Source: a virus. From it: a stretch of 64,000 nt of DNA. The stretch lies in IMG/VR virus record IMGVR_UViG_3300044712_000179, positions 1-64,000 of that record; one strand, given 5' to 3'. Made by a program: the position numbers and the translations under genes. Under the pieces are notes generated by a model. It was not told the origin of the DNA. It saw only the letters and a list, made by a program, of their open reading frames with translations, and did not search any database. Position 1 is the first letter of the stretch, and every line of letters begins with the position of its first letter. Shown in pieces: positions 1 through 64,000 of the stretch.

Positions 1-88
1 TTATATATAGAATCTCTGTTCTTTCATAAAGTCTATTATTTCATAAAGTATATTCTTTCAGAATACCCTTATTTCTTTTTAGGTGTAT

Positions 89-119
89 GGGTGTGTGGGT
101 GTAATCACCCCACCCACCC
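89..119. other. GT-rich / CA-rich imperfect hairpin
   Basis: The arm 89-101 pairs with 106-119 around a TAAT loop: five G-C/T-A pairs next to the loop, one bulged C, two pairs, one mismatch, then five more pairs. There is no T-tract, so it does not look like a terminator. Function unknown. Confidence 0.5.
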
Positions 120-800
120 CAAAGCCCTCCATATACGGTATAAGCTGTTTCATCCTATCAGTGGTTTGAAGTATTGCGCGGATAGGTGCTAAAATGGCAT
201 AAACGATATGGCAAAGTAACAGCTGAAAACTGTGCTAGATATGAGATGTCGTAAGGTAACCCCCTCCCATCTGCCGCATCGTTGCCTCAGGAAAATCGAC
301 TTCCCCCAACCGAGTACCCCTACATTCAATTAGGTAAGTCTAAACTAAAAAAGCTAATTAAGGGCAAGATAATTTGAAAAATAAAAAGGTATTGAAAGTG
401 CTAGAACCCTTGATATTGTTGCGTTACAGAGGATAGGAGGAGGAGGGATAACCCCCACAAAGTAAAACACCCCCATTAAATTATATCCCATAAATATCCT
501 TTCCCCTTGCCCCTATTTTATCCCAATTTAAAAAACTTATCCTTTGCTATTTATACCGAATTTTAGCATTTTTCCCAATTCAAATAAAGCCCATTTTTAA
601 CCTTTTTTAGGATACCGACCTTGTTTTGATATCATTAGTAAGGGGATACCGAGAAACGCGAAATTTGAGGATTTTCGTATTTTATTTTTAATATATAATC
701 AATTGAAATTCAATTAGTTATATTAGTGAATTTTGCCTATTTTACCCCTATTTTTATATATTTATATCATAACTCATTGATTATCAATTAATTCCATTCA

Positions 801-842
801 TCAAGCTATTTTACCGCTTATCAAGTTATTTTACCGCTTATC
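801..842. repeat. Tandem 20-bp direct repeat (iteron- or operator-like)
   Basis: TCAAGYTATTTTACCGCTTA occurs twice head to tail (801-820 and 821-840; one C/T difference), and the next copy is cut off after TCA. The repeats lie just upstream of a promoter-like sequence, so they could be an operator or replication iterons. A related shorter string, CCTATTTTACCCC, lies near 736-750. Confidence 0.7.
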
Positions 843-850
843 ACAATTCA

Positions 851-883
851 CTTGTATTGCATACACTTTGCGCACTATATTTG
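851..883 (+). promoter_or_regulatory. Bacteroidetes-type promoter for the 941 gene
   Basis: CTTG at 851-854 is followed after 21 bases by TATATTTG (876-883), matching the TTTG / TAnnTTTG pattern apart from the first base. The gene start is about 57 bases downstream. Confidence 0.5.
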
Positions 884-940
884 AATATTATTTAATCGGA
901 GCATAAAAATAAGACTCCACAAATTTAAAATTTTTCTAAT

Positions 941-1450
941 ATGAAAACTATGCAAAAAAAGGTAGCTAAAACAGCACCTAAAAAAATTACTGAAAAAGTA
1001 CAATTCGTTAATGGCGAAAAAGGCCTTGAATTAGCCACAATTGGAGGGGAGGCGCATATTCCCGAGAATGTAGGCGCGGAGGCTATTAAAAAGGCGAAAA
1101 AGGTATCGGAGGAGGTACAAGCTAGAAAAAAGGCTAATGCTGCAAGGCTTGACAAAATAGAGTCTTTAAGCCAAATTCTAAAGGATGTTAAGGAATTCGG
1201 AGGCGAATATTTAGGCCTAATTGAGTCTAAATACAGCGTAAAAATAACCAATGATATGTTAAAAGCTGTTATCCCCTCAATGTTCTTGCATATGCAAACA
1301 GAAAAAGAAAGGGAAATTCAAGCTAAAAATCCTAATCGTTGGAAATTCAACAAGGTATTGATATTAATAGCTCGCTACTACAAACAAAAATTAGCCACTG
1401 AAAAATTGGCAATTAGAACCGAAAAGGTGTTAAGTAAATTGGAGGCGTAA
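941..1450 (+). CDS. Hypothetical 169-aa basic protein
   Basis: Not recognised. The protein is rich in Lys, Ala and Glu, with a basic N-terminus and a long helical, probably coiled-coil central part (residues about 45-75). Its C-terminal half is helical and basic (RWKFNK near residue 132). It stands alone, with a promoter-like site upstream and hairpins downstream, and is the first gene after the non-coding region. It could be a DNA-binding or early regulatory protein, but nothing in the sequence proves this. An in-frame ATG at codon 4 is an alternative start. Confidence 0.7.
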   Translation: MKTMQKKVAKTAPKKITEKVQFVNGEKGLELATIGGEAHIPENVGAEAIKKAKKVSEEVQARKKANAARLDKIESLSQILKDVKEFGGEYLGLIESKYSVKITNDMLKAVIPSMFLHMQTEKEREIQAKNPNRWKFNKVLILIARYYKQKLATEKLAIRTEKVLSKLEA

Positions 1451-2081
1451 TAGCCCCTAATTAACCCTAATTAACGCTATTTAGTAGCGTGGTAATATCG
1501 AATATTAGTTAGGGTTCAAATATCGGGATTATGTCCCGAATATATAGACACATAATAAAATGTTGTAATGTGTTAAGGCTTGAAAATTGGGTAATGCTCA
1601 ATTGATAGCCGAGCCAACAAAGTATCTTTGAAATATTTTCCTTGCCTCCTATCTTACAAATAGGAGCTAAAAAACGCGTGTAAGTTCCTTATATCTGTTT
1701 ATACTTGCCTATTAAAATTACTTGAAAAATAGTAAGGCCGTTACCTATAAAGTATATTAAGAATGATATTAAGGAGGTTTAGCTTACAAGAGGGAGCAAT
1801 GCGCGAAAGCCTTGCAATAGCTATAAAATAGAACCCTACTTTATATGATAAAATATGTTAGCGTATCGCTGTACTAATGTATTCATATACTGACAACATA
1901 AAACAGCCACTCCGTAATCATACAGAGTATAAACCAATACAACACAAAAAAGATATTAAGGGGGCAAGTATGCAAATACGCGTCCCCTTTTTTATGCCCC
2001 TAATAGTTCCTTAGATTAGTGCAATTCTAGTCAGGGGCGCAATGTGCAATACCGCACAGATACAAATAAATAACCAATAAA
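1451..2081 (+). other. Structured non-coding region with serial hairpins
   Basis: This 630-base gap has no convincing gene but several perfect or near-perfect hairpins. They are ACGCTA (1474-1490), TCGGGA (1523-1539), a two-step stem GGCT/AGCC enclosing AATTG/CAATT (1577-1610), CTCCTAT/ATAGGAG (1646-1666), a terminator (1957-1993), GCCCCT/AGGGGC just after it, and TGTGC/GCACA before the 2082 start. The string GATATTAAGG occurs twice. The region may encode small RNAs or a long structured leader. Confidence 0.5.
1957..1993 (+). terminator. Rho-independent terminator
   Basis: The stem AAGGGG (1958-1963) / CCCCTT (1984-1989) has an inner GTAT/ATAC pairing and runs into six T residues. It would end any transcript entering from the structured region, implying that 2082 and later genes need a start after it or read-through. 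Confidence 0.65.
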
Positions 2082-2264
2082 ATGGCACAAAAAGTCTATT
2101 CAACAACAGCACCCGTTAAATTACGCAAACGATTGTATGTAAAGGACAAAATGATTCGAGCATACATACAACTAGGAATGCCCACGATTACCGCTGTGGG
2201 CAAGGTAGATTGTATTCTAAAGGAAATAGGATACAAGTCCTCACTTAAATTTCAAACCGCTTAA
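2082..2264 (+). CDS. Hypothetical 60-aa basic protein
   Basis: Not recognised. A short basic protein with an N-terminal Arg/Lys cluster (KLRKRLYVKDK) and a helical middle. It is the first of a run of small early genes and is followed 11 bases later by a membrane protein gene. The leader contains a TGTGC/GCACA hairpin. Confidence 0.6.
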   Translation: MAQKVYSTTAPVKLRKRLYVKDKMIRAYIQLGMPTITAVGKVDCILKEIGYKSSLKFQTA

Positions 2265-2275
2265 ATCGTCTACAA

Positions 2276-2473
2276 ATGCAAAAGAATTTATTTAAAGCTG
2301 TCTTATTTCTAATAATGACGATAGCAGGCATTGGGCTGTTTTTCTATTTTATGGAATACAGTTCAACAAGTATGGCAATGGTCTGTTATTTCTCCCTATC
2401 TGGGTTTCTATTGTCTTACAAGGAGTATTTAGATTATAAACAAACTAAAAAACCTTTAAGATGGCACGATTAA
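2276..2473 (+). CDS. Small two-TM membrane protein
   Basis: The 65-aa product has two hydrophobic segments (residues about 6-26 and 33-50) and a basic C-terminal tail. Its last codons overlap the start of the next gene by 13 bases. Function unknown; small membrane proteins of this type are common in early phage regions. Confidence 0.6.
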   Translation: MQKNLFKAVLFLIMTIAGIGLFFYFMEYSSTSMAMVCYFSLSGFLLSYKEYLDYKQTKKPLRWHD

Positions 2474-2613
2474 CAGAATGGTATTACAAAGCCTACTTCA
2501 TCAACTTGATTACAACTGATGAGGGAACAGAGAGGTACAAGGTAGATATTGATGGGTCATTACACAACTCACTCAATACAGCCAAATCTCACATAGATTA
2601 TTTAGCCAAATAA
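2461..2613 (+). CDS. Hypothetical 50-aa protein
   Basis: Reads MARLTEWYYKAYF and ends DYLAK. The start lies inside the end of the preceding membrane protein gene, and the next gene begins 13 bases after the stop, fitting tight operon packing. The Trp/Tyr-rich N-terminus is the only distinctive feature. Confidence 0.55.
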   Translation: MARLTEWYYKAYFINLITTDEGTERYKVDIDGSLHNSLNTAKSHIDYLAK

Positions 2614-2626
2614 AAACTATCATCAA

Positions 2627-2998
2627 ATGAAGCACAACAAAGACACAATACTTAAAATAGCTGTTGATTTTGAGTTTGAAGGCGGGCCCTTACCCTCAAA
2701 TAGTAAGACAGCTCAACAATGGTTTGGGCTACTATTAACCCCTAGCGAGTATGACAATATGATAGACTCGTTAAATGCATACAGGGGCGAAGATGGAGCT
2801 AATTCTATTCTAGGACAAATATTTTCTAATCCCGCTTCTGCTGTCAATGAGGCGTTCACTTGGTCAGAAACAGAACAAGGACACGAATATTGGAACAGGG
2901 TTTATAATAGAATGGAAGCATATACCCCCGATGAAGATGAGGAAGAAGAGGATGACGACTATGATGAATATGATGGGGATGAAGATGATGACTGGTAA
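2627..2998 (+). CDS. Hypothetical protein with WSxTxxGxxYW motif and acidic tail
   Basis: The 123-aa product has a folded N-terminal part and a very acidic tail (residues about 100-123, nearly all Asp/Glu/Tyr). Residues near 75-95 carry EAFTWSETEQGHEYW, the same pattern found in two members of the paralogous run at 6.8-7.5 kb. It therefore looks like a distant member of that family with an added acidic tail. Such tails can mimic DNA or bind basic proteins, but no function is shown here. Confidence 0.65.
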   Translation: MKHNKDTILKIAVDFEFEGGPLPSNSKTAQQWFGLLLTPSEYDNMIDSLNAYRGEDGANSILGQIFSNPASAVNEAFTWSETEQGHEYWNRVYNRMEAYTPDEDEEEEDDDYDEYDGDEDDDW

Positions 2999-3041
2999 TT
3001 AAATAAACATATACATTAACCTTTAAACCACCACTACAAAA

Positions 3042-3179
3042 ATGGAAGCAATTCTCCACGCTGTCGGTCTATGCCCCGACTCAAGCACCCACTTTAACCT
3101 TGTCTTATTCTCTGCTTATGAGGTAAGACATTATTTATTCACACTTAAACACATAGCGTTATGCCTAATCAAATTGTAA
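3042..3179 (+). CDS. Hypothetical 45-aa protein
   Basis: Reads MEAILHAVGLCPDSSTHFN and overlaps the start of the amidoligase gene by 19 bases. The Cys-Pro-Asp-Ser stretch recalls short proteins seen in other Bacteroidetes phages, but this is from memory. It fills an otherwise empty gap between two packed genes. Confidence 0.4.
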   Translation: MEAILHAVGLCPDSSTHFNLVLFSAYEVRHYLFTLKHIALCLIKL

Positions 3180-4396
3180 CACAAGACGAGGCAGTTCAAA
3201 CAGAAGAACCCCTTGTAGAACATAGAGATTGCGACGGCTGTAATACACATCTGCCAACCTCTGAACTCCTATTTATTCGAGAAGACAACGAGTATTATTG
3301 CTCGGAATGTCAGCCAGAATTAGACCATTGCGACAGATGCGAAAGCTATTCAACAGACTTAAATATGAGGGATGTTGTATGCCTTGACGGTACAGAATCC
3401 ACTTGTCAAAATTGTCGTAGCGGTATGGATACTTTCAGATGCGACAGATGCGCTTGCACCTACAACGCTGATGAGTTCGAGTCAAGAGAGGTGCGAGGTT
3501 ACGGCTCAATATGTGAACGCTGTGAGGAGCATCTAAATATCAATGACTGCATTAATTGTGGCGACTCTTTCGAGAGAGGTAACCTATACGAAACCTCCGA
3601 CGGCTTATGTTGCGGAGATTGTAGAAGGTCATCAGACGGAGCATACATACACAATTACAGCTTCAAGCCTAAGACTAGGTTCATTATGTCAGAAGCAGAG
3701 AAGGCTTCTAATAAGAAACCAGAGCTGTTCTTTGGTTTAGAGTTGGAGGTAGAGAAATCAGGCTCTGTTCAAATTGATACCATAGCCAACAAGATACAGC
3801 AGAAAGGTATCTTATACTTCAAGAATGACGGCAGTCTAAATCACGGCTTTGAGATTGTATCTCATCCTATGTCTTACGATTTCATTATCGAACAGAAAGA
3901 CAAGATGTTCTTGAATATACTCAATACGCTTATCGAGAGTAAGTACAGGTCTTATGATACTTCTACTTGTGGTATGCATATCCACCTAAGTAAGAAAGCA
4001 TTCGGCACTTGGCAGCTGTATAGATTTATCAAGTTCTTTATGGAGAACAAGCAGTTCGTAACAGCTATCTCTCAACGCAAGTTGGAGAACTTAGATAGAT
4101 GGGCGGCTATCGAGAGTGAGCCTGACTCCTCTATCATATACAAGGCTAAGAAAAAGTCTGGCAACTCTAAGAGATATGTAGCCATCAACTTACAGAACGA
4201 GCATACTGTTGAGCTTAGAATTTTTAGAGGTACGCTTAACATTCATTCATTCACTAAGAACATTGAGTTCTGTTATGCCTTGTTCAACTTCACTAGAGAT
4301 GTCAATGATACATCTATCGAAGCATTCAAGAAATATATCAATCAATCAAACGAGTACTCTGTACTTAAGAAATTTATTAAAACTAAAAACTTATAA
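3161..4396 (+). CDS. Amidoligase (COOH-NH2 ligase) with N-terminal zinc ribbons
   Basis: The 411-aa product has two parts. Residues about 20-165 carry a series of CxxC pairs (DCDGCN, YYCSEC, HCDRC, TCQNC, RCDRC, ICERC, DCINC, CCGDC), read as several zinc-binding knuckles. Residues about 185-400 match the putative amidoligase family (glutamine synthetase / glutamate-cysteine ligase-like fold): FGLELEVE, NDGSLNHGFEIVSHPMS, CGMHIHLSK and VELRIFRGT supply the acidic metal/ATP-binding residues and conserved His pair. Such enzymes form amide bonds to carboxyl groups. The next gene, five bases away, encodes a glutamine amidotransferase that could supply ammonia. The substrate cannot be told from sequence. 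Confidence 0.85.
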   Translation: MPNQIVTQDEAVQTEEPLVEHRDCDGCNTHLPTSELLFIREDNEYYCSECQPELDHCDRCESYSTDLNMRDVVCLDGTESTCQNCRSGMDTFRCDRCACTYNADEFESREVRGYGSICERCEEHLNINDCINCGDSFERGNLYETSDGLCCGDCRRSSDGAYIHNYSFKPKTRFIMSEAEKASNKKPELFFGLELEVEKSGSVQIDTIANKIQQKGILYFKNDGSLNHGFEIVSHPMSYDFIIEQKDKMFLNILNTLIESKYRSYDTSTCGMHIHLSKKAFGTWQLYRFIKFFMENKQFVTAISQRKLENLDRWAAIESEPDSSIIYKAKKKSGNSKRYVAINLQNEHTVELRIFRGTLNIHSFTKNIEFCYALFNFTRDVNDTSIEAFKKYINQSNEYSVLKKFIKTKNL

Positions 4397-4401
4397 TTAT
4401 T

Positions 4402-5346
4402 ATGTGTGTAATTGCAATACAACCAAGAGGCGTTCAAATCAGTAGAGAATATTTGCAAAATTGTTGGGATACTAATAGTCACGGAGCTGGCTTAATGTAT
4501 GCGCACAACGGCAAGATCATTGTCAAGAAAGAGATGGATTCATTTGACAAGTTTATGACTTATGTTCAGCAAGCATCCAAGCACGATTCAGCTGTTGTTA
4601 TCCACTTCCGTATCGCTACGAGTGGCGGTATCAATGACTACAACTGTCATCCATTCAAGGTGCACAAGAATTTATATTTTTGCCACAACGGTATTTTAGA
4701 TATTACAGTACCCCACGGCAGCAAGGAGAACGATACGCAGATATTCAACAATGGTTTGATGAAGCCACTTCCTTACAACTTCTACAAGAACAATGCTATT
4801 ATGAACTTATTAGAGTTCACTATCGGTAGTTACAACAAGTTTGTATTCTTAGATGATGCGGGCGACTACTATATCCTTAATGAGAAAGCGGGTGAGTGGT
4901 CAGAAGAAGGCGCGTGGTTCTCTAACACTTCATACAAAAGACCCAAGTATACAGCTCCCTCGCATTATGGCTACAATAAAGGATACTACGGAACAGGTTA
5001 TTATCAAGGCAAGCCGTCTTATGACTGGGATGACGACGACTACGCATACGCAAAGCCTAGCACGACGACCAAAGATGCATTCGAAGAAGAGGACAAAGAG
5101 ATAACAGCTAAAGAAATAGCTGACTTATCTACCGAGTATGATTTCTGTGACTCGTGTTCTAATTGGGTAGACTTAGGCGACACACGATTAATCTCTGATT
5201 ATAATACTGTTATGTGTTCTGGTTGCAGAGAAGACTTTCAAGTTGGAGAGTTCAACCCCGATAGAAAGGTAACGGATGATATCGATAAGCCTGCAACACA
5301 ATACAAGATGTTCGCTAATGCAGAAGACCATTTATATTACGACTAG
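4402..5346 (+). CDS. Class II glutamine amidotransferase (Ntn hydrolase) with C-terminal zinc ribbon
   Basis: The product begins MCVIAIQ, giving the N-terminal catalytic Cys of class II amidotransferases after Met removal. Further family signs are HGAGLMY (about residue 28), VVIHFRIATSG (about 65) and FCHNG (about 91). After a Tyr/Gly-rich linker (about 175-215), residues about 245-275 contain FCDSC and MCSGC, a zinc ribbon like those in the upstream amidoligase. The pair forms an amidoligase/amidotransferase module of the kind described for phages and bacteria in comparative genomics. It probably releases ammonia from glutamine for the ligase. A terminator follows. Confidence 0.85.
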   Translation: MCVIAIQPRGVQISREYLQNCWDTNSHGAGLMYAHNGKIIVKKEMDSFDKFMTYVQQASKHDSAVVIHFRIATSGGINDYNCHPFKVHKNLYFCHNGILDITVPHGSKENDTQIFNNGLMKPLPYNFYKNNAIMNLLEFTIGSYNKFVFLDDAGDYYILNEKAGEWSEEGAWFSNTSYKRPKYTAPSHYGYNKGYYGTGYYQGKPSYDWDDDDYAYAKPSTTTKDAFEEEDKEITAKEIADLSTEYDFCDSCSNWVDLGDTRLISDYNTVMCSGCREDFQVGEFNPDRKVTDDIDKPATQYKMFANAEDHLYYD

Positions 5347-5372
5347 TATTCCCCATCTATAACAAAAGAACA

Positions 5373-5412
5373 ACAGCCTTCTATCTCTAATAGGTAGGGG
5401 CTGTTTGTTTTA
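5373..5412 (+). terminator. Rho-independent terminator after the amidoligase module
   Basis: ACAGCC (5373-5378) pairs with GGCTGT (5399-5404) and the stem continues inward as TATCT/AGGTA with wobble pairs and one bulge. TTTGTTTT follows. Confidence 0.6.
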
Positions 5413-5437
5413 TACATCATCATTTAAATTATAATGT

Positions 5438-5788
5438 ATGGCACGAAATAGAAAGCTAACACTATGGGTTAGGAAGATGCCTAAGCCACTTAGGAAATAT
5501 GCTATTCAAAGAGCTACTGAATTAGGCTGTGTCAATCATAAGTACAGCAGTTTACAAAATGTAGTTCGTATGACATCCAATTACAGAAATGGATTTGGTA
5601 GGGATAATAAACATAAGCGAGCAATTAGAGAATGGTTTGAGCAAGAACAATTGAAACTAGAACAACAAATGGTATCAGCTGGTTTATCATCAAGCTATAC
5701 TTATACATACGACAGAGCCGTAGTTAGGGCATTTGAATTGATAGCACAGCAAGCATTAGCGAATGATGTAGACCCCTTTAACTTTTAA
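5438..5788 (+). CDS. Small basic protein, tandem paralog family member 1
   Basis: The 116-aa product starts MARNRKLTLWVRKMPKPLRK. This is the family signature at the N-terminus: a basic cluster, then LWhRxhPxxh. A second helical segment follows (SSLQNVVRMTSNYRNGFG) and a charged C-terminal helix. It is the first of about seven adjacent related genes. No known domain is recognised; a small nucleic-acid- or protein-binding role is possible. Confidence 0.65.
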   Translation: MARNRKLTLWVRKMPKPLRKYAIQRATELGCVNHKYSSLQNVVRMTSNYRNGFGRDNKHKRAIREWFEQEQLKLEQQMVSAGLSSSYTYTYDRAVVRAFELIAQQALANDVDPFNF

Positions 5789-5799
5789 TATATAATACT

Positions 5800-6132
5800 A
5801 TGCCAAGAAGAAGACTATCGCTTATTAAAAAGAAAATGCACAAGGATATCATAGAGATTATTGACAGAGGACTGTTGCCGTATACCGATAATAATAAGAA
5901 AGCTAAACTGAATGCCAAGTATACTAGCGTTCAAGATGCGTTGTCTAATGTGTATGGATGGGGTGTTCTATCTCAACAAGACAGAGATAAGATAAGGATT
6001 TATTATAGACAATGGGATTTACAAAGCAGCCTATGTGAATTCGATTATCCCGCTGAAGGAATATTCGTGCAGACTAAGCGAGGCGACTATAAATACCAAC
6101 CTATTGAAGAATATCAAACAGAATGCATATGA
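5800..6132 (+). CDS. Small basic protein, tandem paralog family member 2
   Basis: The 110-aa product starts MPRRRLSLIKKKMHKD and has the family layout: basic N-terminus, helix, then TSVQDALSNVYGWG in place of the S-A-x-x-x-Y/W segment. The stop overlaps the next start (ATGA). It is more divergent than members 3 and 4. Function unknown. Confidence 0.65.
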   Translation: MPRRRLSLIKKKMHKDIIEIIDRGLLPYTDNNKKAKLNAKYTSVQDALSNVYGWGVLSQQDRDKIRIYYRQWDLQSSLCEFDYPAEGIFVQTKRGDYKYQPIEEYQTECI

Positions 6133-6395
6133 GAAGGTATAGAAAACTATCATTAATCATTAGGGGCTGTTCTCCTAAGTTCAAGGAAATATTTGAGCGA
6201 AAGGTAAAGTATGGCGGAGTTAATGCTAGTGAACGATACGGCTCAATAAGAAGTGCAGCTATGTCGTTATATAGAAGTGGCTCATACCTTGGAACTTTGG
6301 AAGACGACGCATTTATATACAAGAACTATATGCTACTTCCATATGATGATTACAAGCATCCATTTAAAGAAACTAAACAAGATTCATATGCCTAA
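6129..6395 (+). CDS. Small basic protein, tandem paralog family member 3
   Basis: The 88-aa product starts MRRYRKLSLIIRGCSPKFKE. The ATG at 6129 is preferred over 6123 because it gives an ATGA overlap and matches the start of member 4. It is nearly a duplicate of member 4 (same length, shared KFKEIFERK and FKETKQD), implying recent gene duplication. Confidence 0.65.
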   Translation: MRRYRKLSLIIRGCSPKFKEIFERKVKYGGVNASERYGSIRSAAMSLYRSGSYLGTLEDDAFIYKNYMLLPYDDYKHPFKETKQDSYA

Positions 6396-6654
6396 GTATA
6401 GAAAACTTTCGTTAATAATGAGAGGCTGTTCGCCTAGATTCAAAGAGATATTTGAGCGAAAAATAAAGTATGGAGCAGTTAAGGCAGACCGTAAATTTGA
6501 GTCAATAAGAGCTGCGGCTGTTTATGTGTATAGAGAGGGTTATTATCCTTCTAGTAAGGAAGATGACGATTTTATATATGATAACCATACATTACTTAAT
6601 AGTAGCGGCTCTTCTAATCCATTTAAAGAAACTAAACAAGATTGTTATGTTTAA
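6388..6654 (+). CDS. Small basic protein, tandem paralog family member 4
   Basis: The 88-aa product starts MPKYRKLSLIMRGCSPRFKE and ends FKETKQDCYV. The frame is open further upstream, but the ATG at 6388 aligns exactly with member 3 and gives the usual short overlap with the preceding gene. Members 3 and 4 differ mainly in the middle (residues about 33-65). Confidence 0.65.
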   Translation: MPKYRKLSLIMRGCSPRFKEIFERKIKYGAVKADRKFESIRAAAVYVYREGYYPSSKEDDDFIYDNHTLLNSSGSSNPFKETKQDCYV

Positions 6655-6862
6655 AAGAAAAACAGTAAAGCTATGGCTTAGGAGTTTACCCGAGCCAGAG
6701 AGAACTCAAGCGTTATCTTATGATATTCGTAATCAGTTCTCTAAGTTTAAGGCTACAGATATGCTTGATGCCTTGTTAACAGCTCACGCTGTAACAGACC
6801 GAAGTTTATTTATCAGTCTATACAGAACAGAAAAACTTAAATCTATTGCATATGCAGCGTAA
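6647..6862 (+). CDS. Small basic protein, tandem paralog family member 5
   Basis: The 71-aa product starts MFKRKTVKLWLRSLPEPERT, the clearest form of the LWLRxLP signature. The longer upstream frame is a shadow of member 4, so the ATG at 6647 is used; it overlaps the preceding gene by 8 bases. It lacks the C-terminal WSxT segment of the longer members. Confidence 0.65.
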   Translation: MFKRKTVKLWLRSLPEPERTQALSYDIRNQFSKFKATDMLDALLTAHAVTDRSLFISLYRTEKLKSIAYAA

Positions 6863-7169
6863 AACAATCAATCTATGGCTAAGAGCGCTTCCTAAAGAGG
6901 TGGCTGAGAAAGCTATAACAGCAAGGAAAAATGAGACAAGGGGTATATACACGCCTAATCCTAAAGTAAAGAGACTATCCGAAGCCGTAGATATGGCATT
7001 TTCGTGGTCGCATACTCCCGAAGGGTGGGCGTATTGGTTTAGGGTAAAGCATAACTTAATTAGGCTAGAGGAGACTAGCCCTTCGCGATACGGAGAAGAT
7101 TGGTCAATGTCTAATATAGATAAAGAGTGGAGTGGCTGTTATTATAGACAGAAATCTGCATTTGCTTAA
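6852..7169 (+). CDS. Small basic protein, tandem paralog family member 6
   Basis: The 105-aa product starts MQRKTINLWLRALPKEVAEK. Near residues 50-70 it has AFSWSHTPEGWAYWFRV, the W-S-x-T-x-E/G-x-x-Y-W pattern also seen in member 7 and in the 2627 protein. A TTG two codons earlier could also serve as start. Function unknown. Confidence 0.65.
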   Translation: MQRKTINLWLRALPKEVAEKAITARKNETRGIYTPNPKVKRLSEAVDMAFSWSHTPEGWAYWFRVKHNLIRLEETSPSRYGEDWSMSNIDKEWSGCYYRQKSAFA

Positions 7170-7183
7170 TTAAAATATATTTT

Positions 7184-7495
7184 ATGGAAAGAATCTACGC
7201 TGGAAAGTCAAAAAGTATTGACCTTTGGTTTAAGAAATTGCCAAAACATATTCAAGAGAAAGCCTTTGCCAATAGGAAAAGATACTTATCTGGAAGGCTG
7301 AATCACAGTGCTGCTACAAGAAAGCAGATTAGCCTAAGCGATGCTATATTCTATGGATTTTGTTGGGCTGAAACGCCAGAAGAATTTGATTATTGGAAAA
7401 TCATTAAAGAGAATACGGCAGAACTTCATTACAGAACATCTAAAACTATTGATGATATAGAAGAAAAATGGGATGGGGTTGATTATAATAATTAA
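7184..7495 (+). CDS. Small basic protein, tandem paralog family member 7
   Basis: The 103-aa product carries KSIDLWFKKLPKHIQEKA at residues about 10-27 and GFCWAETPEEFDYWKII near 65-82. Both family signatures are present in the same order as in member 6. It ends the paralog run. Confidence 0.65.
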   Translation: MERIYAGKSKSIDLWFKKLPKHIQEKAFANRKRYLSGRLNHSAATRKQISLSDAIFYGFCWAETPEEFDYWKIIKENTAELHYRTSKTIDDIEEKWDGVDYNN

Positions 7496-7516
7496 ATCAT
7501 TTAAAAACTATTAACA

Positions 7517-7933
7517 ATGAATTATTCATTTTATTTATTCGTACAATTACGAACACTAATCTTAGGCAGTCCAGAAGCGTACGATGTACAATTCGGAGTT
7601 GATCAAAATTTATTTGTTATGTATGAAAAGTCTACATATAACAGAGAAGACTTATCAGAGTACGAATGTATGGTTAACTTCTTGACCGCATACAAGAACG
7701 GAGAAGTGCATTGCATTATGGACAGCTTCAATAACTACTTATCTAAAAACGATTGGGTAGTACTACTTGAAGATAGGGATATAGAACACGATATCATCAA
7801 GCCTAAAACAGGAGATGTATTGAAATTTATTAGAACTAACGACAACGACCCATTCATAGGAGAGTTCACTCATTTAGCTAGTAATCAGCCATTAAATATA
7901 TTCGCTGACCGAACACTTAAATTAAACAAGTAA
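7517..7933 (+). CDS. Hypothetical 138-aa protein
   Basis: Not recognised. A soluble, slightly acidic protein beginning MNYSFYLFVQLRTL, without clear motifs. It follows the paralog run by 21 bases and is followed by another small gene 1 base after its stop. Confidence 0.6.
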   Translation: MNYSFYLFVQLRTLILGSPEAYDVQFGVDQNLFVMYEKSTYNREDLSEYECMVNFLTAYKNGEVHCIMDSFNNYLSKNDWVVLLEDRDIEHDIIKPKTGDVLKFIRTNDNDPFIGEFTHLASNQPLNIFADRTLKLNK

Positions 7934-7934
7934 T

Positions 7935-8123
7935 ATGGAAAAGATATATACAATTGGACAGCTAAAGGAAGCTATAAAATATTTTAATGACAACGATGAA
8001 TTAGCCATTGAGATACACGAAGACTCTCGCGGTGAAGGCTTATACATACCGTATATAGATGTTATACACGGAGTTGTAACCGCCAATGGGACATTCGTAT
8101 CGGAAGTAAGGCTGTGTATTTAA
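7935..8123 (+). CDS. Hypothetical 62-aa protein
   Basis: Starts MEKIYTIGQLKEAIKYFND and has a mixed strand pattern ending EVRLCI. Proteins of this layout (a short helix 'hxxLxxAI', then strands) are frequent in phages, but no function is known. Likely co-transcribed with 7517. Confidence 0.55.
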   Translation: MEKIYTIGQLKEAIKYFNDNDELAIEIHEDSRGEGLYIPYIDVIHGVVTANGTFVSEVRLCI

Positions 8124-8144
8124 TTAAAAATAAGCCATCTATTT

Positions 8145-8176
8145 ATTGCAGAATTGCAAATAATGTACTAATTTTA
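8145..8176 (+). promoter_or_regulatory. Early promoter before the 8184 gene
   Basis: ATTG (8145-8148), 20 bases, then TAATTTTA (8169-8176). The ATG at 8184 lies only 8 bases after the -7 box, so the transcript would be nearly leaderless. Confidence 0.5.
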
Positions 8177-8183
8177 CAAAAAT

Positions 8184-8426
8184 ATGAAGACATATAAAGT
8201 TATCAGTGAATTAACAATACGCTCTGGAAGTAAGGAGCAGCGCGACTTTTCGTTTACAGACGAAGAATTAGCCAATCGTTTTTATAGAGATACACTCGGC
8301 AATATGGCTGAGGATATCGCTGATTTTGGAGGGGAGTTCGTATCCACTATGATACAAGTAGACGAGAATGGATTAGAGTCTTATGCTAAAAGACATACCA
8401 TATCAACAACACTAAACCCAATATAA
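8184..8426 (+). CDS. Hypothetical 80-aa protein
   Basis: Starts MKTYKVISELTIRSGSKEQ. It looks like a small alpha/beta protein and contains no known motif. It is first in a unit driven by the promoter at 8145-8176; the next gene begins 1 base after its stop. Confidence 0.6.
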   Translation: MKTYKVISELTIRSGSKEQRDFSFTDEELANRFYRDTLGNMAEDIADFGGEFVSTMIQVDENGLESYAKRHTISTTLNPI

Positions 8427-8427
8427 T

Positions 8428-8655
8428 ATGAGTAAGACTAAAATTTACAAGCTGTACGAAGCATTGTCTGTTATCAAAGAAATAGACAGATTCAAGGATT
8501 GTGATATGATAGGAACTATTTATAGAGAAACCGTACCCGAACATTACAAGTTAACGGAGTCAATGATTATCCATAACTATAATGTGGAGGTATACAATGC
8601 CGATGAGGTATATTTAATTTTAATAAGACACTTAGGTATCTTTCAATGTATGTAA
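8428..8655 (+). CDS. Hypothetical 75-aa protein
   Basis: Not recognised. Starts MSKTKIYKLYEALSVIKEI and has no visible domain. The DnaA-like gene follows 2 bases later, suggesting coupled translation. Confidence 0.55.
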   Translation: MSKTKIYKLYEALSVIKEIDRFKDCDMIGTIYRETVPEHYKLTESMIIHNYNVEVYNADEVYLILIRHLGIFQCM

Positions 8656-8657
8656 TT

Positions 8658-9080
8658 ATGAGTATAGCAGAATGTGATGTGATAAGCCCATATGTGTACG
8701 CTGGTATAAGAAGAAAGAATTTACCAAGCGACTTCAGGGATAGAATTAGAAGAAGAAGATGTAGGTATAAGATAGACTTTATATTTGAAGCTATCGAAAT
8801 GGTTACAGAACATACCAAAGAAGAAATGCGTGGAAGGTACAGGGGAAGAACATTGGTTCAAGCAAGGCAAATGTATTGCCACTTTGCGAGTACTTTACTT
8901 GGATGGTCTTTAACAGATATAGGCAAGGCTATCAATAGAGACCACACTACCGTGATCCACTCGAAGGATGCGTTTAATGACCTATACCAAACGGATGATA
9001 ATTTTAAAGATGATGCTGATAGAGTATTACAAGAAATAGAATGGATGACACAGGATATTATATTGAAAACGGAAGAGTAG
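8658..9080 (+). CDS. Stand-alone DnaA domain IV-like DNA-binding protein
   Basis: Residues about 60-110 match the C-terminal DNA-binding domain of DnaA: VQARQMYCHFASTLLGWSLT followed by DIGKAINRDHTTVIHSKD. The DHTTVIH stretch is the DnaA signature in the recognition helix-turn-helix. The AAA+ ATPase domain of DnaA is absent (140 aa in all). It may bind DnaA-box-like sites to direct phage replication or block host initiation. The ATG at 8658 is preferred because it follows the preceding stop closely; one at 8646 is also in frame. The DUF5522-like gene starts inside its end. Confidence 0.8.
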   Translation: MSIAECDVISPYVYAGIRRKNLPSDFRDRIRRRRCRYKIDFIFEAIEMVTEHTKEEMRGRYRGRTLVQARQMYCHFASTLLGWSLTDIGKAINRDHTTVIHSKDAFNDLYQTDDNFKDDADRVLQEIEWMTQDIILKTEE

Positions 9081-9274
9081 TGTTTACGGAAAAATACCAC
9101 TTAGAAAGGGGTTACTGTTGTAACTCCGTTGGTGGTTGTAGGCATTGCCCTTATAAAAACAAACAAAATGGAAGTACTGAAAAAACTATTCACAACTCCG
9201 AGATCGGAGAAACCAACAATGACTTACGACAAGGCTGTCCTTACAGCAGAATTGAGGACGAACCTATTGAATGA
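9041..9274 (+). CDS. DUF5522-like Cys/His protein
   Basis: The first 42 residues match the short DUF5522 type: GYYIENGRVVFTEKYHLERG followed by a CC...GCRHCPY cluster, probably metal-binding. Family proteins usually end soon after CRHCPY; here the frame runs on 35 residues and overlaps the next gene by 107 bases. The extended tail may be spurious or a read-through extension. There is a two-residue insertion (CCNSVGGC) relative to the usual CCxSGC pattern as I recall it. Confidence 0.6.
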   Translation: MDDTGYYIENGRVVFTEKYHLERGYCCNSVGGCRHCPYKNKQNGSTEKTIHNSEIGETNNDLRQGCPYSRIEDEPIE

Positions 9275-9554
9275 GCTGTTTGAGATACAGAGTAATATCC
9301 TAGATAAGAAAGGATATGACTATGCGGGAGAAGATGTACTATCTAATTTTAGGCTTGCAGGGATGATTGTCAATCAAGGTAGCGCGCACCCTGACGCTGT
9401 CAATTGTCTTAACCTAATTGGAACTAAGGTTGCAAGGTTGGGTCAATTACTATCATCAAACAAATCCGCACAAAATGAATCTGTACAGGATTCTATCGTA
9501 GACTTATGCAACTACTCGGCATTACTTTACTTAATCTTAAAAATGGAGAAATAA
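9168..9554 (+). CDS. MazG-like / nucleotide modification-associated (Nmad1, DUF1599) protein
   Basis: The 128-aa product has the helical DUF1599/Nmad1 pattern: LFEIQSNILDKKGYDYAGED, NFRLAG, GTKVARLGQLL and a C-terminal ESVQDSIVDLCNYSALL. The acidic E..xxD residues resemble the metal-binding sites of MazG-type NTP pyrophosphohydrolases. A role in nucleotide-pool control is inferred from the family. The ATG at 9168 is chosen because earlier in-frame residues shadow the DUF5522 gene. Confidence 0.7.
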   Translation: MEVLKKLFTTPRSEKPTMTYDKAVLTAELRTNLLNELFEIQSNILDKKGYDYAGEDVLSNFRLAGMIVNQGSAHPDAVNCLNLIGTKVARLGQLLSSNKSAQNESVQDSIVDLCNYSALLYLILKMEK

Positions 9555-9556
9555 TT

Positions 9557-9772
9557 ATGAAAAAAGAATTATCCTTATTAGAAAAAGCAAAACTTGTAAA
9601 AAGCAGTAAGAAAAATTATACTGAACAAGAAATAGAATTAGCTTTAGCTTGGGTAGACGGCTCGATTAGCCTTACGCAAATAGTAAAAGTGTTTCAACTT
9701 AAGTCTGTAACAGCAGGCTATATATTTATAGCTAATTGCCTTAAGTATTATATAAAAAATTCTAAAAAATAA
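9557..9772 (+). CDS. Small HTH-like protein
   Basis: The 71-aa product is basic and helical, with EIELALAWVDGSISLTQIVK resembling a helix-turn-helix. The ATG at 9557 is taken because it follows the previous stop by two bases; upstream codons belong to the Nmad1 gene shadow. Possible regulator; not proven. Confidence 0.55.
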   Translation: MKKELSLLEKAKLVKSSKKNYTEQEIELALAWVDGSISLTQIVKVFQLKSVTAGYIFIANCLKYYIKNSKK

Positions 9773-9775
9773 AAT

Positions 9776-10006
9776 ATGAAAACGCCAAAAGAAATTGCAA
9801 TAGAATTAGTAGAAAAGTTTACAAGAAGTCAATATTATGGATGTCTTGGATGTGGAGAAGATTATGATGACAAACAAGAATCAGCTAAACAATGTGCATT
9901 AATAGCAGTAGATGAAATTATAAAATACTCCCCAAATAAACCTGATTATGAATCTGACCCAATAGAGTATTTTAATAAGGTTAAACAAGAAATAGAAAAA
10001 TTATAA
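9776..10006 (+). CDS. Hypothetical 76-aa protein, paralog of the 12798 product
   Basis: Starts MKTPKEIAIELVEKF and contains AKQCALIAVDEIIK. The 12798 product shares the same layout (ALELVDKY, AKQCAIIAVDEVL). This short helical type is common in Bacteroidetes phages; function unknown. The CLGC and Cys near residue 40 are absent from the paralog. Confidence 0.65.
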   Translation: MKTPKEIAIELVEKFTRSQYYGCLGCGEDYDDKQESAKQCALIAVDEIIKYSPNKPDYESDPIEYFNKVKQEIEKL

Positions 10007-10024
10007 AATAAAAAAAACAAACAT

Positions 10025-10222
10025 ATGAAAAACATCATCAAATCATTGGCAGGCGGATTTCTAACATTCGCATTAATTTATTTAATATCCTGCTTTGTTG
10101 CGGCTGACTTTAATATTACTCATTGGACACCGGCAGGAAGGTTTTTCTGTGGTCTTATGGGAGGAGTAACATCACTAACAATTACAGCTGTATCATTAAG
10201 CTTCTATGAAGAAAATAAATAA
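10025..10222 (+). CDS. Small two-TM membrane protein
   Basis: The 65-aa product has hydrophobic segments at about residues 6-27 and 40-60 and a charged C-terminus. It sits among other short membrane genes (10500, 13156). Function unknown. Confidence 0.6.
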   Translation: MKNIIKSLAGGFLTFALIYLISCFVAADFNITHWTPAGRFFCGLMGGVTSLTITAVSLSFYEENK

Positions 10223-10225
10223 GTT

Positions 10226-10489
10226 ATGCAAAGTAAAAAATTAAATATAGACACCTCAAAATACAGGATAAAGGTAGTCAAAAGAGTAGCGGCAAGCGGA
10301 AGCGCTTACGAGAAATATATACCACAGTATAATCGAACATTTCTTTTTGGATTCTTTTCCGAATGGATAGACTTAGGCTATATAGCAGAGAAATATGACA
10401 TAGACAGCGCAATGAAGGTCATCGAAGAACATAAGTTATACGAGTTAAAGAGGATTAAAAAAATAGAGACAAGTTACATTTATTTATAA
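10226..10489 (+). CDS. Hypothetical 87-aa basic protein
   Basis: Starts MQSKKLNIDTSKYRIKVVKR and contains an aromatic stretch (FLFGFFSEWIDLGY) and a helical C-terminus. Short Bacteroidetes phage proteins with a 'YIPQ...W..' layout look similar, but no function is known. Confidence 0.6.
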   Translation: MQSKKLNIDTSKYRIKVVKRVAASGSAYEKYIPQYNRTFLFGFFSEWIDLGYIAEKYDIDSAMKVIEEHKLYELKRIKKIETSYIYL

Positions 10490-10499
10490 AAACAAACAT

Positions 10500-10658
10500 A
10501 TGAAAAAATTTATATACTCTTACCTATGGATATTCTGGTTAAATGCTTCAATGGCATTAGCGGGAATTACAATAAATAATAAATGGTATTGGATAATGAC
10601 CATACCAACTATATTCTTTGTTGAATTAAAAATGCTAACTAAAAATGATAAGCTATGA
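10500..10658 (+). CDS. Small membrane protein, 52 aa
   Basis: Reads MKKFIYSYLWIFWLNASMAL and continues through a second hydrophobic stretch (WYWIMTIPTIFFVEL). The stop overlaps the start of the winged-helix gene (ATGA), supporting translation. Two predicted membrane helices; function unknown. Confidence 0.6.
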   Translation: MKKFIYSYLWIFWLNASMALAGITINNKWYWIMTIPTIFFVELKMLTKNDKL

Positions 10659-10864
10659 AACGACCACCAAAAGACACCATCTCCAAGAATATAATGCTGT
10701 TTCTAGGTCATCAAGACGAGGCTACCCTCACAGAGATATCCAATCAGATAGACCTCCAAGAGGAGCTAACTAAACAGCTATTAGCTAACCTAATAGATAA
10801 AGGGTATGTAGGTATCAATAATGGTAAATACTACCCTAATTTTTTATATAACCAAAACAAATAA
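10655..10864 (+). CDS. Small winged-helix protein
   Basis: The 69-aa product has helix pattern MLFLGHQDEATLTEISNQID, then LTKQLLANLIDKGYVG, and a strand pair NNGKYYPN. This is the order helix, recognition helix, wing of a MarR-like winged-helix domain. A regulatory or DNA-binding role is inferred from the fold only. Confidence 0.6.
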   Translation: MKRPPKDTISKNIMLFLGHQDEATLTEISNQIDLQEELTKQLLANLIDKGYVGINNGKYYPNFLYNQNK

Positions 10865-10866
10865 CT

Positions 10867-11061
10867 ATGGGATGGAAATCTACAGTTGACATTACAAGAG
10901 AGCAAGCAATAGCACTCGCTATTAAGGAATTATCCAATAAGATAACTAAGTTGTACTATATGTCAGATACAGAGCTTGAAGACTTATTGGAAGAAATAGG
11001 CTACGGAGATACTCAAGGTATGGAATACTTTGGGCATAATTTCAATATAATACACTTATAA
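10867..11061 (+). CDS. Hypothetical 64-aa protein
   Basis: Starts MGWKSTVDITREQAIALAIK. The N-terminal 'VDITR.QAIALAI' segment is common in small phage proteins. No catalytic motif is visible. Closely packed behind the winged-helix gene. Confidence 0.55.
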   Translation: MGWKSTVDITREQAIALAIKELSNKITKLYYMSDTELEDLLEEIGYGDTQGMEYFGHNFNIIHL

Positions 11062-11077
11062 CTAAATTAAATAACCT

Positions 11078-11437
11078 ATGAACAAAGAATTTATCCCTTA
11101 TGAACAAGCATTAGAACTTAAAGAATTAGGTTTTAATGGAGCTGAATGTCTTGCAGTTTATAATATTAATAAAGAATTAGAAACAGGACTATTTCATAGT
11201 AATTATGACATTGATGCACCAACATACTCTCAAGCATTTAGATTTTTTAGAGAGAACTACCTTTTATTAACATCAATATTTATGTATCGTGATATGAATG
11301 GGTATATTTTTAATATTAATCAAATTTGCCCTGATGGACTTTTTGTAAAGTTTAAGCATTTGGAACTAGAAGATACCTACGAAGAAGCAGAACTTGCTTG
11401 TATCATCAAGTTAATAGAAATAGCTAAAAATAAATAA
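11078..11437 (+). CDS. Hypothetical 119-aa protein
   Basis: Starts MNKEFIPYEQALELKELGF, a start typical of small phage proteins of unknown function. It ends KLIEIAKNK, identical to the end of the next small protein, also at DNA level apart from a few bases, so the tail was probably duplicated. Confidence 0.65.
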   Translation: MNKEFIPYEQALELKELGFNGAECLAVYNINKELETGLFHSNYDIDAPTYSQAFRFFRENYLLLTSIFMYRDMNGYIFNINQICPDGLFVKFKHLELEDTYEEAELACIIKLIEIAKNK

Positions 11438-11438
11438 T

Positions 11439-11591
11439 ATGGAAGTAAGTTTTGATGCATTTATGGAACACGAAAGGGATAATGAAAGAGAAATTGATGA
11501 TTTAAAATATAGGGCAAAGCAGTTAGAAGAGCAAGTAAAACAGTTAGAAGAACAAATAGAAAAATTAATTGAAATAGCAAAAAACAAATAA
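11439..11591 (+). CDS. Short coiled-coil protein, 50 aa
   Basis: Starts MEVSFDAFMEHERDNEREID and continues as Glu/Lys/Gln heptads to KLIEIAKNK. It starts one base after the preceding stop and shares its last nine residues with the preceding protein. Probably a coiled coil; function unknown. Confidence 0.55.
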   Translation: MEVSFDAFMEHERDNEREIDDLKYRAKQLEEQVKQLEEQIEKLIEIAKNK

Positions 11592-11593
11592 TT

Positions 11594-11797
11594 ATGAACA
11601 TCATTGGAGAAAACATACAGCTACACATCACTAGCCCATTCTATGGGGAAGATGACCAAAGTATCCTTATTGGCTTAAATATGATGGAGGGAGAATACGC
11701 CTGTGGATGCCCCCTATTAGCCATTCAGATAGGCATTGGATTGATAACTATCACCATAACCATAGGAAATAACAATGAACATCACGCAACTACCTAA
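11594..11797 (+). CDS. Small hypothetical gene with probable frameshift
   Basis: The open frame gives 67 aa starting MNIIGENIQLHITSPFYGED. From about base 11659 the -1 frame looks more protein-like (KYPYWLKYDGGRIRLWMPP...) and stops at 11770-11772, two bases before the next gene, as usual here. The uninterrupted frame instead ends in a low-complexity Ile/Thr tail and overlaps the next gene by 23 bases. So the real product probably joins the two frames, by recoding, a recent mutation or a sequence error. Confidence 0.45.
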   Translation: MNIIGENIQLHITSPFYGEDDQSILIGLNMMEGEYACGCPLLAIQIGIGLITITITIGNNNEHHATT

Positions 11798-12188
11798 CCT
11801 TCGAGAGGAAGAGCTGTTTCAACAAATAAAGGATAATCTTATACCAGACTTGGTATCTATATCAGAATACTCATTTAATGACTCATACAGCCCTTTCCTT
11901 GACCTATATATAGAATTGAAGTGTAGGAGAACGCATTACGACAATATCCTCGTAGAACGCCTTAAATGGGATTCTTTGAGGAAGCTGTCTAATGTAAGGT
12001 ACATTAACTCTACCCCAAAGGGGGTATACAGCTTTGATATAGGGCTCATAGAAGAACCTGAATGGAAGGATTGGAGATTGCCTAACACTACGGAATTTCA
12101 AGATAACAGCACCATCGTAAAGAGGATAGGGCTGTTGCCCATATCTTCCGCTAGGGATATCACAAGCATTCTAAATATAGAATCCTAA
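11775..12188 (+). CDS. Putative PD-(D/E)XK-like phage protein
   Basis: The 137-aa product has PFLDLYIELKCRRTHYDNIL (residues about 35-55), a D...E-x-K arrangement of PD-(D/E)XK nucleases, followed by VERLKWDSL and YINSTPKGVYSFD. These resemble a small phage protein family with that fold. Catalysis is likely but unproven. It ends the transcription unit before the 12.2-kb RNA region. Confidence 0.55.
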   Translation: MNITQLPNLREEELFQQIKDNLIPDLVSISEYSFNDSYSPFLDLYIELKCRRTHYDNILVERLKWDSLRKLSNVRYINSTPKGVYSFDIGLIEEPEWKDWRLPNTTEFQDNSTIVKRIGLLPISSARDITSILNIES

Positions 12189-12195
12189 AAATAAA

Positions 12196-12226
12196 TTTGG
12201 AGGATATAATATTGTTTGTATCTTTG
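12196..12226 (+). promoter_or_regulatory. Consensus Bacteroidetes promoter
   Basis: TTTG (12196-12199), 19 bases, then TATCTTTG (12219-12226): an exact match to TTTG-N19-TAnnTTTG. The expected start is about 12233. No gene begins within 390 bases, so it probably drives the small RNA that ends at 12330. Confidence 0.75.
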
Positions 12227-12232
12227 TCTTAC

Positions 12233-12330
12233 AAATCCGATAAGGTAGGGGATGACTTTATCGGGTATGTTTCAAGAACTAACCCTTCTTAAGATATGCC
12301 CATTAGAATCCCCTCTAGTGGGCTTTTTTA
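12233..12330 (+). ncRNA. Predicted ~98-nt RNA with complementary (kissing) hairpin loops
   Basis: Between the promoter (12196-12226) and a terminator lie two hairpins. Hairpin 1 pairs 12237-12246 with 12255-12264 (10 pairs, one wobble) around an 8-base loop AGGGGATG. Hairpin 2 pairs 12298-12307 with 12314-12323 (10 pairs, one wobble) around the 6-base loop ATCCCC and runs into six T. The whole loop 2 is complementary to GGGGAT in loop 1, so the hairpins could kiss within one molecule or between two. No open frame fits. No RNA family is recognised. Confidence 0.6.
12298..12329 (+). terminator. Rho-independent terminator of the 12.2-kb RNA
   Basis: A perfect 10-bp stem (one G-U pair), six-base loop and six T residues (12324-12329). 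Confidence 0.75.
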
Positions 12331-12630
12331 TTATCGGTAATGAAGAGAATTGGCGTTCCCCTCTCACAGTTCCGATACAAGGAAAGCAGTAGTAGTGCCT
12401 GCAAAGATTACACTTACTACGAAAACTCTTTTAAATGTATAGTATTCTTCTAGACTTGCGTAACTATACAGCCTCACTTCACTGAACTCATTGACTCATC
12501 GGTATGAATGGTAAGAATGTAAGTCATATCTCCTTTAGGGGGTAGGGGGTATGACTTCGTTTTACTTACCTTCTTTCAGAATCTATAAATCTATCGGTAT
12601 AAATTTATATAAACACCAAACAAAATATAT
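12331..12630 (+). other. Structured non-coding segment with three hairpins
   Basis: No gene is visible. Three hairpins occur: 12389-12397/12411-12420 (nine pairs, one bulge), TGTATAGT/ACTATACA (12436-12443/12463-12470), and a long one with GGTAAG/CTTACC (12510-12515/12565-12570) enclosing AAGTCATA/TATGACTT (12521-12528/12550-12557). In the last, CTCC (12530-12533) can pair with either of two GGGGG runs (538-542 or 545-549 of 12 kb), giving two alternative folds. TATCGGTA-like strings recur at 12332, 12499 and 12592. It may be one or more RNAs or the leader of the 12631 unit. Confidence 0.5.
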
Positions 12631-12801
12631 ATGGACATTAACAAAAGAGAGCTCTATAAGCTGTATATGCAGTGGGTAGATAGAGTATCAGAGGAACATC
12701 AGTGGAAGACACACTTCCACCCAAGAGAAATAGTAAACGCTATATGCGATATCCTAAAACAACACCCCGAATTAATTAACAGCAAAACAAACGAACTATG
12801 A
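12631..12801 (+). CDS. Hypothetical 56-aa protein
   Basis: Starts MDINKRELYKLYMQWVDRVS and ends NSKTNEL. Its stop overlaps the next start (ATGA). Helical with a His cluster near residues 23-30. First gene after the structured non-coding segment. Confidence 0.6.
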   Translation: MDINKRELYKLYMQWVDRVSEEHQWKTHFHPREIVNAICDILKQHPELINSKTNEL

Positions 12802-13031
12802 CACCGAAAGACAAGGCTCTTGAATTAGTGGATAAGTATATGAGTGTAGAACAGACTAAGCTATCTGACTACTCTACAATATACCAACCTAAAGCTAAAC
12901 AGTGCGCGATAATAGCAGTAGATGAGGTTTTAATGGCTTTACAACAAGGTTATCCTACTGAATTAGTACTGATGCCTATTGAATTAATAGAGTACTGGCA
13001 ACAAACCAAAACAGAAATAGAAAACTTATGA
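12798..13031 (+). CDS. Hypothetical 77-aa protein, paralog of the 9776 product
   Basis: Starts MTPKDKALELVDKYMS and contains AKQCAIIAVDEVL, the same helical pattern as the 9776 product. It overlaps neighbours on both sides by ATGA junctions. Function unknown. Confidence 0.65.
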   Translation: MTPKDKALELVDKYMSVEQTKLSDYSTIYQPKAKQCAIIAVDEVLMALQQGYPTELVLMPIELIEYWQQTKTEIENL

Positions 13032-13159
13032 AAATAACCACATTCAAAAACAGATTCTTCTTTGCTGTTTTACCTTGCATCCTAGTCTATAAAGGAGGAT
13101 GGTTGATTGAGGTATCTTGGCTTAGATATAGTATTAATATTAAATTTATAAACATATGA
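13028..13159 (+). CDS. Short hydrophobic protein, 43 aa
   Basis: Starts MKITTFKNRFFFAVLPCILV with one hydrophobic segment, and its stop overlaps the next start. The ATGA junctions on both sides are the main support for translation. Confidence 0.45.
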   Translation: MKITTFKNRFFFAVLPCILVYKGGWLIEVSWLRYSINIKFINI

Positions 13160-13374
13160 TAGGAACAGCTATTCTTATATTAATTGTAAATGCATTGGTT
13201 GCATTAGCAGTAAGGTCATTGATATATGACTCATCTATCGAGTGGATTAATTCAAAAGAACTTAGGATTCTTATGTTGATTCCTCCATTTGGTATTTTAT
13301 CATTTATCATTATGGTTATTGCGGTAATTGTATGCCTCTTCATTATTAAAATGGGAGAATATTTTAATGATTAA
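13156..13374 (+). CDS. Small two-TM membrane protein
   Basis: The 72-aa product has hydrophobic stretches at about residues 2-22 and 37-64 and a short charged tail. The antisense open frame over the same bases is a shadow. Function unknown. Confidence 0.6.
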   Translation: MIGTAILILIVNALVALAVRSLIYDSSIEWINSKELRILMLIPPFGILSFIIMVIAVIVCLFIIKMGEYFND

Positions 13375-13386
13375 AAACAAATAACT

Positions 13387-13893
13387 ATGAAAACAGCAGA
13401 TTTTATTGGAACTATGGGATTTTTTAGTTGTGCCTTCAGAATGTTTTATGGATATAGGGTATATCCTACTGGGAGAATATTAAGTGCAAAAAGTAAAAGA
13501 TTCTTAAAAGAAAGCACAAATGGAGTATATAAAAAATATAATTTATGTATTAATGGTAAAAAATTTAATGTAAATACACATAGATTATTAGCTGAATTAT
13601 ATATACCTAATCCAGAAAATAAAGAACAAGTAAATCATATTGATGGTAATAAACATAATAATTTATTAGAAAACTTAGAATGGGTCACTCGTTCCGAAAA
13701 TAGTAAACACAGTTTTAAAAATGGGTTGCAAAAAGTAACAAAACCAAATAAAAAAGTAATTGATTTAGATGGGACTATTTATGAATCTGCAAAAGAAGCT
13801 GCAATTAAACTTGGTTACAATCATAAGACTTTGTGTAATATGCTTAATCCTAAATTTAATCACACAAATAAAACAAATTTACGTTATGTCTAA
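13387..13893 (+). CDS. HNH homing endonuclease (NUMOD/HNH type)
   Basis: The 168-aa product has the HNH core VNHIDGNKHNNLLENLEWV (residues about 79-97) followed by TRSENSKHS, typical of free-standing phage HNH homing endonucleases. The C-terminal part KVIDLDGTIYESAKEAAIKL and LCNML resembles a NUMOD-type DNA-binding helix. It is more AT-rich than its neighbours and overlaps the next gene by 8 bases. Probably a mobile gene that spreads itself into related phages. Confidence 0.85.
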   Translation: MKTADFIGTMGFFSCAFRMFYGYRVYPTGRILSAKSKRFLKESTNGVYKKYNLCINGKKFNVNTHRLLAELYIPNPENKEQVNHIDGNKHNNLLENLEWVTRSENSKHSFKNGLQKVTKPNKKVIDLDGTIYESAKEAAIKLGYNHKTLCNMLNPKFNHTNKTNLRYV

Positions 13894-14134
13894 AACAGCA
13901 ATGCAGGAATTAATTGATGCTTATTATTCAATAAAACATTTTACTGATTTTGATACTTGGATAGCAAATAATGAAAAAATGTTACTTGAAAAAGAAAAAG
14001 AGCAGATAATAAAAAGTTGGGAAAAAGGATATTCAACAGGATGTGTCGTTGGTTCAAATGATTATACAAATGAAGATGAAGAAAAAGATAATGGAAATTA
14101 TTACTACAACCAAAAATATAACCAAAACAAATAA
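13886..14134 (+). CDS. Hypothetical 82-aa protein ('ELI...LEKEK' type)
   Basis: Starts MSKTAMQELIDAYYSIKHF and contains MLLEKEKEQIIKSW. The 14362 product has the same plan (AMEELLHWV, then LIQKEQIQRI). The type is common in Bacteroidetes phages with unknown function. The ATG at 13886 is used because earlier codons shadow the HNH gene. Confidence 0.65.
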   Translation: MSKTAMQELIDAYYSIKHFTDFDTWIANNEKMLLEKEKEQIIKSWEKGYSTGCVVGSNDYTNEDEEKDNGNYYYNQKYNQNK

Positions 14135-14137
14135 CCT

Positions 14138-14347
14138 ATGAAACTAAGTTATGAATGGCAGAAATATAATGGTGATTACCAAAAGAAAATACAAGACATT
14201 AAGCTAAAGAATGGAGATATAGTACCATTCTGTTGGCCAAATGCTGGGAAGTGGAACTGTATGGATGAGAAAAGCCCTTACTATGGTAAGGATATACATC
14301 ATCTATCTGCTGAATTGGTTAGATTAAATAAAGACTGGGATAAATAA
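14138..14347 (+). CDS. Hypothetical 69-aa protein
   Basis: Starts MKLSYEWQKYNGDYQKK and has strand-rich segments (DIVPFCWPNAGKWN) with several Trp. No known motif. It sits in a tight row of small genes. Confidence 0.6.
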   Translation: MKLSYEWQKYNGDYQKKIQDIKLKNGDIVPFCWPNAGKWNCMDEKSPYYGKDIHHLSAELVRLNKDWDK

Positions 14348-14361
14348 AAACAAATAAACAT

Positions 14362-14574
14362 ATGAACACACAGCAACAAACAGCAATGGAGGAGCTATTA
14401 CATTGGGTAAGAAAGACACTCCCAATGGATTTAGATTGGCCTCGTATGATTGAATCTAAGATAGAATCTCTCATACAAAAAGAACAGATACAGCGCATTA
14501 AAGATTTCCAATCAGGAATGCAGGCTGAATTTAACACATTATATGAACACTCAAAACCAAAGGAAGATTCGTGA
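14362..14574 (+). CDS. Hypothetical 70-aa protein, paralog of the 13886 product
   Basis: Starts MNTQQQTAMEELLHWVRKTL and is helical, with LIQKEQIQRIKDF matching the LLEKEKEQII helix of the 13886 product. Its stop overlaps the GTG start of the next gene. Confidence 0.6.
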   Translation: MNTQQQTAMEELLHWVRKTLPMDLDWPRMIESKIESLIQKEQIQRIKDFQSGMQAEFNTLYEHSKPKEDS

Positions 14575-14855
14575 ACACATATCCGCACTTTAGGGATAGG
14601 CTGTTAGAGAGATATGGGTTAGATATTACGGAGGAAGAGTATTTTGAATTATGCAATCAAGAGCACAGTATCGTTAATCGTAAATATGGACAATACAGAG
14701 TTATTGTAAGATTCAAAGGAGAAACCATATATGCGCTACTTGGAGGCAGTAATATAAAACCCAGACTAACAACAGCCCTTCCTATAGAAAAATTACACAA
14801 CCATTTAAACCAACACCTATTTAAAAATGATAATCAACAACAACACAAAGTATGA
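14571..14855 (+). CDS. Hypothetical 94-aa protein with GTG start
   Basis: Starts at GTG in a GTGA overlap with the preceding stop; no upstream ATG fits. HFRDRLLERYGLDITEEEYF is a pattern seen in many small phage proteins of unknown role. Strands VIVRFKGETIYALLGG follow. Confidence 0.6.
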   Translation: MNTYPHFRDRLLERYGLDITEEEYFELCNQEHSIVNRKYGQYRVIVRFKGETIYALLGGSNIKPRLTTALPIEKLHNHLNQHLFKNDNQQQHKV

Positions 14856-15159
14856 TATCGTTCTAGTTAGATTTAAAGATCGCTTAGTCAAGAGGGCTAG
14901 GTCTGTTAAGTTTATAGAATGGGATAGCGATGAGGTAGGAGCTAAGATGGTAGAATACCACGACACTATTCCACCTTTGGAAGATACGCCATTTAGCGTT
15001 ATTCTAGACCCAAGCGTAGCTGGATACAGCTGGTTGACTACTCCTGTTCAAGAATACCATATAGAGTATATGGATTATGGAGAATTTGAAATGGAGTTCA
15101 AGACCAAGAACAGCTTCTATGTATTAACTAAAAAATTAAAATATCCACCCAATGATTAA
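14827..15159 (+). CDS. Hypothetical 110-aa protein
   Basis: Not recognised. Starts MIINNNTKYDIVLVRFKDRL; strand-rich with few helices. It overlaps the preceding gene by 29 bases and the following one by 8. Confidence 0.6.
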   Translation: MIINNNTKYDIVLVRFKDRLVKRARSVKFIEWDSDEVGAKMVEYHDTIPPLEDTPFSVILDPSVAGYSWLTTPVQEYHIEYMDYGEFEMEFKTKNSFYVLTKKLKYPPND

Positions 15160-15247
15160 AGGCGCACTGTTTCTATTATCACCATTATTACTTATCCTAG
15201 GATACTGCACATACAGCATTATGACGGATAAAAATCTTAAAAAATAA
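15152..15247 (+). CDS. Very short membrane protein, 31 aa
   Basis: Reads MIKGALFLLSPLLLILGYCT and ends in Lys residues: one membrane helix with a basic tail. The overlap with the preceding stop supports translation, but the size makes it uncertain. Confidence 0.4.
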   Translation: MIKGALFLLSPLLLILGYCTYSIMTDKNLKK

Positions 15248-15258
15248 GTCTAAAAATA

Positions 15259-15290
15259 TTTGGACTATATTCTAACTCTTTGTAATTTTA
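15259..15290 (+). promoter_or_regulatory. Early promoter for the recombination genes
   Basis: TTTG (15259-15262), 20 bases, TAATTTTA (15283-15290). The first gene, at 15314, starts 23 bases after the box. Confidence 0.65.
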
Positions 15291-15313
15291 CAAACAAATA
15301 AAATAAAACACAA

Positions 15314-15631
15314 ATGGAAAACACAAAACCAACCAGCGACACACAAGCTCAAAAAGTATTACTTCACATCGAAGCTAGCCGAGAAGAAGGCGCAGAACAA
15401 ACAGCTTTAAGAATCCAATTGGAAACAGAATGTTCTGGAAATTTCTTAGCAAACATATTCCATCAGTTATTTAAACAAGACGAGACATTGAAAGAAATCG
15501 TTTACACTGTTGTAATGAAAGATATGATGTCAGGATTAACTGAAGGACTTATTGAAGAAATGTTAGCTGATAAACACGCTTCTAAAGGTAAAGAAGCTGA
15601 TATTTTTAACAATGTAAAAGCACAAGCATAA
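15314..15631 (+). CDS. Hypothetical 105-aa acidic protein upstream of the ERF annealase
   Basis: Starts MENTKPTSDTQAQKVLLHIE. It is helical and acidic, with no known motif. It is first in the unit after the promoter at 15259-15290 and lies one base before the annealase gene, suggesting a recombination or DNA-metabolism role. Confidence 0.65.
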   Translation: MENTKPTSDTQAQKVLLHIEASREEGAEQTALRIQLETECSGNFLANIFHQLFKQDETLKEIVYTVVMKDMMSGLTEGLIEEMLADKHASKGKEADIFNNVKAQA

Positions 15632-15632
15632 T

Positions 15633-16187
15633 ATGAAAAACTTACTCAAATCACTCGCTGCGTTCAATGCAGAATGTCCTGCTGTTTCAAAGTCAGCAGA
15701 CAATCCGTTCTTTAAATCTAAGTACGCTACCTTAGATGCGATACAGAATCACATCAAGCCTCATTTGGCTAAGAATGGTTTAGTAATTGTACAGGCTAAT
15801 GAGATGTATGATGGCGGTATGCCAATCGTTAAGACAACCTTATTCCACGTGGAGTCTGGAGAATCTATCTCATCTGTATTCCCAGTAGTAGTTAATAAAC
15901 AAACAGCTCAAGATTACGGTAGTGCTGTATCTTATGCAAAGCGTTATAGCTTATCTGGCTTATTGAACTTAATTATTGAAGATGAAGATGATGACGGCAA
16001 CAAAGCATCAGGCAACACTACAGCTTCAAAAACAGCTCCTGATCCAGCTAAACCTTGGTTAGATAATAAGAACCCTAATTGGGCTGTTATCGTACAAGCA
16101 TTGAAAGATGGTCAAACAAATATGACTAGACTTAGAGATAAGTATAAAATATCAAAGGCTGTTGAGGCTGAATTAACAGCTCAATAA
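15633..16187 (+). CDS. ERF-family single-strand annealing protein
   Basis: The 184-aa product matches the ERF superfamily: FFKSKYATLDAIQNHIKPHL, NGLVIVQ, VKTTLFHVESGESI, then QDYGSAVSYAKRYSLSGLL and an acidic EDEDDDGN. These are the conserved ERF core blocks in order. ERF proteins anneal single strands in phage recombination, usually with an exonuclease and SSB. Those partners are encoded nearby (17059 and 19083). The C-terminal 50 residues look like a short basic helical tail. Confidence 0.85.
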   Translation: MKNLLKSLAAFNAECPAVSKSADNPFFKSKYATLDAIQNHIKPHLAKNGLVIVQANEMYDGGMPIVKTTLFHVESGESISSVFPVVVNKQTAQDYGSAVSYAKRYSLSGLLNLIIEDEDDDGNKASGNTTASKTAPDPAKPWLDNKNPNWAVIVQALKDGQTNMTRLRDKYKISKAVEAELTAQ

Positions 16188-16203
16188 ACCCAACCAACAT
16201 ATT

Positions 16204-16297
16204 GCCCTTCTTCTAGACTGAACCAATAAATCATATAATTTTAACAGGGGTGTTTTAGTTATGTCAAAAAGGTCTAGCGGAGGGGCATATTTTTTTT
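16204..16297 (+). terminator. Terminator with an unusually long loop
   Basis: 16204-16218 pairs with 16272-16286 (15 positions, one mismatch, two wobbles) across a loop of about 53 bases, followed by eight T (16290-16297). It would end transcription after the annealase gene. Such a long loop is unusual for a simple terminator. Confidence 0.5.
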
Positions 16298-16316
16298 ATT
16301 CAATCAAAATATATTT

Positions 16317-17047
16317 ATGAACAATTTAAACAACGAAGTCCGAGATAATGGTGGAATGAGAATTCTCCATATCTCGGACACTTGACGCACGGATGTCACA
16401 ACCAATTTCCAAAAGAAGTATTTGAAGGTATAGATATGGTTATTCATAGTGGAGACTGTTCTAACAGCGGATACTTACAGCATTCTATATTAGAAATAAC
16501 CAACTTCTTAAATTGGTATGAAATGATACCTGTTAGGTATAAGCTGCTAATCGGAGGAAATCACGACACAGCTATAGCTAGAAGAGCTATTAACAAAGAA
16601 GATATGGCTATGCGTGGTATTCAATATCTAGAAAACGAATCTGTTGAAATAGAAGGAATTAAGATATGGGGCTCTCCCATTACGCCTACATTCGGAGACT
16701 GGTCTTTTATGAAAGCTAGAGACAAGACACACGAAGTATGGAAAGAAATACCTGATGATACAGATATACTTGTAGTACACGGCCCACCAAAGAATATCAG
16801 AGACTTAACATTAAATAGGTCTAATCAATTAGAAAGATGTGGAGACCTAGCTTTATTCAATAGAGTTAAATCAGTACAGCCTAAAATAATGATGTTTGGA
16901 CATATCCATAACTTCAAAGACATACAGAATCAAGGCGTAAGCACCTACCACGAAATGGGTAGAACGCAGTTCTCTAATGCATCTTGCGTAGAGGATGGAA
17001 GATTCGATAAGGGTTTAACATCTTTTGGAAATAGATTTACAATTTAA
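16317..17047 (+). CDS. Calcineurin-like metallophosphoesterase, frameshifted near its start
   Basis: The main frame (16382-17047) carries metallophosphoesterase motifs: VIHSGD, GGNHD, VVHGPP and FGHIH. The first motif should read MRILHISDTHG. Its first half (MRILHISDT, ATG at 16356) is in a different frame and meets TGA right after Asp-Thr, while THGCHNQF resumes in the -1 frame; about five bases are extra relative to the expected DTHG join. A hairpin of ten perfect pairs (16338-16379) ends just before the break. Either the gene is broken, the sequence has an error, or the ribosome shifts here. A TTG start at 16382 would lack the first metal-binding Asp. Confidence 0.7.
16338..16379 (+). other. 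Perfect hairpin over the metallophosphoesterase start
   Basis: GTCCGAGATA (16338-16347) pairs exactly with TATCTCGGAC (16370-16379), and further inward TGG/CCA and GAAT/ATTC also pair. The hairpin covers the likely ATG (16356) and ends directly before the TGA/frame break. Confidence 0.7.
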
Positions 17048-17058
17048 AAAAACACAAT

Positions 17059-17820
17059 ATGATTACACTTGAAAAATTAAACGAAAGACCATTGAGCTAC
17101 AGCTCATTGAAGGAATTTTCAAAATCACCTCGTCACTATATCGAGTATCTTAGAAAAGAATTCAAACCTACCCCAGCAATGGCGTTAGGTAGCCTAGTTC
17201 ACTGTCTTTTATTGCAGCCTAATGAATTAGGCAAACAGTTCTTTGTTATGCCTAATATAGACAAGAGAACGAAAGAAGGTAAGGCTAAATACGAAGAAGC
17301 TGTTGAAGCGTCTAAAGGCAAACAGATTGTTACAGAGTCTGATTATGAAGATGCGAACAACTTGGTGAATAAGGTGCTGTCTGAAAGTCATATCGCAAAC
17401 GCAATACAACAGTGCTTTAGATTTGAGCACGAATGGAAGCAAGAGATTTATGGTTTACCATTCAGAGGATTCTTTGATGGGGAGGCAGAAGATTATATCC
17501 TAGAGGTAAAGACTGCTAGCGATGCTAATCCTAAAACTATCATCAATGATTTCTTTAATCGATCTTACCACATTCAAGGCGGTTTATATTCGATGGTTTC
17601 CAACAAGCCTGTTAAATACCTTATCATAGAAACAACAGCTCCATACAATGTAGTATTGGCTGATGCAACAGAAGATTATATTCAATACGGAATTAAAGAA
17701 GTAGAGAGGCTGTCAGCTAGTTTCTTAGAGTGTATGAATAATCATATGTTCAATATGGGATACGATTATTTTACAGAAGGTAATATGGAAATAGGATTAC
17801 CTAGTTGGTTAAAAAGATAA
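17059..17820 (+). CDS. PDDEXK exonuclease (RecE/exodeoxyribonuclease VIII-like)
   Basis: The 253-aa product matches the phage PDDEXK-like exonuclease family: SYSSLKEFSKSPRHYIEYL at the N-terminus, ALGSLVHCLLLQP, then GFFDGEAEDYILEVKTASDA, giving the metal-binding D and ExK residues, and FNRSYHIQGGLYS. Such enzymes chew 5' ends so that an annealase can load. With the ERF protein and SSB-like protein nearby, it forms a double-strand break recombination set. Confidence 0.85.
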   Translation: MITLEKLNERPLSYSSLKEFSKSPRHYIEYLRKEFKPTPAMALGSLVHCLLLQPNELGKQFFVMPNIDKRTKEGKAKYEEAVEASKGKQIVTESDYEDANNLVNKVLSESHIANAIQQCFRFEHEWKQEIYGLPFRGFFDGEAEDYILEVKTASDANPKTIINDFFNRSYHIQGGLYSMVSNKPVKYLIIETTAPYNVVLADATEDYIQYGIKEVERLSASFLECMNNHMFNMGYDYFTEGNMEIGLPSWLKR

Positions 17821-17821
17821 A

Positions 17822-17854
17822 TTTGGTAGTTTCACAAAATATTTTGTATATTCG
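17822..17854 (+). promoter_or_regulatory. Early promoter for the 17929 unit
   Basis: TTTG (17822-17825), 21 bases, TATATTCG (17847-17854), one mismatch to TAnnTTTG. A perfect 8-bp hairpin lies in the resulting leader. Confidence 0.55.
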
Positions 17855-17886
17855 CAAGACAAGTTTTTCATTTTTGTGTGATTCAG

Positions 17887-17912
17887 GGGAGGCATAGCAT
17901 AGAGTGCCTCCC
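17887..17912 (+). other. Leader hairpin
   Basis: GGGAGGCA (17887-17894) pairs perfectly with TGCCTCCC (17905-17912) around a 10-base loop, 17 bases before the ATG at 17929. No T-tract follows, so it may be a leader or protein-binding element rather than a terminator. Confidence 0.6.
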
Positions 17913-17928
17913 TAATTTAAAAAAGATT

Positions 17929-18306
17929 ATGTCAAGATTTGACCAAATAAGAATAGACGCTAAGTTACTACCTACTTCAAACGCTCAGGAGTTAGAAGAT
18001 TTGACTGACTTAGATTTTCAGACAAAGGACTTAGATAGAGAATACCTAGACTACCACGTAGGAGAAGATGGGTATTTATACTTCGAAGACTTTGAATATG
18101 AAATATCACACATAGATAATCCGAAAGGCTTGTTTAATATAGAATTGACAAAGACCAACCAAACCATAAAGAAAAGCTACTTCACTGGAAAAGTTAGATT
18201 TTACGGAAAGCCATACGAGGTTTTCTATGTATTCGAAGCTGACTTCCACGACGGTAAGCTAGAACAAGTAAGCCTGATTTCCAAGAGTCAGGGCTTTAAC
18301 CAATAA
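17929..18306 (+). CDS. Hypothetical 125-aa protein
   Basis: Starts MSRFDQIRIDAKLLPTSN and contains DFQTKDLDREYLDYHVGEDG. The 'FQTKDL...Y.v..dG.L' pattern appears in many phage proteins of unknown function. A GTG 17 codons upstream is in frame, but the ATG at 17929 lies after the leader hairpin and fits better. Confidence 0.65.
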   Translation: MSRFDQIRIDAKLLPTSNAQELEDLTDLDFQTKDLDREYLDYHVGEDGYLYFEDFEYEISHIDNPKGLFNIELTKTNQTIKKSYFTGKVRFYGKPYEVFYVFEADFHDGKLEQVSLISKSQGFNQ

Positions 18307-18311
18307 ACCAT

Positions 18312-18587
18312 ATGACCAAAACAGCAACTAGAATCACGAGAGATAGAATGATTGAGGAGTATCCTAATCTTGCTAAAATCTTGGATAGAATCTACGAGAA
18401 AGACAGAAAGCAACACTATTGGTTTTTCGTAAACTATAGTGGAAAGTATAAGGATAAAGACGGCAACCCAAGGGCTGTTTCTTTAGGCTCTATTATTGAG
18501 CTGTTGCAAGAATACGGCTATGATGTTTCTATTAGCGCAAGAAGGTCAGATGTTAATAAAAAACTTTGGGAGAAGTTATACAAATAA
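18312..18587 (+). CDS. Hypothetical 91-aa protein
   Basis: Not recognised. Starts MTKTATRITRDRMIEEYPNL, basic and helical, with a C-terminal SLGSIIELLQEYGYDV segment that looks like a small DNA-binding helix pair. Cotranscribed with 17929. Confidence 0.6.
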   Translation: MTKTATRITRDRMIEEYPNLAKILDRIYEKDRKQHYWFFVNYSGKYKDKDGNPRAVSLGSIIELLQEYGYDVSISARRSDVNKKLWEKLYK

Positions 18588-18596
18588 GTAATTTTA
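18565..18596 (+). promoter_or_regulatory. Early promoter for the ferritin-like gene
   Basis: TTTG (18565-18568), 20 bases, TAATTTTA (18589-18596); the gene starts 17 bases later. The -33 box lies in the end of the preceding gene. Confidence 0.65.
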
Positions 18597-18612
18597 CAAA
18601 AAAAAGAATAAA

Positions 18613-18978
18613 ATGGCATTAGCAACTAGAACACCGCAACAATCATTGATTGAAGCGTTTTACGAATTAGAAATCGTATCTCATTTGGCTCACGTAAATA
18701 CTCGTTCCTTTTCAGAACATAAAGCGTTTGGAGAATTCTACGACAGCGTAGGAGATTTCAAAGACAGATTAGTTGAGTATTTAATGGGAGAGGGTAAGTT
18801 AACTAAGTTAACCATTGCAGTATTAGACCCAGCAGGAAGCACAGTAGCGTTAGCTGATTCATTAGCTACTAAGTTCTGTGACTTTGCTGAAAACGCAGAA
18901 GATGAAGCATTATGCAATATGGCGGGTGAGTTTGAAGAAGTTGTAGCTCACTTGAAGTACTTGTTAATGTTAAAATAG
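18613..18978 (+). CDS. Ferritin-like / DUF5856-like four-helix protein
   Basis: The 121-aa product reads as four helices, with FYELEIVSHLAHVNTRSFSE followed by HKAFGEFYDSVGDFKDRLVE. The H...T.S..EH...FY.....D...E spacing matches DUF5856-type ferritin-like phage proteins and resembles Dps. A metal-binding or DNA-protecting role is possible. It is a single-gene unit between a promoter and a terminator, so probably strongly expressed. Confidence 0.6.
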   Translation: MALATRTPQQSLIEAFYELEIVSHLAHVNTRSFSEHKAFGEFYDSVGDFKDRLVEYLMGEGKLTKLTIAVLDPAGSTVALADSLATKFCDFAENAEDEALCNMAGEFEEVVAHLKYLLMLK

Positions 18979-19015
18979 TTTTATACTAGGACATACACTT
19001 TCAAAGACAACAATC

Positions 19016-19045
19016 CCCCTTTGGTTTCTACCAGAGGGGCTTTTT
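19016..19045 (+). terminator. Rho-independent terminator
   Basis: CCCCTTTGGT (19016-19025) pairs with ACCAGAGGGG (19030-19039): 10 pairs, one wobble, TTCT loop, followed by CTTTTT. Confidence 0.8.
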
Positions 19046-19082
19046 ATCACAAGCATTTTTTAAACCAATAAATAAACACAAA

Positions 19083-19352
19083 ATGGCAGACAACACAATT
19101 TACTTTAATTCCCTACGCGGAAGAAAGACACAATTCGGAACTAAATTATCTATCAATGTAGAGAAGTTTATAGAAGAATTGAAGGCAAACCAAAATGAAA
19201 AAGGCTACGTTAATATTGAATTAAAAGAGCGTAGAGAAGCAGACAAGTACGGTAATACAACATACGCTGTATTAGATACTTGGAAGCCAAATAAGAATGC
19301 AACAACAGCTCCATCAGCTGCTCCTGTTGCGGAAGATTCTCTTCCATTCTAG
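19083..19352 (+). CDS. SSB-like single-strand DNA-binding protein
   Basis: The 89-aa product has a small strand-rich body (YFNSLRGRKTQFGTKLSINV, YVNIELKERR, TTYAVLDTW), an Ala/Pro/Thr-rich linker, and an acidic tip ending EDSLPF. The acidic tip with terminal Pro-Phe is the hallmark of SSB proteins, which recruit partners through it. The OB fold itself is too short to prove by eye. Position between the recombination genes and the primase-helicase supports the call. Confidence 0.65.
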   Translation: MADNTIYFNSLRGRKTQFGTKLSINVEKFIEELKANQNEKGYVNIELKERREADKYGNTTYAVLDTWKPNKNATTAPSAAPVAEDSLPF

Positions 19353-19385
19353 GATTTTTTATTTAATCTTTGTTTTTTAATTTTG

Positions 19386-19420
19386 CCCCTGCGTACCTAA
19401 AAAGTATGTAGGGGTTTTTT
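19386..19420 (+). terminator. Rho-independent terminator before the primase-helicase gene
   Basis: 19386-19396 pairs with 19404-19414 (11 pairs, two wobbles) around CTAAAAA and runs into six T. A TAATTTTG box (19378-19385) abuts the stem, but a -33 TTTG is lacking, so its promoter role is doubtful. Confidence 0.75.
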
Positions 19421-19433
19421 AACCGCTACCTCT

Positions 19434-22331
19434 ATGCAAAAGGTCACCATATTTGAAAACATCAAGAACATTAGCGAACCTAAATTCGTTAATATAGAAG
19501 CTGTATTAGCCGCTATACAGAACGGACGATACAAGGATAAAGTAGAGGCTATTAGAGCCTGTAAAGAAGAATATAAGATACCTTCTTTGAAAGCAAATCT
19601 ACCTTGCGTATTATTTGCGGGGGAGTTTGGAAAACCAATTACGAAAACATATTCCAATGGAGATGAGTATATCTCTTACAGAGATGATAAGAGTTTAACC
19701 TCTCACAGCGGATTTGTACCTATAGATATAGATGATATAGATAATTTAGACGAGAAGAGAGAAGAATTAATTAACAATCCTTATGTATATGCATTATGGG
19801 TTTCTTCTAGTGGTAAAGGATTACACGGACTAGTGAAGATTGGAGATGGAAATAAACATACTCAACACTACAAGGCATTACTTAGCAAGATAGATGGTCT
19901 AGACCCAACAGCTAGAAATGTATCTAGAGTGCTGTACTTGTCTTATGACCCTGATATATACATCAATACCTCTTGCTCTGTATTTTTCGATATAGAACAA
20001 GAAGAAGAACAGCAAGTAAGTAGAATTCACTTAGGAGATGGCTATACAGACTATAAGAAGATAGATGTGGCTTCTAGGATGATTCGACTAGCTCCTGATG
20101 GACAGAAACATCATATCTTATTGAAGGCTGCTCACCTATTGGGTGGATATGTAGCTACCAAGCATATTGAATACGAGGTAGCTAAGAATATTTTAACGCA
20201 CGAGATAAGCAAGAAGCAAGTAGAAGATTTAGGATTGGCTATCAAGACGATTGAGGATGGATTAAGACACGGTATGACGATGCCTATCGCGGAGATAGAG
20301 ACTTCTTATAGAGAAGCTGTTAGAGAAATAGGCGTTATGGAGGAGGATTTATCCTTCCTTACATCCAATACAAAAGACGATGATTTTATCTACAGATTTA
20401 GGTCTGGATTGATACCAATGGGACTACCTTTTGGATACCACCATTTAGACGAGCATTTAAGGCTCAAGGAGGGCGAATTTTACGCTGCCTTGGCTCACAC
20501 TGGAGTTGGCAAAGCGCAGCCTTTATCTAGTTCTATATTGACGCCTAAAGGATGGATGAAGTTCAGGGATGTCAAGGTAGGTGATATCATATGTGACACA
20601 AGAGGTAACACTCAATCCGTGTTAGGCGTATTCCCTCAAGGAGAGAGAGATGTGTATAAGGTTACTATGTCAGATAATTCTCACGTATTTTGCGATGGAG
20701 ACCACCTATGGAGTGTTAATGGCCATTATAGAAGACATAGGGGGGTTAGAGATAAAGATGGAGTTAATAGATACACTCCAGATATGTCTTTTAAGACTAT
20801 GAAGACTACCGATATGATACCTACTGTAAAATTAACTGGTAAGTCTCAGGGTAATAGGAATAATTATTTATTGCCAGAGGTCTTGCCTGTTAAATTTGAT
20901 TCTAAAGATGTTGCAATAGATCCGTATTTTTTAGGCGTGTTATTGGGAGATGGATGCATACCTTCTTTTAGTATATCTAATAATGATAAAGAATTAATGG
21001 ATACTATTAAGGATGGAGAGTTTATTAGTAGTATTAGTTTTTATAATAAAATTGTGGATGGGAAGAATAGGAGTATATATACTGCGTATATTAAGCGTAC
21101 TATTAAGAAGCATCTGGAGCTTTATGGATTATTAGGAGCTAAGTCTAGTAATAAATTTATACCCAATGACTATATATTTAATGATTACGAAACTAGATTA
21201 GCTCTACTTCAAGGATTAATGGATACGGATGGCACTGTTGGTAAAGAGGGGCAGATTTCATACTCTACTATATCAGAAAGTCTTAAAGATGGAGTCATAA
21301 GCATCGTGAATTCTCTTGGTGGAAGAGCTACATACAAGTCTAAGATTAAAAAATATAGACACAAAGGGGAGCTTAGGTCTGGTGCTTTGTGCTACGAAGT
21401 TCAAATACAATTACCTTCTAGCATAATGCCATTCAGATTGAGTAGAAAGATACAGAGAGTCCCTGTCAAAAGAAGAGATATTAGAAAGTATATTTCAAGT
21501 ATAGAATTCTCTCATAGGGAAGAATGCGCTTGCATTATGGTTAGCAATGAAAACAGCTTATATGTTACAGATAATTATATACCAACGCATAATAGTAGCC
21601 TGAATTTGTGGCTTATATTCCTTTCTGCGATACATTACGATTGGAACTGGATGTTGTATATGGGAGAGAACTCATCAGCAGCCGTAAAGATGAAGATGAT
21701 GGAGTTCTTTATAGGCAAAAAAGTCACTCAAATGACAGACTTAGAGCACAATGTAGCACTAAAGTTCATAGACGAACACTTCTTCATCCTTTCTACGGAA
21801 AATATGTACACTTATAGTGAGATATTGGAACACTCTAAGATGTTGATGCAGTATAAGTCATTGAAGGGTATCTTTATAGACCCCTACAACAGCCTTAAAA
21901 TGGAGTTAACAGCCGCTAAGAACAAATACATATATGACTATGAGGCTTATAGTGAGATGTTAAACTATACTAGAAAATACAATACCACTATATTCTTATC
22001 TGTACATACTACTACAGAAGCTCAAAGAGACAGAGACAAGGATGGCAACCAAAGAATGCCACACGCGTCTCAAGCAGAGGGAGGTTCTGTTTTATCCAAT
22101 AAGGTGGACAATTTTATGGTGTATCACAGAAAGATGAAGTCTCCAGACGAGTGGATGTATACGCAGGTTTCTATTGATAAGGTAAGGTCTAGAGAAACAG
22201 GAGGAAAACCGACTGTGAACGGAGACCCTTGTGTATTAAGATTGAATAATGGAGTTGAGTTTGTGGACATACACAATCAACTTCCGTTCGATAGAGAAAA
22301 ATTATTGTATAAACATAAATGTCTTTTTTAA
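19434..22331 (+). CDS. Primase-helicase (VirE/BT4734-like N-terminus, DnaB/RecA-like ATPase) with intein
   Basis: The 965-aa precursor starts with a VirE/BT4734-like primase-type domain (residues about 55-190: VPIDIDDIDN, ALWVSSSGKGLHGLVKI, RVLYLSYDPDIYIN). A RecA-like helicase domain follows, whose P-loop GVGK (357-360) is interrupted by a 360-aa intein (361-720). Splicing restores GVGKSS. Downstream, GIFIDPYNS (about 812-820) is the Walker B strand and FLSVHTTTEAQR a later helicase motif. The spliced host protein would be about 605 aa. It probably primes and unwinds DNA at the phage fork. A terminator precedes it and a small gene overlaps its end. Confidence 0.85.
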   Translation: MQKVTIFENIKNISEPKFVNIEAVLAAIQNGRYKDKVEAIRACKEEYKIPSLKANLPCVLFAGEFGKPITKTYSNGDEYISYRDDKSLTSHSGFVPIDIDDIDNLDEKREELINNPYVYALWVSSSGKGLHGLVKIGDGNKHTQHYKALLSKIDGLDPTARNVSRVLYLSYDPDIYINTSCSVFFDIEQEEEQQVSRIHLGDGYTDYKKIDVASRMIRLAPDGQKHHILLKAAHLLGGYVATKHIEYEVAKNILTHEISKKQVEDLGLAIKTIEDGLRHGMTMPIAEIETSYREAVREIGVMEEDLSFLTSNTKDDDFIYRFRSGLIPMGLPFGYHHLDEHLRLKEGEFYAALAHTGVGKAQPLSSSILTPKGWMKFRDVKVGDIICDTRGNTQSVLGVFPQGERDVYKVTMSDNSHVFCDGDHLWSVNGHYRRHRGVRDKDGVNRYTPDMSFKTMKTTDMIPTVKLTGKSQGNRNNYLLPEVLPVKFDSKDVAIDPYFLGVLLGDGCIPSFSISNNDKELMDTIKDGEFISSISFYNKIVDGKNRSIYTAYIKRTIKKHLELYGLLGAKSSNKFIPNDYIFNDYETRLALLQGLMDTDGTVGKEGQISYSTISESLKDGVISIVNSLGGRATYKSKIKKYRHKGELRSGALCYEVQIQLPSSIMPFRLSRKIQRVPVKRRDIRKYISSIEFSHREECACIMVSNENSLYVTDNYIPTHNSSLNLWLIFLSAIHYDWNWMLYMGENSSAAVKMKMMEFFIGKKVTQMTDLEHNVALKFIDEHFFILSTENMYTYSEILEHSKMLMQYKSLKGIFIDPYNSLKMELTAAKNKYIYDYEAYSEMLNYTRKYNTTIFLSVHTTTEAQRDRDKDGNQRMPHASQAEGGSVLSNKVDNFMVYHRKMKSPDEWMYTQVSIDKVRSRETGGKPTVNGDPCVLRLNNGVEFVDIHNQLPFDREKLLYKHKCLF
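20514..21593 (+). other. Intein with LAGLIDADG endonuclease, class 3 features
   Basis: Residues 361-720 of the precursor. It begins Ala-Gln-Pro rather than Cys and ends Thr-His-Asn, with Ser next. The class 3 triplet is visible: Trp66 in GDHLW (block B), Cys340 in CIMV (block F), and Thr358 in THN (block G). LAGLIDADG blocks are FLGVLLGDG and LLQGLMDTDG. It sits exactly in the P-loop, a favoured intein site in helicases. The DNA is more AT-rich and GTA/ATA-rich than flanking exteins, suggesting transfer. Confidence 0.85.
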
Positions 22332-22582
22332 ATCATATGTACGAATTTATAGATGAGTCAAGAGTAACTATATTAGCTTACGATTTAAGTATTGAGAATA
22401 TAGAAGAGAGAAGAAAGAAAGCATTAGAATTCAAGACCCTTAAACTAGCCGAACAGAAACTCCGATGCGGTCAGAATGTTATCAAGCGTGCCCTAAAAAA
22501 CAGAGGACGCGTATTTTCAGATTCTTACCAAAAAGAATTTGCATTAAGAATTAAACCCAAAAACAATGAAACAGGTATTTAA
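22319..22582 (+). CDS. Hypothetical 87-aa basic protein
   Basis: Starts MSFLNHMYEFIDESRVTILA; the C-terminal half is Arg/Lys-rich and helical (KLAEQKLRCGQNVIKRALKN). It overlaps the end of the primase-helicase gene by 13 bases, so it may act with it. Function unknown. Confidence 0.6.
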   Translation: MSFLNHMYEFIDESRVTILAYDLSIENIEERRKKALEFKTLKLAEQKLRCGQNVIKRALKNRGRVFSDSYQKEFALRIKPKNNETGI

Positions 22583-22952
22583 AGAAGGCTCTGTAGAGCA
22601 AACAGATTTTGAAAATTGTGTACACTCATACGGCAACTTTAGAACAGTTGTTGCCGAGAAGGTAGATTTAACTAACCCAGACGAGATATTAAAGGCATTA
22701 TCTAATATGACCAATGCAATGACATTAGGCATAATGACTAAGGTAAAGCTGTCTGAGCTAACAGATAAGCTGTCTATGAAGAATTTGATGACCTTGAATG
22801 CTGAAGCAATGTCTGATGCAGAGAAGAAGGTTAAGTTAGCGTTTAGCATAGGAGATTGTAGTTTTTACAATGTTGCTATGGAAATGCTGATACAAAGTGC
22901 CTATACTAAGATAGATACTTTAAAATATTCTTTGCAATATCACAAGAAGTAA
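22566..22952 (+). CDS. Hypothetical 128-aa helical protein
   Basis: Not recognised. Starts MKQVFKEGSVEQTDFENCVH and is almost entirely helical, without metal or nucleotide-binding motifs. Overlaps the previous gene by 17 bases. Confidence 0.6.
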   Translation: MKQVFKEGSVEQTDFENCVHSYGNFRTVVAEKVDLTNPDEILKALSNMTNAMTLGIMTKVKLSELTDKLSMKNLMTLNAEAMSDAEKKVKLAFSIGDCSFYNVAMEMLIQSAYTKIDTLKYSLQYHKK

Positions 22953-22978
22953 TTACATTTGTCATCATAAACAACCTT

Positions 22979-23182
22979 ATGGAAGAAGATTTAAATATAT
23001 ACAGAGCTACCGTTAAGATAATAGAGCGCTGTTGGTATGATAAAAAGAGGTTCCCATTAATAAAAGATATATCCAATGTTACTAAGTGTTCATCCAAAAC
23101 TATCTGGAGAATTGCTAGTGAAAATGGTATGCAACACCGTAATACAATAAGCAGATATGCGACAAATAAAGAAAGTGCATAA
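22979..23182 (+). CDS. Small HTH protein
   Basis: The 67-aa product has LIKDISNVTKCSSKTIWRIA, a helix-turn-helix of the AraC/Hin type in spacing. Likely a DNA-binding regulator or recombination accessory. Overlaps the next gene by 26 bases. Confidence 0.6.
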   Translation: MEEDLNIYRATVKIIERCWYDKKRFPLIKDISNVTKCSSKTIWRIASENGMQHRNTISRYATNKESA

Positions 23183-23522
23183 ATACGGAGAGAAGTTCGA
23201 CTCTAAATTAGAGTTGTATTTCTACGAGTTGCTTTTGGAGGCCAAGATTCCATTTGATTTTCAATCTCCTTATGAATTAGTTCCGTCATTCAAATACAAT
23301 GGTAAAACCATTAGACCAATGACATTGACTGTTGATTTTGATTTTACGGACTATGGATTGAATGTTATTGTAGACACTAAAGGGTTTTGGAGAGAGGCGA
23401 ACAAAATGAAATGGAAGCTGTTGCAATGGGGATTGAGCGACAAACAGCCTATACTATTCTTCCCTTCCTCTAGGAGGGCTTGTGTAGAGGTTATTGAAGA
23501 ACTTAAAAAGCTAATCAAATGA
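23157..23522 (+). CDS. DUF1064-type PD-(D/E)XK nuclease
   Basis: The 121-aa product has KYGEKFDSKLELYFYELLLE, FQSPYELVPSFKYNGKTIRP, then VDFDF and VIVDTKGFWREANKMKWKLL. The E, D and DTK residues form a PD-(D/E)XK site as in DUF1064 proteins. These are small phage endonucleases, possibly structure-specific (junction or flap resolution). It sits in the DNA metabolism unit. Confidence 0.75.
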   Translation: MRQIKKVHKYGEKFDSKLELYFYELLLEAKIPFDFQSPYELVPSFKYNGKTIRPMTLTVDFDFTDYGLNVIVDTKGFWREANKMKWKLLQWGLSDKQPILFFPSSRRACVEVIEELKKLIK

Positions 23523-23716
23523 TGTCAGTAGAGAGGGCCTTAGAGACCTATATTAATGTCTGTAGAAAATGCAAACATAAATGGAGGGTTATATGCGAGG
23601 TAGATTTGATTCATTGGGGAACAGGAGATGCGAGTATTCTATCTCCAAAAGAGATACAGTGCCCTGTTTGTATGACATTTTCCGAAAGAAAGAAGATGTC
23701 TGAAAGAGACTCTTAA
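23519..23716 (+). CDS. Small zinc-ribbon protein
   Basis: The 65-aa product has CRKCKHKW (residues about 15-22) and CPVC (about 49-52), a four-Cys zinc ribbon. Its start overlaps the nuclease stop. Function unknown, perhaps a nucleic-acid-binding partner of its neighbour. Confidence 0.65.
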   Translation: MMSVERALETYINVCRKCKHKWRVICEVDLIHWGTGDASILSPKEIQCPVCMTFSERKKMSERDS

Positions 23717-23724
23717 AACATTTT

Positions 23725-23756
23725 TTTGTTATTTAAAATATAAATTTGTAGTTTAG
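23725..23756 (+). promoter_or_regulatory. Early promoter for the second phosphoesterase and Tad2 genes
   Basis: TTTG (23725-23728), 20 bases, TAGTTTAG (23749-23756); the gene starts 29 bases later. TAAATTTG at 23741-23748 is an alternative -7 box with poor spacing. Confidence 0.55.
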
Positions 23757-23785
23757 CAAACTTATAACCAATCTAACCAATCCAA

Positions 23786-24832
23786 ATGAGCAAAAAACCA
23801 TTTAGACCAAGGCTGTCGGAAGAAGAGTATACTCTTTTACAAAGCATCAGAAACGAACATACAGCCTTAGAGGCGGAATGTAAGGCACAGGGTATTCCTG
23901 TGGAGTCAATTAAACAATACTGGTTCAAGGGAGAACACTTCTCTATCAATGCAAAAGGCTTATCAGGCCCTTCTTACGAAGATATTAAAGAGGAGATTAT
24001 AAATGATATGAAAGCTCACGCTCCTCAATATCCTAAAATAAAGAGAAATCCAGAAAGCTTAAAATTAAACGGACACTTGCTTGTGTTAGACCCTGCCGAT
24101 GTTCATATTGGTAAATTAGGAAGGTCTATTGAGGTTGGAGAAGAATATAATTCATTAATAGCTGTTCAGCGTGTTATGGAAGGTGTTTATGGAATATTAG
24201 ATAAGTCTTCTGGATTTAATATTGATAAGATTTTATACATCATTGGTAATGATATTTTACATATAGATACTCCAAAGAGACAAACTACTAGCGGAACACC
24301 TCAAGATACAGATGGTATGTTCTATGATTCATTCCAAACAGCTAGAAAGTTGCACGTAGAAGTGATTGAGATATTAAGAGAGATTGCTGATGTTCACGTT
24401 CAGTATGACCCATCTAATCACGATTATATGAGCGGTATGTTTTTAGCGGACTCTATTAATTCTTGGTTTCACAATGACCAGCACGTAACATTTAATGTAA
24501 CTCCTTCTCATAGAAAGTATTTTCATTATCACAACAATCTTATAGGAACTACGCACGGAGATGGTGCTAAGGAAAATGATTTGCCATTATTAATGGCTCA
24601 CGAAGCTAAACAAGAGTGGAGTATATCAGACCATAAATATTGGTATACGCATCATATTCATCACAAGCGTTCTAAGGATATTATGGGCGTTACTGTGGAG
24701 GCTTTAAGAAGCCCATCAGGCCCCGATTCGTGGCATTTCCGTAATGGCTACTGCCATTCACCGAAAGCTGTTGAAGGATTTATTCACCATAAGATTCACG
24801 GCCAAGTCGCTCGAATAACCAATTTATTTTAA
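23786..24832 (+). CDS. Calcineurin-like phosphoesterase / nuclease, SbcD/Mre11-like
   Basis: The 348-aa product has an N-terminal helical part (residues 1-90) and a metallophosphoesterase core: LVLDPADVHIGKLG, IIGNDILHIDT, YDPSNHDYMS, IGTTHGDG and YTHHIHHK supply the metal-binding D, H, N and H residues in order. Many Bacteroidetes phages carry such a protein. DNA-end processing is likely but no DNA substrate is proven. It is first in a two-gene unit. Confidence 0.75.
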   Translation: MSKKPFRPRLSEEEYTLLQSIRNEHTALEAECKAQGIPVESIKQYWFKGEHFSINAKGLSGPSYEDIKEEIINDMKAHAPQYPKIKRNPESLKLNGHLLVLDPADVHIGKLGRSIEVGEEYNSLIAVQRVMEGVYGILDKSSGFNIDKILYIIGNDILHIDTPKRQTTSGTPQDTDGMFYDSFQTARKLHVEVIEILREIADVHVQYDPSNHDYMSGMFLADSINSWFHNDQHVTFNVTPSHRKYFHYHNNLIGTTHGDGAKENDLPLLMAHEAKQEWSISDHKYWYTHHIHHKRSKDIMGVTVEALRSPSGPDSWHFRNGYCHSPKAVEGFIHHKIHGQVARITNLF

Positions 24833-24850
24833 ACAATAAAACATACAACA

Positions 24851-25108
24851 ATGGAAGAAAGTTTTTCATTCGGATCCGCTATTGAGTTCCTTAAGAACGG
24901 ATTTAAAGTATCTAGATTAGGATGGAATGGAGTTGGTATATTTATTAAACTCCAACAGCCAGACCAAAACAGTCATATGACTAGTCCTTATATCTATATA
25001 GATACTACAGAATTAGTTACTACAAATCCTAATGCACCTAAATCAAGGGTTCCTTGGTTAGCATCTCAAACAGATATGTTAGCTAATGACTGGATTACAG
25101 TAGATTAA
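24851..25108 (+). CDS. Tad2-like (DUF2829) Thoeris anti-defence protein
   Basis: The 85-aa product matches DUF2829: SFGSAIEFLKNGFKVSRLGW followed by NGVGIFIKL, PYIYIDTTE and a C-terminal PWLASQTDMLANDWITVD. The family hallmarks are R-x-GWNG near the N-terminus and W-x-x-SQ-x-DML-x-x-DW at the end. Tad2 proteins bind the cyclic ADP-ribose-type signal made by Thoeris, blocking the host abortive response. Activity here is inferred from family membership; many DUF2829 members are untested. It is the last + strand gene of the main early block. Confidence 0.8.
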   Translation: MEESFSFGSAIEFLKNGFKVSRLGWNGVGIFIKLQQPDQNSHMTSPYIYIDTTELVTTNPNAPKSRVPWLASQTDMLANDWITVD

Positions 25109-25115
25109 GAACTTC

Positions 25116-25154
25116 CCTATAATCTCAGTATTATAGGTCTGCTCCTAATAGGAG
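25116..25154 (+). terminator. Double hairpin at the end of the early block
   Basis: CCTATAAT/ATTATAGG (25116-25123/25130-25137), a perfect 8-bp stem, then CTCCT/AGGAG (25142-25146/25150-25154). No long T-tract follows. They may end the transcript, flank tRNA processing, or both. Confidence 0.4.
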
Positions 25155-25156
25155 TC

Positions 25157-25229
25157 GTCTAGGTAGTTTAAGTAGCTAAAACAGCAGCCCTCTAATCTGC
25201 AATCGGATGTGCAAGTCATCCCCTAGACT
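25157..25229 (+). tRNA. tRNA-Arg (anticodon TCT), unusual anticodon arm
   Basis: Acceptor stem GTCTAGG/CCTAGAC (25157-25163/25222-25228, 7 perfect pairs), D stem GTTT/AAAC, T stem GGATG/CATCC with loop TGCAAGT. The anticodon arm is GCAGC-CCTCTAA-TCTGC, reading TCT at 25191-25193 (decodes AGA). Odd points: C instead of T at position 33, a C/T mismatch closing the loop, and TGC instead of TTC in the T loop. No CCA is encoded. AGA is a common Arg codon in this AT-rich genome. It may be degenerate. Confidence 0.6.
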
Positions 25230-25412
25230 CTAATTAGCATAGATATAAGATAACAAGAATGGGTCATCTGGCTTAGCCATTATCCCATCATCATTGGAGA
25301 TGTATAGATTTAAATCTAGTTCATCCAAGAATTCTTTGCTATTTTTATTAGTGCACAGGTATATAATGAAATTACAATCATTGTCTGCGTGTGGTTGAAG
25401 TAATAGTATCAT
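25230..25412 (-). CDS. Hypothetical 60-aa protein (doubtful)
   Basis: Starts MILLLQPHADNDCNFIIYLC and ends right beside the tRNA. It could be the last late gene, or a chance open frame. No family recognised and no promoter motif seen upstream. Confidence 0.3.
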   Translation of the reverse strand: MILLLQPHADNDCNFIIYLCTNKNSKEFLDELDLNLYISNDDGIMAKPDDPFLLSYIYAN

Positions 25413-25434
25413 AATATTATAATAACAGCGTTAT

Positions 25435-25599
25435 ATGAAGGTAATAACAATAAGTGAATTGAGGGAAGACGAAAAGAAGATAGAGGCTTTAAAAAAGAAG
25501 AAAGCTGTTATAGAACACCAATTGAAAGTGGTGGAAGATGAAATTAGGAGTATTATATATAAATACGACTCAGGAAAGATAGATTATACTACTCGGTAG
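25435..25599 (+). CDS. Short coiled-coil protein, 54 aa
   Basis: Starts MKVITISELREDEKKIEALK, with heptads of Lys/Glu/Leu to about residue 42, then YKYDSGKIDYTTR. It reads + while neighbours read -, and its end overlaps the stop of the 25589 gene by 11 bases. The coiled-coil composition looks protein-like rather than random. Confidence 0.45.
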   Translation: MKVITISELREDEKKIEALKKKKAVIEHQLKVVEDEIRSIIYKYDSGKIDYTTR

Positions 25600-25801
25600 T
25601 AGAGCTAGAACTGCTCTGTTTTTTATACTCCTTTAATCTCAAAGCTATACCAATCGACAAATATGCGATAGATAACAAAGAGATTACGATGGTAAGAGAC
25701 ATACTAATATTGGACAAATTGAACATTTTCATTACGTTTAACATTATAGCAGCCATTGTACTTGGCACACCAACAGAATCTGAGATTTTAAAATGTTCCA
25801 T
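25589..25801 (-). CDS. Small membrane protein, holin candidate
   Basis: The 70-aa product has a hydrophobic segment near residues 10-25 and a strong one at about 32-55, then a charged, Ser-rich C-terminus. This layout fits a holin, and the gene lies in the lysis region. A TATATTTGC box lies at 25821-25829. No specific holin family is recognised. Confidence 0.45.
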   Translation of the reverse strand: MEHFKISDSVGVPSTMAAIMLNVMKMFNLSNISMSLTIVISLLSIAYLSIGIALRLKEYKKQSSSSSTTE

Positions 25802-25820
25802 TCATTATATTAATTATAGT

Positions 25821-25829
25821 GCAAATATA
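25821..25829 (-). promoter_or_regulatory. Late-type -7 box
   Basis: TATATTTGC on the - strand, 20 bases before the ATG at 25801; no TTTG at -33. Confidence 0.5.
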
Positions 25830-25835
25830 TAAATT

Positions 25836-26822
25836 TTAATCTATTTCTGACACTACTGGCATACCCATTCGATACCTAACGCCATTGTAAAGACTACCTT
25901 TTGAGCAGTTGTCACTTTCGTATAATGGCTGTAAATTGTCTAGTGAAAATGCTTTTATCAACCATTCGGGATCCTCTTTATCGAATGAAGCCAATGGCCT
26001 TATATGGTCAATATGCCATCCCCCTCTACCGTAATTATCCCAAGTCATACCTTCTGAAAACTTACTTTCAAGATGATTAACTAAGTCAAAATTTGAATAA
26101 CCAAGCATTGAAAATGTCCTACCCGTTTTATACTTAGCGTAAGATGAAATCATACTTCGCATCCTCATAGCCATTTTTATTGATGGTACTTTTATAGCTT
26201 TTTTATAATATTTTTTATCAGATTTTGCCTTTATTAATTTATATTTTTCAGTTTTTCTGCTAGCTATAATTTTTTCTTTATTTCTTTCCCTGTATTCTTT
26301 ATCTAATTTAGATTTTAATTCCTTATTTTCCAAAGTCCATTTTCGAAGATATTCTTTTCTTGAAGGCTCCTTTTTTCTACATAATTTACATATACTACGT
26401 TTCCCATATTTACCTTTTTTACTATTTCCGAATTTGCTAAATGGTAATCTTTGATTACAAGCAGAACAGCATTTACACCCGTCATCAATATAGTTTAACA
26501 TATTATTGTTTTTAATAATATCTGAAACTACGCCAAAGTAAGTATTGAGATTTCTTGCTATTTTCTTTTTTGAAAATCCTTGTTCATATAATTCTTTAAT
26601 AGGATTAATTAAATGATCTTTTGGTATTTTTTTTCTAATATAAATATTCTCATTTAATTCATTATCTTCCAATATTTCTCTAATACGCCCTACTGAAGTA
26701 TTTAATTTGCTTGCTATTTTTGTTGAAGACAATCCAATAGAATGTAAAGAAATAACATCATTGTTATTTATAATAGCTTTTCTCATATTATTAGAGCTTT
26801 GTACTGCCGCCTCCTTGGCCAT
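25836..26822 (-). CDS. HNH endonuclease with repeated HTH-like N-terminus
   Basis: The 328-aa product has two similar N-terminal HTH-like segments (VISLHSIGLSSTKIASKLNT, about residues 18-37, and LYEQGFSKKKIARNLNTY, about 73-90). A zinc-type cluster CKCCSACNQRLP..CKLC follows (about 115-150), then a basic helical part. The HNH core WHIDHIRPLASF ... FSLDNLQPLYESDNCSKG lies at about 268-308. It is a free-standing homing-type endonuclease and very AT-rich. It overlaps the next gene by 32 bases, suggesting insertion into the late region. Confidence 0.8.
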   Translation of the reverse strand: MAKEAAVQSSNNMRKAIINNNDVISLHSIGLSSTKIASKLNTSVGRIREILEDNELNENIYIRKKIPKDHLINPIKELYEQGFSKKKIARNLNTYFGVVSDIIKNNNMLNYIDDGCKCCSACNQRLPFSKFGNSKKGKYGKRSICKLCRKKEPSRKEYLRKWTLENKELKSKLDKEYRERNKEKIIASRKTEKYKLIKAKSDKKYYKKAIKVPSIKMAMRMRSMISSYAKYKTGRTFSMLGYSNFDLVNHLESKFSEGMTWDNYGRGGWHIDHIRPLASFDKEDPEWLIKAFSLDNLQPLYESDNCSKGSLYNGVRYRMGMPVVSEID

Positions 26823-27072
26823 TCCTCTGTCTATTCTTTTTCCTATCCTCTAAAACCATTCTTCCGTCTTTAGTATGGCTCATATCCTTCTTATCCCCAT
26901 TACCATAAGTTCCCGCCTTACGATTCGCCTTATTTAATTCAGCCCTATACTTCTTCTGTTTTTCAGAGGATGCATACTTCTTATCATAAGCTCTTTTACG
27001 AGCTATAGAAGATGGACTCCAGTTTAATTTTAGATAGCTAGGGTGTTTACCCGCCATAGAATTCTTAGCCAT
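26791..27072 (-). CDS. Small basic phage protein
   Basis: The 93-aa product is highly basic: ARKRAYDKKYASSEKQKKYR, ELNKANRKAGTYGNGDKKDM, SHTKDGRMVLEDRKKNRQRN. The 'R..LN.aRR..G..GnGD..D.SHt..G......NR.r' plan recurs in phage virion-region proteins and resembles a shortened HNH-like unit. Possibly DNA-binding; function unknown. Confidence 0.6.
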   Translation of the reverse strand: MAKNSMAGKHPSYLKLNWSPSSIARKRAYDKKYASSEKQKKYRAELNKANRKAGTYGNGDKKDMSHTKDGRMVLEDRKKNRQRNGQGGGSTKL

Positions 27073-27160
27073 TAATTACCAGTTTTTTGAGGTCATCCAA
27101 AGTTACTGAATTAACAGCGATAGAAGAAGGCTGTTCAGCTGGCTTATTTGTATTTGACAT
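27065..27160 (-). CDS. Very short protein, 31 aa
   Basis: Reads MSNTNKPAEQPSSIAVNSVT and ends DDLKKLVING. It overlaps the neighbouring genes at both ends (8 and 17 bases), as coupled phage genes do. The small size leaves doubt. Confidence 0.35.
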   Translation of the reverse strand: MSNTNKPAEQPSSIAVNSVTLDDLKKLVING

Positions 27161-27608
27161 AGACTGTTTTATTATTTTGTTTTATAGCCCTTAATATCTC
27201 TTTGCGTTGTTTGCCGTCTGGGCTGAAGGAAACGTGCACCCAAGCAGGGTTCTTATCGTCTCCGAATTCGTATATAAGCTGATTAAAGGGTAGGTTATCC
27301 TTGATAAACATAAATAGTTTCTTATTATCTACACCTTCTACACCCTCTACATCTAAATCAACAGCCTGACCTAAAGTATGCTCGCTATTAGAAGCACCTC
27401 CTATAAGGCGATTTAAGGCCTTACATCTGTATCCTGATGATATATGTATCGGAATGGAGAAGTGGTCTCTAATGGGCTCTAAAACATTAATACAGAGCTT
27501 TTTCAGGTTCTCTATGTGGTCGGCTGGAGGCATATTGTTAATTCCTGCTCTTTTAGCTGATTCACTGATAATAAACTCGTTTAGGTTGAAGTGTTTAGAT
27601 AATTGCAT
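27144..27608 (-). CDS. Endolysin, peptidase M15 (D,D/L,D-carboxypeptidase-like)
   Basis: The 154-aa product has M15_3 motifs: HFNLNEFIISESAKRAGINN, ISSGYRCKALNRLIGGASNS, EHTLGQAVDLDVEG, and AWVHVSFS. These give the zinc ligands H (in SEHTLGQAVDLD), D, and H (in WVHVS). It should cut the peptide part of peptidoglycan for lysis. No signal peptide is seen, so it depends on a holin. The small membrane gene at 27619 lies ten bases upstream in the same operon. Confidence 0.85.
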   Translation of the reverse strand: MQLSKHFNLNEFIISESAKRAGINNMPPADHIENLKKLCINVLEPIRDHFSIPIHISSGYRCKALNRLIGGASNSEHTLGQAVDLDVEGVEGVDNKKLFMFIKDNLPFNQLIYEFGDDKNPAWVHVSFSPDGKQRKEILRAIKQNNKTVYVKYK

Positions 27609-27618
27609 ATTTCGGTAG

Positions 27619-27822
27619 TTATTCTTCTGAAAATAGGTTAGAAATAAACTTTCCTATGAAAGCTGAGGCTAAAATGATGTATGATACAGCTTTGTAATCC
27701 TGTGCAAAACTAAAGGCAGAGGCAGCCAATGCTGCTGCGGATAAGCTGTCTGCTATCTTCCTAATCTTCTTGGGGGTAGGTTTCCAATATTCAGATAATC
27801 CAAATTTAGTTTTCATATGCAT
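27619..27822 (-). CDS. Small membrane protein, holin-like
   Basis: The 67-aa product has a basic N-terminus (SEYWKPTPKKIRKIADSLSA) and one or two hydrophobic helices (about residues 28-62). Just upstream of the endolysin gene, it is the best holin candidate by position. The start may be the ATG two codons in (27816). Confidence 0.55.
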   Translation of the reverse strand: MHMKTKFGLSEYWKPTPKKIRKIADSLSAAALAASAFSFAQDYKAVSYIILASAFIGKFISNLFSEE

Positions 27823-28422
27823 TTATTTTATTTTCCAATAAGATCCTATAGAGATAACGGTATTAGCCTGATGGTCTATACCTGCTCCTAATGTGAATAT
27901 TCTATCTTGTTTAGTCTTCACTAGTAGATTTACGGTAATGGAGTTTACGAAACTTCTAGGGTCAAATGCGGGGGTGATGCCTCCGTAGATGGAGAGACGC
28001 TTGGGAGGGGTAACTATCATCTCTTTGCTGATGACAGGGTATTTAAGCGAAGCCTTGTATTCCCTTGAGAAGATGCTGTTCTTTTGAATGGTATCTCTAA
28101 CGGCTATATATCCCAAGGAATCCATATGAAGTGTATCTAGGTAAACAGCCTTTGCCATATAATCTTTTAGGATGGCATTGGTATCTATATCGATTGTTCC
28201 GTCTACATAGATGGTTGTATCCCTAAATATCGTATCTCCCTTTACCTTTTTATAGACATTATGAGGGTAATATTGGGTATCTACCACATATTTGATGATA
28301 TCATACTCTTTTCCAGAGATAGTGGCTGTATTGCCCTTATTTTGCTGTTTAGTGGGCGATATGATGACTACTGCCGCAATAAAGGCTATCAAGCCATAAA
28401 ACAAGATATTAAACTGTTTCAT
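27823..28422 (-). CDS. Membrane-anchored envelope protein (spanin-like candidate)
   Basis: The 199-aa product has an N-terminal membrane helix (residues about 6-24), then a strand-rich extracytoplasmic part with DTQYYPHNVYKKVKGDTIFR and a C-terminal end (LTLGAGIDHQ-like FTLGAGIDH...SIGSYWKIK) resembling an outer-membrane-type strand set. Adjacent to holin and endolysin genes, it may help disrupt or bridge the envelope. No known spanin motif is present, so the call is tentative. Confidence 0.4.
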   Translation of the reverse strand: MKQFNILFYGLIAFIAAVVIISPTKQQNKGNTATISGKEYDIIKYVVDTQYYPHNVYKKVKGDTIFRDTTIYVDGTIDIDTNAILKDYMAKAVYLDTLHMDSLGYIAVRDTIQKNSIFSREYKASLKYPVISKEMIVTPPKRLSIYGGITPAFDPRSFVNSITVNLLVKTKQDRIFTLGAGIDHQANTVISIGSYWKIK

Positions 28423-28423
28423 C

Positions 28424-29470
28424 TTATTTATTTTCTAGGTATGCGATTCGTTGTTCTTGTGATTCTATGATTGCTTGTTGTTCTTGGATTGCTTTGGTTA
28501 ATAATGCTACCATATTTTGATAAGCTAATGCATCTGGAGTACCATCTTCTGCGTATTGTACAAACTCTGTCAATCCTAATTCTTGTACTTCTTCAGCTAT
28601 TAAACCAGCAAATGTTTTATCAGCATCTATATTTCCTTTCCCCTCATAAGAAACTGGTCTTAATTGCATTACTTCTGCTAATCCTTTAGTATAATCTTGG
28701 ACATTCTTTTTATACTTAATAGAAGATGTAGAACGATATAAATCTCCTCCACTTGGATTAATCCACGCATTTGCAGCGTTACCAGTTGTCCAAGTAGAAG
28801 CAGTTTTAGGAAATGAAATTAAACCATCATTTCTGGCTAATATTAAATTATTATTTGATGAATTTTGAATTATTATAGCAAATCCAGAACTATCACTTTG
28901 TCCACCAATTAAATAAGTTCCACTTCCTCCATTAACTTGTAATCTATAAGTTGGGCTGCTTGTTCCTATACCAACATCACCCCCACTTGTAATACGCATT
29001 CTTTCGGTAAAACTATTAGATGTACCAAATATTAAATTATTAGTTGAAACTATTGCTAAATCGGTACTTGAAGCTCCACCAGTAAATGCTGAGTGCTGAC
29101 CTAAATAACCATAAATTGTACCACTATATTTATAAACACTAAATGCATATCCATTTGTAACTGCATCATAATTACCATATGATGTATTAGCTGGTACAGA
29201 AAAATTAAATTGACCAGCATTTAAAGTAGCATATCCATTCCCACTATTTAATAAAAAGAAAGTACCAGCATTATGTTGTATTCTTGCTACACTTGTAACA
29301 TCTCCAATAGAAAATCCATAAGTGCTTGTAACAGATAAATTACCTGTAAATCTACCAGTACCAGTAACATCTAATCTATACGCAGGAGCTGATGTATTGA
29401 TTCCAACATTGCCATTAGCATCAACAGTCAGTCCATTTATTAAATTACCCAATTTTTGCGTATTACCCAT
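28424..29470 (-). CDS. Tail fibre/spike with C-terminal S74 chaperone domain (fibre A)
   Basis: The 348-aa product starts with a fibre stem module (LINGLTVDANGNVGINTSAP, then YRLDVTGTGRFTGNL) and ends with a peptidase S74 intramolecular chaperone domain (SSIKYKKNVQDYTKGLAEVM, FAGLIAEEVQELG, a C-terminal coiled coil). S74 domains help trimer folding and then cut themselves off. It is one of three S74-ended genes; its stem closely matches that of the 30853 gene. Confidence 0.8.
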   Translation of the reverse strand: MGNTQKLGNLINGLTVDANGNVGINTSAPAYRLDVTGTGRFTGNLSVTSTYGFSIGDVTSVARIQHNAGTFFLLNSGNGYATLNAGQFNFSVPANTSYGNYDAVTNGYAFSVYKYSGTIYGYLGQHSAFTGGASSTDLAIVSTNNLIFGTSNSFTERMRITSGGDVGIGTSSPTYRLQVNGGSGTYLIGGQSDSSGFAIIIQNSSNNNLILARNDGLISFPKTASTWTTGNAANAWINPSGGDLYRSTSSIKYKKNVQDYTKGLAEVMQLRPVSYEGKGNIDADKTFAGLIAEEVQELGLTEFVQYAEDGTPDALAYQNMVALLTKAIQEQQAIIESQEQRIAYLENK

Positions 29471-29489
29471 ATTAATCTTATTTATTATG

Positions 29490-29498
29490 GCAAATTTA
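29490..29498 (-). promoter_or_regulatory. Late-type -7 box
   Basis: TAAATTTGC on the - strand, about 20 bases before the ATG at 29470. Confidence 0.45.
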
Positions 29499-29514
29499 CG
29501 CTATTTAGGGGCCA

Positions 29515-29547
29515 TAAAAAAGCCCCCTACCTTGTGAGATAGGAGGC
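29515..29547 (-). terminator. Rho-independent terminator after the 29576 gene
   Basis: On the - strand, 29547-29537 pairs with 29532-29522 (11 pairs, two wobbles) around CACA, running into six or seven T. Confidence 0.8.
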
Positions 29548-29575
29548 TTATATATCAGTTCAATCACACCCCGCT

Positions 29576-30037
29576 CTACATTGGAACTACAGGAGCTTCT
29601 GTAGGAGCTGTTGTAGGTTCTTCTTTCTTAGCCAATACCTTATCCAATAAGATAGGCCAATACTCATCTGTTTCAATGTTATACAATTCACCTACATTCA
29701 ACTTAGGAACTTCCACCTTCTTCTCGATAGACTCTAATTCCTCAATCTTCTTCGCTAATTCCGCTTGATGGTCTGGTGGAATAAGGTAAGTACCATTCTT
29801 TTCTTCTCCCTTTCCTTCCTCTACCATCTCCTTGAATAGAGATAATCTTGTTTCTTCATATGCCTTCACTTCTTCTAAAATCTTATTAGATAATTCTGTC
29901 TGTAAGATGTGTTTAGCGCGAATGCTTAATTTGTGACCTAATACGCCTTTTGTTTTAAACGCTGGGTCTTGGCTGTTATTGCCATTTAATTCTCCAAATA
30001 AGTTAACTACTTCTCCGAGTGTTAGTGTTACTTTCAT
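29576..30037 (-). CDS. Hypothetical 153-aa helical protein
   Basis: Starts MKVTLTLGEVVNLFGELNGN, is helical with a long coiled coil (residues about 75-105), and ends in a Pro/Thr/Ala tail (EEPTTAPTEAPVVPM). The tail resembles that of the 30413 product. Located among fibre genes; may be a virion or assembly protein. Confidence 0.6.
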   Translation of the reverse strand: MKVTLTLGEVVNLFGELNGNNSQDPAFKTKGVLGHKLSIRAKHILQTELSNKILEEVKAYEETRLSLFKEMVEEGKGEEKNGTYLIPPDHQAELAKKIEELESIEKKVEVPKLNVGELYNIETDEYWPILLDKVLAKKEEPTTAPTEAPVVPM

Positions 30038-30057
30038 AATTGGTTATTGATTGATGA

Positions 30058-30396
30058 TTAAATAATTTCTTCTAAATTACCCTGTTCTACATTCCATATA
30101 ATAGAATGAACCATAGGGTGCTGGTTATTGATTTCTACCACCTCTCCCTCTTGGAAGTGTTGATAGGTGGTTGTATTCTCTGTAGTAGCAATGACTCCGC
30201 TAAATGCCTTTAATGCCTTAAATTTACGCGTATAGGAGGCGTATGGGAATAGTTCATTCAGGTATTGCTGTCTTTCATCGCAGCCGCATCCTTCCGCTCC
30301 TGCTAGTTTAGCAACAGCGTCCGCTACCTTATCTATGCCTAATGCGTGTGTAAATTTAGCGATAGTATCGCCTAATCCTTTGCTTTCCGTGCTCAT
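30058..30396 (-). CDS. Hypothetical protein with CGC-DER motif
   Basis: The 112-aa product starts with helix GLGDTIAKFTHALGIDKVAD and contains AEGCGCDERQQYLNELFPY near residues 35-53. This 'CGC..R...LN..FP' motif recurs in phage structural regions. A strand-rich C-terminus follows. Function unknown. Confidence 0.6.
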   Translation of the reverse strand: MSTESKGLGDTIAKFTHALGIDKVADAVAKLAGAEGCGCDERQQYLNELFPYASYTRKFKALKAFSGVIATTENTTTYQHFQEGEVVEINNQHPMVHSIIWNVEQGNLEEII

Positions 30397-30412
30397 TGGT
30401 TAATTGCTTTGG

Positions 30413-30805
30413 TTATTGAGCTGGAGATACAGGCATTTCTGGAACAGTAGCTGGCTCTTCAGGAGTAGGTTCTACAGGTGTAGGAGCCCAAGGGAGTGGC
30501 AAATTTATCAGAGGCGGGTTCTTGATGTTCTCTAATTGTTGAGCTAAACTAGCGTCTAGTGCTTCTACATCTAAACCATTTTCAAGCCACTGGCATACTT
30601 GAGCCTCCGTCAAATCAGGATATGCGGTAAAGTCTGTTTCTGAGGGGGTTGCGCAAGCCATAGCGCCATATACATCTGCTATAATTTCCTTCTCATTGAA
30701 GATTTCACTTGCTTGTCTGCGCCAATGTACGCAAGAGACCACATCCAATAATCCTTCAGACTTCGGCTTGGTATCCATTGCGCTAATAATCCACTTTGTA
30801 TTCAT
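30413..30805 (-). CDS. Phage protein of the 'WxIxxMD...FTxYxDLTE' type
   Basis: The 130-aa product has WIISAMDTKPKSEGLLDVVS, VHWRR, VYGAMA and TAYPDLTEAQVCQWLENGLD, ending with a Pro-rich tail (PWAPTPVEPTPEEPATVPEM). This arrangement is widespread in tailed phages next to tail fibre genes (DUF7936-type from memory). Role unknown. Confidence 0.6.
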   Translation of the reverse strand: MNTKWIISAMDTKPKSEGLLDVVSCVHWRRQASEIFNEKEIIADVYGAMACATPSETDFTAYPDLTEAQVCQWLENGLDVEALDASLAQQLENIKNPPLINLPLPWAPTPVEPTPEEPATVPEMPVSPAQ

Positions 30806-30818
30806 ATGTTTATTTTTT

Positions 30819-30827
30819 GTAAAATTA
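30819..30827 (-). promoter_or_regulatory. -7 box before the 30805 gene
   Basis: TAATTTTAC on the - strand, 13 bases before the ATG. Like the early boxes in sequence, but no TTTG is found at -33. Confidence 0.4.
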
Positions 30828-30852
30828 CTAATTTATTGCGTACGATTTATAT

Positions 30853-32067
30853 TTATTTTGACTTAAGTATATCTATTTCTGCTTTTAATTCTTTAATAGC
30901 TTCTGCCATTAAGGAAACTAAAGATGGATAGTCAACCATATATAAATCAGTATGCTCAAAATAATTAACTGCTTCTGGCACTATTTCTTGAACATCTTGG
31001 GCTATAAATCCAATCTGCTTTTTATCAGGAGTTTCTATTTTGTTAAAATATACACCTTTTAATTTCATTACTTTATCTAATCCATTTTCTATTGGAATGA
31101 TATTTTCTTTAATTCTTCTATCTGATGTAACATTAAATGCTGTTGCATACATAGCCCCCATTGCGTAAGACTCTGAAGTATAAATCATTGTTCCGTTTGT
31201 ACAAGCTCTACCCCAGTTATAAGTAGTTGAACCACCTATACCTACACAGTTATTTCCAGCTGAGTAATATATAGTCCATTTTGATGAGGCAGATCTATAA
31301 AATCCTCCAGACCCATCTGACGTGTGCATTACAGCCATTCCGCTATAAACATCAACAAAACCTCCATATCCTCCCTTGCTTCCATCCATTTGCCAAGGAG
31401 AATATCCGGTATTATTATTCGCTGCAAAAGTTCCACTATATCCATCACTGTAATAAATAGTAGATGCTACTGATTGAGCATAGAAGTTTCCTTGAACGTG
31501 AAGTTTATAACTAGGACTTGTAGTTCCTATTCCTACACTTCCGGTAGATATTATTCTAACAGCTTCTGAATTTCCTCCAAGAGTTAATACTCCGCTACTA
31601 GACCTTATATCACTTGCTCCGATAGTAACTCCATTGGCTGTAAAGTTACCTGATATTGTACCTACACCAGCGTTAGTAATTCTGAATTTTTCACTCCAAG
31701 TTATAGTCGTACTTGCAGTTCCGCTTGCAGCAGTTTGAAAAACAAATTGACCACTATCAGTAGTAATTAATGTAGCAAAGTTATTTGTTCTATAAATCCA
31801 ATTTGTGCCATTATGAGTGGCATTATTAGTTATTGCCATTTGACCACTGCCTCCATAAAATCCACCAGTATCTCCAAAGAACATAGCGTTAAATGAACTT
31901 AAACCCCAAGTGCTTGATGATGCTCCTAATTGTAATGTACCAGTAAATCTACCAGTGCCATTCACATCTAATCTATAAGAAGGAGAAGTTGTATTTATCC
32001 CCACATTACCATTGCTATCTACAGATAACCCATTGACTAATCTACTGCTATTGTAATTCTTTCCCAT
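30853..32067 (-). CDS. Tail fibre with C-terminal S74 chaperone domain (fibre B)
   Basis: The 404-aa product starts RLVNGLSVDSNGNVGINTTS and YRLDVNGTGRFTGTL, clearly paralogous to fibre A. The middle consists of Gly/Ser/Thr-rich fibre strands and a second 'GIGTTSPSYKLHVQG' stem unit. The C-terminus has the S74 core SDRRIKENIIPIENGLDKVM, IGFIAQDVQEIVPEAV and a closing coiled coil. It should form a trimeric receptor-binding fibre that self-processes. Confidence 0.8.
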   Translation of the reverse strand: MGKNYNSSRLVNGLSVDSNGNVGINTTSPSYRLDVNGTGRFTGTLQLGASSSTWGLSSFNAMFFGDTGGFYGGSGQMAITNNATHNGTNWIYRTNNFATLITTDSGQFVFQTAASGTASTTITWSEKFRITNAGVGTISGNFTANGVTIGASDIRSSSGVLTLGGNSEAVRIISTGSVGIGTTSPSYKLHVQGNFYAQSVASTIYYSDGYSGTFAANNNTGYSPWQMDGSKGGYGGFVDVYSGMAVMHTSDGSGGFYRSASSKWTIYYSAGNNCVGIGGSTTYNWGRACTNGTMIYTSESYAMGAMYATAFNVTSDRRIKENIIPIENGLDKVMKLKGVYFNKIETPDKKQIGFIAQDVQEIVPEAVNYFEHTDLYMVDYPSLVSLMAEAIKELKAEIDILKSK

Positions 32068-32068
32068 C

Positions 32069-34594
32069 TTAGTTTATATTATTTCTTGTTAGAATAGATT
32101 TTAAGTTATCGTTTTCTGCTTTTAATTCTTGAATTGCTTTTACTAATACTGGAACTAATTCTTGATAACGAACTCCAAGCATTTCGTCTGCATTTGTATC
32201 AATTACTTCAGGAAACACCTTTTGTACATCTTGTGCAATTAATCCTAAATTAACTTTTTCACTGGTATCTTTTTTCCAAGTGTACTTAACTGTTCTTAAT
32301 GTCAATAATGAATCAATAGCATTTTCTATATTGCCAGTTATATTTTTTAATCTTTCATCAGAGTTTGCAGTCCAAGAGGTATTCCCGCTTGTTAAATAAA
32401 CTCCAGTTGTATCACTATTTTCAACTCTAAAAATATTTGTAGCATTATAGTTATTAGGACCAAATGACCAAACTGTTGAAGAAGCAGGTGCTTTTAAATA
32501 AAATAAAGCAGTAGCACTTGCACTACTTGTACCAACAGATACTTGCCCTCCACTTGTGATACGCATTCTTTCGGTATCACCAGTATTAAATAACAATGGA
32601 ACTGACTGTACGGAACTTAAAACAGTATTTATAGAATTAGTATATAAATATGCCCCTCTTGTTGAACCATAGTTTATTTCTAAAATTGAATTACTTGTTC
32701 CACTAATTGTTAATGCCCTATCTACACTTGCACTATTTGGACTGCTTGTTCCAATTCCTACATTACCAGTTGAGGTGATTCTCATCCTCTCAGTATCGTT
32801 AGACTTGAATATTACACCACCAGCATTAGATCCTAATTGAATAAAGCTACCATCCTGATATAAGAAACCTCTATCGGTTCCTGATGCTCTAAACATAATA
32901 CCTTGAGAAGAGGCTCCGTCAATAGTTAATGTTCTTGAGAAATAGTTAGCAATCGTAGCTGTTCCAAATCCTGCGTTAGTTCCATCATCAAAGAATATAC
33001 TATTCCCCAGCGTACCACTTGCTGTCCACTTAGATAAGTATCCAGCTGTTCCTGAGCCACCCACACCTGTAAATCCAGTTGCGTTGTATGTGTATGCAAT
33101 TACTTCTACCTTATCATTTAATACACAAGCTGTATTGAATACAATACTAGTTCCATTGGTAGCTGTATATTCAGTATCATCTAATTTAGAACCATTATAG
33201 AACACATCTACTAAACCTACGGAGTAAGTAACAGTAAATGTAGTTTGTCCAGCTGTAGCTGTAAATAAAGTCTTTTGTCTTAAAGCATTTGTAGCGATAA
33301 ATTGAGAACCATATTTATATACTTCTACAATATCACCTGAAGCAGGAGTGCTAGCTATAACAACAGTTGTTCCATTGGAAGCCGTAAATTCTGTAGCATT
33401 ATCTAGTTTAATACCATTGATAAATACATCCACCATACCTACCGCATATCCACCTGTAATTGTATAGGTAGCAGATGAACCATCAGCAGTAAATTTCTGT
33501 ATCGTTCTAGTAGAAGCTGAAGTAGAATCGATTGTCCAAGAGCGATTCGCACTTAAATCATATGTAGTTCCATTGATTGTAAGTGTTCTAGATGTAGGTA
33601 CATAAGAGCTTAAATCACTTGTTAAAGCAACAGTACCACTTGCATCTGGGAATGTATATGTTCTTGGGAAAGTAGGAGATGCAGTCTTGAATAAAATATC
33701 GTTTGCTGCACCAAAACTAATACCTAAAGAATCTGTACTTATAGCGTATATAGAAGTAAATCCAGATATGCCTGTTGAACCAGAAGCGTATTGTTTAAAT
33801 CCTAAAAATGCACTACCGGAGCCATTATCAATTCTAATGTTATTTGAGAATGTTTTAGCGCCGGTGATTGTCTCCATTCCAGCTATGTGCACTACTGAAG
33901 CATCATTTGCTGGTGTAAATCCTAGCCATCCAGATATTGTTTTATTTACCCATAATGTACCATTATATCCTAATATATGCCCATTGATAGGAGTAGTTGT
34001 TTTTAAATCAACATTGTGTAATTCTTCAAGCTCAAATCCATTCTGCACCTTTACAAAAATCTCACCATTATTAGCGTTAATTCTTGTAACAATACCTATG
34101 AATACCATATGAGCAGGAGCGCTAGGTTTATTCGCTAATCCATATATCAAGTTTCCATTTGTTCCTAACCATACAGGGTCTCCAGCAGATGTAGCGCCTG
34201 TTGTATCTAATCCAGCTAATAAACCTTCCGTAATAACATTTCCTATTCCATTTAAAGATAATGTAGATTCTATTAATCCCATTGTCTTAGATGATGTAGC
34301 TTCGGCATCGTTAGATGCTTTACTAACAACCATATTAGTACCATCCGCACTTGTAACATAAACAGCCTGTCCTTTTATTAATGCTACACCAGCTTTGACA
34401 GCGTGTTTTACGGTAGATGTATAACCAGCAGGTAGATTAGCTATGTTCAAATCCGAGTACAATTCAGCCGCAGTTCTAAAATCTACATTGCCAGAAGCAT
34501 CAAGCACTAAAAACTTGTCAGTATTTACGCCAGCGTTGGCTACGGAGTTAGCTGTTATTGTACCATTAAATATGGCATTACTTTGAAACTTCAT
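32069..34594 (-). CDS. Large tail fibre with C-terminal S74 chaperone domain (fibre C)
   Basis: The 841-aa product has a distinct N-terminus (MKFQSNAIFNGTITANSVAN), an early domain to about residue 200 with repeated Val/Thr strands, then two similar units (YAVGMVDVFINGIKLDNATE and YSVGLVDVFYNGSKLDDTEY) and several 'RMRITS.GNVGIGTSSP' stem units. The S74 core is SDERLKNITGNIENAIDSLL, LGLIAQDVQKVFPEVI with a terminal coiled coil. The N-terminus resembles that of the 34598 gene, suggesting a shared attachment site. Confidence 0.8.
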   Translation of the reverse strand: MKFQSNAIFNGTITANSVANAGVNTDKFLVLDASGNVDFRTAAELYSDLNIANLPAGYTSTVKHAVKAGVALIKGQAVYVTSADGTNMVVSKASNDAEATSSKTMGLIESTLSLNGIGNVITEGLLAGLDTTGATSAGDPVWLGTNGNLIYGLANKPSAPAHMVFIGIVTRINANNGEIFVKVQNGFELEELHNVDLKTTTPINGHILGYNGTLWVNKTISGWLGFTPANDASVVHIAGMETITGAKTFSNNIRIDNGSGSAFLGFKQYASGSTGISGFTSIYAISTDSLGISFGAANDILFKTASPTFPRTYTFPDASGTVALTSDLSSYVPTSRTLTINGTTYDLSANRSWTIDSTSASTRTIQKFTADGSSATYTITGGYAVGMVDVFINGIKLDNATEFTASNGTTVVIASTPASGDIVEVYKYGSQFIATNALRQKTLFTATAGQTTFTVTYSVGLVDVFYNGSKLDDTEYTATNGTSIVFNTACVLNDKVEVIAYTYNATGFTGVGGSGTAGYLSKWTASGTLGNSIFFDDGTNAGFGTATIANYFSRTLTIDGASSQGIMFRASGTDRGFLYQDGSFIQLGSNAGGVIFKSNDTERMRITSTGNVGIGTSSPNSASVDRALTISGTSNSILEINYGSTRGAYLYTNSINTVLSSVQSVPLLFNTGDTERMRITSGGQVSVGTSSASATALFYLKAPASSTVWSFGPNNYNATNIFRVENSDTTGVYLTSGNTSWTANSDERLKNITGNIENAIDSLLTLRTVKYTWKKDTSEKVNLGLIAQDVQKVFPEVIDTNADEMLGVRYQELVPVLVKAIQELKAENDNLKSILTRNNIN

Positions 34595-34597
34595 TTA

Positions 34598-35692
34598 TTA
34601 TTTTTTAATAACTACACGATAAGCATTTGCTGAAGGAGCTGTTGCAAAACTAACTGCAATTGCAGCTGTAGTGCTCATTACAACATCCGCATAAACTTGC
34701 TCATATGTAGCGTTATCATATATTAAAACAGTTACATCTCTTGTATTCAAGTTATGTGTAACAGTATAGCTTGTTAAAGAACCATTACCCACATTCGCGG
34801 CATAACCACCCACAGCGTTTGCTAACAATGTAGCTAACTTCAATGGAGTTACGAATGCTGTATCATTTGTTCCTGTACTTACTTCTGTTTGAGTAGCAAT
34901 CCTAGCCACACCCAATACAGTCTCTGTAGCTTGGTCTCTATTTACTTCTAATTGAATCCAATCAGAAGCAAGTGTAGTAGAAGCGTTATCTATCTTAGCG
35001 ATAATTACATCACCCACATTGAATGCTACACCACCCGTTGTACCAGCTGTTGTTACATACCAATAATCACCTTTCTTAGTCCCAGCTACTGGAGTAGAGC
35101 CTACTGGGAATATACCGCTTGAAGCGTTCCATCCACCCTCTAGATTACCTAATCCACCAACTGCTGCATCGATATAAGCCTTCACTGAACTTGAAGTAGC
35201 TAAGGTTGTTGAACTAGCAGAAGCTAAATCTGTTACAATCACTACCTCTGAAACATTCGCTGCACCACCAGAAGTATTACCTAAAACTCTAAGGTTAGCT
35301 ATTTGAGCAATCTTAGCTAAGGTAACTTGGTTATCTCCTATCTTAATGGTAGTAACAGCCCCATCATTTAATTTAGCTGTTGTAATACCTAAATCTTTAA
35401 CACGAACAGTATCTGTATTGATTTCAATGGTAGCATTATCTACATTCACATCTAATGTTACATCTCCACCGCTACCACCACCAGTCAAACCAGCACCTGC
35501 AATAACAGCTGTAATATCACCTGTTAAGTCTATCCAAGCTGTTCCATTGTATAAGAACAACTTCTTTACGCCAGTAGTAGTATCAAAATAGATTTGACCA
35601 GCTACAGGGCTAGACGGAGCTCCAGCATTGTTATGTACTGCGACATTTACTATCTGGTTTTTGTTTAAGTCAATGTTGGTAAGAAATTTCAT
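34598..35692 (-). CDS. Tail fibre / adaptor protein
   Basis: The 364-aa product starts MKFLTNIDLNKNQIVNVAVH and has GQIYFDTTTGVKKLFLYNGT, a common fibre-base motif. Repeated 'ITTAKLNDGAVTT..IGDNQVTLAKI' stem units and an NLEGGWNASSGIFPVGSTP domain follow. The C-terminus (YTVTHNLNTRDVTVLIYDNA) is a strand tip like that of the 35700 product. It has no S74 domain. Probably a fibre that connects to the hub or binds receptors. Confidence 0.7.
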   Translation of the reverse strand: MKFLTNIDLNKNQIVNVAVHNNAGAPSSPVAGQIYFDTTTGVKKLFLYNGTAWIDLTGDITAVIAGAGLTGGGSGGDVTLDVNVDNATIEINTDTVRVKDLGITTAKLNDGAVTTIKIGDNQVTLAKIAQIANLRVLGNTSGGAANVSEVVIVTDLASASSTTLATSSSVKAYIDAAVGGLGNLEGGWNASSGIFPVGSTPVAGTKKGDYWYVTTAGTTGGVAFNVGDVIIAKIDNASTTLASDWIQLEVNRDQATETVLGVARIATQTEVSTGTNDTAFVTPLKLATLLANAVGGYAANVGNGSLTSYTVTHNLNTRDVTVLIYDNATYEQVYADVVMSTTAAIAVSFATAPSANAYRVVIKK

Positions 35693-35699
35693 TTCGTTT

Positions 35700-36314
35700 C
35701 TAGTTTAAGTACGCTTTACCACTAACAGCAGAGGTAAATGTTATTGTAAGTTGATTTAAAGAATTATATCTAACCTCTCCCATAATAATATCATTAGCTG
35801 TATCAACGATATTAATAGAAGGGTATTTATTCATATTATGATTGACTGTCCAAGTGGCATTTGCTACTTGTTGGTCGTGTAAATAATAATCTCTAACCTG
35901 ATCTTTAATATAAGTAAAATCAAGGTTAATCATTACGCTAGCTCCTGTAAAATCAGTAGAGCCATTCATACCAGCACCTAATGATAAAGGAGTAGCCTTT
36001 AAGAAGTATGGAGAAACAGAGCTAATAGCATTACTATATACTACATCGGAATACAAAGGAGTTAGTTTTCCGTAGTTATAGATATTACACTTAGCTTCTA
36101 ATTTCTCTGCTAACTTATCTAAAACAGGTGTACCTAAATAGAAATTATCACCCCATTCAACAGCCTTCTTATAAATATATATAATGTCTCTCTCGTAGTC
36201 TAGCGTCTCACTATCTTCCGCAAACATATCATTATAGGCATCTGCGCCTAGTCGATATACTGTTTTATCGGCTTTCAGTAAAATCTCGTCTATCTGTCCT
36301 TGGGTGTAACCCAT
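35700..36314 (-). CDS. Tail-associated protein with fibre-tip-like end
   Basis: The 204-aa product starts MGYTQGQIDEILLKADKTVY, and its C-terminus has TWTVNHNMNKYPSINIVDTA, the same H-N-x-N strand motif as the 34598 product. Likely a minor tail or fibre-attachment protein, expressed between the fibres and the 36316 gene. Confidence 0.55.
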   Translation of the reverse strand: MGYTQGQIDEILLKADKTVYRLGADAYNDMFAEDSETLDYERDIIYIYKKAVEWGDNFYLGTPVLDKLAEKLEAKCNIYNYGKLTPLYSDVVYSNAISSVSPYFLKATPLSLGAGMNGSTDFTGASVMINLDFTYIKDQVRDYYLHDQQVANATWTVNHNMNKYPSINIVDTANDIIMGEVRYNSLNQLTITFTSAVSGKAYLN

Positions 36315-36315
36315 A

Positions 36316-36846
36316 TTAGTATCCTATTTTAAGGTTATCATTAATAAACTGACCTCTATCAAGGCAAGCCTGCGCAGCTCCTAAGTCTCCATCAGTACCT
36401 GCTTTCTTAGCAGATTCTTGCTCAATAAATAGACGCATTACATCTTTTACAAATCTATAATCCTTTTCTAATCCGGGATTTATAGCCATTTTATGGCTGT
36501 TTGTGTAGAATGAACTTAATATAAAGCAAGTCAATACAGGAAGTTCTGTTTTAGTGTAAACACTGCCCGGTTGAGGACTATTAGAAGTTAATGTTAAAAT
36601 AACTTTATATGCATAATCCTTATCTAATCCTGTAAAGCTAATAGCATTTCCAGCCGTAAATGGCCAAGTATAGTTATTGTATGTGATTCCGTTAGCTGTC
36701 AAATAAGTACCATCAGATTTCTGTATGGTAAGTTTTCTTAAAGAAAAAGTATTTTGAGCTTCCACATTATATGTAGATACATCATTAACAGCAAATTGGC
36801 TACAATCTGCTCCTTGGGTGATGCTTATGGCTGTAATAAAAGGCAT
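36316..36846 (-). CDS. Hypothetical virion-region protein, 176 aa
   Basis: Starts MPFITAISITQGADCSQFAV; the ATG at 36846 follows a TATATTTGC box. A frame extension to a TTG at 36864 would overlap that box and is rejected. Strand-rich N-terminal part (FSLRKLTIQKSDGTYLTANG) and helical C-terminus. Probably structural. Confidence 0.55.
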   Translation of the reverse strand: MPFITAISITQGADCSQFAVNDVSTYNVEAQNTFSLRKLTIQKSDGTYLTANGITYNNYTWPFTAGNAISFTGLDKDYAYKVILTLTSNSPQPGSVYTKTELPVLTCFILSSFYTNSHKMAINPGLEKDYRFVKDVMRLFIEQESAKKAGTDGDLGAAQACLDRGQFINDNLKIGY

Positions 36847-36860
36847 ATTAAAACGTTTAT

Positions 36861-36869
36861 GCAAATATA
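36861..36869 (-). promoter_or_regulatory. Late-type -7 box
   Basis: TATATTTGC on the - strand, 14 bases before the ATG at 36846. Confidence 0.5.
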
Positions 36870-36880
36870 CCTAAAATCTC

Positions 36881-39800
36881 CTATTCCTCTTCTATTGCCC
36901 TGATTGCCATCTCGTATTCTGGGCTATTCTCTTTTACAGTTTCTCTAAGCTTTTTACCGAATAAAGAAAGACCGCTATCGTTCAATAATCCATATTCCAT
37001 ACCCCATTTCAAAGTGTTGTAAAACTTCTCTTCTCCCATAGCCTTCTTCATCTCCATCATCTTAAACACTCTTGATTCTTGGCTCTTTAGAGAGAATAGT
37101 CTTCCGAACTTCATCTTATCTTCATCTCCGCTTGTAATGGCTGTAACATTGGCTGCTGTAGCGTCGTCTAAAATCTTAGCCAAAGGGTTCTTGCCACTTT
37201 CTGTTTCAGCTTCGTCAGCTGCTGCCATAGCCTTCATAAATGCCTCACCACCCTTCTTATACAGCGATATAAGGTATTTAGCTCTTGATTCTGGGTCTTT
37301 ATATCCAGCAGCCTTAGCAATACCTACCTTTACATCAACAGGAGCTTCTGAGGTAGGAAGAGCCTTAATGGCATCATATGCCTCTTTTTGCTGTTTATTC
37401 ATAGCCTTGCCTTCGATAGCCTTCATTGTAGCGTTTGGAAGATTGTCAGCAGGAAGAATGCCTAACTGAGAAGCTACATTGATAGCCGCCATCGCAGCCG
37501 CTAATCCTCTATCTTCATCAGCTATCTTTTGAACATAATCTTTACCGAAATAAGACTTCACTACATCTCCGCTAATTCCCTCATTAATCATTGTGCCAGC
37601 TTGAGAAGCCTTCTTCATTGCGATACCCGCAAATCCTAAGTTATCAAACTCATCCTTATTATCTCCTTGATATAAATTAAATCTTAAATCAGAAGGAGTT
37701 CCTTTATACACTGTATTGTTTAAAACAGCATTAATACCTCTATCTACAATCTTATCAGTAAATGGCAATGGAGATAAGATGTCGTTAAACATATTTGTAG
37801 TCATTGACTTGATGGCTCTGTTGTACAAATCTTCCTTCTCCTTCTCTCCTAAAACTACTCCAGCTAATGCGTTAGCGGCTGTTGTGTAGGCAATCATTTG
37901 AGCAGACTTTACGGCAGAGAAAACAGCCATCTCCGCAGCAAGTGCATATAGAGACCTTCTAGCCTTCTGTCTGTCCTGTAGCGTATTTGTCTTAGAGCCA
38001 GCGTTCTTAATATCCGATAACATTCTAGCCTTTTGGTTAATATTGAAGCTACCGAATGGCATTAAGGTATTTCTAATGAATGTTTTAGTATTATCCCTAG
38101 ATGCCATAAACTCTCCAGCCAATGCTCTATCGGTTACGTTCTGTTGAACATCCACCATATTTTGAGCATAGTCTGCTGCAAAGTCATTTATCTTATGATT
38201 CTTCCAATCTATTCCATTAGGGTCAATTCCTTGTTCTTTTAAAGATTGTCTATAATAAGCCATAAATGATATGATAGCAGCGTTCTTATCGAAGTTTCCT
38301 AACATCTTTTGTAACCACCATTTGTTTATATCTACAATCTTACCGCCTAGCTTAGATAGAGGGCCAGAAGCTGTCTTATCTAATATCTTATTAGTAGATT
38401 CAATAAATCCTTCTGCTTCTATACCTCTATTAGCGATAGCTCTTCCAGAGTTCTTTATAAAATTAATTACATCAGGGTCTCTAAAGTCTCCAATCTTAAC
38501 ATTGCTTGCACCAGCGTTCACTAATGTATTCGTAAGTGTTGGAATAGTTTGTTTTACAGGAGCCCATAAACTAGCCAAAGACCTTGAGGCAACAAGTGTA
38601 TTCAATCCATTAAATGTCCTTCTTAGTTCTGTATAACTAGAAGGGTCTACTGCATCAAAACCTCTTGCTCTAACAATATAATTCTTCATCTTATCCAAAG
38701 CTAAATTAGCTTGGTCTTGAGAGTTGAATATCTTATTATAGTTCTTAGACTTTACAAATGATCTTAACTTCTTAATATCTCTAGCGGTATAGATGTCTGT
38801 TAAAGCTCTATCCATCGCCTTTGATGTATTGTAGTCAAAATTAAAGTCAATATATCTTCCAGCAGGAACATCTGATAATGGAGTTGTCTTCATTAATACA
38901 CCACTTTTCTTAGAAGGTATATTATCTGCATACGAAGCAAAAGCACCTGTTTCTAATGGGTCTTGCTCTGCATTAGCTTCTCTCTTAAGCGTTCTAAATA
39001 TAACTGGGTTATATCGATTATCGTTGCCTAAGTCTTGATTGTATATATTTAAAGACACATCTTTTAATTCAGGATAATACTCTGCCCACTTATTTGTCCA
39101 CCAATCAACAGCCTCTATATTAGTCTTATCCATTTTAGCCTCTACATCTTGTATAGTATTTGCATCTGCTAATATCTTATCATATATTTCTTGATATACT
39201 TCAGCTACGGCAGCATCATCACCTCCGCTTTCTCTCATTGCATTGATGGAACTTTGAGCTAACTCTTTCTTCTTTAAGAATTCTGCTTGATTTTGTTTCT
39301 CATCTAATCCTAAATTTCTTCTTACATATGCATAAATACCTCTCTCAAATACATTATTTTGACTAGAGAAATCTTCTCCGTTTGGCTTCTTCTTTTCAAA
39401 TGTTTTTACAAAATTATCAATCATTGTATTGATGGTGGTAACAGCTTTTGCTCTACCATTCTCTACACCTTTGAATCCAGACTTTTCTAAGAACTCCGTT
39501 GATTTAGTATCTCCAAATATAGTATTGAAGTATACAGGAATAGAACTAAAGTTTTCTAAGAATGCATTAATTCCCTTTGTCCCAAGTTCTTTTGCGAATT
39601 TGGTAAACCCTTTCTTCTTTATAGCCTTGCTATTTGCAACAGCGTCAGAAGGAGCTTTAGGATACTTCTTAGCAAATGCCTCTGAATTAACATCGCCTTC
39701 GTGTCCTGCTAAAACAGCATCTAAGCCAGATGTCTGTCCATTAGTAGTAAAATTGGATAATGCTTCTATTGCTCTATATGCATCATCTAATTTCATTGAA

Positions 39801-42706
39801 GTAATATCTATCTTCAATAATTCCTCTATTCTAGCTTTGTCTTTAGGAGATACATCAAATGTAACACTTGAAAATCCGTCTGTTCCATTTGCTAAAATAC
39901 TTTTAGCTATAGCAGATAATGAACCAAATCTCTTATCTATATAAGCCTTTATATATCTTGATTTATCTTTAATGTCTTGTGTTTCAGCGCCTGATTCTAT
40001 AGCTGCAATCATCTCCTCCATTTGGTCAAATGACATATCTGGAGTTATCACTCCGCTATCCACCAAGTCTTGATATTCTGCCATCTTGGCGTTCTTAGCA
40101 GCTGTTTCTTGGTCTGCTATTTCCTCTCTAATATATTTACCAACAGTCTCTGTATTAAACGGCTGATTGAATGAAACCTCAGTTCCTACTCTTCTGCTTG
40201 GTTTAATTCCATTGATAATTGTATTAGCTACCTTGGCGTATCTAGGTAAATCTTTTACTTTAGATGGGTCTATTGATAAGAATGCTTTTGCAGCAGCAGA
40301 TAGGTTTTGTTGACCTACCTTAGACTTGGCATACTTTTTAATCAACCCTTTAAATCTATTAGCATCAGATAACTGCTTATCGTAATTAGCATCGTTAATT
40401 ACATTAGAAACATATTCAACAAATTTATCTACGCTTTCGTTATTAGATAGATTAACAGCATCATACTTCTTTAAGATACTCTGTAATTGAGCTGTCTTAA
40501 TAGTGCCTCTTCTAGCTAATTCAGAAAGACCCTTAGATATTGTCTGTCTTGTATCCTTGATCCAAGTAGCTGTTTCTCTAGAAGCCTGTTCTTGTCTTTT
40601 AAGTAGTCTTTTAAGTGCTGTAGATTCGTCAACGGTAATTTTCTTTTTTACATTACCTAAGATTCTATCTACCGAAGGAGCAGACTTCTGCTTAGTTCCA
40701 AATAGTTCAGTATCTAAATCTCTCAACATTTGCTCTCTAGTAACATCATTCGCTAATTCAAAAGCCTTAGACTTTTTGAAATTTTGAATAACATTATCTC
40801 TAACAGCGTCTTGCTTTCTACCTCTTTTAACGGATTCTTCTTGAACCTTCTTAGCTGTATTCCAAGCGGTCTTTCCGTCTTCTGTATTAAAAGATTCTGG
40901 AATTACTTCTTGTTGCGTCTCGCTGCTGATAGGGCGATTGCTATTATCTGCTTCATTGGTCGCTTGTTTTTGCTCGCCTTCAGTTCCCTGATATTGGCTG
41001 ATATTGCTTGTTGTTGGGCCTTCTTGCTTTTGCCCTTCGCTGATTGTAGTGGCATTTTCTTCTGGTTTTATTTGTGATGTTGTTGTAGTTGCTTGTTCAG
41101 TAGGAGTTATTGTAACACCTTCTTCATCTACTTCTCCAGCCAATGGCTCAGGATTAGTATTAGCTTCGTTTATTCTCTTATCTAAATTTGAAATCTGTTG
41201 TGCTATCTCTGCTTGATTTGACTCATCCGCTTTTTTCAAAGCATCGCTTAATTGTCTCTTCTGCATAATTAATCCATAGATAGTAGGCTGTTTCTCTTCA
41301 GGAACATTTGGATTATCTTGTCTAATCTTATTCCACTCATCTATCTTTTTCATCTCATCCTTCACTTGCTGTTCAGTCATAAGACCTTCAGCTTGCTTAT
41401 TCTTGAGTTCAGATTCAACGAAGTTTCTATCTAATGTAGATAGGTAATTTGTAGCTTGAGATTTATACCATTTATCTATCTTTCTTGAAGCAGCACCTCC
41501 AGCGCCAGCTATCGTAGCAATAGCACCGCCTGCAATTAACTCTCCTTTTGCATTATCTAACGCTCTATCAAGAACATTTAAATCCTGCCCTGTAGTGGTC
41601 TCTGTGGCTAAGTCTCTAATAGAACTAGCAAGACCAGCAACAGATGCATCTAATGCTAAACTAACAGCTGGTTCTTTTGCTTTTTGCAAATAAGCCTTAG
41701 TGGCATTTACAAATCCTTCTCCAGCTTTCTTCGTAGCAGCGGAGAATGCCTTTCCGATTTGAGCGTCAGCAAGTGTGCTAATAACCCCTTCTAATGCACC
41801 ACTAGATAAATAGGTAAATCTATTAGCCTTAGATACATCGTAGGCATCTTGCTCAGAAAGACCTTGGTCTCTAGCAATATTATACGCTTCTTCTTCTGAT
41901 TGATTTCCCTGAGATAGTGCATTGATAGCAGCTTGTAATCCAGAGTTGGCGGCTGATATCTTAATAGCATCAAGACCAACTTTCGCTAATTTAGCTCCAA
42001 CTCCAGCAGCGCCAATAGGTGCAAATGTAGTAGCTAATTGAGCGGCTGTTTGACCAGCCATTTCTCCATATTCTCTAGCCTTACTAGCTTCTTCATCTAT
42101 AACCATTTGGTTATATCTTCTTTTGGATTCTCTTTCTCTTATTTTATCTTCTTCTGAAACAAATGGGTTGTAATACTTTACAGACTCTTCTATACCATTG
42201 AAATATCCATTCCACCCATCAGCGATAGCACCTAAAACAGATGGTGCACTTCTGATAATTTCTTTATTTCCTTGCTCGTCTTCTGTAATTTTAAAGTCTC
42301 CTGTTTGAACACCTTTAGCTAAGTTTGTTCTATATACATCTTCTGGCATAACACCAGTTCTGAACTTCTTTGCAACAGTATTTTCTATGGCTGTTTTAAG
42401 CTCTTTATTAGCCTCTACATTTTGATTAATGATAGGCTCTAATACATCTTGGGATATAATAGGCTTAGCCTGTACAGGCATAGGCGCAGGAGTAGCTGTC
42501 TTTTGCTCTGATTTTACCTTAGTTGGCTTCTCTTGTTTCTTGTATGGAGAAAACGCAGTACTCTCAGGACTTTGTTCTAGGATTTTTTTAAGCAATCCAG
42601 CTTTCGGTCTTTGGTAGTCAACTGATGTATTTAAACCCTCGTATGAAAGGTTATTAGGTGTATCTTTTTGAGTTAAATCTATCTTGTCAAATGTTCCTTT
42701 AGCCAT
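36881..42706 (-). CDS. Giant internal virion / polyvalent-type protein, 1941 aa
   Basis: The largest gene. The N-terminal 100 residues are polar with a Pro/Lys-rich stretch; a hydrophobic Ala/Gly-rich block follows (about 230-290 and 400-425; AAQLATTFAPIGAAGVGAKL), possibly membrane-inserting. A long low-complexity Gln/Glu/Thr part spans about 480-610. A helical middle and a C-terminal module with FDKNAAIISFMAYYRQSL and NTLMPFGSFNINQKARM resemble large polyvalent proteins of phages. It likely sits inside the capsid and is ejected with DNA. No peptidase or RNA polymerase motif was identified. Confidence 0.55.
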   Translation of the reverse strand: MAKGTFDKIDLTQKDTPNNLSYEGLNTSVDYQRPKAGLLKKILEQSPESTAFSPYKKQEKPTKVKSEQKTATPAPMPVQAKPIISQDVLEPIINQNVEANKELKTAIENTVAKKFRTGVMPEDVYRTNLAKGVQTGDFKITEDEQGNKEIIRSAPSVLGAIADGWNGYFNGIEESVKYYNPFVSEEDKIRERESKRRYNQMVIDEEASKAREYGEMAGQTAAQLATTFAPIGAAGVGAKLAKVGLDAIKISAANSGLQAAINALSQGNQSEEEAYNIARDQGLSEQDAYDVSKANRFTYLSSGALEGVISTLADAQIGKAFSAATKKAGEGFVNATKAYLQKAKEPAVSLALDASVAGLASSIRDLATETTTGQDLNVLDRALDNAKGELIAGGAIATIAGAGGAASRKIDKWYKSQATNYLSTLDRNFVESELKNKQAEGLMTEQQVKDEMKKIDEWNKIRQDNPNVPEEKQPTIYGLIMQKRQLSDALKKADESNQAEIAQQISNLDKRINEANTNPEPLAGEVDEEGVTITPTEQATTTTSQIKPEENATTISEGQKQEGPTTSNISQYQGTEGEQKQATNEADNSNRPISSETQQEVIPESFNTEDGKTAWNTAKKVQEESVKRGRKQDAVRDNVIQNFKKSKAFELANDVTREQMLRDLDTELFGTKQKSAPSVDRILGNVKKKITVDESTALKRLLKRQEQASRETATWIKDTRQTISKGLSELARRGTIKTAQLQSILKKYDAVNLSNNESVDKFVEYVSNVINDANYDKQLSDANRFKGLIKKYAKSKVGQQNLSAAAKAFLSIDPSKVKDLPRYAKVANTIINGIKPSRRVGTEVSFNQPFNTETVGKYIREEIADQETAAKNAKMAEYQDLVDSGVITPDMSFDQMEEMIAAIESGAETQDIKDKSRYIKAYIDKRFGSLSAIAKSILANGTDGFSSVTFDVSPKDKARIEELLKIDITSMKLDDAYRAIEALSNFTTNGQTSGLDAVLAGHEGDVNSEAFAKKYPKAPSDAVANSKAIKKKGFTKFAKELGTKGINAFLENFSSIPVYFNTIFGDTKSTEFLEKSGFKGVENGRAKAVTTINTMIDNFVKTFEKKKPNGEDFSSQNNVFERGIYAYVRRNLGLDEKQNQAEFLKKKELAQSSINAMRESGGDDAAVAEVYQEIYDKILADANTIQDVEAKMDKTNIEAVDWWTNKWAEYYPELKDVSLNIYNQDLGNDNRYNPVIFRTLKREANAEQDPLETGAFASYADNIPSKKSGVLMKTTPLSDVPAGRYIDFNFDYNTSKAMDRALTDIYTARDIKKLRSFVKSKNYNKIFNSQDQANLALDKMKNYIVRARGFDAVDPSSYTELRRTFNGLNTLVASRSLASLWAPVKQTIPTLTNTLVNAGASNVKIGDFRDPDVINFIKNSGRAIANRGIEAEGFIESTNKILDKTASGPLSKLGGKIVDINKWWLQKMLGNFDKNAAIISFMAYYRQSLKEQGIDPNGIDWKNHKINDFAADYAQNMVDVQQNVTDRALAGEFMASRDNTKTFIRNTLMPFGSFNINQKARMLSDIKNAGSKTNTLQDRQKARRSLYALAAEMAVFSAVKSAQMIAYTTAANALAGVVLGEKEKEDLYNRAIKSMTTNMFNDILSPLPFTDKIVDRGINAVLNNTVYKGTPSDLRFNLYQGDNKDEFDNLGFAGIAMKKASQAGTMINEGISGDVVKSYFGKDYVQKIADEDRGLAAAMAAINVASQLGILPADNLPNATMKAIEGKAMNKQQKEAYDAIKALPTSEAPVDVKVGIAKAAGYKDPESRAKYLISLYKKGGEAFMKAMAAADEAETESGKNPLAKILDDATAANVTAITSGDEDKMKFGRLFSLKSQESRVFKMMEMKKAMGEEKFYNTLKWGMEYGLLNDSGLSLFGKKLRETVKENSPEYEMAIRAIEEE

Positions 42707-42721
42707 AATCTACATTGTTAT

Positions 42722-42730
42722 GCAAATCTA
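42722..42730 (-). promoter_or_regulatory. Late-type -7 box
   Basis: TAGATTTGC on the - strand, about 15 bases before the ATG at 42706. Confidence 0.45.
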
Positions 42731-42756
42731 GCCATTTTTTGCCATTAAGGAGCTTA

Positions 42757-43971
42757 TTATTGACCTGTAAACGCGTTTAATCTACTTCCCTTTCCCTTCT
42801 TACTCTTAGCGAAATTAATCTGTGATTGTCTTACATCTTTTAAGTCTACACCTTTCTTTTTAGCAGCCGCTTGTACAGATGGAACGTTCTCAGAGCCAGC
42901 CTTCAAGAAGTTATTTAACATATCTTTTTCTTGAGTGTATCCAAACTTATCAAATTGCAATCCAAGAGACTGAGCAGCTAATCTATACTTCTTCTCTCCA
43001 AGCTTACTCTTCATATCTTGTAAAACAGCCTTAAACTTAGTCTCGTCAGGCTTTTGCTTTGCAATAGTAGGCTCTAACAATCCAGTTGAACCTGCAAGTA
43101 CCAATGCTGGGGTAAATTCATTCTCGTCAGTAGAACCTTGCATTAATCTCTGGTATTTATCCATAGCTATCTTTCTTTGAGAAAGCGCTAATGGGTCAGT
43201 TGTATCTTCTGGTATATTTAATCCAGCTTGTATCTCATCATATAAATCTTTAGCTGTATTTGCTAATCCAGAATCAATAGCCATTAATCCACCAGCAGCA
43301 TCCATCATAGCTTTTCTGCTTCTTAACTTAGGAGTTACCATATATGGTATTGCAACATCTCCATATCCTGTAATAGTAACCTTTTTTGATAATTCTGGCT
43401 GTTCATATGCAACGCCTTCACCAAGAGGAATAGCTTTTAATGTAGCAGCCAATCTATTCAAGCTGTCTTTGCCGGCTGTTAATGGTAATTTATAAGGAGA
43501 ATCAAATTGTGAAAAATCCATCTCTGAAGCTGGCTTAGTTGTAAGATACATTAACTCATCACTTACCTGAGATGGCATAGACCTATTCTGCTTGTACAGA
43601 TTGTTTCTATATTCTATTCTTTCATTAATCAAGTTCTTAGCTGTAGCAGAGTTCTTATAGATAGTATTCATACTGTTTAACGCCTTGTCTTTCAATGCGC
43701 TAGCCAATGCTATTTCCTCTGGTTTTGCTCCAGCTTGATTTAATCTAGAGTATCTTAATGCAGCATCTTTGTATTGCTTGAAAGAAGATATAAAGTCAGG
43801 TAAATCGCTGTCTCTCAACTTCTTAGCATCATAGTTGTCCTGATAATCTTCTAGCTGTTTTTGAACTAGTTGATCTTGTTTAAACTTAATTTCAGCAGCT
43901 TGATTAATGCCATTGATTAATCCTTGCGTCATTCCCGATGTGTCTACAAAAGATGGTTTATATTGAGCCAT
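42757..43971 (-). CDS. Helical virion protein, 404 aa
   Basis: Starts MAQYKPSFVDTSGMTQGLIN; almost wholly helical, with AAEIKFKQDQLVQKQLEDYQ typical of phage internal or ejection proteins, and a basic C-terminus (KSKKGKGSRLNAFTGQ). Located between the giant protein and another internal protein. Probable ejected or core virion protein, inferred from position and composition. Confidence 0.5.
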   Translation of the reverse strand: MAQYKPSFVDTSGMTQGLINGINQAAEIKFKQDQLVQKQLEDYQDNYDAKKLRDSDLPDFISSFKQYKDAALRYSRLNQAGAKPEEIALASALKDKALNSMNTIYKNSATAKNLINERIEYRNNLYKQNRSMPSQVSDELMYLTTKPASEMDFSQFDSPYKLPLTAGKDSLNRLAATLKAIPLGEGVAYEQPELSKKVTITGYGDVAIPYMVTPKLRSRKAMMDAAGGLMAIDSGLANTAKDLYDEIQAGLNIPEDTTDPLALSQRKIAMDKYQRLMQGSTDENEFTPALVLAGSTGLLEPTIAKQKPDETKFKAVLQDMKSKLGEKKYRLAAQSLGLQFDKFGYTQEKDMLNNFLKAGSENVPSVQAAAKKKGVDLKDVRQSQINFAKSKKGKGSRLNAFTGQ

Positions 43972-43974
43972 ATG

Positions 43975-44736
43975 TTAATATAGTGGTTTTCTTAATAAAG
44001 AATTAGATAATGCTCTTTGAGAAGCAGATGGTCTAGGCGTAACTCCTAATAAAGGAGCTCCGTATGTTTTAGGGCTTAATCCGCTAAATGGAGCTTTAGG
44101 AAGAGATGATACAGGCATTGTTTGTAATGCTTGTTGACCACCACCTAAATTCATTCCTCCGCCAGTAGGTATTTTCATAGCGTCTAATTTAAACGCGCTA
44201 CCAACAGCATCTCCAATACCCTTTAATGCAGAAGAAATAGAGGCATCAGACTCTTGTCTTTGATTTCCCCAGTAGTCGGCAGCTTCTTGTCTTTTTCTCA
44301 ATTCATTCTGTTGTTCTAATCCAGCGATATTAAATAAAGCCTGATTTGCAGCTTGTTGACCCTGTCTTCTTAAATTCTCATCCATAGTGGCCATTTCTAG
44401 CGCATTATCGCCAGCATTAGCCACAACTGAACCTATACCTCCTAAAGCAGCACGACGGCCAGAAAGAGCTCCTAATGCCGCTGATTGAGCTCTACCAGCT
44501 TGTTGGCTGTATAATGCTCTCGCAGCGTCTCCAATTCCTTGTTGAGCCTGAGACTGCATATTCTTTAAATAGTCGTAATACTTAGAGCCAATGCCCATAG
44601 ATTGACTTGCGTCAAAGTTCTTCTTTAACTCTCTACTAGCTAATCTTTTCTTACCGCTAAATAAGCTATTTTCTCCTATCAGGAGCTGTCCTATTGAAGG
44701 GGCTGCTTGTATTGCTGCCATCGCTAATGGGCCCAT
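43975..44736 (-). CDS. Internal virion protein, 253 aa
   Basis: Starts MGPLAMAAIQAAPSIGQLLI, Ala/Gly-rich and amphipathic, followed by Gln/Ala helices (ARALYSQQAGRAQSAALGAL). The plan resembles phage pilot or internal proteins that cross membranes during DNA ejection. It lies between the nozzle and the other internal protein genes, as in podoviruses. Confidence 0.55.
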   Translation of the reverse strand: MGPLAMAAIQAAPSIGQLLIGENSLFSGKKRLASRELKKNFDASQSMGIGSKYYDYLKNMQSQAQQGIGDAARALYSQQAGRAQSAALGALSGRRAALGGIGSVVANAGDNALEMATMDENLRRQGQQAANQALFNIAGLEQQNELRKRQEAADYWGNQRQESDASISSALKGIGDAVGSAFKLDAMKIPTGGGMNLGGGQQALQTMPVSSLPKAPFSGLSPKTYGAPLLGVTPRPSASQRALSNSLLRKPLY

Positions 44737-44739
44737 ATT

Positions 44740-47700
44740 CTATCTATTATTATAAGGTTGTAAAATTCCAAGTTCCATATAGTACAAATCTACTAAGTTT
44801 TGCGGATTTACTGGCGTAAATTTAATTTCTATCCAGCTACCCTTCAATACATTGCCATTATACAGCCCACCTGCACTATTGATATCTCTCTTAAATGCAG
44901 CGTGATATTTGTCATCTTTGATTCTAAAATCAGATGCAACTAACTGAGATTGCTGATTCATATTAGTATTGATATCACCAGCTGTAGGAGCAATCCAAGT
45001 GGTGTTCCCTAAAGTAGTTAATGTATTGTAATGCTTTTTGATGTTTTGAGAATCGTTGAATACCACCTTTAAGCTAGGTGTCTTCTGTTCTCCATAGAAA
45101 TTAGCATAAGCTGAAGTATTGTTATGAACCCATAATTCTCCGTCTTTCCAACTGATAATTAAGTTACCAGCCGTCTCTATCCATTCTGGGTAGTAGTCGT
45201 AGAAGGCGCTATATGCATTTCTAGCCTCAGAGAATCCGAATGTATAGTCTGGTAATTCAGATCCACTTCCTTGCATACAAGTAATGAACTCTTCTTCAAA
45301 TGCATCATATACTCCAAGTATCTTAGCGTATCCACCATCTCCAAATTTATCAGCATAAGTAGTTTTTTGATACTTAGATATCTTATCTGTGAAGAAGAAG
45401 TGTGTTTTGTATGTTTCTGTCAAAGATGTCATACCTCCATCAGACAATCTAATCTGACATCCTAATACAGGGTCTGTAAAGTAGTCTGCTCTAGCAGATG
45501 ATGCTAATGAGCAGTATTGACCACCTATTCCATAATCTCCCTTGTAGTATTGAATTTTATTCAATATCTCTGTACTTTGAGCAACAACAGTATTTCCATC
45601 TGCTGTTTGTAGCATATTTTGTAAGATAGGAGCCATACCACAAGCCCTACTTTGGAATACTCTTAATTCTCTACCTCTTGTCTTTAATCTTTGAATATCT
45701 CCTCTTTCTCTATCATAATCATCCAAGTTTCCAGAAAGGAATTTATTGGTATTATTGATACTTGTATTTTGTTGATACTCTAAAGAATATCTAACAGTAC
45801 TTGGGTAATATGTTTCTTTAGCGTAATCATCTATTACCAATGCTCTTCCAGTATTAGATATCTTAGATGCATACTTATCTGAAACAGATTTATCAAATAT
45901 GTACAATCCTCCTCTATTTCTAGAATAAACATCCCCTCTACTGAATATGAACATAGCTGGTGTAGGCATTGTTACGCCAAGTTGATTGTCAGCTGTATTA
46001 TCCGTATAAGTGGTAGTAGTATTATCATTGATTGTAGCCAATAATTTATACTGAGAACTATTTGCTGTTGTTCTATATATTTTTCTTTGTGTAGTTCCAG
46101 TAGGGCCTATAGCAATATTACTTAAGGCAATCTTAGTAGAACCTGTAACAGTAGTTATCGTATTAGATTCATTACTAGGAGTAGATACTCCGCTAGGTGT
46201 AACGAACTCTACTCTGTACTTATACTTACCTAAATTAATATTACCGGCTTCCACTAATAGTGTAGCTGTTAAAGCAGAAGGAACAAGTATACTAGAGTTT
46301 GTTCCAGATACCTGAGATAAAAGTTGACCTTGGTGAACCCTCTGACCATTAATATCCGTAATAATTTTATATGTCTCTCCAAATTCATAGAATACTTGTA
46401 AGTTAGGGTCTGTAGAGCCAACTGCAGGAGTGTATACCTCTATGAAATACTCATTAGCTACAACAGCTCCAGCTGATTCCCATCCAGACATAAATGTTGA
46501 ATCATATGCTAATTTTAAATAAGAACCAGTAGTATTTAATAATGTAGGAAGCATATCTAAGATAGCGTAATCCTTCACTGTTACTATAGCGCTGTTTCTT
46601 AATCCGTATATTCTAACTCTATCCCCTTTACTAAAAGTGTATATTGGATATCCAGCTGTATTAGTATTATAAGGAGTAATATTTAAATATCCGTAATTCG
46701 TATCCTTGTAAGTATTCAAGGTAGTCATCATCTTAAACTCTCCTACTGTAGTATTATTCGTTCTTACGAAAGAATAGTATTTTGCCCAAGTTGGAGGAGT
46801 ATGATTTATTTTAATTGTAACCTCTGGTACGCTTAATGGCTTATTACCAACATTAGTACACTGAGCCTCTGGCATCAATATTTTTAAACCTTCATTTGTT
46901 ATAACGCCATTTGTTACACCATATTCATCAAAATAAGCAATACCAAACTGATACTTAGAGCTATGCTTGTAAACAGCACTATTAATTTCTGTTGGGATGG
47001 TTGATGAAGCGTATACAATTTGGTACACTCCTGTAACTACATCTGTGCCAACAGTGCTTCCAAATGTAACTCCGGGATTTCCACCAGAAGTAATATCAAT
47101 AGCTGTATATCCATCAGCAATAGCTTGAGCTTGTAAGTCATCTATAATAGATGCTAAAGTATCTCCAGTGATTACTGTATGGTCGTAATATCTATAAGTT
47201 ACAGGGCCAGAATCTGGTGTAATTGTTAAAACAACTTTAACATAATCTCCTACTACTGGTGTTCCGTAGAATACATATGAATATTTTCTTCCAGAAGCAA
47301 AAGCAGAGATGGTCATAGGAATTTCATTTCCTGCACCACCTGCAACTACAGATGCAACTGAAGCTATAATATCTGTTGTGCTTACAGGAGTATTACCCTC
47401 TGTAATACCGCCATAAACAATTACATTACCATTCAATAATTCTTGTGCATTTGCTTTCTTAGGAACATAGTCAAATAATTGAACAGAATCTGTACTATCC
47501 GCTAAAGGATATGCACCATCATTCAAGAATCTAAATGTATAGGTTGATTCATTCGCAATGCCTAATGTAGACTTTGTAAGAGTAGTTACGATAGCTCTAT
47601 CAGAAAATACACTAGAAACGGCTTCTCTTACTGATATCTCTATTTTTACTGCATCAGCTGGACCTGTCTCTATAATAGAGTCTATAGCGTTGTTCTTAGT

Positions 47701-48255
47701 TGGATCTGATTCTATGGCTAAATCATCTGTACTATAAGGCGCAGACATCTTACCCCAAGGACTCCAACAAGACTTTGTATTATCATTATATACCCATCTA
47801 TAACTAAATTGAAACAGCTTATTTTTTAAGTTGTTTACATTGATAGGGGTTCCGTTAGGAGCGATAGCATTTTGATAAGTAGAGATAGGTGCAACCAAAG
47901 GCATCTTTCTAGCAACAGTCAAATATTCTTTCTTCCAAGCTGTTCCGTACAGCTTATCTAAAGCATCCTTGATATTCAATTTCATAGGTCTATTCAACCT
48001 ATCTGTCCAATGTAAAATATCCCCATCAGCCTCTGTTCTATATAATATATTCACAGACGCAATAGGATATTTGGGGTCAAACCCAAATAGGTCTTCCGCG
48101 CTGTCTACAAAAGATATCAATAACGGAGTAATTGTATTTAATTTAACATCATATACATATATACCGCTATATCCAGCAGAGTTGTAGTTAAAGAAGAATA
48201 CCCTATGCTTTAATTCATCATAATGAGAACCTATACATTGATTGGTAGAAGCCAT
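44740..48255 (-). CDS. Tail nozzle ('muzzle') / tail tube-end protein, 1171 aa
   Basis: The product starts TNQCIGSHYDELKHRVFFFN, then YDVKLNTITPLL and ILHWTDRLNRPMKLNI, a beta-rich, repeat-like plan as in the tail-end proteins of crAss-like and T7-like podoviruses. Strand repeats continue throughout. Crass-type homologues usually begin with a 'GMN.D' N-terminal arm, which is absent here but appears in two small genes upstream (50089 and 48558). Position after ring proteins supports the call. Confidence 0.6.
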   Translation of the reverse strand: MASTNQCIGSHYDELKHRVFFFNYNSAGYSGIYVYDVKLNTITPLLISFVDSAEDLFGFDPKYPIASVNILYRTEADGDILHWTDRLNRPMKLNIKDALDKLYGTAWKKEYLTVARKMPLVAPISTYQNAIAPNGTPINVNNLKNKLFQFSYRWVYNDNTKSCWSPWGKMSAPYSTDDLAIESDPTKNNAIDSIIETGPADAVKIEISVREAVSSVFSDRAIVTTLTKSTLGIANESTYTFRFLNDGAYPLADSTDSVQLFDYVPKKANAQELLNGNVIVYGGITEGNTPVSTTDIIASVASVVAGGAGNEIPMTISAFASGRKYSYVFYGTPVVGDYVKVVLTITPDSGPVTYRYYDHTVITGDTLASIIDDLQAQAIADGYTAIDITSGGNPGVTFGSTVGTDVVTGVYQIVYASSTIPTEINSAVYKHSSKYQFGIAYFDEYGVTNGVITNEGLKILMPEAQCTNVGNKPLSVPEVTIKINHTPPTWAKYYSFVRTNNTTVGEFKMMTTLNTYKDTNYGYLNITPYNTNTAGYPIYTFSKGDRVRIYGLRNSAIVTVKDYAILDMLPTLLNTTGSYLKLAYDSTFMSGWESAGAVVANEYFIEVYTPAVGSTDPNLQVFYEFGETYKIITDINGQRVHQGQLLSQVSGTNSSILVPSALTATLLVEAGNINLGKYKYRVEFVTPSGVSTPSNESNTITTVTGSTKIALSNIAIGPTGTTQRKIYRTTANSSQYKLLATINDNTTTTYTDNTADNQLGVTMPTPAMFIFSRGDVYSRNRGGLYIFDKSVSDKYASKISNTGRALVIDDYAKETYYPSTVRYSLEYQQNTSINNTNKFLSGNLDDYDRERGDIQRLKTRGRELRVFQSRACGMAPILQNMLQTADGNTVVAQSTEILNKIQYYKGDYGIGGQYCSLASSARADYFTDPVLGCQIRLSDGGMTSLTETYKTHFFFTDKISKYQKTTYADKFGDGGYAKILGVYDAFEEEFITCMQGSGSELPDYTFGFSEARNAYSAFYDYYPEWIETAGNLIISWKDGELWVHNNTSAYANFYGEQKTPSLKVVFNDSQNIKKHYNTLTTLGNTTWIAPTAGDINTNMNQQSQLVASDFRIKDDKYHAAFKRDINSAGGLYNGNVLKGSWIEIKFTPVNPQNLVDLYYMELGILQPYNNR

Positions 48256-48269
48256 TTATTAAGTTTTAA

Positions 48270-48509
48270 TTAGCTTTTGAAACGCATTGTTACAGACGAT
48301 ACGCAAGTTCCAGTTGATTGTACTTTAATTTGAAAAGCACTATCTGGAACATCAGAATACCTAACAGCTACTCCCTGAGTGAAAGATTGACCTGTTTTAG
48401 GCCATCCGCTAGCAGAGATATCTGCTCCAGCATTATCCACAGGTGTAACAATAAAGTTAGCTGTATCTGCGCCTTTTGTCGAAAGTGTAACATCTACAAT
48501 TTGAGCCAT
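48270..48509 (-). CDS. Small beta-rich virion protein, 79 aa
   Basis: Starts MAQIVDVTLSTKGADTANFI and consists of strands without charged clusters, ending VSSVTMRFKS. Between the Cys-rich fibre and the nozzle gene, it is likely a minor virion protein or decoration. Confidence 0.55.
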   Translation of the reverse strand: MAQIVDVTLSTKGADTANFIVTPVDNAGADISASGWPKTGQSFTQGVAVRYSDVPDSAFQIKVQSTGTCVSSVTMRFKS

Positions 48510-48531
48510 AATTAATCTATTTTAAGTCGTT

Positions 48532-48539
48532 CAAAGATA
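48532..48539 (-). promoter_or_regulatory. Late-type -7 box
   Basis: TATCTTTG on the - strand, about 22 bases before the ATG at 48509. Confidence 0.45.
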
Positions 48540-48557
48540 CGATTTTATGCTTGTTGA

Positions 48558-50087
48558 TTATACGCACTCGCAACCTGAATCTGGATACCAATTGTAAATC
48601 TGAGTTCCACTAGGAGAAGATGTAGTACCTGTAACAGTTAAACAAGTTCCAGTATCAGAAGAATATCCTTTTCCACCACCAGTTCCTGTTCCTGCCATAT
48701 AGTAAATAGCTCCTGTACAGTTGTCATAGAATTGAGTAAATTCTGGACATCCAGTTTGACCTGTACTAGTCAATGCGTAAGAGCCAGCGTTTCCAGTTGA
48801 TGTTACTGCTGTGATAACGAATGTAGCGCCACTTGCTGTAACTCTTTGTCCTACAGAGAATGAACCCTTAGTGTACACTATAGAGAATCCTGTTCCACCA
48901 CTCATACAATCACTCAATACATATACTTCAGAACAAGTGTTTGAATTATATTCTATAGGATAATCTCTTACGCCATTGTAATTTACAGCGCAAGGGTTGA
49001 TTTGAATTTGAGGCTGATACAATGTCGTTCCAGAACAATAGTTAGCGCCATTTGGCTGCCAGTTCTGTGTTGTATCAGGAGCTGTATTACTAGGGTTGGA
49101 AGAATAAGTAGTTCCACCTCCAACAGAAGTGTACCACTGATTTCCACCGAAGCAAGGGTTAGAGTTTCTAAGAACAGCATATGTATTTACAGTTCCATTA
49201 GAACATACATACAATGTGCCATCGTTAATGCTGTACACAGCAGCTGTTGATTGACCGCAACATCCTCCACAATCGGTAGAATTAGATTGAGCCAACCCAC
49301 CTTGTCTTGTCGCTAAATATTGAGAAGCACAAGGATTAGTCTGTTGTTCTACATAATATTTATCACATCCAGAACATTGATACTGACCGAATAGTACAGT
49401 CCAAGTTTGGTTGTAATTACAAGCAGAGCCTCCATTAATCCATCTCAGGTTATTGTAGCTAGGAGAACAAGGATTAATATCTCTTTGTTCTATTTGGCTT
49501 ACACAGTTATTACATCTTGTAGCACCAGTATTTTGCCAGTTTTCTGTATAGTTACAGCTTCCCGGAGTTGGAGATACATATCCATAATAAGTGTATCCTT
49601 CTGTTGGAGAACCTGCTCTAAACTTCTGATACTCAGGAGAGAATGGATTTGTATCCATTTGAACTTGGAATGTATTACAAGGAGATACACAAGTGGTATA
49701 TCCTTGATTTACCCAGTTAGGAGTATTATTTCCAATTAGTGAAGCTCCACCAGCTAAAGAGCATAATCTAAGAACAGATGTTCCAGCTAATGTACATTGA
49801 GGAATATAAGCGGCTGTTCCTGCTAATCCACAGGCTGCATACAAGAATGAAGTTCCCGCTAAATTACAGTTTGGTATATATGTTGCAGAACCCTCTAATC
49901 TACAGTTACTAACTACAAGAGAGCTGTTTGATATCTTTTGATTACCTCTGATTGCAGTAAAATGCATCTCAGGGCTATTGCCCTTAAATACGCCATTTCT
50001 AGCCTCTTTATGGTGCGAATTAGGAAATACATCGTTAGAGTCATCCAGATTCATTATACCCTGCAATGTCTTTCTTTCTGCTCCCAT
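48558..50087 (-). CDS. Cys-rich repeat fibre with muzzle-type N-terminal arm
   Basis: The 509-aa product starts ERKTLQGIMNLDDSNDVFPN and HKEARNGVFKGN, nearly the same as the 63-aa protein upstream. Next come Cys repeats of the form N-W-x-N/P-x-G-x-x-x-C...Q-x-x-x-N-P-C/F-x-x-x-Y at about residues 125, 180, 230 and 340, reminiscent of DUF5977 repeats. The C-terminus is Gly/Thr-rich. It is probably a virion-attached adhesive fibre anchored by the N-terminal arm; attachment is inference. Confidence 0.55.
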   Translation of the reverse strand: MGAERKTLQGIMNLDDSNDVFPNSHHKEARNGVFKGNSPEMHFTAIRGNQKISNSSLVVSNCRLEGSATYIPNCNLAGTSFLYAACGLAGTAAYIPQCTLAGTSVLRLCSLAGGASLIGNNTPNWVNQGYTTCVSPCNTFQVQMDTNPFSPEYQKFRAGSPTEGYTYYGYVSPTPGSCNYTENWQNTGATRCNNCVSQIEQRDINPCSPSYNNLRWINGGSACNYNQTWTVLFGQYQCSGCDKYYVEQQTNPCASQYLATRQGGLAQSNSTDCGGCCGQSTAAVYSINDGTLYVCSNGTVNTYAVLRNSNPCFGGNQWYTSVGGGTTYSSNPSNTAPDTTQNWQPNGANYCSGTTLYQPQIQINPCAVNYNGVRDYPIEYNSNTCSEVYVLSDCMSGGTGFSIVYTKGSFSVGQRVTASGATFVITAVTSTGNAGSYALTSTGQTGCPEFTQFYDNCTGAIYYMAGTGTGGGKGYSSDTGTCLTVTGTTSSPSGTQIYNWYPDSGCECV

Positions 50088-50088
50088 A

Positions 50089-50280
50089 TTATGGTCTATC
50101 TATGGTTTTTAAATTGCTGTTAGTTATTTTAGTGTTGCCTTTGATTGACTGAAACTTAATAAGGCTTCCATTGCCTCTAAATACCCCATTTCTAGCTTCT
50201 CTGTGATGAGTACTAGGGAAAGTGTCTTTAGGGTCATCAAGGTTCATAATGCCGCTTATAGTCTTTCTTTCAGTCTTCAT
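50089..50280 (-). CDS. 63-aa stand-alone muzzle-type arm
   Basis: Reads MKTERKTISGIMNLDDPKDT, then FPSTHHREARNGVFRGNG and IKGNTKITNSN. It corresponds to the short N-terminal arm of the Cys-rich protein next to it and resembles the GMNxD...A-x-N start of crAss-type tail-end proteins. It may be a split-off piece of the nozzle protein or an independent binding peptide. Confidence 0.55.
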   Translation of the reverse strand: MKTERKTISGIMNLDDPKDTFPSTHHREARNGVFRGNGSLIKFQSIKGNTKITNSNLKTIDRP

Positions 50281-50281
50281 T

Positions 50282-51052
50282 TTATGATTTAGCCACTAAT
50301 TTCTGACCCATTCTGATAATCTCATTAGCATCCCATAACATAATAGGATTCTCTCTAAGATTAGCCAATCTCTTTTGGTTATAATATTCTTTTCTACGCA
50401 TCTGTTTGTCTCCAAGACTAGCTCTTCTTCCAAGAGGCAAATGCTCTATATCTTTCCAAGCTATCCAAGCTAAAACAGCTTCCTTAATTTGTACGGGGAT
50501 TTTGTAGTCTACATCATCAGCAGGAGATGACATATATTCTAATACAACATAGTCATATGAGTAATCATTCTGTAAATACAATAATCCATCTTCTTCTGAA
50601 ATATCAAATTCGCCCGGACTATTTAAAACAGCACCAGCTCCAAATATATTTACATATCTAGCTCCATCAAAGTAGTTTACAAAAGCTAAGTCCTGTAATC
50701 TATAAGTGCTTCCAGTTGTATTATCTGTATTGCTAGATGTTCTGTCTGATTGCAATATCTTGTATGAACTAAGTGCGACATTTCTTCTAAGTGTAGCAAC
50801 TTCTCCTTTTTCATTAAATACGCCAGCCTTAGAAAATGCAACATAGTCTAGTGGTAATGATACTGTCTTGTTTGCGTTAACAGGTAATTTGACAGTCTTC
50901 TTGGTGTTATAAACATCCATACCTAACTCTTCTACACCTCTTACGCCAATAGTCCAAAGTCTTCTATATTCAGCATTAGACAGCTTTGCTTGGTCTATAT
51001 ACTGATAGATAACTTCTGATAAACCTATATATTTGCTTGTATCCTTACTCAT
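50282..51052 (-). CDS. Head-tail ring/adaptor protein (third)
   Basis: The 256-aa product starts MSKDTSKYIGLSEVIYQYID and has a strand core (KTVSLPLDYVAFSKAGVF) and ILAWIAWKD-like AVLAWIAWKDIEHLPLGRRA, with a C-terminal helix. Layout and location (after two other ring candidates) fit a stacked ring or stabilisation protein of the portal-tail joint. No exact family name is claimed. Confidence 0.5.
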   Translation of the reverse strand: MSKDTSKYIGLSEVIYQYIDQAKLSNAEYRRLWTIGVRGVEELGMDVYNTKKTVKLPVNANKTVSLPLDYVAFSKAGVFNEKGEVATLRRNVALSSYKILQSDRTSSNTDNTTGSTYRLQDLAFVNYFDGARYVNIFGAGAVLNSPGEFDISEEDGLLYLQNDYSYDYVVLEYMSSPADDVDYKIPVQIKEAVLAWIAWKDIEHLPLGRRASLGDKQMRRKEYYNQKRLANLRENPIMLWDANEIIRMGQKLVAKS

Positions 51053-51069
51053 ATCTTATAGTATAATTA

Positions 51070-51693
51070 TTAAGCTAAATCAACGCCATCGTTCGCACGA
51101 TCTTCAGGTGTTGCTTTTCTAATTTTTAATTGATTTAACACAAGTGTAATGATGTCTGTAATATACTCTTGAGGTACATTTAATTCATCATCCAATGCAG
51201 CACTCTCTGTACTTACCATTCTTACGATAGCATTCTTGCCTGTAAGATTCGCATAACTCTTGAACCATAATTTCTTCCCCTCTGGCCAGTAGTATATTTT
51301 ACTAGGTGGCTGTTTCAATTGATCCATATAGTCTAATTCTCTAACAGAGATAGGAATTGGAGATTTAGCCAACCCTGTACTTGTAGGGAATGTTACAGTA
51401 GATATACCATATCCTCTAGCTAATCCAACTGGAACTTGAGGAAGTGTTGCATAGTAATATCCAGTATCAGAATCTCTAGCAACAGTCAATCCCTTGAATG
51501 TCATATAGAATACATCATTTACTGTCTCTATACCATCTAGCTTAATAGCGTCAGTGTAGTTCACCTTTGCCATATAAGCCAATGCTTCATTGATATAGAT
51601 ATTTACTTCCGCTTCAGACAAAGAAGCGTCATCGTTAGCTACTCCTCCGTAGAAGATACGCCTAATCTGTTCTATTAATACTCTTCTAGTCAT
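51070..51693 (-). CDS. Head-tail ring/adaptor protein (second)
   Basis: The 207-aa product has RRVLIEQIRRIFYGGVANDD and SEAEVNIYINEALAYMAK, with strand pairs and VPQEYITDIITLVLNQLKIR. The helix-strand-helix plan resembles P22 gp4/T7 gp11-like tail adaptors. One base overlaps the next gene. Confidence 0.55.
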   Translation of the reverse strand: MTRRVLIEQIRRIFYGGVANDDASLSEAEVNIYINEALAYMAKVNYTDAIKLDGIETVNDVFYMTFKGLTVARDSDTGYYYATLPQVPVGLARGYGISTVTFPTSTGLAKSPIPISVRELDYMDQLKQPPSKIYYWPEGKKLWFKSYANLTGKNAIVRMVSTESAALDDELNVPQEYITDIITLVLNQLKIRKATPEDRANDGVDLA

Positions 51694-52352
51694 TATTGAC
51701 CATCGTTTTTAACTGTTTGTGCTACTCTTAGCAAATCTGCATCTTTCAAATTCACGCCTATAATACCTAATGTTCTATAGATAATATCTATGTGGTCATT
51801 CTCTGGCCATTCTAATTGAACGCTATTAGCTGGGTCGTAAACCAAGTTTCCTGTATAAGCCCATTTAGCATCTGCTGGCTTTTTGAAATAAACAATCTTA
51901 GCTGTTGCTAAGTTACTAGGCCAGAATTTAAAAGTATTCCCTAATTCAGTATAGAATGGAGAAGTTGTTGTAGCTGGATCAATAGGGTTATTTACATATG
52001 CAAATACCTTATCAGCTCCAATTCTTCTAATGAAATAATCGTCATCAGTAGTTCTCATTGCCGATATTTTGTAGAAATCATTAGGCTGAGGAGCTATCTG
52101 AGTTGTAATGGTCAATGTAGCTTCTTTAATAAAAGCAGACAAAGAACCTCCTGTAGTAACATCATCTTTAATACCACTCTGTCTTCTAGGTGTTCTGCTT
52201 TGAGTAAATTCAGCAGTCTCTCCTGTAAGGAAATTCATATACTGCTTTTGAGCAGCATTGATTGACATATTGAAATCGTCTGGTGATAAGTAAGTTCCCT
52301 GATACTTATCCACCATATACGAAACTAGCTTGTATATTTCATCGATATTCAT
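51693..52352 (-). CDS. Head-tail ring/adaptor protein (first)
   Basis: Starts MNIDEIYKLVSYMVDKYQGT and DFNMSINAAQKQYMNFLTGE; the last part IDIIYRTLGIIGVNLKDADL is a C-terminal helix. The longer frame to 52421 is rejected because it crosses a terminator and the -7 box at 52356-52364. By plan it is a ring protein close to the portal. Confidence 0.55.
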   Translation of the reverse strand: MNIDEIYKLVSYMVDKYQGTYLSPDDFNMSINAAQKQYMNFLTGETAEFTQSRTPRRQSGIKDDVTTGGSLSAFIKEATLTITTQIAPQPNDFYKISAMRTTDDDYFIRRIGADKVFAYVNNPIDPATTTSPFYTELGNTFKFWPSNLATAKIVYFKKPADAKWAYTGNLVYDPANSVQLEWPENDHIDIIYRTLGIIGVNLKDADLLRVAQTVKNDGQ

Positions 52353-52355
52353 ATT

Positions 52356-52364
52356 GCAAATATA
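52356..52364 (-). promoter_or_regulatory. Late-type -7 box
   Basis: TATATTTGC on the - strand, directly after a terminator and only 3 bases before the ATG at 52352, so the transcript would be leaderless. Confidence 0.5.
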
Positions 52365-52367
52365 AAC

Positions 52368-52393
52368 AAAAAAGCCCGCGTAGAAACGCAGGC
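52368..52393 (-). terminator. Rho-independent terminator
   Basis: On the - strand, GCCTGCGT pairs with ACGCGGGC (one wobble) and runs into six T. It ends the 52429 unit. Confidence 0.75.
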
Positions 52394-52428
52394 CCTTTAA
52401 CCAATAAACCATATAACACAAAGCGTCT

Positions 52429-53352
52429 TTAGTCGTTTACAATGTGCTTAATCTGAGAATAGAACTCCTTACCTTGAGCTGTCAAACAGAACTCCGCTAA
52501 GAACTGTAATGACTGCTTTCCGTCTGGAATCTGAACAATAAATGATTTACTGTCTCCCCAAATAGCTTGACCCTTAATACTGCTAGTATCAACCAATCCA
52601 GCGTTCATTGCCTTTTGTACAATGTACTGAATCTTTACTAATGGATTGTTATATGTTTTGATGAACATATCAGGGTTCTTATCCGCAATATTTAAATAGT
52701 CAAATCTAATAGCCTTCTCTCCTCTTTCTACATTCTGTCTATTAACGAATGCAATGCCAAGGTACTTAGCGTGAGGAATCATCATATCCAATGGAGCATC
52801 CATAGCAATACGCATAGCATCCATACGAACCTCTGCCTTTTCCATATTCTTAGTCTCTTCAGCTTGGAAGTCTAACATCTTGTATAGAGGCTGTGTGCCT
52901 GCCATACGATTCTTGTTAGAAGCATTCATATTGCTCTTCATTAAGAATTGCAATAAAGAAGGCTTATTTGAAGGAACTCTTAAGTATCCGTTTACGAATC
53001 TAATATCAGGTCTAGCATTTTGCTTTTGCTCAGACAAATGCTCTTGCTCGTCTTCGTAAATAGTGCTAACTCCTTCTAGGTATCTAATGTTTCTTTCTGT
53101 GTTAGTCTCTTCATCATAGATGATATCTCTATTCTTTACCAACCAGTTTTCTGGATAAGGTAACTTATCTGGAGAGTTTTGATAAACAGTTCTAACTAAT
53201 TGGAATACATAGAAATCAGGTTTTTTAGCCTGCTTCTTAATTGGGGTAGCTTTAATATCAGCTACTTCTGAAATTTCGTTTTGAGGTGCTACATCTACTT
53301 CAACAATGTTGCCATTGTCATCAATAGTTTGCTTTTTGATTGCTTTTGCCAT
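52429..53352 (-). CDS. Conserved crAss-type structural protein, 307 aa
   Basis: Starts MAKAIKKQTIDDNGNIVEVD; the ATG at 53352 follows the -7 box at 53375-53382, so the frame extension to 53385 is rejected. Has FYVFQLVRTVYQNSPDKLPY and a helical middle. In this gene order a protein of this size follows the capsid gene; it may be a head protein. No function is claimed. Confidence 0.5.
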   Translation of the reverse strand: MAKAIKKQTIDDNGNIVEVDVAPQNEISEVADIKATPIKKQAKKPDFYVFQLVRTVYQNSPDKLPYPENWLVKNRDIIYDEETNTERNIRYLEGVSTIYEDEQEHLSEQKQNARPDIRFVNGYLRVPSNKPSLLQFLMKSNMNASNKNRMAGTQPLYKMLDFQAEETKNMEKAEVRMDAMRIAMDAPLDMMIPHAKYLGIAFVNRQNVERGEKAIRFDYLNIADKNPDMFIKTYNNPLVKIQYIVQKAMNAGLVDTSSIKGQAIWGDSKSFIVQIPDGKQSLQFLAEFCLTAQGKEFYSQIKHIVND

Positions 53353-53374
53353 AATGGTTATTTTATATGTGTTA

Positions 53375-53382
53375 CAAATATA
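53375..53382 (-). promoter_or_regulatory. Late-type -7 box
   Basis: TATATTTG on the - strand, 22 bases before the ATG at 53352, just after the capsid terminator. Confidence 0.5.
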
Positions 53383-53391
53383 CATAAAAAA

Positions 53392-53418
53392 GAAAAACCC
53401 TAGGCTTTCACCTAGGGC
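53392..53418 (-). terminator. Rho-independent terminator after the capsid gene
   Basis: CCCTAGG (53398-53404) pairs with CCTAGGG (53411-53417) around CTTTCA; five T follow on the - strand. Confidence 0.75.
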
Positions 53419-53443
53419 TTCTTTTATCCTGTAATATTAAATA

Positions 53444-54787
53444 TTAAGGCTTGATGTTTATGTACTGATTAGCACCAAACAATTGGATACCGCAGTATGC
53501 CATATGATGTACATTTAATTCCATCTTATCAGATGTAGGAACTTTAGCTAATGCACCAGTTTCCCAAACCTTGATGTCCTTGCCCGGCTCTACTTCGTTA
53601 GAAACGATACGTAAAGAAGGGATTTTATCACCAGTCTGAGCATCTCTACCTTCCTTAACAGGAATTAAGATACCGCTGTTCTTGTAGTACTCAGTTGTTG
53701 GAGCAACACCGTATACAGCTTCAGCATTGAATGGTAAATATTTCTTCAAGTGGAAAGTTGTACCGTCGATCTTGATAGAATCAAAACCATACTTAATAGC
53801 AACTTCTTGAGAACCACCTACAGCAGCCCATTGGATAGCACCAGCTGTGTATTTGCTGAAGATAGCGTCATCAACAACAGTTCTTAAGTAAGAATCCATC
53901 AAGAAATGGTATTCGCTAGAACCACCGTTAAAGTCAGCTAAACGAGCTAAAGCGTGGAAATCTTCGATAGTGAAACCGCTAGAACTTGCATTCCATTGGT
54001 AAGTTTGACCACCAGCTTCAACTTGAGGAATTAAACCAGTTGTACCAACTGTTCCAGAAATGTTATCTGTAGGCTTACCGAACATTAACTTGAACTCCTT
54101 GTTGTTCATAAATCTACGAACAGCTTCATCTAAACCTTTGTAAGTGTAGTAAGCTTGTCCGTTAACTTCGAAGTATAATTCTTCGATCTTAGCTCTATCT
54201 GTGATAGAGAAATCTTCACGGATTTCAGTTGTGTAGAAAGTCTTCTTCTCAGTTAAACCTGTTAAAGAACTGAACTTGCTAGATGCTTCACCAGCTTCTG
54301 TAATACCACGGAATAACAAATGAGCTGTAGAGTTTGCACCTAAGTCATCATTAGCATCGATAGTAGAACTTAAAGGCTTGATTGTACATACTGTAGCAGA
54401 AGCAACAGCTGTAATCTTGTACTGAGCACCAGTTGCAGCGTTCTCAACAACTTCACCTACGCGTAATGGAGACTTACCACCATTTACGAAAGCAGAAGAA
54501 ATTTCTACATCTACAGCAGCGCCTGGAGCTACAGAAGCTAAAGCACCACCGTTTAATTGTACTGCAGAATGCAATTTACCACGAGTCTCGAAGTGGAAGA
54601 ATTCACGAGAAGGAACTGTAGCTTTCATACCTAAAGCTTCCAATAATTGAGTATAGTTCTGAGAACCATATTTCTCAATAAATTTATCATAGTACTGAGG
54701 TTTTAAGATTGACAAGTCAGAAACGAACTGACGTGTAACCTGACCACTAGTAGGTTGTACTGAACCCGGTTGTAATGGAGTTGCCAT
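53444..54787 (-). CDS. Major capsid protein
   Basis: The 447-aa product begins with VSDLSILKPQYYDKFIEKYG and has the strand-helix plan of a HK97-fold capsid protein, with a long extended loop region (REFFHFETRGKLHSAVQLNG) and central strands. Size, place after scaffold and portal, and its own terminator fit a high-level structural gene. Assigned from gene order and pattern, not from a specific motif. Confidence 0.7.
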   Translation of the reverse strand: MATPLQPGSVQPTSGQVTRQFVSDLSILKPQYYDKFIEKYGSQNYTQLLEALGMKATVPSREFFHFETRGKLHSAVQLNGGALASVAPGAAVDVEISSAFVNGGKSPLRVGEVVENAATGAQYKITAVASATVCTIKPLSSTIDANDDLGANSTAHLLFRGITEAGEASSKFSSLTGLTEKKTFYTTEIREDFSITDRAKIEELYFEVNGQAYYTYKGLDEAVRRFMNNKEFKLMFGKPTDNISGTVGTTGLIPQVEAGGQTYQWNASSSGFTIEDFHALARLADFNGGSSEYHFLMDSYLRTVVDDAIFSKYTAGAIQWAAVGGSQEVAIKYGFDSIKIDGTTFHLKKYLPFNAEAVYGVAPTTEYYKNSGILIPVKEGRDAQTGDKIPSLRIVSNEVEPGKDIKVWETGALAKVPTSDKMELNVHHMAYCGIQLFGANQYINIKP

Positions 54788-54816
54788 TTTTTTCTTATTT
54801 TATTTTTTAAAATTAA

Positions 54817-55983
54817 TTATGATCTAAACATTACATCCACCATCTTATCAAAGTCGCTTGCATCCGCTGCCGCTGCTGATCTTGGAGTGTTGCTATAATC
54901 AATGTTTTTAATACCCTTCAAAAAGTCTGCCTTTGCTTTGCTAACAGCCTGTGTTACCATTGCATTAACAACCTTTTCTCTGTTTTGCAACAAGTAGATG
55001 TCTTCCGCTAATTGCTTGGTATCATACTTACCATCCTTGTAGTATCTGTTACCATAAAAAGACTCGAGGTCAAATGCCTTCATTGTTTCTTGAAGTTGTG
55101 CTTTGTCTTCTTGTGTAAGATTAAAAGCTCCGTCAAATTGGACATCCTCGTCCTTGTAATTGACTTTAAAACCTTCAAAATCCTTCAAGCCAGTTTCGAT
55201 ACTTTGTTCAAATACCTGTCTAGCTTGTTTCAGTGCTTCTTCCTCTTCTGCTTGTTTTGCAGTTAAAAACTGATTTACAATTTCTTCAGGATTCACATTT
55301 GGCTGTGTTTGCTGTTGAAACTGACTCAGAATATCTGGAAAATCAATGTCCTGTCTCATACCTTGCAAGAACTCTTTCGCATCTCTCACATCTTTCTTCA
55401 ACTCTCTTGCAATGGCCTTTTCTTGCTTCTCGATTTGTCTGCGTTTAGCAGCAATCTCTTCATCAGTCATTAAAGACTCATCAAAGTCTTTATCGATTGA
55501 ATACTTAGAAGCAAATTCTTCCTCGATTTCTTGTGGAGTTAAATCTGGATATTCGTAAGCTAATTTTAACTTTAAAATATCAGACTCATCCATCGTGTCT
55601 AACTCAGAAAGAACTTTTTGTTCATACATCATATCTGCTATTTCTGAAATGTTTCCAGAAACCAGACTTTCATATATGTTCTTTGCTGTATCGTTTGCCC
55701 ACTCAAATTGAATAGGTGTAGGATCAGCTGGGTTTGCATCATCAGCTTCATCTGTTTTTGCAGCTGGAGCTGGGTCTGCTTGTGTTCCTGTATTCGTATC
55801 TACTGGCGCTGGATCAGCAGGTGCTGGATCTTGTGCTGGTGGATTTCCGTCCGCTGGATCAGCAGGTGCTGGATCGGTTGGCGTAGGGTCTACAGGGTCT
55901 TTTGTTTCGTCAACTGGTGTTGGTTCATTTGGCGTGGTAGTATAACTAGACACGTCAAAAGGGTTGCTTGTCTCTTCTGCCAT
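54817..55983 (-). CDS. Scaffold protein, Pro/Asp/Ala-rich
   Basis: The 388-aa product has a long linker of repeated 'DPxPADPAP' units (residues about 20-85), then acidic and helical segments (about 90-330) with coiled-coil character. Scaffolds commonly combine disordered acidic regions with helices. It precedes the capsid gene, where scaffold genes usually lie. Confidence 0.6.
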   Translation of the reverse strand: MAEETSNPFDVSSYTTTPNEPTPVDETKDPVDPTPTDPAPADPADGNPPAQDPAPADPAPVDTNTGTQADPAPAAKTDEADDANPADPTPIQFEWANDTAKNIYESLVSGNISEIADMMYEQKVLSELDTMDESDILKLKLAYEYPDLTPQEIEEEFASKYSIDKDFDESLMTDEEIAAKRRQIEKQEKAIARELKKDVRDAKEFLQGMRQDIDFPDILSQFQQQTQPNVNPEEIVNQFLTAKQAEEEEALKQARQVFEQSIETGLKDFEGFKVNYKDEDVQFDGAFNLTQEDKAQLQETMKAFDLESFYGNRYYKDGKYDTKQLAEDIYLLQNREKVVNAMVTQAVSKAKADFLKGIKNIDYSNTPRSAAAADASDFDKMVDVMFRS

Positions 55984-56001
55984 ATTGGTTTATTTTATTA
56001 T

Positions 56002-56010
56002 GCAAATATA
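56002..56010 (-). promoter_or_regulatory. Late-type -7 box
   Basis: TATATTTGC on the - strand, 18 bases before the ATG at 55983. Confidence 0.5.
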
Positions 56011-56027
56011 GATATAATATCATTCAT

Positions 56028-58337
56028 TTATTGCTGACCTTCAGCTGCTTGAGCTTCTGCCATTTGTTGCTCTTGCATTGCTTGTTGTTGCATCGCCATT
56101 TGCTCTTGTTGTTTCTTGGTAAAGAACTCGTCTACCAATGCTTGCAATGGTTCTGTTAAAGGCTTGCCTGTTTCGTAAGACTTCAATAAAATATTTTGAA
56201 TAAATTCTTGTTGAGATAATTCTTGCTTCATCTTCATCTCAGTAGTAGTAACAGCTAACTTACCTTGAGTTTCTGCCTGAACAGTTTGTTGTCTAGCTTG
56301 CTCTGCTACCATAGCTGATTGTTGTTGAGCTTGAGCATTCATTTCTGAATTCTGCTTAGCCTCTTCCATCTTTTGCTTTTGCTTATTCTTTTTAGCCTTT
56401 GTAAGATACATCTCAGCTAGCTTAGTATTCTTAATACTTCTAACTCTAAATGCATCTTCAAATTCAATCATACCAGCAGACAATGCTGTTTGAATCATAG
56501 ACTCCACAAATTGTCTTTCTGATATATCAGGCATTACTTCTATCTTAACATCAAATACCTTACCCTTAACCTTATCTGGGCTTAAGTAGTTTTCGTACTG
56601 CTTGCCTCCGTATAATACAGAATCGTATAATAACAACGCAATCTTAAATGATGTTTGTTGGTATATGTTTAAGTAAGCATCGTAAATAAAGTCAGTAGCA
56701 TTATTAGACGCTTGAATTTGAGATTGTTGAACACCTAATCCGGTCTTAGGATTAATTGCGGCACCTTCTCTATATTCGTTTACGCCAATCTCGTCTCTTA
56801 ATCTATCTAAATAGTGATTGTAAACAGAAATCAATTCTTGAATCTGACTTACGCTTCCAGCGTTAGGAGCTTCTTGAATAGGCAATCCATTCATTTGGTC
56901 TCCATCTTCCGTTCTTCTCTTATAGTAGATATTACCAGTTTGGTCGTACACTCTTTGTAATTCAAGAGGATTTAAAGCTTTACCTTGACCTATGTTAATA
57001 TCTGATAATGAATCAATATCGATAATCAATCCAGAAGGTCTTAGTTTAGCTACCAATTGCTGTATCTTTAAGTGAGCTAAAGTCATTTGACGAATAGACG
57101 TCTCCATTCTTTCTGGAATAGCCATATTCTCTAAATCCAAATTCTCTGGCATATAGATGCTATAACTGAAGAATGCATCAGCCATTTCCTTAACAGTAGA
57201 TGGCTTAATCATATTCTTAGCAATACCCCACTCTAACATCGTGTCGCTATTTAAAACATAAACTCCACGATAGATAACAAACATATCCTTAGTAATCAAT
57301 TGTTTGTTCTCTCCTAATTTTTGAGGAACCTTGTCCTTTCTGTCAACAGCTGTAAGATTACCATACTTGTTAGTCTTAGCTTGATATAAGACATTATCAA
57401 TTGTCTTAATCTCATAATCTAATACATCAACAGTCCAATCATCGTAAGGTCTATCTATAGCATATCTGAATCTGTCATCCCATTTTACAGTCTGTGTATA
57501 TTGCTTTGCTCTTTGAGCTAACTTCCAAATCTCCTCCTCTGACATATTAGGATATTGATTTCTAATATCTACCAGCTTCATAGAGATAACTTCTCCGATG
57601 AATGATACATCTCTAAAATCATCATATGTAGAGAATCCATAGAAGCTATTCTCTGGAACAACTCTTCTAACGTGTATCTTACCATTATTACCAACGCTTA
57701 CTTTAGTAGCACCGATACCAGTCTCACTAATATCTTCTAACAGCTTTCTTTTGATAACATTCCATCCATTTTCATAGAATACATATTCGCATCCTTTTTC
57801 AAATAAAATCTCTTCAGCTAATTGGTATTCTAATCCAAAGTACAATTCTAACTCTTCGTAGTCTTCTGGAGTGAACTGACCTTCTGACATTAATTTAACG
57901 CCAGATTGTTCTTCTATACCTCTTACCTCTTCTCCGAAGTTCATTCTAAACTCAGCCTCATCCTTATCATATTTCTTTCTATCTACAGAAACTGGGTCTA
58001 CAGCAGTTGCTCTAACCTTCTCATCACGCTTCATAAATCCACCTATGATAACCTGCATAAACTTAGGAGCAATCGCAGGAGCTTTCATATCTAGGTTTAC
58101 GAATGCTTCTTTACCATCCACATTCAATAAATCTAAGAATTCAGCCATAGGCTGTTTACCTCTAGAAAACTTTCTGTTCTTTTCAAACTTTCTATTTCTT
58201 CTATTGAAGTAACCGCTGTTGTAAGCTTTTTGTAAGAATTTAGATATCTTTAAGCCTTCAGCAGTATCTCTTTTCAACTTGGAGTTGCCAAGGTGAAAGT
58301 TTAAAATCTCTTTAGTTGTTGCGTTGTTATCACTCAT
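56028..58337 (-). CDS. Portal protein
   Basis: The 769-aa product has FVNLDMKAPAIAPKFMQVII and GGFMKRDEKVRATAVDPVSV, as in crAss-type portals, a helical core, and ALVKAI-like long helices near residues 480-560. The C-terminal 120 residues are Gln/Glu/Lys-rich and coiled-coil. It sits between TerL and the scaffold gene, the standard order, and forms the DNA-packaging vertex ring. Confidence 0.75.
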   Translation of the reverse strand: MSDNNATTKEILNFHLGNSKLKRDTAEGLKISKFLQKAYNSGYFNRRNRKFEKNRKFSRGKQPMAEFLDLLNVDGKEAFVNLDMKAPAIAPKFMQVIIGGFMKRDEKVRATAVDPVSVDRKKYDKDEAEFRMNFGEEVRGIEEQSGVKLMSEGQFTPEDYEELELYFGLEYQLAEEILFEKGCEYVFYENGWNVIKRKLLEDISETGIGATKVSVGNNGKIHVRRVVPENSFYGFSTYDDFRDVSFIGEVISMKLVDIRNQYPNMSEEEIWKLAQRAKQYTQTVKWDDRFRYAIDRPYDDWTVDVLDYEIKTIDNVLYQAKTNKYGNLTAVDRKDKVPQKLGENKQLITKDMFVIYRGVYVLNSDTMLEWGIAKNMIKPSTVKEMADAFFSYSIYMPENLDLENMAIPERMETSIRQMTLAHLKIQQLVAKLRPSGLIIDIDSLSDINIGQGKALNPLELQRVYDQTGNIYYKRRTEDGDQMNGLPIQEAPNAGSVSQIQELISVYNHYLDRLRDEIGVNEYREGAAINPKTGLGVQQSQIQASNNATDFIYDAYLNIYQQTSFKIALLLYDSVLYGGKQYENYLSPDKVKGKVFDVKIEVMPDISERQFVESMIQTALSAGMIEFEDAFRVRSIKNTKLAEMYLTKAKKNKQKQKMEEAKQNSEMNAQAQQQSAMVAEQARQQTVQAETQGKLAVTTTEMKMKQELSQQEFIQNILLKSYETGKPLTEPLQALVDEFFTKKQQEQMAMQQQAMQEQQMAEAQAAEGQQ

Positions 58338-58345
58338 AAGTATAG

Positions 58346-58353
58346 CAAAAGTA
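58346..58353 (-). promoter_or_regulatory. Late-type -7 box
   Basis: TACTTTTG on the - strand, 8 bases before the ATG at 58337. Confidence 0.4.
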
Positions 58354-58363
58354 CAAAATTAGA

Positions 58364-60388
58364 TTACACATCTATCTTGTAGGTTTTAAGTGGCAATGTT
58401 GCCAGTTTAACTTCTTGTTTGTTACTCTCCAAAGATACGCCAGAAAGTAGACTAATCATAAACGCCACCGTTCTATCGAATGGCGTTCTATTCTCGTGGT
58501 CGTACACTAACAACTCTTCCAATAAGTCTGGGAAATATATTTTCTCACAATGACTCTCCACATAGTTGATTCCAGTATCTAGCTGTCTTGCCAAAGCAAA
58601 CGCATCTGCAGAAGCTACTCCATACTTTGAAGGCCCAGACCTTCTTTTGAATTTATCAATAGCAGACTCTGGAGTCTTCATCAGGTAACTTCTATATCCT
58701 TTGTTAGCAAAGTAGTCCACGAAGTCATCACCGACATCATTCTCGTAACAAGCCTTGTATCCATAAAATACAGCTGCCTTTAACATCTCCTCGTGAAATA
58801 GACTCTTTAATCTAGGTCTGTCTAGATATTCTGCTATAGGTAATCCTGTATTAGCAGGGTCTTTCATATCTAATTTTTCAAATATATAACAAGCTCCCAT
58901 AGAGCCCTTGCCATTAATAATAGAGGATCTGAATGGGTCAATGCCATTGGAGTACCTATCGGTATTTGCTGGAGTTCTGATTCCATTAATCTCTACAGAA
59001 TGATTCTGAAGGTCTTTTGGTGGGAACTTGTGAATCAGCCAAGACCCGTTAGGGTCATCTGCCCAATCAACAGTCTTTGTATCTTTCCAGAAGAATCTAA
59101 CCCTTCTCATAGGAACTCTTTCTTCCTTTAAGAAGTCTATCTGGTTGTATATTTTATCGGCATTGAAATAACACTTCTTAGCATCAATCATAAAGGCTTC
59201 GTCTTCCGTAAACGGATTCATACGAACCTCCTCTGATAACGCTTTCTTATCTGTGATAATCTTTCTTTGGTTAAGCAAGTATTCCTTACTTCCGTGCTCT
59301 ATGGAAATACCCCATTTATTTAAAATGAAATCTTTTTGTTCTTGAGTAGGCGTATCTACAATAGACATACCATATTCGTCTATAAAACCTTCATATCCAT
59401 CATATGCTGGACAGAAGTATCTGTACAACCCAGTAGCGGTGATTTGAGTCTCAAACTGATTGCTGCCATCAAATAGCTCCTTGTATGGCTCACCACCAGA
59501 CTTGGCATCGTTGGCTGTAGAAGGTATTAAACAGAATCCAACCTTAATAGCACCTCTTCCAAGCGTCTTTTTAACGATTGGCCAATACTGATTCACAGGA
59601 ACTTCTTTTGGGTATTTACCAGCCTCATCCATAAGAAGGGCGGTAACTCTACCAGAGTCGTATGAGTTCAGTGCTGTATTCTTATAGCTTATCTTGGATT
59701 CTAATCCAATATCATCATCGAATATTTTACCCTTCTCCCTGCCCTTATTTTTCTTCTTATCCTTCTTCTTCTTGAATACCAATTCAGTCTTAGTCTCTTC
59801 ATCCTCTGCTCTAGGCTTAAGGAATATAGGTAGATTACGATATCCGTTCATTACCATATACACAAACGCATCTGAGGCATCCTTACCTGTCTTAGATACG
59901 ATACCACAGAAAGACTTTCTTTGTGTAATAGATTTCCATACTAGATAAGCAGTAGCCTGAGAGGTAGCACCCTCACGACGCTTCTTGATACGAACAATCC
60001 CAAAACAGAATGGTAATGACTCTGTATGTTGTTGGAAATAGAAATACCTTCTATCTACATCTCTATAGTCTGGTCTATTACCATCCTCTAGTGTCCAGTA
60101 ATTTATATAAAAATAATGCAGTCCTGTAATGTAAGTAGGCGTTCCATTATTATAAAACCAATATCCATTATTTATCTTCTTCCATTCCTTGATAACAAAT
60201 GCAGTTTGTTCTTCAGAATAGATGGCATTCCCTTCGTCATCAAACTCTAGGTCATCAAAATAATCCGGTATAGTTATCTCTCTAAACTTCTGTTCTTTCT
60301 TAGGAAGATTATACCCATCAATATCTTTCTTATTGGGTTCATCTGGTATCTTGTATTTGATTCCGTATATCTCTTCTATTCTACTCAT
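58364..60388 (-). CDS. Terminase large subunit
   Basis: The 674-aa product packages DNA. The P-loop is an atypical KKRREGATSQATAYLV, common in crAss-type TerL, and Walker B is VTALLMDEAG (about residue 250). The nuclease part contains RYSNGIDPFRSS and later DDFVDYF with acidic residues. It overlaps the upstream 60381 gene by 8 bases. Confidence 0.85.
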   Translation of the reverse strand: MSRIEEIYGIKYKIPDEPNKKDIDGYNLPKKEQKFREITIPDYFDDLEFDDEGNAIYSEEQTAFVIKEWKKINNGYWFYNNGTPTYITGLHYFYINYWTLEDGNRPDYRDVDRRYFYFQQHTESLPFCFGIVRIKKRREGATSQATAYLVWKSITQRKSFCGIVSKTGKDASDAFVYMVMNGYRNLPIFLKPRAEDEETKTELVFKKKKDKKKNKGREKGKIFDDDIGLESKISYKNTALNSYDSGRVTALLMDEAGKYPKEVPVNQYWPIVKKTLGRGAIKVGFCLIPSTANDAKSGGEPYKELFDGSNQFETQITATGLYRYFCPAYDGYEGFIDEYGMSIVDTPTQEQKDFILNKWGISIEHGSKEYLLNQRKIITDKKALSEEVRMNPFTEDEAFMIDAKKCYFNADKIYNQIDFLKEERVPMRRVRFFWKDTKTVDWADDPNGSWLIHKFPPKDLQNHSVEINGIRTPANTDRYSNGIDPFRSSIINGKGSMGACYIFEKLDMKDPANTGLPIAEYLDRPRLKSLFHEEMLKAAVFYGYKACYENDVGDDFVDYFANKGYRSYLMKTPESAIDKFKRRSGPSKYGVASADAFALARQLDTGINYVESHCEKIYFPDLLEELLVYDHENRTPFDRTVAFMISLLSGVSLESNKQEVKLATLPLKTYKIDV

Positions 60389-61022
60389 TTGTTATATTGA
60401 ATTGTCGTTTTGTGAATTTATCTATCTTATTGAACAGATCTAAACCAGTAGCGGTTAATGCAAATTGCTTTATCTTGTTATCGGTATTGACTGCTACTAC
60501 AAAATTACGCTTTCTAAAATAAGTGGATAATTTATAGAAGCTGTATTTAGAATTAGGATTATCTGCAACATAATCCTTGCGCGTAAAGAAGGTGTATCTA
60601 CCAGCCCATAATATGAATGCACATCTACCTAAATCCAGCTCAAGTATGGTTGTTACATTATCTACCTGAAGTAAGAATTCGTACATCTTGATAACAGAAT
60701 ATTCTCTTACCCTTACCTTGCCCTTACCCTTCTCAAATCCTTCTCTCTTTGCCTGAGCCTTTGCCCTATTAATGAACCATTGAAGTCTAGCGATGTGCTT
60801 TTCCTTGATATAAATCTTTCTATTAGCTTTATACAGCTTATACTTCAGTTTATTATATACCTCGTTCTTATGCTTTCTAAGTTTAGCCCTGTCTTCCTTA
60901 TGCTTTGAATTAGTATGCCTTACCCTCTTTAATTCCTTTTGAGTTTTAATGTACGCTTCATATATCTCTTCCTTAGTAGCGTCTTTGGTTATATAGGCAA
61001 TCCCTTCGCTTCTTTTACGCAT
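60381..61022 (-). CDS. Hypothetical protein upstream of TerL, possible terminase partner
   Basis: The 213-aa product is basic with a long coiled coil (KRVRHTNSKHKEDRAKLRKH, residues about 35-90) and a C-terminal winged-helix-like end (FALTATGLDLFNKIDKFTKR). Position before TerL and DNA-binding character fit a small terminase-like or regulatory role. No TerS family match is recognised. Confidence 0.5.
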   Translation of the reverse strand: MRKRSEGIAYITKDATKEEIYEAYIKTQKELKRVRHTNSKHKEDRAKLRKHKNEVYNKLKYKLYKANRKIYIKEKHIARLQWFINRAKAQAKREGFEKGKGKVRVREYSVIKMYEFLLQVDNVTTILELDLGRCAFILWAGRYTFFTRKDYVADNPNSKYSFYKLSTYFRKRNFVVAVNTDNKIKQFALTATGLDLFNKIDKFTKRQFNITNE

Positions 61023-61023
61023 A

Positions 61024-61314
61024 CTACAGCAATTCCTCTATTAAAGGTTTTCTTCTTGACTTATCTTTTGACTCATCTCCTGATAGAGAATTATCTATCT
61101 TTAACTTCTTCATAACATCATTGATATCTCCAACGCTATTGAAGAACTTCATAACCCTCTCCATAGTTCCATCATCCTTATCGGCTAAGTCTAGTTTAGA
61201 TAGGTTACTATTGTTTAATAGTGTCGTAATCTCATTGAGCTTCCTATTAAGCGCATAATACGCACCAACAATGCCATCTTGCTCATATAGTGCTAATTTC
61301 TCTTTATCTGTCAT
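61024..61314 (-). CDS. Hypothetical 96-aa protein
   Basis: Starts MTDKEKLALYEQDGIVGAYY; helical, with a Lys/Asp-rich C-terminus. It overlaps the GroES-like gene stop by 4 bases. Function unknown. Confidence 0.55.
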   Translation of the reverse strand: MTDKEKLALYEQDGIVGAYYALNRKLNEITTLLNNSNLSKLDLADKDDGTMERVMKFFNSVGDINDVMKKLKIDNSLSGDESKDKSRRKPLIEELL

Positions 61315-61919
61315 AATATCTCTTTAGCTAAACAATCTGAATACTTCAATCTAATTAGCTTCTTATGCTGACCATTCACTACGTGCGTCATTTCATAGTC
61401 TGAGTATTTGTATACAACAGCTATATCTCCCACCTCGAAATCTGTAATAGATTGTGGCTTTCCTAATATCTTTAATTTGTTTGGGATTTGCTTTGGTTCA
61501 CTCACTAGGATAATTCCAGCTGGAGACACAGGCTCTTCTTCATACAGCCTTTCTGCTAACATATATCCATCTACACAGATGACATCATCTTCATCTACTC
61601 CAAAGTATAGGAAGTTCTCATCTACTGCAAATATCTTTTTGCCAGTAGGTGTATCTGGGTAATCTACCTCATTCTCCTCTCCTGTACTATTGTGATGAAT
61701 TAAGACTTTTGTACCAGCGGTAAGATTCTTGTAATCTGTTAGTAAAGTTCCCTGAGTAAATCCAGTTACTCTACCATCCCAAGAATAGTCAATAGAAACT
61801 TCTAATGTGAGTGTCTTACCTTCTCCTAAATTTAAAGCGTGTTCTCTTTTTTCTTGTGGGTCTACTAAGACAATAACACGCCTACCCACAGGCTTAATCT
61901 TGTTGTATAATGCTTTCAT
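61311..61919 (-). CDS. GroES-like co-chaperonin
   Basis: The 202-aa product has a GroES-type frame: KIKPVGRRVIVLVDPQEKRE at the start, then a central insertion, PAGIILVSEPKQIPNKLKIL (GIVL-like strand), FEVGDIAVVYKYSDYEM, and a terminal KKLIRLKYSDCLAKEIL. These match the 'RPLHDRVIV ... VGDIV ... ILxESDILA' blocks. At 202 aa it is twice the usual length, owing to an insertion (about 30-140) between the first strand and the mobile-loop region. Phage co-chaperonins (T4 gp31-like) help fold capsid protein with host GroEL. It heads a late unit near the capsid genes. Confidence 0.7.
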   Translation of the reverse strand: MKALYNKIKPVGRRVIVLVDPQEKREHALNLGEGKTLTLEVSIDYSWDGRVTGFTQGTLLTDYKNLTAGTKVLIHHNSTGEENEVDYPDTPTGKKIFAVDENFLYFGVDEDDVICVDGYMLAERLYEEEPVSPAGIILVSEPKQIPNKLKILGKPQSITDFEVGDIAVVYKYSDYEMTHVVNGQHKKLIRLKYSDCLAKEIL

Positions 61920-61934
61920 TGGTTAAATGTATAC

Positions 61935-61943
61935 GCAAATATA
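61935..61943 (-). promoter_or_regulatory. Late-type -7 box
   Basis: TATATTTGC on the - strand, 15 bases before the ATG at 61919. Confidence 0.5.
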
Positions 61944-61967
61944 CGTATATATCTTTATCCGTATCCG

Positions 61968-62273
61968 CTATTTGAATCGCCCTCCCTTGCCTGAACTTTT
62001 ACCTGAACGATATACTTGAGAACTCTTAGACCATAGATGATGATACGCCCACCATCCAGCAGTTAACTTAGATGAGTTAGCTTCTTTAGCGTGACGCTTA
62101 CGATATTGTTGTCTAGCTTCAGGACTATAGTTAGAAGAATAACCTTTAGCACCAAATCTTACGATGCGCACTTTGTCTCCTTCCTTTGCTAATACTACTT
62201 TCTTATGAACACCATCTGATGCATTTTTTGGCTTATTATAGCCTGCAAACTTTTCACCACGATACTCTATCAT
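61968..62273 (-). CDS. Basic virion-region protein, RFGAKGY type
   Basis: The 101-aa product is strongly basic: VRIVRFGAKGYSSNYSPEAR, QQYRKRHAKE, AGWWAYHHLW and a Lys/Gly-rich tail. A similar 'RFG..gy....p..r.r...H.......W' plan recurs in large viruses and crAss-type phages. Likely DNA-binding or virion protein; unproven. Confidence 0.55.
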   Translation of the reverse strand: MIEYRGEKFAGYNKPKNASDGVHKKVVLAKEGDKVRIVRFGAKGYSSNYSPEARQQYRKRHAKEANSSKLTAGWWAYHHLWSKSSQVYRSGKSSGKGGRFK

Positions 62274-62659
62274 TATCTATATTTTTTAGCAATCTTAGCT
62301 ATGCCAGATGGCTGTTTAACAAATTGTTTTCCTTGACTGCTACCTTTTGCCTTTGCTCTATTTGTTGCTGCTCTTTGAGCTGGACTCAACGCCTTCCAAG
62401 CTGCTGCTGGTAAATATCTTCTTTTACCTTCAGATGGTTTACCTGAAGATGTAGTCCACTTTTGTTTAGTCCATTTAGATAAAGAGTTGCTTGATGATTT
62501 AGCTCCTCTATATCCACCACCAGCCTTCTTATACATTGCTACAGCTAACTGAGCTTTACGAGCACTCCACTGACCAGAATTACCACCCTTGCTTCCAGAC
62601 TTTACTCTAGATACAATGGTCTTCCATAATGCTGGTTTTGTTTTTTGTGCTGTACTCAT
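62273..62659 (-). CDS. DUF5872-like basic protein
   Basis: The 128-aa product has KPALWKTIVSRVKSGSKGGN, SGQWSARKAQLAVAMYKKAG, GGYRG and YLPAAAWKALSPAQRAATNR. The 'GQWSARKAQLAVxxYKxxGG..Y' signature matches DUF5872-type proteins known from giant viruses and phages. Overlaps the next gene by a base, so the two basic proteins are co-expressed. Confidence 0.6.
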   Translation of the reverse strand: MSTAQKTKPALWKTIVSRVKSGSKGGNSGQWSARKAQLAVAMYKKAGGGYRGAKSSSNSLSKWTKQKWTTSSGKPSEGKRRYLPAAAWKALSPAQRAATNRAKAKGSSQGKQFVKQPSGIAKIAKKYR

Positions 62660-62663
62660 ACAC

Positions 62664-63509
62664 CTATTGTAATGCTTTTCTTAATTTAGGATCAGCCATT
62701 AATAATGCTCTTGTAGCAGCTACTTCTGCTGGATATGTTTTAGACCCCGGATTGTATCCAGCTACTCCTCTCTTAGACAAGAAAGCCGCAGCTAAGTCTA
62801 ATACAGTTGAATTCTTTGGAAGCCCTTTTGTTTTATTTTTGATATAGTCTTTATATTCAGCTAATATATTCTCTTTGCCTTCTAATGACTTTAATGCTAG
62901 CTTTGGATCACTCACATAAAAATCACCACTCTTCTTATCAGATGATATACCCTTAACACCCTTATCTGCTAAATATCTGTATACATCTTTAGGCATATAT
63001 TCATCAGCCACATCCCATCCAGAAGTCATTTGTTGTTGAGTGGGTTGTCTTGTAAATCCTCCTGACTTAGACTGCTCTTGAGCCACAGTAGATTCTTGAG
63101 CGATATTCGTCATTAAATCCATTGGAGGAAGTTTCTTTGTTTTCTTAGCAGAAGCTATAACATCATTCACTAGTTCTGTAGGTATTTTAACACCAGCTAG
63201 TTTACCCTTAGACAGCACAGTAAACGGATTGGCATTTAAATCATATCTCTTATTCATCGTAGACAATGTATCTAATTTAGCATTAGACAATTGTTGATAC
63301 GCATTCATCTGGTCAGATATCTTACCTTCTAACGCTAACATATCTGGATCTCCACCTTCAGCAGGTTTACCAAACTGAACTCTCTTTGTTTTGTTTACAT
63401 TAGGGTCAAATCTATTGATATCAGCAGCTCTTGCAGCAGCTTTATTCTTAGCAGCTCTATTAGCCATAAAGGCTATAATCTGTGGTAAGTTATTTAAAAT
63501 TGGATTCAT
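62664..63509 (-). CDS. Virion-associated protein, possible lysozyme-like
   Basis: The 281-aa product has a basic N-terminus and helical middle. Residues about 130-280 have MDLMTNIAQESTV, then DVYRYLADKGVKG and YNPGSKTYPAEVAATRALLM, in the order typical of lysozyme/transglycosylase-type domains (catalytic Glu in an AQES-like segment). This is weak pattern evidence. Alternatively a minor structural protein. Confidence 0.35.
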   Translation of the reverse strand: MNPILNNLPQIIAFMANRAAKNKAAARAADINRFDPNVNKTKRVQFGKPAEGGDPDMLALEGKISDQMNAYQQLSNAKLDTLSTMNKRYDLNANPFTVLSKGKLAGVKIPTELVNDVIASAKKTKKLPPMDLMTNIAQESTVAQEQSKSGGFTRQPTQQQMTSGWDVADEYMPKDVYRYLADKGVKGISSDKKSGDFYVSDPKLALKSLEGKENILAEYKDYIKNKTKGLPKNSTVLDLAAAFLSKRGVAGYNPGSKTYPAEVAATRALLMADPKLRKALQ

Positions 63510-63628
63510 CGACCTTGCCCCCTATATGCCTTTGGTTTGGGACTGTGCTTGTTGTATGACTTCTTTGCAGAGCCACACTTCCTTTTCCCAAAGTTTTGTT
63601 TATTGCTGTTAGTAGATTGTTTTGCCAT
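63506..63628 (-). CDS. Small basic protein, 40 aa
   Basis: Reads MAKQSTNSNKQNFGKRKCGS and ends KAYRGQGR. It is very rich in Lys, Ser and Gly, and its stop overlaps the 63509 start (ATGA). The composition suits a small virion or DNA-binding protein. Confidence 0.6.
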   Translation of the reverse strand: MAKQSTNSNKQNFGKRKCGSAKKSYNKHSPKPKAYRGQGR

Positions 63629-63633
63629 AGACA

Positions 63634-63641
63634 CAAAAGTA
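63634..63641 (-). promoter_or_regulatory. Late-type -7 box
   Basis: TACTTTTG on the - strand, 5 bases before the ATG at 63628, so a near-leaderless start. Confidence 0.4.
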
Positions 63642-63642
63642 A

Positions 63643-63999
63643 CTATTTCTTAGAATAATATTTCAGTATGTGTTCTTGCATATCTTTAGGTACATTTCTA
63701 TAAGACTTCCTGAATTTCTTAGGAGCCATCTTAGCAAGCACCATATCAGAATAGATGCCTGTAGGAAAACGCTTTATCTGAGGAAGCATATGGTAACTAT
63801 ATAGGTAAGTGTTAGCCTTCTGTATATAAGGAGCTATAGGTATAGGCAAATCCCACTTCCTAATCTTTTCTACAGCCCTCATTTCACAATCTCTCTCCAT
63901 CTCCACCATATCATCCAAAATAGCCAACAGCTGTTTATTATTCAACATAATATCTCCTGCTAGCCAATCCCAAGTCTTACCTGTAGAATCATTCCACTT
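63643..63999 (-). CDS. Hypothetical protein, cut by the window edge
   Basis: The C-terminus from an ATG at 63948 gives 101 aa, but the frame stays open to the window edge with protein-like residues (KWNDSTGKTWDWLAGDIMLN). The true start is probably outside. Residues include PIAPYIQKANTYLYSYHMLP and a basic end. Function unknown. Confidence 0.55.
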   Translation of the reverse strand, partial: KWNDSTGKTWDWLAGDIMLNNKQLLAILDDMVEMERDCEMRAVEKIRKWDLPIPIAPYIQKANTYLYSYHMLPQIKRFPTGIYSDMVLAKMAPKKFRKSYRNVPKDMQEHILKYYSKK

Positions 64000-64000
64000 A

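Follow-up and report, generated by a model that had tools for sequence, protein, structure and literature searches.

The question raised by this locus is what a predicted RNA of about 99 nt, with complementary hairpin loops and a promoter of its own, does in a phage genome. The locus lies in a stretch of phage DNA (hereafter the window) comprising 64 kb out of a 65,023-base IMG/VR phage record. The terminase of the window is a distant relative, at 28-32% identity, of the terminases of Cellulophaga and Maribacter podophages, and the records matching it also include Flavobacterium phages. On account of these relatives, the host most probably belongs to the Flavobacteriia. The promoter had been read from the sequence alone as TTTG-N19-TATCTTTG with no gene behind it. 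This motif was found, and a conserved ORF is absent from the element. In F. psychrophilum, the mapped sigma-A -7 box TAnnTTTG occupies positions -12 to -5 (PMC9723704). The predicted +1 in the window is therefore A12231. The same promoter is present at an equal distance, with a purine at +1, in all 22 distinct homologs.

The homologs were collected by pattern scans of IMG/VR, which yielded 29 loci with 22 distinct sequences of the leader RNA (hereafter RNA1). These sequences share ancestry, and the counts given here are those of non-independent events. A covariance model (R1) identified exactly one true RNA1 copy in each phage record (27/27); the weaker second matches were the complementary strand at the same place. 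Variation among the homologs is greatest in the two loops and close to nil in the stem sequence of the first hairpin (P1), the motif CCCAUYA...URGUGGG and the T-run. No homolog lacking both hairpins was found. The comparison thus supports a conserved RNA that has a promoter of its own and complementary loops that co-vary.

RNA1 corresponds to no family in Rfam, as the sequence-only reading had supposed. With Rfam 15, the window gave only a tRNA at the gathering threshold, and 14 homologous loci gave nothing at that threshold. The phi29 pRNA (RF00044) was not matched at gathering, nor were the ROOL and GOLLD family models. Relaxed E-values brought up no family either: the best sub-threshold match of RNA1, to trpB (RF04312; 24.4 vs 59 bits), was not repeated in L003 and was attributed to chance. 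BLAST of the window region and three further RNA1-bearing cassettes against isolate phages gave zero matches, and the exact P1 pattern, run without a positive control, gave 0 matches in 395 Bacteroidota genomes. R1, applied to three isolates with related terminases, gave only one match (18 bits, E = 0.14), in Cellulophaga phi46:3, which was rejected as dissimilar in sequence. A contig scan with a fragment of the middle hairpin gave 30 matches, all unrelated.

The predicted fold of RNA1 has an energy of -35.2 kcal/mol (z = -4.8), and 0/200 shuffles were as stable. Two hairpins and a terminator had been described at the outset. The hairpins are present; the second of them, however, is the terminator hairpin (P3) itself and not a separate element before it, and a third, middle hairpin (P2) had been overlooked (Table 1). 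P3 is followed by T5-T7, and the promoter lies upstream, in 22/22 distinct sequences. An intrinsic terminator is thus located between the promoter and the unit to be regulated in every case. The P2 middle domain occurs in at least eight (about 11) types, many of which are mutually unrelated.

Table 1. Positions of the promoter, RNA1, the competing helices and RNA2 (window coordinates unless a locus is named)
Feature	Position	Strand	Remarks
Promoter, sigma-A type of Bacteroidota (predicted)	12196-12226	+	TTTG 12196-12199, 19-nt spacer, TATCTTTG 12219-12226
RNA1, predicted leader/small RNA of ~99 nt	12231-12329	+	ends with intrinsic terminator; covariance model R1
P1 hairpin (regions 1:2)	12235-12266	+	12 bp, 8-nt loop; stem nearly invariant
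Antiterminator helix, 5' strand (AGGGGAT)	12247-12253	+	partner 12308-12314 (ATCCCCT)
Extended P2 helix, 5' strand (GGGTATGTTT)	12263-12272	+	partner 12292-12301; GGG taken from P1
P2 middle hairpin	12267-12297	+	content varies; closing pairs in register with GGG/CCC
Extended P2 helix, 3' strand (AGATATGCCC)	12292-12301	+	CCC taken from terminator stem
P3 terminator hairpin and T-run	12298-12329	+	hairpin 12298-12323 (10 bp, loop ATCCCC); T-run 12324-12329 (T6)
Antiterminator helix, 3' strand (terminator loop)	12308-12314	+	partner 12247-12253
RNA2, type beta, structured non-coding	12330-12615	+	3' end approximate; no promoter of its own
RNA2-beta hairpin with compensatory pairs	12437-12475	+	
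RNA2-alpha	L003:467-812	+	core near-invariant: GUGGUAGC..AUGUCUUAC.GGUUGACAACUGCCGACAAG

GGGGAT in the hypervariable P1 loop (12247-12254) had been noted as complementary to ATCCCC in the P3 loop (12308-12313). This holds, with 7 contiguous pairs in the window and compensatory changes in the relatives. The P1 loop (L1) and the P3 loop (L3) share 7-9 contiguous strict Watson-Crick pairs in 21/22 distinct sequences. The longest match averaged 8.45, as compared with 4.39 +/- 0.33 for shuffled partners, and 0/2000 shuffles reached 8.45. Each of the loop positions 2-8 showed 2-4 pair types, including G-C/A-U/C-G, and compensatory changes were found at every one. L1 and L3 match within each phage and not between phages. 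Since the complementarity persists although the loops differ between phages, the L1:L3 pairing is conserved. A third loop partner was sought: none was found in the middle domain and upstream, and in RNA2 the signal was marginal (a same-sense L1 core, reached by 28/500 shuffles).

The sole exception among the 22 is L018 (3769-3869), a natural variant in which the L1:L3 match is lost. Non-compensating loop changes, which had been named as evidence against the element, were therefore met with in this sequence alone, and the other 21 compensate. L018 shares its P1 loop with L002, and its P3 loop is similar to the one in L016, so that the combination looks as if it had been recombined. L018 is predicted to be a ready-made natural mutant, incapable of antitermination.

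It had been suggested that the two loops form a kissing complex or dimer. While the pairing itself proved to be conserved, a nested antiterminator is a simpler reading of it. The L1:L3 helix is the outer of two nested helices. The inner one is an extended P2 helix (P2ext): beyond P2 itself, it joins GGGN, with which P1 ends, to NCCC, with which P3 starts. The two helices therefore make up an ordinary antiterminator, free of pseudoknots, in competition with both P1 and the terminator. When run on the nascent alignment, RNAalifold returned exactly the antiterminator helix (9 bp of L1:L3) and P2ext (7 bp). The position after the GGG is paired in 22/22 (U-G in 12, U-A in 7 and C-G in 3). The closing pairs of P2 form a mean run of 4.18 at offset 0,0, and of about 1.9 at most with one side shifted; the shuffled-partner p value for the register with GGG/CCC was 0.0002, with one sequence per type. 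The U6-G37 pair of P1 is a wobble in 22/22 and in none of them a U-A or C-G pair, which would be expected of a G37 that has to pair with C too. The P2ext argument leans partly on the invariant GGG/CCC, which is free of covariation, and partly on about 11 middle-domain types, some of them interdependent.

Prefix-by-prefix folding, which like all folding in this study was equilibrium thermodynamics, gave P1 first, then the antiterminator, and then P1+P2+P3 once the 3' arm of the terminator exists. The antiterminator was the nascent optimum in 21/22 sequences, over a stretch of 6-15 nt that immediately precedes the point at which P3 becomes possible. In these 21 sequences it was favoured over the P1-forced nascent fold by 2.5-9 kcal/mol; the full-length RNA favoured P1+P2+P3. 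L018, the only sequence with a broken L1:L3, was also the only one that never entered the alternative state. Sequence, covariation and energy thus agree on a conserved antiterminator that excludes the terminator, with L018 as the exception. In the nascent RNA the antiterminator may be kinetically out of reach, as P1 forms early and is stable.

The core of a second structured RNA (RNA2), of type alpha or beta, was found directly behind the T-run of RNA1 in 28/29 loci. The 29th locus, L029, retains only the 5' part of beta and a G-rich hairpin. In RNA2-alpha (~330 nt), which is present in L003 and also in L019, L021, L024, L026, L028, L061, L062, L064, L077 and L107, compensatory changes were observed in 25/54 consensus pairs. 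In the beta type of the window (~280 nt), they were observed in 5/21 pairs of a shallower set. Neither alpha nor beta was recognised by an Rfam model. The folding energy of the whole RNA2 was not below that of shuffles (z about -0.8), and it is therefore covariation alone that supports its structure. The middle types of RNA1 and the types of RNA2 are freely combined (A, B and C each with alpha and beta). On the + strand of RNA2 no promoter-like sites were found, the few further sites lying at +395 or beyond, near the next gene. Since the interior of RNA2 carries no promoter-like site, we infer that it depends on read-through from RNA1. The cassette of promoter, RNA1 and RNA2 lies in the ERF annealing protein region in the window, L002, L016, L021 and L029, beside major head protein/head-tail adaptor genes in L028 and beside other genes in L061 and L070. 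As the flanking genes differ, the cassette is portable and does not serve as leader to any single gene.

Some further features of RNA2-beta were observed. A G-rich hairpin in the window (about 12508-12569) has the loop GGGGGTAGGGGG; that downstream of RNA1 in L029 has the loop GGGGGAGGGTAGGGAGGGGG, a G-quadruplex-like run. Direct repeats lie on either side of the hairpin in the window (12497-12505 and 12592-12600) and at the same places in L001, L002, L016, L070, L022, L085 and L088. The repeats are alike within a phage and co-vary between phages (ATCGGTAT, ATTAGTAT, AGTGGTAA, TTGGTTAG, TTGGGTAG).

L107 was found by a scan with the alpha core, and its leader was unrecognised by R1. This leader has a promoter and a hairpin with the loop AGUAGAGA; a middle hairpin directly adjoins the terminator, the loop of which contains ...UCUCUAC.... 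The hairpin loop (GUAGAGA) and the terminator loop (UCUCUAC) give the same nested antiterminator fold. The antiterminator of L107 remains the optimum even at full length, and its set point should therefore differ from that of the other RNA1 loci. The design of RNA1 thus persists in L107 where the sequence does not.

The sequences and their covariation point to an attenuator layout, consisting of the promoter, P1, P2, P3 with its T-run, the L1:L3 and P2ext helices, and RNA2 behind them. RNA1 is probably, in a judgement that we hold with moderate confidence, a transcription attenuator at the 5' end of a portable promoter-RNA1-RNA2 cassette of Bacteroidota phages. The most economical interpretation would be a new phage attenuator family ahead of a second new structured RNA. 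From the energy model and the logic of the design, P1 would fold first as RNA polymerase transcribes the leader. The emerging terminator loop could then base-pair with the P1 loop, which is exposed, in a contact that might start as a kiss, and P2 would meanwhile zip into GGG/CCC from the opposite side. By capturing the terminator's 5' half, the antiterminator would let transcription continue into RNA2. If P1 were held, or if the 3' arm of P3 were complete, P3 would form and transcription would stop, leaving an RNA of ~99 nt. Read-through could either be regulated or occur at a constant ratio determined by kinetics. That a putative factor reads P1 is suggested by the near-invariance of its stem and 5' strand. 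If RNA2 were not a functional product, the target of the attenuator would not be evident.

In the main rival reading, which is unlikely, finished RNA1 would instead form a true kissing complex, intramolecular or as a homodimer or oligomer, and serve as a compact or multimeric structural RNA with constitutive termination. Both loops are 7 nt and fully complementary in many predicted folds, with cognate loops at -11.6 vs -4.5 kcal/mol for non-cognate ones. The loop-loop pairing that a kissing-loop dimer calls for is kept by covariation, which is accounted for as well by this explanation as by the attenuator and is equally compatible with the nested antiterminator. The ROOL and GOLLD phage RNAs are assembled via conserved intermolecular kissing loops (PMC12286853). 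The complementarity of RNA1, however, often reaches 9 bp, exceeding the 7-nt loops, and a coaxial P1-kiss-P3 stack would span about 75-85 A in a coarse helix model. In most types P2 adjoins both stems directly, with no linker, so that an intramolecular kiss would need P2 to be opened. The case for an intermolecular complex is weakened by the nested alternative fold. In addition, the P2ext register, the invariant U-G wobble, the T-run and the adjacent RNA2 would be left unexplained.

The promoter and terminator of RNA1 would also suit a trans-acting small RNA (a sponge, an antisense RNA or an anti-defence RNA), with read-through and RNA2 being incidental. The element is insulated, portable, present in single copy per phage in varied gene contexts, and near-invariant in its P1 stem. 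We nevertheless regard this as quite unlikely, since the obligate linkage to RNA2 and the nested alternative fold are not explained by it. A fixed host target would be hard to reconcile with hypervariable loops, and the search for a third loop complement likewise spoke against it.

It is improbable, and perhaps slightly more so, that the attenuator is itself under control in trans, the terminated ~99-nt RNA1 pairing through its P1 and P3 loops with the loops of nascent RNA1 and so blocking the antiterminator and read-through. Such feedback would be phage-specific, because the loops differ between phages yet match within each. If true, it would amount to self-recognition by RNA only (homoimmunity or incompatibility), governing a second RNA.

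Very improbable is the view that RNA1 and RNA2 together form a single large structured RNA (~400 nt) without switching, P3 serving as an internal helix and the U-run as a linker. RNA1 and RNA2 are directly adjacent with no promoter between them, RNA2 is present in essentially all loci, and its alpha type shows extensive compensatory changes as given above; P3 with T5-T7 in 22/22 is, however, a textbook intrinsic terminator, and the free mixing of middle and RNA2 types indicates that the two RNAs behave as separable modules. A tRNA anticodon-loop decoy, prompted by the 7-nt loops, was rejected as the constant U33-like position is missing, and a ColE1-like origin, prompted by three hairpins and a G-rich RNA2, as the cassette lies away from the GC-skew switch and, in other phages, within structural modules.

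The attenuator reading may be compared with known systems. Attenuators of the trp type and terminator riboswitches have a 1:2 / 2:3 / 3:4 arrangement, to which P1, the antiterminator and the terminator of RNA1 correspond. RNA1 differs in that it has no leader peptide, that P1 begins at about +5, and that the antiterminator strands are hypervariable loops. In the pT181-type plasmid attenuator, loop-loop contact has been proposed as the first step; as in RNA1, a 5' hairpin carries the antiterminator sequence and the ON fold takes the 5' part of the terminator (PMC4878617). The likeness is one of design, the product of pT181 being Rep mRNA and that downstream of RNA1 a structured RNA. In contrast to pT181, the minus strand has no antisense promoter-like site in 27/29 loci, among them the window; the other two, L016 and L017, are identical to each other and have one poor match (CTTG). 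Any trans RNA from the window leader would therefore be RNA1 itself. In P4 phage immunity (CI RNA, seqA/seqC) and Gifsy-1 IsrK, pairing in a phage leader RNA controls termination or expression, as is proposed for RNA1, and a short terminated or processed form coexists with a read-through form (PMC4825925). Those RNAs act in trans on prophage genes, whereas the exact P1 pattern of RNA1 had no matches in the sampled Bacteroidota genomes. ROOL and GOLLD resemble RNA1 in being structured RNAs that phages encode and in having kissing contacts that are conserved (PMC12286853), but they are much larger, differ in structure and usually lie near tRNA islands. The structured RNAs of phages of Bacteroidota have been charted only sparsely, and RNA1 adds a covariation-supported family with a testable switch design, whose diverse natural loop pairs might provide a set of orthogonal attenuator parts.

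Several other genes of the window were noted. An HNH_3 endonuclease gene (13387-13893) lies about 1 kb downstream of the cassette. Small HNH-like ORFs were seen by eye after the cassette in L022 and L085, that of L022 being without a Pfam match. A phage protein with a DnaA C-terminal domain (origin-binding helix-turn-helix) is encoded at 8646-9080. At 19434-22331, a predicted primase/helicase-type protein has a BT4734-like N-terminal domain and an intein-like insertion of a LAGLIDADG homing endonuclease.
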